NCBI GenBank assembly: GCA_025350645.1
Contig: JANXXM010000129.1
Coordinates: 1-36,416 of the forward strand
Direction: 5' to 3'
Source: Ferruginibacter sp.
Lineage (GTDB): Bacteria > Bacteroidota > Bacteroidia > Chitinophagales > Chitinophagaceae
Length of the DNA stretch: 36,416 bases
Shown here: one piece after another, positions 1 to 36,416 of the stretch
How the letters are laid out: each line of letters opens with the position of its first letter
Position numbering within the stretch: position 1 is the first letter of the stretch
Notes under the pieces: generated by a model
Told to the model about the DNA's origin: nothing
What the model saw: only the letters and a program-made list of their open reading frames with translations
Database searches by the model: none
Program-made: the position numbers and the translations under genes

Positions 1-81
1 TATTTTGCCATCTTGCTCTGTACGGCGGAGTCTTTTTAATGTTACCACTTCTTCGTTTGTTAGATCTATTGAGTAAGACAT
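1..81 (-). CDS. N-terminus of a possible helix-turn-helix / IS630-type transposase protein (cut by window edge)
   Basis: Only the first 27 codons lie in the window, starting at an ATG (complement of 79-81) and open to the left edge. The peptide begins MSYSIDLTNEEVV and continues with a basic stretch rich in Lys and Arg. It resembles, from memory, the start of the small winged helix-turn-helix proteins that form the first half of IS630-like transposases in Bacteroidota. No terminal inverted repeat was found in the 68 bases before the next gene. Too little is present to be sure; it could be any small DNA-binding protein. Confidence 0.35.
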   Translation of the reverse strand, partial: MSYSIDLTNEEVVTLKRLRRTEQDGKI

Positions 82-149
82 AAGTATATGTTTGGTTACT
101 CAAAGATATATAATCGGAATTATTTAAGCAAATTAGTATAAATGATTTT

Positions 150-815
150 TTAATCCCGCTTTAGCCAACCTGTAATGCTCATCCTTGGCACATGGGTTAC
201 CAATACCTCATGTGGCAGCAGACTGCTTTTAAAAAAAACCATTTTGCCATTTGTAGGGGCAATAAGTTGAGTATGGTCTTGATGTTGTATGCGCAACTCG
301 CCGCCATCTTTTGCCTGCCAGTTTTCATTAAGATACATAATGATGGAGTATTGCCGGCTGTCATTATTTTTAAACTGATCTATGTGCTGCTTATAAAAAC
401 TACCTGCCTCATACAAAGTATAGTGAAATTCGTAACCGGTAATACCTGTATAACAAGTGCTGTTTAAATGGGCAACAAAAAGATCCATCAAATCAAAAAA
501 AATATTTTCGTATGGGTTATTATGCATCCTGTCCAGCCAATAAATTTTATCCCCTCTCACGAGTTTGTTTTGTACAGCCAGCTTGTTGTTACCTATGCCT
601 GCGTTGCGCAGCAGGCCGCTTGTATATAATTTGGTAAGATTATCTTTTAAATGCCCGGCCAGGTTTGTATTTAAAAAGTTTTCTGCCAGTCCTACTTTAT
701 TTTCTATAAAACTATTTATAAGGGTATTAAAAATCTTTTGCAATAAACTAATTAAGACAGGTTGAAATGGATAAATTATTCTGGTGAAAGTAAAGGTATG
801 TTTAATTACATACAA
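150..815 (-). CDS. 2OG-Fe(II) oxygenase, SM-20/prolyl-4-hydroxylase-like
   Basis: The 221-residue product carries the Fe(II)/2-oxoglutarate dioxygenase signature on a double-stranded beta-helix core. Metal ligands are His144 and Asp146 (HID) and His202 (PHEV); Arg211, in RMSITGW, is the expected 2-oxoglutarate anchor. Such enzymes hydroxylate protein side chains or small molecules in the cytoplasm; the substrate cannot be told here. The first 24 residues look unlike the family, and a TTG at the complement of 741-743 would give an N-terminus MQKIFNTLINSFIENK that fits homologues better, so the true start may be 743. No partner gene is adjacent; it is transcribed away from the hydrolase at 1024. 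Confidence 0.85.
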   Translation of the reverse strand: MYVIKHTFTFTRIIYPFQPVLISLLQKIFNTLINSFIENKVGLAENFLNTNLAGHLKDNLTKLYTSGLLRNAGIGNNKLAVQNKLVRGDKIYWLDRMHNNPYENIFFDLMDLFVAHLNSTCYTGITGYEFHYTLYEAGSFYKQHIDQFKNNDSRQYSIIMYLNENWQAKDGGELRIQHQDHTQLIAPTNGKMVFFKSSLLPHEVLVTHVPRMSITGWLKRD

Positions 816-1023
816 TAAAACTTATTGCAATTTCATAGTTTATTATATAGATTAAAATCGCATTTAATAAAACCGTATTGCTCCAGAAATCCAATATGGC
901 ATTGCATATATCTTTAAATATGGTAAAAAAATATTTATTAAAACAAAATTTCCGTTTTATATATTCCCTAATGCTTCATTTTTGAGTTAAAGAGCGTATT
1001 TTAGCAAAATACAGATCTAAAAT

Positions 1024-1800
1024 ATGAGCTACGAAATAAAAGAAGACGGCAAATTTAAATTTATAGAAGAAGGAGAGGGAGAGATACTTCTGTTACTGCA
1101 TGGCCTCTTTGGTGCATTGAGCAATTTTGCTGATCTTATAGAAAATTTTAAGAAAACAAATAAAGTAGTAGTACCGCTTTTGCCACTGCTGGATATGGAC
1201 CTGCTTAGTACATCTGTGAGCGGTTTGCAAAAATTTGTAAACCGGTTTATAGAACACCGTAATTATAATAATATTAATTTGCTGGGCAATTCTCTTGGCG
1301 GGCATGTAGCATTAGTACATATTTTAAAACATCCTGAAAGAATAAAATCTCTTACACTTACGGGCAGTTCCGGATTGTTTGAAAGTGCTATGGGAGATAC
1401 TTATCCAAAGCGGGGAGATAAAGAATATATACGAAACAAAACTGCTCTTACTTTTTATGACCCTGCAATGGCTACAGAAGAGCTGGTAGATGAAGTTTTT
1501 GAAATAACCAACAACAGAATAAAAGTAATAAAAATTATTTCGCTTGCAAAGAGTGCCATACGCAATAATGTAGGTGATGATCTAAAAAATATAACACAGC
1601 CCACTTGCTTAATATGGGGTAGCAACGATAATATTACGCCAGCTTTTGTAGGAGAAGAATTTCATAAACTCATACCAAATAGCGAACTACATTTTATAGA
1701 TAAATGCGGGCATGCTCCGATGATGGAAGTGCCAGAAGAATTCAATAAAATATTAAGCACATTTTTGGCAAAATTAAAAACACCTGCTGCTACCGTTTAG
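1024..1800 (+). CDS. alpha/beta-fold hydrolase
   Basis: This 258-residue protein shows the complete alpha/beta hydrolase set. LLLLHGLFG near residues 22-30 forms the oxyanion region, the nucleophile elbow GNSLGG contains Ser90, the acid is Asp202 in WGSNDNITP, and the catalytic His is His230 in KCGHAPMMEVP. There is no signal peptide, so it is cytoplasmic. Length and spacing are typical of small esterase/lipase-type hydrolases, and the substrate is unknown. It heads a plus-strand run (CBS protein, POTRA barrel protein, NAD kinase); the gap to the CBS gene is about 70 bases, which permits cotranscription. Confidence 0.9.
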   Translation: MSYEIKEDGKFKFIEEGEGEILLLLHGLFGALSNFADLIENFKKTNKVVVPLLPLLDMDLLSTSVSGLQKFVNRFIEHRNYNNINLLGNSLGGHVALVHILKHPERIKSLTLTGSSGLFESAMGDTYPKRGDKEYIRNKTALTFYDPAMATEELVDEVFEITNNRIKVIKIISLAKSAIRNNVGDDLKNITQPTCLIWGSNDNITPAFVGEEFHKLIPNSELHFIDKCGHAPMMEVPEEFNKILSTFLAKLKTPAATV

Positions 1801-1869
1801 CAGTTTATTTTTGTTTAAAACAATACGGGATTATATTCTTTGCGTATCTTGTTATAAATAAAGTTGCCC

Positions 1870-2532
1870 ATGCTTACAAAAAACCTCATCAATAATAATA
1901 TACCAAGGTTACAGCTACAGGATAGCATAGCAAAGGCTTTGCAGCTTATTACAGATTTTAGGATAACCCATTTACCTGTTGTGGCAGATGATAAATTTTT
2001 AGGTCTTATAAGTGAAGATGACCTGCTGGATGCCGAAGATGAAAAACTACCTATAGAAGTTTTGCAAAATACATTTATACCTGCGGCCGTAAGAGAAGAT
2101 GATCATTTTCTTAATGCTGTAAACAGCAGTATTCTGTTTGATACCAGTGTGGTGCCTGTTATAAATACTGCTAATGAATTTGCAGGCGTTATTACTACAA
2201 ACGATCTTTTAAAAACTCTTGGAAACTTTAGTGGTGCAAACGAAATAGGCGGCATTATTGTAATGGAAATGGAGCGCTCACAATTTGCTATATCTGAAAT
2301 AAGCCGCATTGTAGAAAGTAATGATTGTACCATTTTGCATTTAAACACAACAACGGACCCTCTTACCGGCATTCTCACAGTTACCATTCATATAAATAAT
2401 AAGGAAATAGCTGCTATAGTTGCCACTTTTGAACGATATGATTATGATGTAACTTATTATTTTGGTACAGAAAAATTTGAGAACGAAGTGCAAAGTAATT
2501 ATCAAAATCTCATGAACTATCTGGATATTTAA
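1870..2532 (+). CDS. CBS-domain protein with C-terminal ACT-like region
   Basis: The 220-residue product has two CBS motifs (about residues 3-60 and 65-120, with ITHLPVV and GVITTNDLL signatures) followed by a beta-rich region near 130-205 that looks ACT-like. Such pairs bind adenine nucleotides and sense energy state, but no effector domain is attached. An in-frame TTG lies two codons upstream at 1864; the ATG at 1870 is the more likely start. In many Bacteroidota this gene is found close to NAD kinase, as here; that synteny is recalled rather than checked. Confidence 0.85.
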   Translation: MLTKNLINNNIPRLQLQDSIAKALQLITDFRITHLPVVADDKFLGLISEDDLLDAEDEKLPIEVLQNTFIPAAVREDDHFLNAVNSSILFDTSVVPVINTANEFAGVITTNDLLKTLGNFSGANEIGGIIVMEMERSQFAISEISRIVESNDCTILHLNTTTDPLTGILTVTIHINNKEIAAIVATFERYDYDVTYYFGTEKFENEVQSNYQNLMNYLDI

Positions 2533-2582
2533 AAAGCATATCACATCAAAATAAATTTTCTATCATTATTTACCTGAGGCTG

Positions 2583-4013
2583 ATGTATACATTTTTCAGA
2601 TGTTCATTTCTTTTTCTCTTTTGCATAATTACTACACACTTATATGCACAGGATGTGATAATACCAGATCTTATTACTAGCGGAAATGATTCTTTATCTG
2701 TAAAAATATCTTCTATAAACGTAATAGGCAATAAACATACAAAAACATATATTATATTAAGAGAAATGCAGTTTGCTGCAGGCGATATCCTCCGCAAAGA
2801 TAAACTCTCCGTTAATTTTTTACAGGCCAGAAACCAAGTGTATAATACCAGCCTTTTTACAGAAGTTACAATAGACTCCGTTTTTATAAATGATAGCAGC
2901 CTTGCGGTAAATGTGCATGTAAAAGAACGGTGGTACATTTATCCTTCTCCTGAGTTTCAAATAACGGACAGAAGCTACAATGAATGGATAAAAGTATACA
3001 ATGCAAACTTAAACCGGGTAGTGTACGGCGTAAAATTTGTGCACAATAATTTTAGTGGCAGAAATGATAAGCTGCGTATTTTTTTGTTGAATGGATATGC
3101 AAGGAATATTGCCGTTCGCTATAGTAATCCTTACAGCAACAACAAGCTTAACCAGGGTTTTGGCTTTTCTGCTGGCTTTACACAAAACAGGGAAATAAAC
3201 TACAAAACGAATTTTTACAATAAATTACTGCAATATAAAATTCCTGGTTTTGTACGAAACAGTTTTGGCGCATCTGCATTTATAAGCAGGCGAAATGGCT
3301 TTTTTAAAACCCATGCTTTTTCTGCTGCGCTTAATTATATTATTGTTGCAGATAGTGTAATTACCAAATACAATCCTTCTTATTTTAACGATACAAAAAG
3401 GTATCAGCTTTATCCATCTATAGGGTATGGCTTTAGTTATGTAAATACCAATAATAATAACTACCCTCAAAAAGGAAAAATATACAGCTTTAATGTGAGT
3501 AAAACCGGTACAAGGATAACAGGGGGTATAAATAATTTTACTGTGGGAGGAAGCTATTCTTTGTTTGCGTCCCATGCACATAATTTTTTTAGTGCCGTGG
3601 AAAGTTCTGGTTTTATCCGCCTGCCATTGGAGCAGGCATATATCAACCGCCGGGCAATGGGCTTCGGCGCATTCTATATACGCGGGCTGGAGAATTATGT
3701 AATAGATGGGGTGGCTGCAGGGATTGTAAAATACACGCTCAGTAAAAAACTACTGTCATTTAATATTCCTGTGCCTTTTCATATAAAAGCTTTGCCTGTA
3801 ATACCTGTAAAAATATTTGCCAAAACGTATGCAGATGCAGGCTACAGTTACATAAAAAATACATATAACAGCCGCCTCAATAATAAAATGCTGTATAGTG
3901 CTGGTTTCGGCTTAGATATTCTTACGCTGTACGATATTAATATAAAGCTGGAATACAGTTTTAACCAGTTAGGCCAAAATGGGTTATTTTTGCACGGCAG
4001 AGGTGGCTTTTAA
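2583..4013 (+). CDS. POTRA-domain outer-membrane beta-barrel protein (BamA/TamA-like)
   Basis: The 476-residue protein starts with a signal peptide (hydrophobic run to about residue 22, cut after YAQ). One POTRA domain follows at about residues 40-117, with INVIGNKHTKTYIILREM and ALAVNVHVKE-type strands (SSLAVNVHVKERW). The remainder is rich in alternating aromatic and polar beta strands and ends in Gly-Gly-Phe, as outer-membrane barrels do. With a single POTRA domain it is shorter than true BamA (five POTRAs), so it is better read as a BamA-superfamily 'surface antigen' or translocase relative. It lies 50 bases after the CBS gene and 31 before NAD kinase, probably in one transcript. Confidence 0.8.
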   Translation: MYTFFRCSFLFLFCIITTHLYAQDVIIPDLITSGNDSLSVKISSINVIGNKHTKTYIILREMQFAAGDILRKDKLSVNFLQARNQVYNTSLFTEVTIDSVFINDSSLAVNVHVKERWYIYPSPEFQITDRSYNEWIKVYNANLNRVVYGVKFVHNNFSGRNDKLRIFLLNGYARNIAVRYSNPYSNNKLNQGFGFSAGFTQNREINYKTNFYNKLLQYKIPGFVRNSFGASAFISRRNGFFKTHAFSAALNYIIVADSVITKYNPSYFNDTKRYQLYPSIGYGFSYVNTNNNNYPQKGKIYSFNVSKTGTRITGGINNFTVGGSYSLFASHAHNFFSAVESSGFIRLPLEQAYINRRAMGFGAFYIRGLENYVIDGVAAGIVKYTLSKKLLSFNIPVPFHIKALPVIPVKIFAKTYADAGYSYIKNTYNSRLNNKMLYSAGFGLDILTLYDINIKLEYSFNQLGQNGLFLHGRGGF

Positions 4014-4044
4014 AAACAATATTTAAATAACCTCTTTCATAAGC

Positions 4045-4923
4045 ATGAGAATAGCCATTTATAGCAGGGGTATAGAAAATAACCAGTTACAGGATATACA
4101 AAGTTTAATAAGTTCTCTTAAAATATATGGTGCAGAGCCTGTTTTTTTTCAGGACTTCTTCAACACATTTTATTGTTCCATAAAAATGGAAGGTAGTTAC
4201 TCTACTTTTAGCAGTGCAGATGATCTGGATCTTAGCATTGATTGTATGATAAGCCTTGGCGGTGATGGTACTTTGCTAGATACCGTTACCCTGGTAAAAG
4301 ATACAGGCATACCCGTATTGGGCATAAATTATGGCAGGCTGGGCTTTTTAGCAAGCATAGGCAAAGAAGATTTACATACAGCACTTGCAGCACTGGCACA
4401 ACGAAAATATGTACTGGACAGCAGAACGCTTATACATGTAGATGCCAATATCCCTTTGTTCGGAGATGTTCCTTATGCACTCAATGAATTTTCGCTGCAC
4501 AAAAAAGATATTTCTCCGATGATAAAAATTCATACCTATTTAAACGGAGAGTTTTTAAATACTTATTGGGCAGATGGTATTATACTAGCCACGCCCACAG
4601 GCTCTACAGGTTATTCTCTTAGTTGTGGCGGGCCAGTAGTTTTCCCTGATAGTGCAAGTTTTGTAATTACCCCCATTGCCCCGCATAACCTTAACATACG
4701 CCCCATAATAGTGCCCGATAATACCATTATATCTTTTGAAATAGAAGGCCGAACAGACGGCTTTTTGTGTACGATGGACAGCAGAAGGGAAATTGTACAA
4801 AAAGAAATACAGATAGCGGTAAAAAAAGAAACATTCGGTATAAACCTTATTCGCTTTCATGATAATAATTTTTTGCAAACGCTACGCAATAAATTATCGT
4901 GGGGGCTGGATAAAAGAAATTAA
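4045..4923 (+). CDS. nadK: NAD kinase
   Basis: ATP- (or polyphosphate-) dependent phosphorylation of NAD to NADP in the cytoplasm. The 292-residue protein has the diagnostic GGDGT motif at residues 72-76, NYGRLGFL at 95-102, the conserved Asn-Glu pair at 147-148, and the Gly/Thr-rich loop ATPTGSTGYSLS at 182-193 that contacts NAD. Length matches bacterial NadK/PpnK. The ATG start at 4045 is well placed relative to the MRIAIYSRG opening typical of the family. The upstream neighbours suggest a housekeeping operon. Confidence 0.96.
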   Translation: MRIAIYSRGIENNQLQDIQSLISSLKIYGAEPVFFQDFFNTFYCSIKMEGSYSTFSSADDLDLSIDCMISLGGDGTLLDTVTLVKDTGIPVLGINYGRLGFLASIGKEDLHTALAALAQRKYVLDSRTLIHVDANIPLFGDVPYALNEFSLHKKDISPMIKIHTYLNGEFLNTYWADGIILATPTGSTGYSLSCGGPVVFPDSASFVITPIAPHNLNIRPIIVPDNTIISFEIEGRTDGFLCTMDSRREIVQKEIQIAVKKETFGINLIRFHDNNFLQTLRNKLSWGLDKRN

Positions 4924-5002
4924 TTAAAGAAAAATAATTTAAATCTAATTATCAGTTGAACTCCGTTTATTAAACCGCCACAAAATAATTTGAGCAAAAT
5001 AA

Positions 5003-5983
5003 ATGATGCCATTCACCATAAAAAAAATAAAAAAAGCCTTTATTATTTACTGGGTATTGCTAGCATATATTGTGGCAGCGCTGGTGTGGTGGTTTATTGC
5101 ACTTAACAGGCAAAATACACAAATGAGTTTTTATAAACTGCAGGATGTTAGTAGAAATGATGTAAGCTATATTCCAAAAACTGAAAACATTATAAAAGAA
5201 CAAAAAACAAAAACAGCTCAATACATTGGTGAGGGTGTTACGTTTTTATTATTGATTATAGCAGGCGCCATATTTGTTTTTAGAATAGTAAGGAGGGAGC
5301 TGAGGGTAAGTGCAGAGCAGCAAAATTTTATGGTAGCCATTACCCACGAGTTAAAGACACCTATAGCAGTATCTAAACTAAACCTGGAAACACTTCAAAA
5401 AAGAAAACTGGATGAAACACAGCAGCAGCGGCTGCTTTACAATACACTGCAGGAAACAAACCGGTTAAACACGCTCTGCAATAATATGTTATTATCTTCC
5501 CAGATAGAAGCGGGCGGGTATATTCCAACAAATGAAGAAATTGATTTTTCAGAAACAGTAAACGGATGCATAAATGATTTTAAAACACGCTATCCTGCAA
5601 GAGAGATAACAGCGCAGGTAGAAGAAAATATATTTGTAACAGGCGATGTCTTTTTGTTTCAGATAGCAGTAAATAACCTTATAGAAAATGCTATAAAATA
5701 CTCGCCGAAAGAAAAACCAGTTATAATAAAATTATTTGTTGAAAACCAGACAGCAATTTTAAAAGTTACTGATGAGGGACTGGGCATAAGCGATACTGAA
5801 AAGCAAAAAGTATTCGAAAAATTTTACCGTACAGGCAATGAAGCCACAAAAAGAGCTAAAGGTACCGGGCTGGGTCTTTACCTTGCTAGCCGCATAAGTA
5901 AAAAACATGGTGGCAACATTGCCATACACAATAACCCCGCAGGCGGCAGTATATTTGTACTTTCGTTACATGCAAACGTATAG
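5003..5983 (+). CDS. sensor histidine kinase, two transmembrane segments
   Basis: The 326-residue kinase has TM1 near residues 13-34, a short periplasmic loop of about 40 residues, TM2 near 78-97, and no evident HAMP domain. It continues with a HisKA dimerisation helix carrying phospho-acceptor His115 (THELKTP) and a HATPase_c domain: N-box 224-230, G1 DEGLG 257-261, F-box FEKFYRTG 271-278, G2 GTGLGLYL 287-294. All catalytic motifs are intact. It precedes its likely partner response regulator by about 80 bases. The small periplasmic domain suggests sensing by the membrane segments or a partner protein; the signal is unknown. A second ATG three bases downstream (5006) is an equally good start. 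Confidence 0.92.
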   Translation: MMPFTIKKIKKAFIIYWVLLAYIVAALVWWFIALNRQNTQMSFYKLQDVSRNDVSYIPKTENIIKEQKTKTAQYIGEGVTFLLLIIAGAIFVFRIVRRELRVSAEQQNFMVAITHELKTPIAVSKLNLETLQKRKLDETQQQRLLYNTLQETNRLNTLCNNMLLSSQIEAGGYIPTNEEIDFSETVNGCINDFKTRYPAREITAQVEENIFVTGDVFLFQIAVNNLIENAIKYSPKEKPVIIKLFVENQTAILKVTDEGLGISDTEKQKVFEKFYRTGNEATKRAKGTGLGLYLASRISKKHGGNIAIHNNPAGGSIFVLSLHANV

Positions 5984-6063
5984 TATACACTGTAGTTTTA
6001 AAAAATTCATTTTTACACAATTCATTTTATAAAATTATTTACCCACTTTAAGAAGAAATAATA

Positions 6064-6768
6064 ATGGATAAAAAATATTCTATTTTACTGGTAGAAGACG
6101 AAGAGAATTTACAGGAGGCGCTAAGGCTAAACCTGGAGCTGGAGGGGTATGATGTAAGCAGCAGCTATGATGGAGCACACGCATTAAAAATGGTAAGCCA
6201 GGAGCATTTTGATTTGCTCATTCTGGATGTAATGCTGCCGGAGCTGGATGGAATAAGTGTTTGCGAAACCATACGATTATCTAATACCGAATTACCCATA
6301 TTGATTTTAAGTGCAAAAAACAGCAGTGCAGACAGGGTACTTGGTTTAAAAAAAGGGGCAGATGATTATCTTACAAAACCCTTTAACCTAGAGGAACTTT
6401 TATTGAGAGTAAATAAACTTATTAAAAAAAGTGAGCAATTATCGTTAAAGCAACCCCTGCCCGATTTGTATGAGTTTGGTAAAAATAAAATAGATTTTAA
6501 AGCCTCAGAGTCTGTGAGCAGATCCGGACAAAAAATTATACTTACAAAAAAAGAACTAATGCTGCTGAAATTACTTATTGAAAATAAAAACGAAGTTGTA
6601 CCCAGAGAAAAAATTTTGCAGGCGGTATGGGGTTACAACGTATACCCTACTACCCGTACCATAGATAATTTTATTTTAAGCTTTAGAAAATATTTTGAAG
6701 ATGACAGCCGCAGCCCTGTTTATTTCCATTCTGTAAGAGGTGTGGGGTATAAGTTTACAGATCGATAA
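6064..6768 (+). CDS. OmpR/PhoB-family response regulator
   Basis: The 234-residue regulator has a receiver domain with acidic pocket Glu11/Asp12, phospho-acceptor Asp55 (LLILDVMLPELDG), Ser83 and Lys105 (DYLTKPF). A C-terminal winged-helix DNA-binding domain occupies about residues 138-232 and ends in the usual HSVRGVGYKF. It should be phosphorylated by the kinase encoded just upstream and then bind promoter DNA. The gene order is kinase first, regulator second, both on the plus strand. The target genes cannot be read from the window. Confidence 0.95.
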   Translation: MDKKYSILLVEDEENLQEALRLNLELEGYDVSSSYDGAHALKMVSQEHFDLLILDVMLPELDGISVCETIRLSNTELPILILSAKNSSADRVLGLKKGADDYLTKPFNLEELLLRVNKLIKKSEQLSLKQPLPDLYEFGKNKIDFKASESVSRSGQKIILTKKELMLLKLLIENKNEVVPREKILQAVWGYNVYPTTRTIDNFILSFRKYFEDDSRSPVYFHSVRGVGYKFTDR

Positions 6769-6800
6769 AGCAACCAGCTTTTATTAATTTGTACATTGTT

Positions 6801-8444
6801 TTAACTCCGCTCCATATTGAGCATTTGTATTACAGTTTGCGCCCTTGCATAAATACTGTTTACCTGCTCTGTTTTTTCGAAAGGAGTATATAACTGCCAT
6901 TCAATATCTTTTATTAACTGCACAACAAGCAGGCTGGTATCATTGCCTATACCTGCCTTTTCCATTATGGTACTTATTGTTTTAGTATTGATAGCGGCAC
7001 TGTTATAATTAAATATTTTAGCCAGGTAATCTTTTAATTCTGCATTTAAAATGCTGTAAAAGGTTATGCATTCTTCCTGTAATAAACACTGGGCTGTTTT
7101 TGACAGCGGGTTTTGCTGCGCAGCATTTATTATATTACTAAACTTTTTTTCATGGTTTAAAACAGCTGCATCTGCGGGTAAACGAACGGGTGAATCTTTT
7201 TTCTCTTTCCTGATTAAAAATAATATTAAAGCAACAAAAATAATCCCTGCAATAAGTAAAATAATTAACCATCGCCTTGCAAATAATTTATTAAATATAC
7301 TTTCTTCTTTTTGATGAAAAACAGCAGCCGGGGCTGCGGCAACAGCAGTACTTTTTACAACACTAAAAGGAATTTCTTTTGTACTAAGTATTTTATATGA
7401 TGCAGTAGCAGGATCAAAAAAACTAAAATTTATAGAAGGAAAAATATAATTACCGGTATTTTGTACAGAAAAAGGAATTTCAAATGTTTTGCTGCCGCTA
7501 ATCGGTATGGTGGTTTTATCTGTATTATCTGTAACTTTTAATTCAAAAGCCTCAAAGCCTGCTGGCCACGATATATCTGGGCAGGTAAGCAACTGCATGT
7601 TTCCTTTTCCGGCAATGCTGAGTATAAGTTTTCCTGTTTCCTGTGTAGAAAAATTATTTTTTTCCAGAGTAGCTTCTATTTTAAAGTTACCAACTGCTCC
7701 TTTAAAAGACAATGGTTTACCCTGCTCTGGCAAAGGCTTTACGGTAACGATTAAAGGCTTACTGCTAAGGCTTACATTTTCTGTAACCAGTGCATTAGGA
7801 TCTATAGTATAAGCACCTGTACTGTTACTGCCATTATATTGTACAAATTGTATTCTGTTATCCATAGTAGCCGTTTCCAGTTCTATGGTTCCACTTTGTA
7901 AAGGATACAACTGGGCTTTGCGAATAATATACACGTTATATTCTTTTCCGTTCAGCTTTTCTCTTCCATAATTATTTAACCCGTCATTCTGCTGCATATC
8001 GACCACAGAAAAACCATTGAAGGAAGGATTTTTTGTTAAGTTACTTTCACTTTTTAAACGGGAGTATAATTTGTATGTTGCAAGAATCGGTTCTCCTTCA
8101 TATACACTGGTTTTATCTGTGTGTAGCTTAAGCTGCATATTTCTATTCACTTTTTCCTGCACACTTTCTCCTTTTTTTAAAATATAATCCTCAAACCGGG
8201 CGGCAGGTTGTTCTTCTTCAAAAGGATCTAACCCTGCAAACGGGCTTTGCATTACATTATTATTTTGCCCGCTGTTGTTTTCTACTACATTCACAGTTAC
8301 CCCATTGCTACGGCAAGTTTTACCGGCTATTACAGCGGTAGCACCTGCGATATTTATTTTGCCTTTATGTTTCGGTTTTAAAATATAACTTATGGCTATG
8401 TATTGTTTTACATTACCATTTACAGAGGTCATACCACTTATGGA
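6801..8444 (-). pseudogene. batD: batD remnant, 5' end missing
   Basis: About 548 codons of a BatD protein, the Bacteroidota periplasmic/inner-membrane protein of the Bat (aerotolerance) operon. The readable part starts in the first BatD beta-domain (SISGMTSVNGN, then SYILKPKHKGKINI), continues through repeated Ig-like strands, and has one TM helix near 7210-7275 (WLIILLIAGIIFVALILFLI) plus a cytoplasmic tail to a normal stop. The signal peptide and roughly the first 50-70 residues are absent: reading further upstream runs antisense into a marR gene. An ATG-like start at 8486 would add 14 residues antisense to marR and should not be trusted. The other bat genes, expected upstream, are not in the window. 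The product could not be exported without its signal peptide. Confidence 0.8.
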
Positions 8445-8740
8445 AAGAAGACGGGCAAAGCCAGCAGCAACTTTGCGATGCCACATTTAGAGATAAACCG
8501 AGTATTACAAGATTAGTAGACAACCTGGAAAAATTAAATCTTGTAAAAAGAACATCCAGCAAAACAGACCGGCGGATAAATAAAATATGCCTTACACCCG
8601 AAGCAGTAAAACTGCAGGAACTGAGCATGGAGGTAGCTAACCAGACGCTGAATGAAGCATTGACAGGGGTTACAAACGGACAAATAGAAATAGCAAAAGA
8701 AGTATTGCAGAAAGTTTATGAGAACTTAAATGGTATTTAA
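8432..8740 (+). pseudogene. MarR-family regulator fragment, 5' end missing
   Basis: Plus-strand reading gives YHLWKEDGQSQQQL, then DKPSITRLVDNLEK (recognition helix), the wing with TDRRINKICLTPEA, and a C-terminal dimerisation helix to a TAA at 8738-8740. This is the winged-helix half of a MarR repressor, about 102 of the usual ~150 residues; the N-terminal dimerisation helices and start codon are missing. The missing part ends where the batD remnant begins. It lies 80 bases before an acyl-CoA dehydrogenase gene, and MarR regulators of fatty-acid degradation often sit in such a place in Bacteroidota, so it may once have controlled that gene. No long ORF was reported here because there is no start codon. 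Confidence 0.8.
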
Positions 8741-8820
8741 AAATCATTATAGAATTTTAAAAAAATAAACCGTATTTCAAAATAAATAAACCCGCATTTT
8801 AAAAATAAAAAACTATTGTA

Positions 8821-10614
8821 ATGAACACAGAAACTAAAACAAGTTCATCGCTAAAAGGTGGCGAATGGCTTATCAAAGAAAGCAATGCTTTTGAAACATT
8901 TACGCCGGAAGATTTTAACGAAGAGCAGTTAATGGTAAAAGATATGTGCCTGCAATTTTTAAATACTGAGGTGCTGCCTGTTATTGATAAGATAGATAAA
9001 ATGGAACCCGGACTAATGCCCTCACTTATGGAAAAAGCAGGTGAACAAGGGCTTTTGGGAGCATCATCACCGGAAGAACTCGGCGGACTTGGAAAAGATT
9101 TTATTACTTCTACTTTGGTAAACGAAGGCCTTGGGGGAGGTTTTTCTTTTAGTGTAGCTATAGCCGCACATACAGGAATAGGTACATTGCCTATTTTATA
9201 TTTTGGTACCGAAGCGCAAAAAAATAAGTACATACCCAAGCTTAGCAGCGGTGAGTGGAAGGGAGCCTACGGCCTTACGGAACCCAACAGCGGCAGCGAT
9301 GCACTCGGTGCAAAAAGCAGTGCAGTATTAAGTGCTGATGGAAAATATTATATACTCAATGGCCAAAAATGCTGGATTACAAATGGAGGCTTTGCAGACG
9401 TATATACTGTGTTTGCAAAAGTGGATGGCGATAAGTTTACTGCATTTATAGTGGATAGAGATGCAGAAGGTTTTACCCGTGGGCCGGAAGAACACAAAAT
9501 GGGTATTAAAGGATCATCTACCGTTCAATTATATTTTCAAGATTGTAAAGTACCTGTAGAAAATATGCTGGGCGAAATTGGTAAAGGCCACATTATTGCT
9601 TTTAATATTTTAAATATTGGCAGGCTTAAATTATGTGCTGCTGCGCTGGGCGGTGCAAAAATGGCTTTAAATGCCACAGTTGAATATGCCAATACAAGGG
9701 AACAATTTAAAACTGCCATAGCAAATTTTGGTGCCATAAAACATAAACTTGCAGAGTGTGCAACAAGGATATGGGTAAGTGAAAGTGCATTGTATCGTAC
9801 TGCAAAATGGATTGATGATAAAGAAACGGAATTAAAAGCAGCAGGAAAATCTTTTGCAGAAGCACACCTTGCCGCAGCAGAAGAATATGCTATTGAATGC
9901 GCCATGCTAAAGGTAGATGGTAGTGAAGTGCTGGATATAATTGTAGATGAAGGTGTACAGGTGCATGGTGGCAACGGTTTTAGCGATGAATATATGATAA
10001 GTCGTGCCTACAGGGATAGCCGTATAAACAGAATTTACGAAGGTACAAATGAAATAAATCGTTTGCTTACAGTGGATATGATGCTAAAAAGAGCCATGAA
10101 AGGAAAGCTGGATCTTATGGGGCCTGCAATGGCGGTGAGCAAAGAATTAGTGAGCATTCCAGATTTTGGGAATGAAGATGACAGTGCTTTTGCCGCAGAG
10201 AAAAAGACTATTGTGAATATGAAAAAAGCTATACTAATGGTAGCAGGTGCAGCAGTACAAAAACTGATGATGAGCCTTAGCACTGAACAGGAAATTTTAA
10301 TGAATATTGCTGATATGGCTATTGTAACTTTTAATGCGGAAAGTGCTTTGCTAAGGGTTATTAAAATGACAGATAAGGTGGGCGAAGCGGCTACAGCCAT
10401 TCATGCAGATATGATGCATGTATATTTAAATGATGCTACAGATATGGTAAACAAAGCGGGTAAAGAAGCTATTAATGCATTTGCAGAAGGAGATGAACAA
10501 CGTATGATGTTGCTGGGCATAAAGCGTTTTACAAAAGCACAAGCTTTTAACAGTAAAGAGGCAAGAAGAAGAATAGCAGCAAAACTGGCAGCGGAGAATA
10601 AATACCCGTGGTAA
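8821..10614 (+). CDS. acyl-CoA dehydrogenase (VLCAD-like, long C-terminal extension)
   Basis: FAD-dependent alpha,beta-dehydrogenation of acyl-CoA, the first step of beta-oxidation. The 597-residue protein has the N-terminal helical domain, the middle beta domain (GLTEPNSGSDA, KCWITNGG), and the C-terminal helical domain with GVQVHGGNGF and the catalytic Glu407 in IYEGTNEINR. It then carries about 180 extra residues, as VLCAD/ACAD9-type enzymes do; this length is usual for Bacteroidota acyl-CoA dehydrogenases. It is a single gene closed by a terminator, preceded by the broken MarR gene. Companion fadA/fadB genes are not in the window. Confidence 0.93.
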   Translation: MNTETKTSSSLKGGEWLIKESNAFETFTPEDFNEEQLMVKDMCLQFLNTEVLPVIDKIDKMEPGLMPSLMEKAGEQGLLGASSPEELGGLGKDFITSTLVNEGLGGGFSFSVAIAAHTGIGTLPILYFGTEAQKNKYIPKLSSGEWKGAYGLTEPNSGSDALGAKSSAVLSADGKYYILNGQKCWITNGGFADVYTVFAKVDGDKFTAFIVDRDAEGFTRGPEEHKMGIKGSSTVQLYFQDCKVPVENMLGEIGKGHIIAFNILNIGRLKLCAAALGGAKMALNATVEYANTREQFKTAIANFGAIKHKLAECATRIWVSESALYRTAKWIDDKETELKAAGKSFAEAHLAAAEEYAIECAMLKVDGSEVLDIIVDEGVQVHGGNGFSDEYMISRAYRDSRINRIYEGTNEINRLLTVDMMLKRAMKGKLDLMGPAMAVSKELVSIPDFGNEDDSAFAAEKKTIVNMKKAILMVAGAAVQKLMMSLSTEQEILMNIADMAIVTFNAESALLRVIKMTDKVGEAATAIHADMMHVYLNDATDMVNKAGKEAINAFAEGDEQRMMLLGIKRFTKAQAFNSKEARRRIAAKLAAENKYPW

Positions 10615-10674
10615 TTTTTTGTAAGTAAAACTGTATAAGGCTTGCAGAAAAGAGACGAATCATTAATGGTGTAA

Positions 10675-10719
10675 TAAAAAAAGAGATTGCTTCGCCTGGC
10701 GAAACGATCTCTTTTTTAT
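10675..10719. terminator. Rho-independent terminator, probably bidirectional
   Basis: AAGAGAT pairs with ATCTCTT, enclosing an inner TTCGC/GCGAA stem with a CTG loop; the hairpin is flanked by an A-run on the left and a T-run on the right. It lies between the convergent acyl-CoA dehydrogenase and M28 peptidase genes and could end both transcripts. Confidence 0.8.
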
Positions 10720-10821
10720 TTTTAATGATCAGAAAATCTAAAAAAAATTATACCAAAAATATTAAATCTTTTAAGAAGTAGTTATTTTTAAACTGTATAT
10801 TTTCGTTCTAAAATAAGCAAA

Positions 10822-12402
10822 TTATCTGCTAAGTGCGGGCAATTCTTTATCCCTTTTCAGCATCGCATCTATATTGGCCATTTGCCATGCTGTATGAAAA
10901 ATCATTCTTGCTCTTTTTTCATACAATTCAAAATTAATTTTATCTACAGTATCAGTTGGTTTATGATAATCGGCTTTTAGCATACCATCGTAAAAAAACA
11001 ATACGGGTATTCCTTTGCGGGCAAAGTTGTAATGGTCACTCCTAAAATAAATACGGTTAGGGTCGTTAGCATCATCAAATTTATAATCCAGCACCAGCCC
11101 TGTATATTTTTTATTTGCAGCTTCATTTATCGATGGCAGTTCGCTGCTTAGTTTATCATGCCCTACTACATATACATAGTTGAGTGTATCGTCCGTTTGC
11201 CTTTCTGTATCTGTTCTCCCAATCATATCTGTATTAAGATCTACCGAAGTTTTATTTAACGGATAAACAGGGTGATCAGTATAATATTCGCTTCCCCACA
11301 GGCCCTTTTCTTCGCCGCTTACTGTCATAAACACTATAGATCTTCTTGGTCTTACACCATCTGCTGCTGCTTTTGAAAAAGCAGCAGCCATTTGCAAAAC
11401 GGCGCAGGTGCCGCTTCCATCATCATCTGCACCATAAAAAATTTTACCATCATGTGTACCAAGGTGATCATAATGCCCTGTAAGAAAAATATACTCGTCT
11501 TTTTTATCTGTACCTTCCAGTACACCCATTACATTGCTGGCGTTAATACTATTTTTTGCTTTTTTAAAAGAGAAATTTATTTTCATGTTTGTACCGGTAG
11601 GTTGGGGTGCAAAAGGTTCATTGCTTTTTGCTTTTGCAAGTGCTTCGTCAAAAGGTACGGGAAATATATTTTTAGCATAAGCATGAGCTAACAATGCGTA
11701 ATCAATTTGTTTTTGTATTTTTTCTGCTATGCTGGTAAAAGATATACCGGTTTTTTTATTACGCTGGATCACAGCATCACTAAAAGTTTCTGCTGATGGG
11801 TTTACGATTAGCATTCCTACAGCACCTTTTGCCATTGCTGCGGCAGCTTTTTTGCTAGTGCCTGGGTAAGTCCATGCTGAGCTTCTGCCTGTTGGATTTA
11901 TAAAATATTTTCCTGCTTTTTTTGGCTCACCTAAAAAAATGATAACTACTTTTCCTTTTACATTAATGCCTGCATAATCATTATATGCGCTATCATTTAT
12001 TCCATACCCTGCAAATACCAGTTCGCTGGCTTTAAAGCTAAGATTTTCATTTTGCATTAGTGGGACATAAAAATCTTTTCCATACCCTGCGGCAGCACCA
12101 TTAACAGTGAGAGTGGTTTTTAGCAAACTATCCTGCTGCAGCGGGTAAAACTGCTGATAGGTTTTCATACCAACCGGTTTTTTTAAACCCATTGCTTCAA
12201 ACTGACCTTCTATATATGCTGCAGCTTTTCGTTGCCCTTCAGTGCCTGTTTCCCTGCCTTCAAATTCAGCAGAGGCAATGATGGTGAGATGTTTTTTTAG
12301 ATCTGCTCCTGTAATTATGCCTGCATATTTTGCTGCGGTATCTGTTTGTGCTTTGGCATGCAGGCAAATAATTGCGGCAGCAATAAAAATCATTTTCTTC
12401 AT
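10822..12402 (-). CDS. secreted M28-family metallopeptidase with PA domain
   Basis: A 526-residue protein with a signal peptide (to about residue 18, HAKAQ). Residues 120-250 look like a protease-associated insert. The di-zinc M28 site is complete: His310 in TGHYDHLG, Asp326/327 in GADDDGSG, Glu364/365 in SGEEKGLWGS, Asp392 in NTDMIGR, and His457 in SDHYNFARKGIPV. Such enzymes are aminopeptidases or carboxypeptidases acting in the periplasm or outside the cell; the exact specificity is not predictable. It lies 85 bases after rpiB on the same strand and is followed by the terminator at 10675. Confidence 0.93.
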   Translation of the reverse strand: MKKMIFIAAAIICLHAKAQTDTAAKYAGIITGADLKKHLTIIASAEFEGRETGTEGQRKAAAYIEGQFEAMGLKKPVGMKTYQQFYPLQQDSLLKTTLTVNGAAAGYGKDFYVPLMQNENLSFKASELVFAGYGINDSAYNDYAGINVKGKVVIIFLGEPKKAGKYFINPTGRSSAWTYPGTSKKAAAAMAKGAVGMLIVNPSAETFSDAVIQRNKKTGISFTSIAEKIQKQIDYALLAHAYAKNIFPVPFDEALAKAKSNEPFAPQPTGTNMKINFSFKKAKNSINASNVMGVLEGTDKKDEYIFLTGHYDHLGTHDGKIFYGADDDGSGTCAVLQMAAAFSKAAADGVRPRRSIVFMTVSGEEKGLWGSEYYTDHPVYPLNKTSVDLNTDMIGRTDTERQTDDTLNYVYVVGHDKLSSELPSINEAANKKYTGLVLDYKFDDANDPNRIYFRSDHYNFARKGIPVLFFYDGMLKADYHKPTDTVDKINFELYEKRARMIFHTAWQMANIDAMLKRDKELPALSR

Positions 12403-12487
12403 GATATTGTTTTTATTTCCGGCAAAATAAAGAAAGAAGGGATAATGCTGGCAATCATTTATACAGGTGGTAAATACAAAAACTTTT

Positions 12488-12979
12488 TTAACTGGCTATT
12501 GCATCAATATCTCCATCATGATCCTGTATAATAGAAATTTTATCAACCCTAATCGTATGCCTGCCCGCTTCAAATGCAGTGGTAATAAAGGTATCAATCA
12601 TTTCTTTAGCGGCTTCTTCTGTTACATAACGGGAGGGTATGCATAAAATATTTGCATCGTTGTGTTTTCTGGCAAGTGAAGCAATTTCGTTTTCCCAGCA
12701 AACAGCAGCACGTATATGTGCATGCTTATTAGCAGATATGGCTACACCATTTGCACTGCCACAAAGCAATATACCAAAACTGTACTCGCCACTTTCTACT
12801 GCATTAGCAACAGGGTGTGCAAAATCCGGATAGTCCACTGATGCTAAACTATACGTTCCAAAATCCCTTAATGCAATTCCTTTTACATCTCTTAAATAAT
12901 TTACAATGTGCGATTTTTGTTCAAAGCCTGCATGGTCAGATCCTATAGCCATCGGTTTGTTAAGGTCAAAAGTTGTCAT
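12488..12979 (-). CDS. rpiB: ribose-5-phosphate isomerase B
   Basis: Interconverts ribose 5-phosphate and ribulose 5-phosphate in the pentose phosphate pathway. The 163-residue protein has GSDHAGFE at 13-20 (Asp15, His16), catalytic Cys73 in LLCGSANGVAIS, and HNDANILCIPSRYV beginning at His106. Length is normal for RpiB/LacA-B, and the rpiB call is favoured by the intact Cys and the absence of a paired lacA-like gene. The nearby deoC, on the same strand, yields another pentose-phosphate-derived intermediate, so the two may share nucleoside-sugar catabolism, though other genes separate them. Confidence 0.94.
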   Translation of the reverse strand: MTTFDLNKPMAIGSDHAGFEQKSHIVNYLRDVKGIALRDFGTYSLASVDYPDFAHPVANAVESGEYSFGILLCGSANGVAISANKHAHIRAAVCWENEIASLARKHNDANILCIPSRYVTEEAAKEMIDTFITTAFEAGRHTIRVDKISIIQDHDGDIDAIAS

Positions 12980-13117
12980 GATTTATTATTTTTTAAAAAA
13001 GATTTTTAAAATTTATATCCGTTTCAATCAGGATTTTAAACTCTAAATAATGAAATTTATCGAAAGTGAGGGTGAAGATAATCTATTGAATTTCTAAGAA
13101 AATACCGCCCGGTTCTC

Positions 13118-14290
13118 TTACCCTTTCATTGCGAGCCATGCCATCATACCCATGCCTTCTTCAATAGCATTTTCATCTACATTAAAAGTAGGGGTATGCA
13201 CACCAATAGTTATACCTTCTGCAATATTACCGGCACCTAATCTAAAAAAACACGCAGGAACCTGCTGGGAGTAATAAGCAAAATCTTCGGCACCCATGCG
13301 CAATTCTGTTTCGGATACATTTTCTTTCCCTGCAAATTCTTCTGCCAGGCTTCTTGCAGATGCACTCAATTTAATATCATTTTTTACGAAAGGATATCCT
13401 ACATCAATTTTAATTATTGCAGTAGCACCCAGTGCTGTTACAAGGTTATTCGTCTGGTCAATAATAAGTTTATGTGCTTTTAAACGCCAGTCCTCATCCA
13501 TAGCTCTAAAAGTGCCCATCAGCTTTACTTCGCCGGGTATTATGTTGGTAGTATTGCCACCGTGTATAGAGGTTATAGAAAGTACAGTAGGGTTAAAAGG
13601 ATTATTATTTCTGCTTACAATTTGTTGCAGGCTTACCACCAGTTGCGAAGCTATTAAAATAGTATCTGCGGTAAGTTGCGGAGCTGCAGCATGCCCGCCT
13701 TTCGCTTTTATGGTAATGTAAATTTCATCGGCACTGGCCATTACCATACCGCCTCTAAAACTAAACTGCCCTGCCTGTAAAATATTGTGTACATGCAAAG
13801 CAAATATTTTTTGTGGGGCGGGGTTTTGAAGCACACCATCTTTTATCATTAAACTTGCACCACCCGGGTTTTTTTCTTCGCCTGGTTGAAATATTAATTT
13901 TACTGTACCTTCCCAATCTTCTTTTAAATCGTTAAGTATTTTGGCCGCACCCAGCAGGCAGGTAGTATGTACATCGTGGCCGCAGGCGTGCATTACACCT
14001 TTGTTTGTGGAAATATATTCGACTGCATTTTCTTCTGTTATGGGCAGCGCATCCATATCTGCACGCAGGGCTATAATCCTAGCTGATGCATTTTTTCCTT
14101 TTATTAAACCCACTACACCAGTGGTAGCTTTAACTTCAAAAGGTATGCCCCAGGCTGTAAGTTTTTCCTGTATAAATTTTGATGTTTCAAATTCTTCATA
14201 ACTCAACTCCGGGTGGCGGTGTATATGCCTGCGGATAGCAATAAATTCAGCTTTATAATTTTTAGAGAGTGCCTTTATTTTTTGAAGCAA
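13118..14290 (-). CDS. M20-family amidohydrolase (N-acyl amino acid / hippurate hydrolase type)
   Basis: The 390-residue enzyme has the M20D metal-binding motifs: RADMDALPITE at 76-86, Cys103 and His105 in HACGHD, Glu138/Glu139 in QPGEEK, His166 in LHVHN, and a C-terminal GVHTPTFN. It removes acyl groups from N-acyl amino acids or related amides in the cytoplasm. The only start consistent with the family's N-terminus is a TTG (complement of 14288-14290): the codons upstream run to a stop without an ATG or GTG. It lies 30 bases after the SPOR gene and is probably cotranscribed with deoC and the SPOR gene. Confidence 0.92.
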   Translation of the reverse strand: MLQKIKALSKNYKAEFIAIRRHIHRHPELSYEEFETSKFIQEKLTAWGIPFEVKATTGVVGLIKGKNASARIIALRADMDALPITEENAVEYISTNKGVMHACGHDVHTTCLLGAAKILNDLKEDWEGTVKLIFQPGEEKNPGGASLMIKDGVLQNPAPQKIFALHVHNILQAGQFSFRGGMVMASADEIYITIKAKGGHAAAPQLTADTILIASQLVVSLQQIVSRNNNPFNPTVLSITSIHGGNTTNIIPGEVKLMGTFRAMDEDWRLKAHKLIIDQTNNLVTALGATAIIKIDVGYPFVKNDIKLSASARSLAEEFAGKENVSETELRMGAEDFAYYSQQVPACFFRLGAGNIAEGITIGVHTPTFNVDENAIEEGMGMMAWLAMKG

Positions 14291-14320
14291 TGTATTCAGT
14301 ATTGAAAATGATAAATCTTG

Positions 14321-14791
14321 TTACTTTTCTTTTTCCGAAGCGTCTTTTTTCTCTGGTTTTATTTCTATTGTTCTGGATAAAACATAAATATTATTGCTAA
14401 CTATCTTTCTGCTAATAATTTGTTTCTTGGCTTTTTCCGCATCTGATTTATCTAGGAAATTACCATATTCTATTTTAATATTTGGCATCTGGTAGCTCAT
14501 ATATAATTTTTGTTCTGGAAAAAACTGTAACAATTGTGTGCGTACTTTCATGGCAAGATCTCTATCGCTGGTACTGATAACCATCAGCCTGTAACCGCTT
14601 GCAGAGCCGGGCCCCAACGTAGTGCTGGTATGGTTTGCTATGTTATATGCTGCAAGTTTTTGCCCGAGAATATCTACCCGGGTATCCCTTATAGCTACTG
14701 CTGTACCCATTACCATACTGTCTTTTACTACCTGGGCATAAGAATTTTTAATGCCCGCAATACTAATTAATAGTATAAAAAATAATTTCAT
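14321..14791 (-). CDS. secreted SPOR-domain protein
   Basis: A 156-residue protein with a signal peptide (MKLFFILLISIAGIKNSYAQ) and a SPOR domain at about residues 65-150, with YRLMVISTSDRDLAM, then VRTQLLQFFPEQKLY, and a Lys-rich second half. SPOR domains bind denuded peptidoglycan at division sites or periplasmic partners. In the Bacteroidota a SPOR gene is often found between deoC and an M20 amidohydrolase, as here (recalled). The C-terminal KPEKKDASEKEK tail is charged and probably disordered. Confidence 0.85.
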   Translation of the reverse strand: MKLFFILLISIAGIKNSYAQVVKDSMVMGTAVAIRDTRVDILGQKLAAYNIANHTSTTLGPGSASGYRLMVISTSDRDLAMKVRTQLLQFFPEQKLYMSYQMPNIKIEYGNFLDKSDAEKAKKQIISRKIVSNNIYVLSRTIEIKPEKKDASEKEK

Positions 14792-14845
14792 GTTTTATTT
14801 GTTTAAAGCAGGTTGCAATTGTCAAAAATCGTTCCGCTATTATTT

Positions 14846-15508
14846 TTATTGCATACCTTTTTCTTCCTGAACAATAGCCACACTCGCACTGCAACCCAGC
14901 CTGCTTGCACCCGCAGTTATTAATTCTTTTGCAAAAGCTAAAGTCTTTATACCACCGCTTGCTTTTATTTTTACAGCATCTGCCAGGTGTTTTCTCATAA
15001 GTGTTACCGCATGCACACTCGCTCCTTTTTCTGCATAGCCTGTAGATGTTTTCATAAAATCTACACCGGCAATTCCATATAAATCGCAGCATTTTAATAT
15101 TTCATTATCCGTTAGTACGCCACTTTCAATGATGACTTTAATTACTTTTTGTTTTGCCTTTATAATCGGCAAAATGGTATTTAATTCTTTTGCAAGATAT
15201 TGCCAGTCGTTGTTTTTTAATGCTGCTATATTTATTACCACATCAAGCTCATCTGCACCATCTACAATGGCTAATAATATTTCTGCAAGTTTTGCTTCTA
15301 TAGCACTATACCCAAAAGGGAAACCAATTACTGTTGCAGTTTTTACATTACTGTTTTGCAACAATGCTTTTGCTTGTTTTACAAAAAGCGGCGGCACACA
15401 TACTGCTGCTACTTTATATTCCAATGCTTCATTGCATAACTTTTCTACTTCTGTTACAAGAGTAGTGGGTTTAAGAATAGTATGGTCTATAAAAGAAGCA
15501 ATATTCAT
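14846..15508 (-). CDS. deoC: deoxyribose-phosphate aldolase
   Basis: Cleaves 2-deoxyribose 5-phosphate to glyceraldehyde 3-phosphate and acetaldehyde. The 220-residue TIM-barrel enzyme has the Schiff-base Lys153 in VDFMKTSTGY, the second lysine Lys182 in KIKASGGIKT, Asp89 in ELDVVINI and the FIDHTILKP opening. Length is normal. First gene of the minus-strand group, transcribed divergently from the amidohydrolase at 15680 across a 171-base gap. Confidence 0.95.
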   Translation of the reverse strand: MNIASFIDHTILKPTTLVTEVEKLCNEALEYKVAAVCVPPLFVKQAKALLQNSNVKTATVIGFPFGYSAIEAKLAEILLAIVDGADELDVVINIAALKNNDWQYLAKELNTILPIIKAKQKVIKVIIESGVLTDNEILKCCDLYGIAGVDFMKTSTGYAEKGASVHAVTLMRKHLADAVKIKASGGIKTLAFAKELITAGASRLGCSASVAIVQEEKGMQ

Positions 15509-15679
15509 TTGGCAAAAATAATGAAACTATTTTAAGGCAATAGGATAAAGAAAAGTGGGTATAATATTTTTGGCTATATAGATGCCGTCAAAACCATTCA
15601 ACAATTAACCGTAAAACTTTATTAATCTTTTATTAATTTACAATTTCTTATAAATTCCTAACCAATAAAATAACTGTTT

Positions 15680-18600
15680 ATGATATTTTTACGAACAGCT
15701 TTGTTGTTTTGTTTAAGTATTTTATTTGTATCAAATGCTAATTGCCAAATTACAAACCCTGTAAATGGAGTGGCGGATATAAGAAATACAGTGTATGCTT
15801 TTACAAATGCAATTATTGTAAAAGATGCGCAAACAACTTTAAGCAATGCAACACTGCTAATAAAAAATGAAAAAATTATTGCTGTAGGAAGTAATGTAAC
15901 TATTCCTGTAGATGCAGTGATTACTGATTGTAAGGGCAAATTTATTTATCCATCTTTTATTGATATTTATAGTGATTATGGTATTAACATTCCTACACGA
16001 GTTACCGGCAATTTCAATTTTTTTGCGCAGGCACAATTAACCAGTAATACGAAAGGTGCTTTTGGATGGAACCAGGCAATAAAATCAGAGGTAAACGGAG
16101 CTACTCTTTTTAATTTAGATGAAACCAAAGCAAAATCTCTAAGAGACAATGGGTTTGGCATTGTGCTTACGCATCAAAAAGATGGAATAGCAAGAGGAAC
16201 GGGAACAGTTGTAGATCTTAGCGACAGAAAAGAAAATCTTGCTATGATAAAAGAAAAGGCAGCTTCTTTTTATTCTTTTAATAAAGGTACTTCTACACAA
16301 AGTTATCCAGGTAGCATGATGGGTTCAATAGCGCTATTACGACAAAGTTTTTTAGATGGACAATGGTATAAAAATAAACCTGTAGAAGAAGGTACCAATT
16401 TAAGCTTGCAGGCATGGAATAATAATATGCAATTGCCATTAATTTTTGAAGCAAATGATAAGTGGAATGATCTGCGTGCAGATAGAATAGGAGATGAATT
16501 TGGCATGCAGTTTATCATTAAAGCAGGGCAAAATGAATACCAGCGTATAGCTGAAATGAAAGCCACAAAAGCAAGTTATATACTGCCATTAAATTTTCCG
16601 GTAGCTATTGATGTTGAAGATAATAATGATGTAAGATTTGTATCGCTGGCAGATTTAAAACAATGGGAAATGGCACCATCAAACCCTGCGACTTTTGAAA
16701 AAGCAGGAATAAATTTTTGCCTTACCATGGCAGATTTAAAAGATTCAAAACAGTTTCTACCAAACCTACGTAAAGCATTGCAGTATGGGCTTACAGAAAA
16801 AGCAGCCATGGATGCGCTTACAAAAAACCCTGCACAGTTAATAAATATATACAACGAAGCTGGAAGTATTGAAACAGGAAAACTTGCTAATTTCATTATT
16901 ACCAATGGGCCTGTATTTGCAGAAAAAACAATGATACTTCAAAACTGGATACAGGGCGAAAAAAATATTGTAAAAGATGATGTGAGTGTAATGACGAAAG
17001 GCAAATACAATATTAGTATTTCTTCGCCGACAGGCAATAAAAATTTTATGCTGGAGGTAAAAGATAATGCCGCTGCAGATTTAATAAATATTGACACGGT
17101 AAGCACTAAATATAGCAACGATGGAAAGAGTGTAAAACTAAATTTTACCGAAAATAAGAAAGCAAAAAGAGGATACCGATTAAGCGGCATAAATAATGGA
17201 AAACAATGGAACGGTACCGGTACAGATAGTATTGGTATTGCAGTAATTTGGACAGCAAATTTTGTAAGCGATTTGGTTGCAAAAACGGATAGTATAAAAA
17301 AAGAAAAACCTGTATCAATGGGTATGCTTACTTTTCCAAATATGGCGTATGGGTTTAAAGAAATGCCAAAAGCAGAAAATATTATTATTAAAAATGCAAC
17401 GGTATTTACCAGTGAAGCAGAAGGCATTTTAAATAATACAGATGTGTTAGTGGAGAATGGAAAAATAATAGCTATCGGTAAAAATTTAAATGCTGGCAAT
17501 GCGAAAATAATTGATGGTACCGGTAAATTTTTAACCGCCGGTATTATAGATGAACACTCACATATTGCTACAACATCTATAAACGAAGGCGGGCAATCAG
17601 TAACATCGGAAGTGCGTATTGGCGATAACCTCGACCCCGATGATGTAGATATTTACAGACAGCTTGGGGGCGGTGTTACAACATCACATATTTTACACGG
17701 CAGCGCAAATACTATTGGTGGACAAACACAGTTAATAAAGCACCGCTGGGGTGTAAATGATACTGCTCTTAAATTTAAAGGGGCAGACCCGTTTATAAAA
17801 TTTGCGCTGGGAGAAAATGTAAAACGTACACCTGCACAAAACAACAATCGTTTTCCTGATAGCAGAATGGGAGTGGAGCAAGTGCAGGTAGATGCGTTTA
17901 CCCGAGCAAAAGATTATGAAAATGCATTGAAGGGTGCTAATGCAAAAACGGTAAGAAGAGATTTAGAACTGGATGCATTGGTAGAAATAATGAATAAAAA
18001 AAGATTTATTACCTGCCATAGTTATGTAGCTAGTGAAATTATAGAAATGATGAGAGTAGCAGAAAGATTTGGTTTTACGGTAAATACTTTTACGCATATT
18101 TTAGAAGGATATAAAGTAGCAGATAAAATGAAATTGCATGGCGCAAATGCATCTACCTTCAGCGATTGGTGGGCATATAAAATGGAAGTGCAGGATGCCA
18201 TTGGATACAATGCAGCAATAATGACAAAGGTTGGTTTAAATGTAGCCATCAATAGCGATGATGCAGAAATGGCCAGAAGATTAAACCAGGAAGCCGCTAA
18301 AACCATTATGTATGGCGGTCTCACAGAAGAGCAGGCATTTAATATGGTAACAATAAACCCTGCAAAAATGTTGCACATAGATAAGCAAACTGGTAGCATA
18401 AAAAAAGGAAAAGATGCTGACCTTGTGCTGTGGAGCGATAATCCATTAAGCGTTTATGCTAAGGCAGAAAAAACATTGGTTGATGGAATTGTTTATTACG
18501 ATATTGAAAAAGATGTAGCCATGCGCAAAGAAATTTTTGCAGAAAGAACAAGGCTTATACAAAAATTATTAGAGGAAAAAAAGGATGGAGGAAGTACAAC

Positions 18601-18688
18601 CCCTGCCAAACCAAGTATGCGCACTATAAACGAATGTGAAACCATGGAACGCAAACATGGCTTGTTGGAAATAGAAAATAATGATTAA
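15680..18688 (+). CDS. secreted double amidohydrolase (imidazolonepropionase-like)
   Basis: A 1002-residue protein with a signal peptide (to about residue 23, NANCQ) and two amidohydrolase-like halves. The C-terminal half (about 565-960) has the HxH metal motif at His626/His628 (DEHSH), CHSY and FTHI histidines and Asp in NSDDAEM, i.e. a complete site. The N-terminal half (about 28-430) keeps the composite beta-sandwich strands and the NPAQLINIYNEAGSIETGKLANF ending but has DIYSDY where HxH should be, so it is likely non-catalytic. The substrate is unknown; the location is periplasmic. The next gene, 61 bases on, is a related degenerate amidohydrolase. Confidence 0.88.
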   Translation: MIFLRTALLFCLSILFVSNANCQITNPVNGVADIRNTVYAFTNAIIVKDAQTTLSNATLLIKNEKIIAVGSNVTIPVDAVITDCKGKFIYPSFIDIYSDYGINIPTRVTGNFNFFAQAQLTSNTKGAFGWNQAIKSEVNGATLFNLDETKAKSLRDNGFGIVLTHQKDGIARGTGTVVDLSDRKENLAMIKEKAASFYSFNKGTSTQSYPGSMMGSIALLRQSFLDGQWYKNKPVEEGTNLSLQAWNNNMQLPLIFEANDKWNDLRADRIGDEFGMQFIIKAGQNEYQRIAEMKATKASYILPLNFPVAIDVEDNNDVRFVSLADLKQWEMAPSNPATFEKAGINFCLTMADLKDSKQFLPNLRKALQYGLTEKAAMDALTKNPAQLINIYNEAGSIETGKLANFIITNGPVFAEKTMILQNWIQGEKNIVKDDVSVMTKGKYNISISSPTGNKNFMLEVKDNAAADLINIDTVSTKYSNDGKSVKLNFTENKKAKRGYRLSGINNGKQWNGTGTDSIGIAVIWTANFVSDLVAKTDSIKKEKPVSMGMLTFPNMAYGFKEMPKAENIIIKNATVFTSEAEGILNNTDVLVENGKIIAIGKNLNAGNAKIIDGTGKFLTAGIIDEHSHIATTSINEGGQSVTSEVRIGDNLDPDDVDIYRQLGGGVTTSHILHGSANTIGGQTQLIKHRWGVNDTALKFKGADPFIKFALGENVKRTPAQNNNRFPDSRMGVEQVQVDAFTRAKDYENALKGANAKTVRRDLELDALVEIMNKKRFITCHSYVASEIIEMMRVAERFGFTVNTFTHILEGYKVADKMKLHGANASTFSDWWAYKMEVQDAIGYNAAIMTKVGLNVAINSDDAEMARRLNQEAAKTIMYGGLTEEQAFNMVTINPAKMLHIDKQTGSIKKGKDADLVLWSDNPLSVYAKAEKTLVDGIVYYDIEKDVAMRKEIFAERTRLIQKLLEEKKDGGSTTPAKPSMRTINECETMERKHGLLEIENND

Positions 18689-18749
18689 AATATTTTCAGC
18701 AATCCTCATAAAATAAATGGAATAAAATTATTTTCTTAAAAAATAAAAA

Positions 18750-20045
18750 ATGAAAAAATACCTCATAATAATTTTTGCAAGCAGTGTTTCTTTTATTGTA
18801 AAAGCACAGGATAATATTTCTCCGGCAAAACCATATACCGGTATAACCATTATAAAAAATGCCACCGTACACACCGGTACCGGTTCAGTTTTAAACAATA
18901 CTTCCATCCAAATAAACAATGGTAAAATTGAAAAAATAGGTACTGATATTTTTACAGTTAATGCTGATGCAAAAATAATTGACGCTACTGGTATGCAAGT
19001 ATACCCCGGCTTTATAATGAGCAATACTACTATAGGATTAAGAGAAATTGCCAACCAGGTAAAAGGCAGCAATGACTTTGCTGAGTTGGGCGAACTTAAC
19101 CCAAATGTAAGAAGTATTGTGGCATATAATACTGATTCAAAAATTACCAATACTTTGCGCAGCAACGGTATTTTATTTGCAAGTGTAGCACCCGGAGGTT
19201 CCCTTATTGCAGGTACATCATCTGTTGTACAGTTTGATGCATGGAACTGGGAAGATGCAGTTTACAATAAAGATAATGCTATACATTTTTACATGCCATC
19301 TTTAATGGTACGCCCAAACAGATTTGGTGATATGCCTGTAGGTGATCCATTAAAAATTTCGAGAGATAAAATTGAAATGGTGAAGCAATTTTTTAGACAG
19401 GCAAAAGCGTATAATGCCGCTGTACAAACTGGTGCTACCAACTTAAAACTCGCAGCCGTGAAAGGATTATTTACCAGGCAGCAAAAATTATTTATACATT
19501 GCGATATTGTAAAAGAAATGCTTACCGCTATTGACTTTGTAAAAGAGTTTGGGTTTGATGTAACACTTGTAGGCGCAAGCGAAAGCTGGCAAATAGCACC
19601 CTTACTAAAACAAAATAATATAGCAGTAATACTTGGGCAAAACCATACGTTGCCCACCACTACCGATGATGATATAGACCAGCCTTTTAAAACACCCGCA
19701 GCATTACAAAAAGCAGGTGTGTTATTTGCCATTACTGACGAAGACGAAACCACTACCGGCAGAAATTTAATGTTCAACGCAGGTTCTGCTGCGGCTTATG
19801 GTCTTACCAAAGAAGAAGCCTTACAAACTATTACGCTGAATGCTGCAAAAATACTTGGTATAGCAGATAAAAGCGGGAGTATAGAAGCTGGTAAAGATGC
19901 CAACATCATCATAAGTACCGGCGATGCGCTGGATATGCGAACCAATAATATTGTGCACGCATTTATACAAGGCAGGGCTATTAATTTAGATGATAAGCAT
20001 AAGCAGCTATATAAAAAATATATGGATAAGTATGGGGTGAAGTAA
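18750..20045 (+). CDS. secreted amidohydrolase-like protein, catalytic HxH missing
   Basis: A 431-residue protein with a signal peptide (to about residue 19, VKAQ) and the amidohydrolase fold: N-terminal TIIKNATVHTG, the QVYPGFIMSNTTIG strand where HxH normally stands, KLFIHCDIVKE, FAITDEDETT, and a C-terminal NAAKILGIADKSGSIEAGKDANI. The metal-binding HxH and the second histidine strand are replaced, so it is probably a non-catalytic partner of the enzyme upstream. The 61-base gap suggests one transcript. Confidence 0.85.
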   Translation: MKKYLIIIFASSVSFIVKAQDNISPAKPYTGITIIKNATVHTGTGSVLNNTSIQINNGKIEKIGTDIFTVNADAKIIDATGMQVYPGFIMSNTTIGLREIANQVKGSNDFAELGELNPNVRSIVAYNTDSKITNTLRSNGILFASVAPGGSLIAGTSSVVQFDAWNWEDAVYNKDNAIHFYMPSLMVRPNRFGDMPVGDPLKISRDKIEMVKQFFRQAKAYNAAVQTGATNLKLAAVKGLFTRQQKLFIHCDIVKEMLTAIDFVKEFGFDVTLVGASESWQIAPLLKQNNIAVILGQNHTLPTTTDDDIDQPFKTPAALQKAGVLFAITDEDETTTGRNLMFNAGSAAAYGLTKEEALQTITLNAAKILGIADKSGSIEAGKDANIIISTGDALDMRTNNIVHAFIQGRAINLDDKHKQLYKKYMDKYGVK

Positions 20046-20145
20046 ATACATCTTATTTACCAGAAGATGAATGCTGGAGGCAGACAAAGTAGTTTTCTTT
20101 TTTTTAAATTTCATTGAGGCAGAAAACAAAATTAATATAAGAAAT

Positions 20146-20766
20146 ATGCTTACAGTTCAAGATATTATTTCAAAATATGAAAATTATAGCGATGAAGAAT
20201 TATACACGGTTTATAAAAGCATTGACAATTACAGCGATGATGCAAAACATGCTTTAGATTTTGTACTTAAAAAAAAAGGAGGATTTGATTCATTGATAAA
20301 AAGGTTAGAGGAAAAAGTAATTATTCAAAATGAAAAGAGGCGAATAGGTAATGAAGCCACTCTATTAGGAATGAATGGGGTAGATGCAGAATTTTTAAAA
20401 AGTAAAACTTTTTCATCTATACTTACCCAGAAAGAAGTTAATGAGATTATTGAAACCAATGTTGATATTGCAACATTGCATATTGAGGATAAAAAAGTAA
20501 GTTCAGATACAATTGCGAAAAGTATTCTGGGTTGTGGTTTGGCTTCTGCTATAGGTGGTGCCCTTGTTTCACTTCAATATATTTATTTAGGCGCTACGTC
20601 AGTTATCATGATTATTGGATTAGCACTCGTTTGTTATAGTGTTGTAAAATTTACAACAAAAAAATCCTATAATAATACTGCAGTTTTACTTTCAAGTTTT
20701 GCGGCTTTTATAATTTCTTACCTAATTGGATATGCTGTATTTTTAATTGTCGGTTATTTAGGGTAG
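20146..20766 (+). CDS. small membrane protein of unknown function
   Basis: The ATG at 20146 gives 206 residues; an upstream in-frame ATG at 20071 would add 25 residues with an odd hydrophobic FFFLNF run and is less likely. The first ~120 residues are soluble and charged, with an YSDEEL..VYKSIDNYSDDAKHAL repeat-like acidic helix pair. The last ~80 hold three or four hydrophobic segments (from about residue 125, ending in IGYAVFLIVGYLG). No family is recognised. It follows the amidohydrolase pair by about 100 bases, without clear functional link. Confidence 0.7.
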   Translation: MLTVQDIISKYENYSDEELYTVYKSIDNYSDDAKHALDFVLKKKGGFDSLIKRLEEKVIIQNEKRRIGNEATLLGMNGVDAEFLKSKTFSSILTQKEVNEIIETNVDIATLHIEDKKVSSDTIAKSILGCGLASAIGGALVSLQYIYLGATSVIMIIGLALVCYSVVKFTTKKSYNNTAVLLSSFAAFIISYLIGYAVFLIVGYLG

Positions 20767-21007
20767 TTATCAAATTGTAATTTCCATTTTAAATTGTTCA
20801 TTAATATAAAACTGTAAGAATTATTTTGGCTGGGGCCAAAAAACAATAATCAAATGTTATAGCTGCTATTCATTGTAATATTTTGCTCATACCCAAAATA
20901 GAGTGCGACGTATAACTATACGAAAATTTTTATTTAAATTATATGTAAATTTTAATAAGAAAGCAAAGGCTTATAAAAATAAAAGGCTAATTTTTTTATA
21001 TTATCTT

Positions 21008-22591
21008 ATGAAACTCAAGACATTTTTTCTTTATTCATTTTTATTATGCACAAGTTTTTCTTTTGCGCAACAAGAAAATAACCGGGGCAAATATTTTGCA
21101 AAAAAGAAATATACTTATTCAGCCATTCCGACTTTTGTAGAAAGTAAAAATAAATTGCCTATACCAATACTCACAAATGATACCGGTTGGGTAAGCATGT
21201 ATTGGAAAGCATGGGAGATAGCATTCTCCAATTTTAAACAGCCACCAGAGGGATCCCCGCTTGTTTCAAATTTTATTGACGAAGCATTTAATGAATATAT
21301 TTTTCAGTGGGATACCGAGTTTATGATGATGTTTACAAAGTATTGTCACACTATTTTCCCTGCTATACAATCGCTGGATAATTTTTATTGCAGGCAGCAT
21401 AATGATGGATTAATATGGCGGGTAATTACCGAAGCAGAAGGCAAAGACCATGAATGGGGTGGGGGAGAACATTTTGCGAGAACATTAAACCCACCGCTTT
21501 TTAGCTGGGCAGAAGTAGAAACATTTAATTTAACTGGCGATAAATCTCGGTTTGCAATGGTACTGCCCGTGTTAGAAAAATACATTGAATGGATTGAGAA
21601 AAACAGAAAATGTACTAACACTCCTCACCAATTATATTGGACAAACGGGCAGGCATCTGGCATGGATAACACACCAAGAGATGAAGGCAGAGCAGGCTTG
21701 CACAGCAGTTTTTCTGAACATGGCTGGATAGACATTAGCAGCCAAATGGTATTGCAATATAAAAATCTTGCCTTTATGTGTAAAGAATTAAAACTGCTGC
21801 AAAAAGAAAAATTATATATCTCAAAAGCAAATGCTATTGCTACATTAATAAATAAATGGATGTGGAACGAAACTGATGGAATGTATTATGATATCAACGA
21901 AAAGGGCGAGCAAATAAAATGGAAAACCATTGCTGGTTTTTGGCCATTGCTTGCAAAAATTACCCATAAAAATCAACAGGAAAAATTGGTTGCACATTTA
22001 AAAGACACGGCAAGTTTTTGGCGAAAAAATATTTTTCCTAGTTTGGCTGCTAACCAAAAAAACTATAACCCTGCCGGCGAATACTGGCTGGGTGGTATAT
22101 GGGCGCCCACAAATTATATGGTTATAAAAGGGCTGGAAAATTATGGCTACAATGAATTTGCTTACAAGGCTACAGAGCGATACTTAAATGGATTATATGC
22201 AGTGTATAAAAACACCGGTACACTATGGGAAGCCTACTCACCCGACTTTAATTTGCCCGCCACCAATGAAGGAGGAAAAGATTTGGTGAGAAAAAATTTT
22301 GTAGGCTGGACCGGCTGCGGGCCTATTACTTTGTTGATAGAAAATATTCTTGGAGTAAAAGTAAATGCCGTCGAAAATACTATTTACTGGAATATTACCA
22401 GGAATGATACTCATGGAATGAAACATTTGTTTTGTGGAAAAGCAAAAGTTTCATTACTCTTTAAAAATATTATCCCCAATAAATATGCAATAGAAACAGA
22501 AACCACCAAACCGATAACATTAATTATAAAAAATAAAAACCTAATCAAAACTTTACATTTAAAAAAGGGAAAACAGCAAATGTTTTTTTGA
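21008..22591 (+). CDS. secreted glycoside hydrolase, GH63/GH37-like (alpha/alpha)6 barrel
   Basis: Starting at ATG 21008 the 527-residue protein has a clear signal peptide (MKLKTFFLYSFLLCTSFSFAQQ); the longer frame from a GTG at 20903 only adds a basic segment. The rest looks like an (alpha/alpha)6-toroid of the MGH1/trehalase-like group: WDTEFMMMF, AEGKDHEWGGGEHF, TPRDEGRAGLHSSFSEHGW, GGIWAPTNYMVIKGLE and GTLWEAYSPDF with the carboxylate-rich loops that serve as acid and base. The substrate is probably an alpha-glucoside or mannoside; it cannot be chosen from sequence alone. No SusC/D or other polysaccharide gene is adjacent. Confidence 0.75.
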   Translation: MKLKTFFLYSFLLCTSFSFAQQENNRGKYFAKKKYTYSAIPTFVESKNKLPIPILTNDTGWVSMYWKAWEIAFSNFKQPPEGSPLVSNFIDEAFNEYIFQWDTEFMMMFTKYCHTIFPAIQSLDNFYCRQHNDGLIWRVITEAEGKDHEWGGGEHFARTLNPPLFSWAEVETFNLTGDKSRFAMVLPVLEKYIEWIEKNRKCTNTPHQLYWTNGQASGMDNTPRDEGRAGLHSSFSEHGWIDISSQMVLQYKNLAFMCKELKLLQKEKLYISKANAIATLINKWMWNETDGMYYDINEKGEQIKWKTIAGFWPLLAKITHKNQQEKLVAHLKDTASFWRKNIFPSLAANQKNYNPAGEYWLGGIWAPTNYMVIKGLENYGYNEFAYKATERYLNGLYAVYKNTGTLWEAYSPDFNLPATNEGGKDLVRKNFVGWTGCGPITLLIENILGVKVNAVENTIYWNITRNDTHGMKHLFCGKAKVSLLFKNIIPNKYAIETETTKPITLIIKNKNLIKTLHLKKGKQQMFF

Positions 22592-23001
22592 TAAAAAATA
22601 TTTGGTAAATAATGGAGTAAAATGAGTTGGATAATATTTTAAAAATACGGTAATCTTTATTGCTCTTTATAAAATAGATAGAATTCTGATTGTTGTTTGG
22701 TCGGCAGATAGAAGGAATAAACAACCGCTTAAAATTCTGAAATATAGATAGCAATGGAGGAGAATATTTGTAAATTAATTTAAACAAAAAAATATATTTA
22801 ATAAGCGTATAAAATTATAGCGAAAATTTTGTTTGTATATGGGCATCACTACTATAAAAAGAAGCCCGACTAATTTATAATTTGTAGATTTTGTATAACG
22901 GGATCTTCATCTAATTGTATTTGTGGAGAAATAAATATTTGCTTGAAACTGTATTTAAAAATTGTCTTTATTTTTCGAAAAAATTGATACTATCCAAAAA
23001 A
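22592..23001. other. AT-rich gene-free gap
   Basis: About 400 bases between the glycoside hydrolase and the terminator of the receptor pseudogene. It is strongly AT-rich and carries no convincing coding frame, tRNA or repeat. Nothing specific could be identified. Confidence 0.6.
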
Positions 23002-23030
23002 AATCCCGCTCTTAAAACAAGAACGGGATT
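23002..23030 (-). terminator. Rho-independent terminator of the receptor pseudogene
   Basis: AATCCCG/CGGGATT with a C-A mismatch and an inner TCTT/AAGA pairing, loop AAAAC. Seen on the minus strand it is followed by a T-run (plus-strand A-run 22996-23002), 22 bases past the receptor stop. A TTCTTTT tract on the right may allow function in both directions. Confidence 0.8.
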
Positions 23031-23051
23031 CTTTTACTAGCATTTTATTTC

Positions 23052-26000
23052 TTAAAAAATATACCTTAACCCAAACTGCATTTGCCACCTGGAAATTAAA
23101 TCCGGGCTTGCAGTAAACGTACTTTTGGTAGATGGATCAAAATTAAACTGTGGCTTGCCTGCTGTAGTAAAAGGCGTATTTGCATCCAGCGAAATGGGTT
23201 GGTAAAAACCAGCGTTGGTTGCCAATTTTCTTACACCCCAGTTACTGTTTAACAAGTTGCCTACGTTTTGAATATCTATACTAAACTGTACTGTATTTCT
23301 TTTATTACCATTTTTAAAATTAAGGTCTTGCAAAATTCTAATATCCATTTGGCCAAACCATGGCGTGGAGCCGGCATATTTTTCTGTATACTGCCCACGG
23401 TGGCTGCTTAAATATTTGTCTGATTCAATGTAATTTTTAAATGCGGCTTGTTGTATAGCCGGTGATTGTGTTACGCCCAATGCATCCAGATAGTTTGTAA
23501 ATGTCATCGTATTTATTTCCGCATCGGTAGGTACATATAATAAGTCATTAGTACCGGTTCCATCATTATTTATATCACCACCATATACATAAGCAAAGCG
23601 GTCGCCACTGGTCCAGCTACTAAATAATGATAGCGTAGTGCCATACATTTTTTCTTTACCGTATTCAAATTTCTTAATACCTGCTATTACAAAACGATGT
23701 TTGTTGCCGTATAAAGAAGTAGAATTTCTAGCTTCATTTGCATTGTTTAAAATGGGGTTTCTGTCAAATGCATCGCTAGATATTTCTGCAGAAATAGAAC
23801 TTGCGTCTTTAGCTATTAAATAATTGTAGGATGCCTGTAAATATAATCCGTTTTTAAAAGCCTGCACCGCCTGCAAACTGGTATTAAACTGGTAGCCTGT
23901 ATTTTTTGCATTGGTAAAAACATAAGTGTTGTTAGTTGTAAATGCGCCATCAGTGCCTTTGTCAGAAGCTTTGTAAATTTTTCTGTTATCGCCTGTGCCA
24001 GAGTTTAACGTACCTGTAGGAGTACCCAAATTATAATTACGCACCATCATGGCTCTTCTGTCTTTTGTATATGCTACATCTGCAGAAATAATGGTTCCTG
24101 TTTTTAATTTATAATCAAAACCAATATTGTTTCTCCATACCTGCGGCCATTGAAAATTTTTATCAGTAGCATTGTAAAAACCGGTGTAAGGGTTAGCTTG
24201 CTGGTTGCCTAACCATACAAAAGGAAAGCGACCTGTAAACAAACCTGTTCCACCTCTCAGTACTGCAGTTCTGTCGCCATTTACATCCCAGTTAAAACCA
24301 ATACGTGGAGATATTAACGGCTTCTTTGTAGGAAATTTTGTATTGTCTAAATCTTTGCCCGCACCATTACTAACCCTGTTGCCATTGGCATCAAATAAAA
24401 CCTGCGGGTCGTTGTTTGGGATGGTTGGTGAGCCTTCTTGAAAAGTTCCTTTGAATGTACCGTCGCCATTAAAGTTTGGATTTTTAAAACTTGCATTGCT
24501 GTAGGAAGGTGCATCTAACCTTAAGCCATACGTTAATTTAAAATTTTTAGAAATTTTAAATTCGTCTTGTAAATAAACCAATGCCTGCGCCACAGTTAAA
24601 TAATAAAAAGTCCACTGGTTTGCTGCAGCCCTGTTTTTTGCATAAGCTACATCTAGATCTAACGGGTATGCACGAAACACATAAGCGCCGCTAACAGGTA
24701 CACTATCTTTAAATGTTTTTATATCTGCTGAGCTAAATACCGCTGGGCCATATCCTGTTAAGTTAAATGAATTGGCAAATTTAAATGACTCATAAGCCAC
24801 ACCAGCAGTAATAGTATGCTTAGGTAAAATATAAGTAAAATTATTTGTTGCCTGAAAAGCATCCTGGTTTAAAATATTATTTATAGAAAATGGCTCATGC
24901 CCTGCAATAATATAGCGAACATTATTTTTGGTAATATTTACAACTGGGAAGGGGGTAGATAGTGCATCTCGGTTATCTCTAAAAGTGGTATAAACCAATC
25001 TTAATTTATTGGCAAACCTGCTACCAAAATTTGATTTTAATTCTGTACCAAAAGATTGTAATTTATTATTGATTCTATATCCGGAATTACGAAATTGAAG
25101 TGTTGTAAAGTCAGGCCCGCGGCGGCCTATAGCGCTTGGGTGAGCAGGTTTTTCTTTTGATGCATCTAAACCATTATAGGTAAATGAAAGACTGTTATTG
25201 TCATTAATAACCCAATCTACCTTTGCCAGCCATTTGCTGCTTTTTTGCTTATAATTAAAGCCTTGGTAATCGCCGGTTTCGTAGCCAAATTTATTTTTAA
25301 GAATTGTTCTTACATCAATTAAATCCTGCTCCAATACCCTTGATGCATTGCTTTTACCTGTGTTGGCAGCATTTCGCCCAACAAAAGCGGTGGGTGCATC
25401 CTGCCTCTGCTCGGTTTCAAAATTTACAAAATAAAACAGTTTATTTTTTTTAATAGCCCCGCTTAATGCAAAGCCAGCCTGGTATTGATCCAGTTTTGGA
25501 ACAACTATTTTATTACCATTTATTTTTTTACCGGTAAGTCCTTCATTTCTGTAAAAACCATAAACGGTACCTCCAAATGTGTTGGTTCCACTTTTAGTTA
25601 CTGTATTTACACCCGCACCTGTAAAGCCCGCCTGTGTTACATCGTAAGGTGCAATGTTTACCTGTATCTGGTCTATGGCATCAAGCGATACTGGTTGAGA
25701 ATTGGTTTGCCCACCGGGTGTTGGTGCATCTAACCCGAAAGGATTATTAAAGACAGCACCATCTAAAGAGTAGTTATTTTACTGCCCGTTTTTACCTGCA
25801 AAAGAAGTTCCGTTTATAGTGGCAGAAGCAGAGGGTGTAAGTCTGGTAAAATCATCTGCCGACCTGGAAATAGTAGGCAACTGCCGAATTTGACGAGAGC
25901 TTATGTTTGTAGATGCACCAGTACGCTGGTTATCAAATATTTTTGATTTTGCTGATACAGTAACTTCGGAAAGATTTACAGAAGTGGCCTGCAATTTAAA

Positions 26001-26324
26001 ATCTACCGCAGTATTTTGACCTAACTCCAATGTAATATTTGATTCTAATTTTTCCTGAAAACCTGTGTAGGAAACGGTTACAGTATACGGACCGCCTACC
26101 CTAAGGTTTGGTACTACATACGAGCCGTTGCTTTGGCTAATAGTAGTTTTATTTATCCCTGCGTTGCTGTAAGAAATTTTTACGGTTGCACCGCTAAGGG
26201 CTTTCCCTTCTGCATTTGTAACGTTACCGCTAAGGGTGGCAGTAGTTACCTGTGCATTTAAATTATAACTAATTAAAGTTATACATGCCAGCACAAAAAT
26301 TTTGATTAGTTGTTGGTATCTCAT
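23052..26324 (-). pseudogene. Oar-like TonB-dependent receptor interrupted by one in-frame stop
   Basis: A 1090-codon frame: signal peptide (to about residue 25, LNAQ), carboxypeptidase-like regulatory domain (TTATLSGNVTNAEGKALSG to about residue 115), plug, and a long beta-barrel ending WQMQFGLRYIF. The Oar-type plug motif NNYSLDGAVFNNPFG follows a TAA at the complement of 25779-25781, where Tyr is expected (GKNGQ-stop-NNYS). I read 25335-25778 codon by codon: it is open and in the same frame, so the break is one codon, not a frameshift. The family imports large substrates across the outer membrane with TonB/ExbBD. As written, only 181 residues would be made; restart at a TTG near 25334 would lack a signal peptide. 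Confidence 0.88.
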
Positions 26325-26346
26325 AAAATTATTAATGGTTAAAAAA

Positions 26347-26376
26347 CAAAATTATAACAATAAGATAACCTTCAAC
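26347..26376 (-). promoter_or_regulatory. possible Bacteroidota-type promoter of the TonB receptor gene
   Basis: On the minus strand TAATTTTG (complement of 26347-26354) matches the TAnnTTTG -7 consensus exactly, and GTTG (26373-26376) sits 18 bases upstream as a near match to the TTTG -33 element. The inferred leader before the ATG at 26324 would be only about 15-20 bases. Confidence 0.35.
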
Positions 26377-26474
26377 ATTAACTTTTATGGGTTGGTGAAA
26401 AAATGTTCTAAACTTTTGATATAAAAATTTTTAGACTACAATAAATTGTAAAAAAAATTCCTATATTAATAATT

Positions 26475-27266
26475 TTATTTTTTTGTATTATTTTTTTCCC
26501 CTTCTGCTTCCATCATCCTCATACTCTTTGCATCCTGCAAAAATTCCGATGCAAAAATAAATCCATTCAGTTGTTTGTTGTCGCTAAAAATAATGTCTTT
26601 GCTGTTGCCCGCCCATTCTTTTTTGCCCTGTACCATGTATAAAATATTATCGCCTATTTCCATCACGCTATTCATATCGTGGGTGTTTATAATAGTAGTA
26701 ATATTATACTCCAGCGTTAAATCTCTTATGAGTTTATCAATAACCATGGAGGTTACAGGATCCAGGCCGGAGTTGGGCTCATCGCAAAAAAGATATTTGG
26801 GGTTTAGCACCACAGCCCTGGCTATGCCTACCCTTTTTTTCATACCGCCACTTATTTCTGCCGGATACTTTTTGTTGGCATCTTTTAAATTTACCCTATC
26901 GAGTACTTCATTCACCCGTTGTATTTTTTTCGAATTACTATCGCTGGTAAACATATTCAGCGGGAATTTTATGTTCTCCTCTACCGTCATACTGTCAAAT
27001 AATGCAGACCCCTGAAACAACATACCAATTTCTCTTCTCAAAATTTTACGTTCTTCCTCCGTCATTTCTGTAAAACTTTTTCCATCATAAATAATTTCAC
27101 CGGAGTCGGGCTCCAGCAAGCCTACCAGGCATTTTTGCAATACGGTTTTGCCACTGCCACTTGTTCCTATAATAAGGTTTGTTTTACCAGTTTCCATTAT
27201 ATGGCTCACCCCATCCAGCACCACTTTATCTTCAAATTGTTTTTTTATGTTTTTAAATTCTATCAT
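26475..27266 (-). CDS. ABC transporter ATPase, MlaF-like (lipid transport)
   Basis: A 263-residue ATPase with Walker A GTSGSGKT at 34-41, Q-loop FQGSALFD, signature SGGMKKRVGIARA at 139-151, Walker B LFCDEPNSGLDP at 159-170 with Glu163, and an H-loop NTHDMNS. The SGGMKKR signature and the paired permease mark it as MlaF/MkL type, which powers phospholipid or lipophile transport between the membranes with an MCE protein. Its ATG overlaps the stop of the transglutaminase-like gene by four bases (ATGA), so translation is probably coupled. No MCE-domain gene is visible in the window. Confidence 0.9.
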   Translation of the reverse strand: MIEFKNIKKQFEDKVVLDGVSHIMETGKTNLIIGTSGSGKTVLQKCLVGLLEPDSGEIIYDGKSFTEMTEEERKILRREIGMLFQGSALFDSMTVEENIKFPLNMFTSDSNSKKIQRVNEVLDRVNLKDANKKYPAEISGGMKKRVGIARAVVLNPKYLFCDEPNSGLDPVTSMVIDKLIRDLTLEYNITTIINTHDMNSVMEIGDNILYMVQGKKEWAGNSKDIIFSDNKQLNGFIFASEFLQDAKSMRMMEAEGEKNNTKK

Positions 27267-28489
27267 GATTGTTTTAATTTTTTTGGTAGCATAATCAGCA
27301 TGGCTAAACTAAATATAATGAGTAAAATTATCGCTGCCTGTTTTATATAAAATTTCAAGTTTTCCACTATTCTTATATCAGAATAACAACCGTACCAATA
27401 AGTTTTTGTAATATGGTTTTTAATTTTTTTAAAGATGCCAGTATTAAATTTTGCTGCGGTAGTATTGTATAAATATAAATCTTTATCTCGGCCATAAAAA
27501 TCAAAAAAAGGCAATTCCATTTTTGAAAAAGCATTACTCACCAGGCTGTCGCCCTGTACTTGCAATACCTTTACACTGCTATCATAAGCCGCAGTATTTT
27601 TTACTTCTACAGTATTTAAAATGCTGCCATTTGCGTTGCTGGTTTGTATAATATTAAACATAAGATCTACCGCCACCCACTGGGTTTTTTCTGCACAAAA
27701 ATATTCCGATACCTCATGTGTAGATCCTGCAATGTTTCCAAAATCATTTTTCATTTCTAAAAAGCGGCACGGTATGCCTGCTTTTACTACGAACATCGTA
27801 AAAATATTTGCATAAATACCACACCATATTTTTTTGCCTGCAAGTGCAGCTTTATACTGCTCAAATGTATTTAACTCTAGGGTGGCAGCATCGGGTTGTC
27901 CTCTTTGTGCAAATAATTTTTTGTGCAGGTAAATAAATATTTGCTGTACTTTTTTTGCAGAGGGCAGCGCTATATTTATTTTTATGGAATCTCTTAAAAC
28001 GTCAGCTACCTGTTGCTGCTCCACTGCATTTATTTTATCAAATGTATAATCCTCTCCCATTATTTCCTGCGGAGTTATTTGGCATTCTGTAGATTTGTAT
28101 TTTCCAATAAAGGAGGTTCCGCCATTTTCTTTTGCAGAAATATATTCTATGCGAAGCCTAATGCTATCCTTATATACAGGAGAAAAAACATTATAACTGC
28201 AAATGTCTTTTTGTAATAATAATGTTGGGTTAGCAGCCGTTTGCGAATCTGTTTTTTGATGCTGTACAATATACCATTTAACCGGTGCAGGTAAGGGGTT
28301 CAATAAATTAAAACGAAGGGTACTGTCATTAATTTTTTCGGTATTTTTTATTGCTGTAGCAGATACTCGTGGATAAAGATCTGTGTATGAAAATTGTTTT
28401 TTAAAAACATACTCCTCCCTGTGCAAAAAAATATACAGGTTGGCAACCAGCATTACTGCAAATAAGAAGAAAATTAATTTATTTTTCAT
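27263..28489 (-). CDS. membrane-anchored transglutaminase-like protein inside the Mla operon
   Basis: From the ATG at the complement of 28487-28489 the product has 408 residues: an N-terminal hydrophobic anchor (FFLFAVMLVANLYIFL), a large extracytoplasmic part, and a C-terminal TM helix (AAIILLIIFSLAMLIML). The transglutaminase-like triad is visible: Cys223 in KIWCGIYANIF, His258 in STHEVSEYF and Asp275 in WVAVDLMF. An upstream in-frame start at 28522 would overlap the permease gene by 26 bases and is less likely. Such folds hydrolyse or cross-link amides or act as peptidases; the target is unknown. The stop overlaps the ATG of the MlaF-like gene, which ties it to that transport module. Confidence 0.75.
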   Translation of the reverse strand: MKNKLIFFLFAVMLVANLYIFLHREEYVFKKQFSYTDLYPRVSATAIKNTEKINDSTLRFNLLNPLPAPVKWYIVQHQKTDSQTAANPTLLLQKDICSYNVFSPVYKDSIRLRIEYISAKENGGTSFIGKYKSTECQITPQEIMGEDYTFDKINAVEQQQVADVLRDSIKINIALPSAKKVQQIFIYLHKKLFAQRGQPDAATLELNTFEQYKAALAGKKIWCGIYANIFTMFVVKAGIPCRFLEMKNDFGNIAGSTHEVSEYFCAEKTQWVAVDLMFNIIQTSNANGSILNTVEVKNTAAYDSSVKVLQVQGDSLVSNAFSKMELPFFDFYGRDKDLYLYNTTAAKFNTGIFKKIKNHITKTYWYGCYSDIRIVENLKFYIKQAAIILLIIFSLAMLIMLPKKLKQS

Positions 28490-28496
28490 ACTTCTT

Positions 28497-29234
28497 TTAT
28501 AACAGTAATGCAGCAAGCACATAATCCGATAGCAGTATCATGATACAACTTACCACTACAGATTTTGTACTGGATCTGCCAATTTCCAAAGCGCCACCCT
28601 GCACATAATAACCGTAGTATGCAGGTATAGAGCTAATGATAAATGCAAATGTGTATGCTTTTATTAAAGCAAACCAAACATTAAAACCGGTAAAGTTTTG
28701 CATCAGGCCTCTGTCAAAAGTATCAGTCGATAATATACCTGATGCACTTCCTGCAAACCTGCCGCCCAATATGCCCAATACCATAGAAATACATACCAGT
28801 AAGGGTATCATTAATAACGCTGCGGCTATTTTAGGCAATACTAAATATGTTTTTGTGTTAATGCCCATTATTTCCAAAGCATCAATTTGCTCGCTTACCC
28901 GCATATTGCCCAGCTCGCTGGCTATTTTACTGCCCACCACTCCTGCCAGTACAATACACACCAGCGTGGGCGAAAATTCAAGAATTACAGTATCCCTCAC
29001 AATTTGTGCTATGGTACTAGGCGGGATAAGAGGGCTTACTAACTGGTAGGCAGTTTGCACGGCACTTACTGCACCCATAAACAATGAAACAATAGAAACA
29101 ATTCCTATAGACCCAATGCCAATATCATTGCATTGCACCATAAATTCTTTCCAATAAACTTTTGCATTCTCAGGTTTGGCTACCATGCCCTTTAGCATAA
29201 GTGTGTAGCGGCCCAGGTGTGTAAAAAAATTCAT
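28497..29234 (-). CDS. MlaE-family ABC transporter permease
   Basis: A 245-residue inner-membrane permease with several TM helices and the MlaE hallmark ELGNMRVSEQIDALEIMGI at about 107-125, the coupling-helix region that contacts the ATPase. It would form the inner-membrane channel of a lipid transporter with the MlaF-like ATPase encoded two genes on. It ends 7 bases before the likely transglutaminase start. Confidence 0.92.
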   Translation of the reverse strand: MNFFTHLGRYTLMLKGMVAKPENAKVYWKEFMVQCNDIGIGSIGIVSIVSLFMGAVSAVQTAYQLVSPLIPPSTIAQIVRDTVILEFSPTLVCIVLAGVVGSKIASELGNMRVSEQIDALEIMGINTKTYLVLPKIAAALLMIPLLVCISMVLGILGGRFAGSASGILSTDTFDRGLMQNFTGFNVWFALIKAYTFAFIISSIPAYYGYYVQGGALEIGRSSTKSVVVSCIMILLSDYVLAALLL

Positions 29235-29302
29235 TTAATATTATTTGGTTAGCCCTTTTATTATTTTGTTTATTGCCAAAGGTATTTTATATTTTATTTG
29301 CA

Positions 29303-29395
29303 TTGGGGCGTAAGCCTTTGTTGTTTATTGTACTTCATATACGGGCTATCCGCTGCTGCCGCTCAAGGGCAGCGGCATTCGCTGCTATCCCTGCC
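29303..29395. repeat. GC-richer palindromic intergenic repeat (Bacteroidota type)
   Basis: In the 428-base gap 29235-29662, which has no convincing gene, a stretch with GGGGCGTAAGCC, then CGGGCTATCCGCT, then a stem (GCCGCT at 29358-29363 with AGCGGC at 29371-29376) and TTCGCTGCTATCCCTGCC. This modular layout resembles, from memory, a repeat dispersed between genes in many Bacteroidota genomes. Only one copy was noticed in the window. Its function is unknown. Confidence 0.45.
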
Positions 29396-29662
29396 ATGCT
29401 GTACTGTAGATGCTTTTTTGTACTTTTATCTGCGGCATTTAAAAATACTTTAAATAATTTATTCATCATAGTATACATAGCTAACCATCCTAAAATAATC
29501 GCTTCTTTTTCAAAACTAATTATTACTACCTGCATTTTAAAAAACATCTATAAATCTATTTAATAAAGTATTTACCCAAGAACGGCAAAAACAAAAAAAT
29601 CTATCTTATGGTTATAAATTTTGCATTCTTATTATCCCGTTTTTTGTTGTAATAACCACTAA

Positions 29663-32023
29663 TTATGCCGAAGTTTTTGTTTTGCTTCGCCACCATTTAC
29701 TCTTCTTAATATCATCTTGCGTGGCTGCCACCGTTGCTCCTGTTTTCTTACTTTTAGATTGTGCATCTACTACTGCTATTACTACCATGTTATATATACT
29801 GCGAATACTGCTGCCCAGTTGCAGCACATGCACCGGTTTATTTAAACCGAGCAAAATAGGGCCAATACTATCTGCACCGCCTACTTCCTGCAATAAATTG
29901 TAAGCAATATTACCCGCTGCAAGGTTGGGGAAAATCAGCGTATTTACTTCCCCGTTTACCAATTCTGTAAAAGGATAATTATCTTTTAAAATCTCTTTAT
30001 TAAATGCCAGTATTCCCTGCATTTCTCCATCGCATATCAGCGAGGGATCTTTTGCTTTTACTATTTCACGTGCCTCTCTTACCAGCCTTGCCTCCGGCGA
30101 ATCGCTGCTGCCAAAGTTAGAATAGGAAAGCATAGCTATCCTTGGTATAATATTAAATTGTTTTACTTCCCTGGCTACTAAAAAAGTTATTTCTGCCAGT
30201 TCTTCTGCCGTGGGGTTAAAGTTTACGGTGGTGTCTGCTAAAAACAGCGGGCCACGTTTGGTAAAGAGCATATACATGCCTGCAATTTTTTTCACATCGG
30301 GTTCGGTACCTATTATTTGTAAAGCAGGTTTTATAGTATCAGGATAATTTCTGCTTAGTCCGCTTATCATACAATCTGCCACGCCGGTTTCCACCATCAT
30401 ACAGCCAAAGTGGTTGCGCTCTTTCATAGCTTTACTGGCCTCGTATCTGTTCACCCCTTTTCTGTGCCTTTTCTCAAAAAATATTTCGCCAAAACTTTTT
30501 CGCATTTCTTCGGTATCATCTTCTTTTGGGTCTATAATAGGCATCCCTTCAAGGTCTACAGAATTTGCCTCTGCTATTTGCCGTATCTTTTTTTCATTGC
30601 CCAGCAAAATAGGGAAACCTACTTTTTCTTCTAAAACCAGTTGCGCTGTTTTTAGTATTTTAGCATTTTCTGCATCTGCAAATACTACCCGTTTAGGATC
30701 TTGCCTTGCCTTGTTGCCAATTACCCTGCTTAGTTGATTATCTAATCCCAGCCGTTTATCCAATTCTATTTTGTACGCATCCCAGTCTGTTATGATTGTT
30801 CTGGCCACACCACTTTCTATAGCGGCTTTAGCTACGGCAGGCGCCACTGTACTTAGCAAGCGGGGGTCTACAGGTTTTGGTATAATATAATCTTCTCCAA
30901 AATTTAATGTTTTTTCATTGTAAGCAAGGTTCACAATATCCGGTACCGGGGTTTTTGCAAGTTCTGCCAAAGCCTTTACTGCAGCTAGTTTCATGGCTTC
31001 GTTTATGCTGGTGGCTCTTACATCTAATGCGCCACGAAATATATAGGGAAAACCCAGTACATTGTTTACCTGGTTGGGCGTATCTGTTCGGCCTGTGGCC
31101 ATAATAAGATCTTTTCTGGATGCTTTTGCCACATCGTACATTATTTCCGGGTCAGGATTTGCCATAGCAAAAACAATGGGGTTTTTTGCCATAGATCTTA
31201 CCATATCCGCACTTACCACGTTGCCCACGCTTAATCCTAAAAATACGTCAGCATCTTTCATAGCCCTGGCAAGATCCCATTCCGCATATTTTTTATCTAC
31301 CGTAAAAGGTAGTTTTACTTCCTCAATATCTGTACGGCCGTTGTGCAAAATACCATCTATATCAAACACCATAAAGTTTGCTGGCTTTGCACCCAGCGAA
31401 ACGTATAGCTTCATACAGGCAACGGCTGCAGCACCGGCACCATTTACCACAAAATTTACTTTTTCAATTTTTTTCTTTTGAATTTCCAATGCATTCAATA
31501 ATGCTGCGGATGATATAATGGCTGTACCATGCTGGTCATCGTGCATTACAGGAATATTGCATTGCTTTTTCAATTCCTGCTCTATATAAAAACACTCCGG
31601 TGCTTTAATATCCTCCAGGTTAATACCGCCAAATGTAGGCTCCAGCGATTTTACGATTTCAACAAATTTTACAGGGTCTGTTTCGTTAATTTCAATATCA
31701 AATACATCAATGTCTGCAAATATTTTAAACAATACGCCCTTGCCTTCCATTACAGGTTTGCTGGCCGCAGGGCCTATATTACCCAGTCCCAGCACCGCAG
31801 TACCATTAGTTATAACACCTACCAGGTTTCCTTTGGCAGTATATTTAAAAACATCATCAGGGTTTTTAGCTATTTCTTTACAGGGCTCTGCCACGCCCGG
31901 GGAGTATGCAAGGGAAAGGTCTCTTTGCGTTTTTGCTTCTTTTGTGGGCACCACTTCAATTTTGCCTGGTCGGCCTTTGGAGTGATATTCTAATGCCAAT
32001 TGTTTGTGAAGTTCTTTTGCCAT
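29663..32023 (-). CDS. maeB: NADP-dependent malic enzyme with phosphotransacetylase-like domain
   Basis: Oxidative decarboxylation of malate to pyruvate with NADP+ reduction. The 786-residue protein has the N-terminal malic domain ([43 protein letters not shown]), the NAD(P)-binding domain ([23 protein letters not shown]), and from about residue 430 a phosphotransacetylase-like domain ([12 protein letters not shown] to [15 protein letters not shown]). This fusion is normal for MaeB; the second domain is regulatory, binding acetyl-CoA, rather than making acetyl phosphate. Single gene. Confidence 0.96.
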
Positions 32024-32281
32024 AAAATATCTTATACATGAATATTGACGCTATTTTCAAAGGATAAAATAACTATTATTTGCGGTTATTATATTGGGGT
32101 AAGCCGAGTATAAATTGTTAATGTAGAATGATCAAATTCACCATTTTCTGATTAAACCGTTACCTTTTACACTTAACATAACACTACCTAAAAACTTATT
32201 TCATCAATATTTTTTCTGTCTATTTTTTAAACAGGATGCAATTTACACATTTAAAAACAAGCAGTCTATCACCCAGCCACA

Positions 32282-32761
32282 TTAAGAAATTCTGGTTTTA
32301 AAAGACCAGGTTATATTAAATGCTGCCACCGTTTCTCCCTCTTTATTTTCTCCCTGGCTATAAGCAGTAAATGATGTTCCTTTTCCTGATGTTATGGCCT
32401 CCTGCACTGCAGCTTTTATTTTGCTGCCATCATTGCAGGTAAAAGCAGTAATACCCGTAGCTTTTTTTAAAAAAGTTCCTTCTATCTTAAGCACAAGCAT
32501 ACTCACCGCAGGGTCTTGTTTGTAAGTGTGCCCCATAGCCAATACACCGGTACTCAATTCTGCAGCCATAGCAAGGCAAGCAAAATAAGTGCTGCGAAAA
32601 GGATTTGTAGAAAACCATTTGTACGGTATTACTGCAATACATTTTTCTTCATCTACAAATTTTACCTGTACACCGCTAAAAAATGCAGCAGGCAATTTTG
32701 TAAGTAAAAAAAAACGAAATTTTATCGGATTATTTATAAGCTCAATAAATTTATTAAACAT
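32282..32761 (-). CDS. DUF4442 hotdog-fold protein (possible thioesterase)
   Basis: A 159-residue protein with the DUF4442 layout: an N-terminal helix, NPFRSTYFACLAMAAELSTG (the hotdog helix with a conserved Asn/Glu pair) and alternating strands around TYSQGENKEGETVAAFNITW. Family members resemble acyl-CoA thioesterases, but no activity is known for most. No adjacent partner gene identifies the substrate. Confidence 0.75.
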   Translation of the reverse strand: MFNKFIELINNPIKFRFFLLTKLPAAFFSGVQVKFVDEEKCIAVIPYKWFSTNPFRSTYFACLAMAAELSTGVLAMGHTYKQDPAVSMLVLKIEGTFLKKATGITAFTCNDGSKIKAAVQEAITSGKGTSFTAYSQGENKEGETVAAFNITWSFKTRIS

Positions 32762-32801
32762 TTTTTTATCTTTTAAAACCCTAAAATTATTTTAATAAAA
32801 T

Positions 32802-32833
32802 AAAAATGCCCCTTTTTTCAAAGCGGCATTTTT
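32802..32833 (-). terminator. Rho-independent terminator
   Basis: AAAAATGCC pairs with GGCATTTTT around an inner CTTT/AAAG stem. It lies 16 bases after the thioredoxin-like gene stop, and the minus-strand T-run continues past the stem, so it probably ends the protease-thioredoxin transcript. Confidence 0.75.
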
Positions 32834-32848
32834 GTACAAGTATTGTTT

Positions 32849-33340
32849 TTATTTGTCCCCCCACATGTGCGGATTTAAAACCCTGGGACTCCACATTTCT
32901 AAAAAGGTTTGTACTTTTTGCTGGTTATAACTGCTCTTGCCATCTTCTAAATATTCGCTTGCCTGCGTATGTAGTCTTTCCCCTTTTTCATTTAAAATTA
33001 TAAATACAGGATAGCCAAAACGCTGTGGCCACTGCAGTTTGGAGAACATTGCTTTGTTTTCATTTTCCTTGCTATAGTTTAAATGATACCAAACGTATGA
33101 TGCACTTATTACGGAATCTATCGCATGATCTGCCTTTGCAAACCTTGCAAATTCTATACACCATTTGCACCAGTTGCCGCCTGCCTGTATTAAAACAAAT
33201 TTATGCTCTGCCTTAGCTTTTTTTATTGCTGCAGCAATATCCGTTTGTGCATTTGCTGCGGGGTTATACAATTTTGTTTCCTGTGCAAAAGTTATTTGCG
33301 AAACAAGTAGAATCGCTGCTATAAAAAATATTTTTTTCAT
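32849..33340 (-). CDS. secreted thioredoxin-fold protein with CxxC
   Basis: A 163-residue protein with a signal peptide (MKKIFFIAAILLVSQITFAQ) and a thioredoxin fold whose active site is WCKWC (Cys58, Cys61). It resembles DUF255/thioredoxin_7-type periplasmic reductases, with FPVFIIL-like strand (YPVFIILNEKGERL). It may reduce or isomerise disulphides in exported proteins; the protease encoded 26 bases upstream on the same strand has several Cys residues and could be a client, which is inference. Confidence 0.82.
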   Translation of the reverse strand: MKKIFFIAAILLVSQITFAQETKLYNPAANAQTDIAAAIKKAKAEHKFVLIQAGGNWCKWCIEFARFAKADHAIDSVISASYVWYHLNYSKENENKAMFSKLQWPQRFGYPVFIILNEKGERLHTQASEYLEDGKSSYNQQKVQTFLEMWSPRVLNPHMWGDK

Positions 33341-33366
33341 TTTAAATTATTCAATTATTAATTCAA

Positions 33367-35001
33367 CTATTGTTTATCAATCTCCACCACACATGCTACT
33401 ACACTTTTGCTATCGCCTGCACTTTTAAAATATATACTGCCGTTTGCACCGCTGCCAAAACTTACATTGGTAATTGCATTTGCGGCCACTGCATCATTTA
33501 ATTTGCCTGCAAAATCCATTTTACTGCTTGCATTTATTGCAGCATTTATGGCATTGTAATCCAGTTGCTGTTTGCTTACCACCACACCCATCAAATCTTT
33601 ATTGCCCACCTGGTCTGCAGTTATAGATTCTTTTCTTGGAAATAATCTATAACCAGTAATGCCGCAGTATGCAGAGTGTATAGGCTTATACGGAAAGAGT
33701 ACAACGCTTTTTGTAGCATCATCGGCAGGGGTAAAAATATAAATATAACACTCTACCGCATTTTTTATTTCTATCTTAAAGCGAGAGCCTTTTTTTATAG
33801 GAGCAACTGTTTTAAAAACATTGCTTGCAGATAATTTGAGTGGCACTTGTGTTCTTGTATCGGGGTTAAACAAACCCACAGTACATTCAAATGCTACATT
33901 TAGTGCAGCACCTGTTTTTGGTAACGGATCCAGCCCGTAAGCTTCTCTTACAAATGTTTTAAAATCGCCGTAGCGCACATAAGCAATACCGTTTTGCCCC
34001 CACTCCGGGCCCCAGCTATTCATTAACTGAAATGCACCACCTTCCACTCTGTCATCATAGCCTATCACACACATGGCGTGGCCACCAAAGCCTGTCATAT
34101 CCTGGTCGTTGCCTGTGGGGTGCCATACTTTTTGCCCCATCATATCCTGCATAAAAGTGCCACCCACCATCATCCCAATTACCACTGGTGCATCTTTTGC
34201 AAGGTGTTCTTTTATGGCACGAATATTAATTCCGTTTACATCTTCAGTTTCTGTAAGCCGGTGAAAACCATGTATTTTATTTTGCGTAGCCTGTTGTTGC
34301 AATGTGCCGTTTGCCTGCTTGCTGCAATCATTTTCATCATACTGAAAATCTTTGTAATGCACGGCGCCATTGGCCTGCATAAATTCCATTGCTTTTTGTA
34401 TATAAGACCCCTGGCAATCTTCCAACGCAATATTATTGTATAAAAACGCAGGGCTATATGCCACTGCATTAGGATCTTGCCTGCTGCTTGCCGCTTCTAA
34501 AATAGAACGTGCTGCATAGGCGCTGCTCCAAGCAACACAACTTCCCTGCTTGCCCTGGTTTTTTCTATCTGGTGCAAATGCTGCAAGTGATACTGCTTCC
34601 GGTAAGGGGTTTTTATTTTTATCATCTTCCAGCCCTTCATATACCTGTGCTTTTTTGGTTTGGTTAGCATCAAAATCATAACCACTTTTAGAAAAAGTAG
34701 TATTGTTGCTGCCACTGCCAGTGTTGTTGCCAGAAAGCATGTTGCAGCCATTTTTAAAAAATAAAAAATATGCAGCCACTGCCACTACCAATAAAATGAT
34801 AATGCCCCTTCCACCGCAACCTTTATTAGGCGTTCCATCGCTGTTATTTCCTCCTCTGCCACGAAACAAACCAAAAAGCAGGGGTAAAAAACTAATGAGT
34901 CCGCCTGCATTAAAACCGCCGCCACCGCCACCACCGCCGCCACTGTTATCATCTACATAATCATTTTGTCCATCGGGGTCATCCGTCATGTGTAAAGCCA
35001 T
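33367..35001 (-). CDS. membrane-anchored papain-like (C1) peptidase with DUF4384-like tail
   Basis: A 544-residue protein. The N-terminus has a nine-Gly tract (21-29), a basic Gly-rich region and one TM helix near 66-82, then a Ser/Asn/Gly linker. The C1 peptidase core spans about 135-360 with oxyanion Gln149, nucleophile Cys155 (NQGKQGSCVAWSS), His308 (GGHAMCVIGYDD) and Asn328 (LMNSWGPEWG). Residues about 385-475 read like DUF4384 (KKGSRFKIEIKNAVECYIYIF, then VVLFPYK). The final segment is unassigned. The protease domain probably lies outside the cytoplasm, though without a classical signal peptide topology is uncertain. Confidence 0.82.
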   Translation of the reverse strand: MALHMTDDPDGQNDYVDDNSGGGGGGGGGFNAGGLISFLPLLFGLFRGRGGNNSDGTPNKGCGGRGIIILLVVAVAAYFLFFKNGCNMLSGNNTGSGSNNTTFSKSGYDFDANQTKKAQVYEGLEDDKNKNPLPEAVSLAAFAPDRKNQGKQGSCVAWSSAYAARSILEAASSRQDPNAVAYSPAFLYNNIALEDCQGSYIQKAMEFMQANGAVHYKDFQYDENDCSKQANGTLQQQATQNKIHGFHRLTETEDVNGINIRAIKEHLAKDAPVVIGMMVGGTFMQDMMGQKVWHPTGNDQDMTGFGGHAMCVIGYDDRVEGGAFQLMNSWGPEWGQNGIAYVRYGDFKTFVREAYGLDPLPKTGAALNVAFECTVGLFNPDTRTQVPLKLSASNVFKTVAPIKKGSRFKIEIKNAVECYIYIFTPADDATKSVVLFPYKPIHSAYCGITGYRLFPRKESITADQVGNKDLMGVVVSKQQLDYNAINAAINASSKMDFAGKLNDAVAANAITNVSFGSGANGSIYFKSAGDSKSVVACVVEIDKQ

Positions 35002-35122
35002 GTGTAAAAAGTTTAGAAAATAAAAGTAGGGAGAAAAGTGGAATGAAGATGTAAAATTTATAAAAGTTATTTAATAAATAAATCAACATCTCCCAAAAGA
35101 AAAATTATTTTAACTTTACTAG

Positions 35123-36109
35123 GTGAAAATTAAAAGTATAGAATTAGATAATTTTAAATCGTTACTCAATTTTAAATTGATTGAACCTAATGCATTTTCA
35201 GTTTTTGTAGGAGCAAATGGTGTGGGAAAGAGTAATATTTTTGAAGCGTTGGAGTATATGACTTTTAAATCATTCAACAATTGGGAAAGTACTGATGAAC
35301 TTTTTGGTGGCTATCAAAATTTTACCAATTCCAATAATATAGACAAGGATATATCAATGGATTTAAAAGGATTTTCTGGAGGATTTTCTGTGATGAAAAG
35401 ACCGTCTAAAAATGTTTACGATTATGAACTAAACGAAATAAAAGATAGTGTTGCAAAAGACAGAGAAGAAGGAGAATTCTATAGACAATTTATAAAAAAC
35501 TTCTCTCGAATATTTATCACCTCCAAAGAAGCAAACAAACTAAACCTTTCCAACTCCGATAAGAAATTAAATTTTAATTGTGATAACCTCGAAAATGTTT
35601 TAAAAAGAATTTTAGATGAACCATTAAAAGCGTTGGAAATAAAAGAGTGGATGGATTTATTGAGACCAGGTTTTTCAGATATAAAAATGGAGAAAGATTT
35701 AAGCGGAAAATCGGTTATACAGTTTTACGAAGCTGAATATGAAAAGCCATTTGCAAAAAATTTAATTTCTGATGGAACTTATAATATTCTTTGTTTACTT
35801 ACTGCTATTTATCAAACAGATGAACCTCAGTTTTTGTGCATTGAAGAACCAGAGAATGGTTTAAATCCTTATGCTGTAAAAGAACTCGTTAAGTTTTTCA
35901 GACAACAATGTGCAGACAAAGGACATTGTATCTGGCTCAATACACACTCCCAAACAATAGTGAATTTACTAAAACCGGAAGAAATAATTATTGTAAATAA
36001 AAAAGAGGGTATCACTGATGCTAGACAGTTGAAAGACAAAAATATGCATGGCTTACCAATGGATGAAGCTTGGCTTACCAATAGTTTGGGAGGAGGAGTG
36101 CCATGGTAA
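35123..36109 (+). CDS. AAA15/OLD-like ATPase of an ATPase-TOPRIM pair
   Basis: A 328-residue SMC/ABC-like ATPase starting with GTG at 35123. It opens with IELDNFKSLLNF, followed by Walker A GANGVGKS (30-37), the SDGTYN signature-like segment, Walker B FLCIEEPENGLNP with Glu241/Glu242, and an NTHS switch (His275). Its stop overlaps the start of the next gene by seven bases, as in tightly coupled two-gene systems. ATPases of this type are found in PARIS (AriA), AbiL and RloA defence modules; which one, if any, cannot be decided here. Codon use is slightly less Chitinophagaceae-like than its neighbours, a weak hint of transfer. Confidence 0.8.
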   Translation: MKIKSIELDNFKSLLNFKLIEPNAFSVFVGANGVGKSNIFEALEYMTFKSFNNWESTDELFGGYQNFTNSNNIDKDISMDLKGFSGGFSVMKRPSKNVYDYELNEIKDSVAKDREEGEFYRQFIKNFSRIFITSKEANKLNLSNSDKKLNFNCDNLENVLKRILDEPLKALEIKEWMDLLRPGFSDIKMEKDLSGKSVIQFYEAEYEKPFAKNLISDGTYNILCLLTAIYQTDEPQFLCIEEPENGLNPYAVKELVKFFRQQCADKGHCIWLNTHSQTIVNLLKPEEIIIVNKKEGITDARQLKDKNMHGLPMDEAWLTNSLGGGVPW

Positions 36110-36416
36110 AAATTGGATTTATTTGCGAAGGGGAAACAGAAAAGATTATTATACAGTCAGAAAATTTTCAAAAATTTCTTTTAAATAACAACCTTGCCCT
36201 GGTAAATGCAATTGACGCCACAGGGAACGGAAATTTATTACCTAAAAATATACAGCCATTCATTGAAATTTTAAAAGAGGACGGTGCTCAGAAAATATTT
36301 ATTCTTACAGATTTAGATGCTGATAAATGTATAACTAAAACAAAAGAGAGAATAAATGCGCCTGATGACATAATTGTTATTATAGCTGTACAACAAATTG
36401 AAGCATGGTTTTTTGC
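36103..36416 (+). CDS. TOPRIM-like partner of the ATPase (cut by window end)
   Basis: 104 residues are visible from ATG 36103. The TOPRIM acidic set is present: EGETE near residues 9-13 and a DLDAD motif (Asp70, Asp72, Asp74) after strand KIFILT. QQIEAWFF follows, typical of DUF4276/RloB-like families. TOPRIM domains of this kind are nucleases or nucleotide-acting toxins in defence systems. It overlaps the ATPase stop and has no start of its own outside it. The catalytic fold cannot be completed because the rest is missing. Confidence 0.7.
   Translation, partial: MVKIGFICEGETEKIIIQSENFQKFLLNNNLALVNAIDATGNGNLLPKNIQPFIEILKEDGAQKIFILTDLDADKCITKTKERINAPDDIIVIIAVQQIEAWFF

Follow-up and report, generated by a model that had tools for sequence, protein, structure and literature searches.

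The locus analysed here raises the question of how a batD gene on the minus strand and a marR gene on the plus strand came to meet head to head at positions 8431-8439, both without their 5′ ends, and whether this arrangement exists in the cell or only in the assembly. The window, that is, the whole stretch of DNA analysed, is the complete contig C170, 36,416 bp long, from a draft genome that totals 3,606,145 bp over 185 contigs, with a completeness of 99.31% and a contamination of 0.84%. The features that bear on the question are the following.

1024..6768, plus strand: block facing batD, with genes for an alpha/beta hydrolase, a CBS-domain protein, a POTRA-domain protein, a further open reading frame, a histidine kinase and a response regulator
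6801..8438, minus strand: batD lacking ~75 codons at its 5′ end, which would encode the signal peptide and the beginning of the N-terminal domain; the frame is open, with no internal stop
8431..8439, no strand: the junction, where the 7 bases TACCACT (8432-8438), at most 9 bases, fit both genes
8432..8740, plus strand: marR lacking ~46 codons at its 5′ end as well as promoter and operator; the frame is open as far as the stop codon
8821..10614, plus strand: gene for a FadE-type acyl-CoA dehydrogenase, adjoining marR on its 3′ side

At the far end of the window, positions 35123-36416 hold an AAA ATPase and a DUF4276-like gene, a pair interrupted by the contig end; its best PADLOC matches were HEC-01A and HEC-01B, marking it as a candidate defence pair.

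Two gene fragments and their junction

The minus-strand open reading frame 6801-8486 encodes 561 aa, with BatD sequence from residue ~17 on. It matched the Pfam BatD profile PF13584 (E 2.3e-18) with a score of 67.1 bits versus a gathering score of 24.1, the best stretch beginning at residue 17 of the frame, which aligned from profile position 42 (of 92) onward. The match to the intact BatD of the genus relative G031 started at G031 residue 76 (76-616). The window protein is therefore like other members of the PF13584 family (Bacteroides aerotolerance) in scoring above the gathering threshold and in aligning with genus relatives over ~540 residues, but as assembled it differs from them in that ~75 N-terminal residues and the signal peptide are absent. 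When aligned with BatD from 43 loci, it entered the family at SGMTSVNGN; the residues before SGMTS were antisense marR, and no signal peptide was seen in this frame when the alignment was judged by eye. The earlier note had read genuine BatD up to SISGMTSVNGN, which held for SGMTSVNGN but not for the preceding S-I (8440-8444), where most relatives have Q-E. BatD homology thus extends to 8438, at most to 8439.

On the other strand, the frame 8342-8740 aligned with intact MarR from YHLWKEDG on, in agreement with the earlier reading, and MarR homology began at 8432, at most at 8431. In the two Pfam MarR profiles, the match of this frame began at positions 12 and 18. Upstream of the winged helix, the N-terminal part, which in MarR proteins consists of dimerisation helices, is incomplete, the first ~46 residues being absent, and the first in-frame ATG, GTG or TTG left in the fragment lies at 8627, 37 codons from the end. 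The fragment shares with the genus MarR that precedes a FadE-type acyl-CoA dehydrogenase gene (NF058590) both its sequence (87% identity to G076, 86% to G031 and 86% to G021) and its downstream gene, but as assembled it lacks the first ~46 residues, the promoter and the palindromic operator.

Pfam profile entries and family alignments confirmed that batD and marR both lose their 5′ ends at one junction, and alignment to the intact proteins placed the breakpoints at 8438/8439 for BatD and 8431/8432 for MarR, so that both homologies end at the same point. The 13-base stretch 8432-8444, proposed earlier to be compatible with both proteins, shrank to 7 bases, at most 9. In 300,000 random joins simulated from the window and C176:1-20000, C176 being another contig of the same genome, a shared word of at least 7 bp occurred in 0.098% and one of at least 9 bp in 0.009%. 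The microhomology is above chance, yet it is as compatible with a library chimera as with a real illegitimate join. GC content showed no clear step over the junction, a measure with little power for joins within one species.

Intact genes and their order in relatives

BatD was found at E 1e-40 in 63 of 93 genus genomes, the source genome included. The 62 relatives gave 63 rows, and in 61 of these the match began at query residue 10-23, the start of the BatD-like part of the window protein; the exceptions were G002 (from 96) and G014 (from 276, cut by a contig edge). Similarly, the BatD head was present in 40 of 43 aligned loci, the others being G002, which has a short start and no first domain, and G014 and G088, both at contig edges. 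The BatD frame of G002 (L025) has 494 aa, with a short signal-like start but no first domain. A BatD scan of named genomes gave one match, at 52% identity, in a Ferruginibacter MAG, which makes Ferruginibacter the probable genus.

The usual setting of batD in the genus is a 3′ end that faces the gene for a two-component response regulator; upstream of batD lie a short-chain dehydrogenase (SDR) gene and then a divergent HAD-type hydrolase gene. The block at 1024..6768 faces batD in the same order in seven of eight long relative regions, G008 having only its last two genes. Of 27 genus loci, 24 have the SDR gene in this upstream position (G010 and G014 are cut by contig edges, and G025 has no SDR within 1.5 kb), so no bat genes are expected there. 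On the other side, marR adjoins the acyl-CoA dehydrogenase gene in 22 of the 22 relatives with flanks examined, a count that joins 14 loci and 11 loci with three genomes shared, covers the acyl-CoA dehydrogenase matches of 12 loci only and leaves the weak MarR matches L064-L069 outside. With batD intact in relatives and marR beside the acyl-CoA dehydrogenase gene in all 22, an ancient shared arrangement was rejected.

Both genes lie on one contig in two relatives only, and in both they are co-oriented. In G066, the plus strand carries the acyl-CoA dehydrogenase gene at 1.685 Mb and, 313 kb away, batD at 2.000 Mb; in G018, the minus strand carries batD at 113 kb and, 382 kb away, marR at 497 kb. 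From such an arrangement a deletion alone cannot place both tails head to head, but an inversion can, and so can a false join. These orientations are supporting rather than conclusive, coming from two genomes of a genus in which gene order varies.

Gene order in the source genome differs from that of its sisters at other places. On C160 (L041; 8,212 bp), which carries the SDR and HAD genes with atpA on the other side, atpA adjoins the SDR gene (L041:289-2848) where relatives have batD, another gene-order difference from the sister species. Furthermore, the glycosyltransferase gene that adjoins marR in G031 and G076 is on C97 here, with no marR beside it. Because of these two differences, real rearrangement is no rarity in the source lineage.

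The missing batD start and a probable misjoin within one genome

Searched against the source genome with E up to 10, the intact BatD of G031 matched exactly two places, the window and C176:14-136. The second match is on the minus strand in the first bases of a 45,551-bp contig and covers BatD residues 10-49 (45% identity, E 6.9e-4). It consists of a signal-peptide-like stretch ending in AIHAQ, followed by VKFSASISPENAGKDEYITYRLIAENTERI and then by the contig end, so that after 50 residues the frame is cut off at base 1 of C176. In the alignment, ~20 residues lie between the end of this head and the SGMTS region of the window; by this comparison the C176 head is complementary to the window batD, with ~20 codons missing between them. 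The first 300 bases of C176 found no match in the window and 20 other pieces of the same genome, so C176 does not overlap the window. If contig ends were random, the chance that any of the 370 ends landed in this 225-bp stretch would be roughly 2.3%. The window batD, the window marR and the C176 head are all open frames with no decay. The upstream neighbour of the batD head on C176 is a divergent M36 metallopeptidase gene, where relatives have the SDR gene. We infer that C176 adjoins the left part of the window in the genome.

Because a complementary batD start lies at the end of C176, the cell probably has an unbroken batD, and the window is probably misjoined. We hold it fairly probable that the junction is an assembly or library artefact inside the genome of one species rather than a real mutation; assembly chimerism, which the earlier note had offered as the alternative to its deletion, is thus the better supported reading. 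In the cell, batD would run unbroken from the C176 start through ~20 unassembled codons into the window, and the window marR would have its own head upstream of the acyl-CoA dehydrogenase gene. A chimeric read or a local mis-extension at the shared word of 7-9 bp would have united the two loose ends, giving a join presumably absent from the cell. A natural break in two conserved genes at once would be unusual.

The two sides of the junction do not speak equally for a misjoin. A likely continuation of the batD side was found at another contig end, C176, which supports it, whereas a continuation of the marR side at another contig end was not found, which counts against it. A search of the assembly for a head of the window marR found only the different, complete marR of C160 and the window tail, and the head was likewise absent from C97, where it was sought beside the glycosyltransferase gene. 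This negative result speaks against a clean misjoin and also against a clean inversion.

An overlap of 7-9 bp is too short for a join by a de Bruijn assembler unless some reads contain the junction; such reads would come from a minority variant or from a chimera made in the library. As to the assembler itself, the left end of C160 (its first 141 bp) has 139-143 bp in common with five other contig ends at 99-100% identity, and the title of the named relative's contig carries k141, pointing to an assembler with k=141 behind these shared ends. This repeat recurs at many contig ends of the assembly; the left end of the window (63-143) shares ~30 bp of it, and window positions 63-140 equal the start of C142. 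The repeat was also considered as a transposase end, a candidate dropped when its 44-aa frame gave nothing below E 0.07 in Pfam.

In a benchmark of assemblers, MEGAHIT gave 22.15 chimeric contigs per genome versus 2.63 for SPAdes, the joins being between different reference genomes (PMC11261854), and library chimeras formed by mis-annealing at microhomology have been described in formalin-fixed tissue (PMC8674242). The window is like a chimeric contig of a short-read metagenome in its abrupt switch of locus inside two genes, its short shared word and the missing piece at the loose end of another contig, but the benchmark counts joins between genomes and the window join would lie within a single one.

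Less likely readings: inversion, deletion and a mixed sample

The main rival of the misjoin is a real inversion that broke batD at one end and marR at the other and that is either fixed or carried by some of the population. It would have joined the tails here and the heads elsewhere, and the second complete MarR, on C160, could stand in as regulator. We regard it as unlikely, though it has several observations on its side. The genes are co-oriented in both genomes that carry them on one contig, and a join of the two gene tails is what an inversion produces; the gene order of the source lineage is rearranged relative to its sisters; and an inversion would likewise put the end of C176 near a breakpoint. 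The batD head on C176 and the right end of C160 are, in addition, loose ends with no shared sequence found, C160 having been searched as DNA against the whole genome (40 of 188 candidates scored) and C176 by protein and against 22 genome pieces, and they could be the reciprocal side. Against it, the reciprocal junction of marR head and batD head was not found in the contigs of the assembly, C176 stops ~60 bp short of the expected reciprocal join, and neither fragment has decayed. An inversion thus requires two conserved genes broken at once together with an unexplained gap at the reciprocal join. We prefer the misjoin because it explains why the one batD head in the assembly is found at a loose contig end and complements the window fragment, a coincidence with the rough chance of 2.3% given above.

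The second MarR bears on the inversion as a possible backup. It is complete on C160 (L041:7758-8198), lies behind a fatty acid hydroxylase gene and has its stop 14 bp from the right contig end. Because the window tail has 86-87% identity to G076, G031 and G021 and 71% to the C160 MarR, the window marR is, on sequence identity, the ordinary genus copy and the C160 marR a diverged second copy. Among 21 genus relatives, 14 have one close MarR and seven have none. The palindrome-like AGTTGYHTAAACAACT stands directly before the marR start in 23 of 25 relative loci (L050-L063, L074-L084) and on C160 (L041:7740-7755), and is likely a MarR autoregulatory operator. The C160 marR keeps this operator and the conserved promoter; in the window, AGTTGYHTAAACAACT had matches with three mismatches only, 4 versus 4.27 expected by chance. 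No sequence shared with the right end of C160 was found in the whole-genome DNA search (40 of 188 candidates scored), which suggests that this end is a real dead end. C160 was also considered as contamination, but with its DNA as query neither atpA nor frr turned up a second time among the 40 candidates scored of 188, and the contig was retained in this genome. A putative tandem marR1-marR2 connecting C160 to the window is possible. It is improbable, in our estimate, that an inversion, perhaps switching in the population, breaks batD and the marR before the single acyl-CoA dehydrogenase gene while the diverged second MarR with the same operator takes over its regulation.

A deletion of everything between a divergently pointing batD and marR, which the earlier note had favoured as a loss of upstream bat genes and the marR head, now seems very improbable. 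Both 5′ ends and the intergenic DNA are indeed absent from C170, and the shared word of 7-9 bp at the join would suit such an event. The batD head, however, is still in the assembly on C176, so the sequence between the breakpoints is not absent from the genome, and in the two informative relatives the genes point the same way and lie at a great distance from each other; on these two grounds the deletion is contradicted. Furthermore, the SDR gene, not bat genes, occupies the upstream position in 24 of the 27 genus loci.

By score among 58 genus relatives, G031 and G076 were the nearest on the right side for the acyl-CoA dehydrogenase (86/86%) and the amidohydrolase (82/81%), and among the 62 relatives with a BatD match on the left side G076 came first (55%), G064 second (52%) and G031 third (52%). 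Because both halves have the same nearest relatives, the join most likely lies within one lineage. A chimera of two species in a mixed sample is the least credible reading and very improbable: the source genome does have two MarR genes where, by close matches, 14 of 21 relatives have one and seven have none, and the MarR tail singles out no relative, but G031 and G076 are nearest on the right and third and first on the left, and the batD tail and the acyl-CoA dehydrogenase (the sole match in the source genome at E 1e-150) are single.

The preferred reading, a misjoin within one genome, implies that such a join need not show in a contamination estimate, here 0.84%, and that it can mimic a double gene truncation; seeking the missing gene piece at the end of another contig is a general check. 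For the proteins themselves, a Leptospira paper describes a predicted signal sequence for BatD and notes that experiments had not yet demonstrated a specific function for Bat proteins (PMC3557215). If the join were real, family knowledge suggests that the assembled BatD, without its signal peptide, should not be exported, and that it and MarR, without its N-terminal helices, would probably both be dead. The locus would then be a naturally occurring double knock-out, possibly with a backup regulator.
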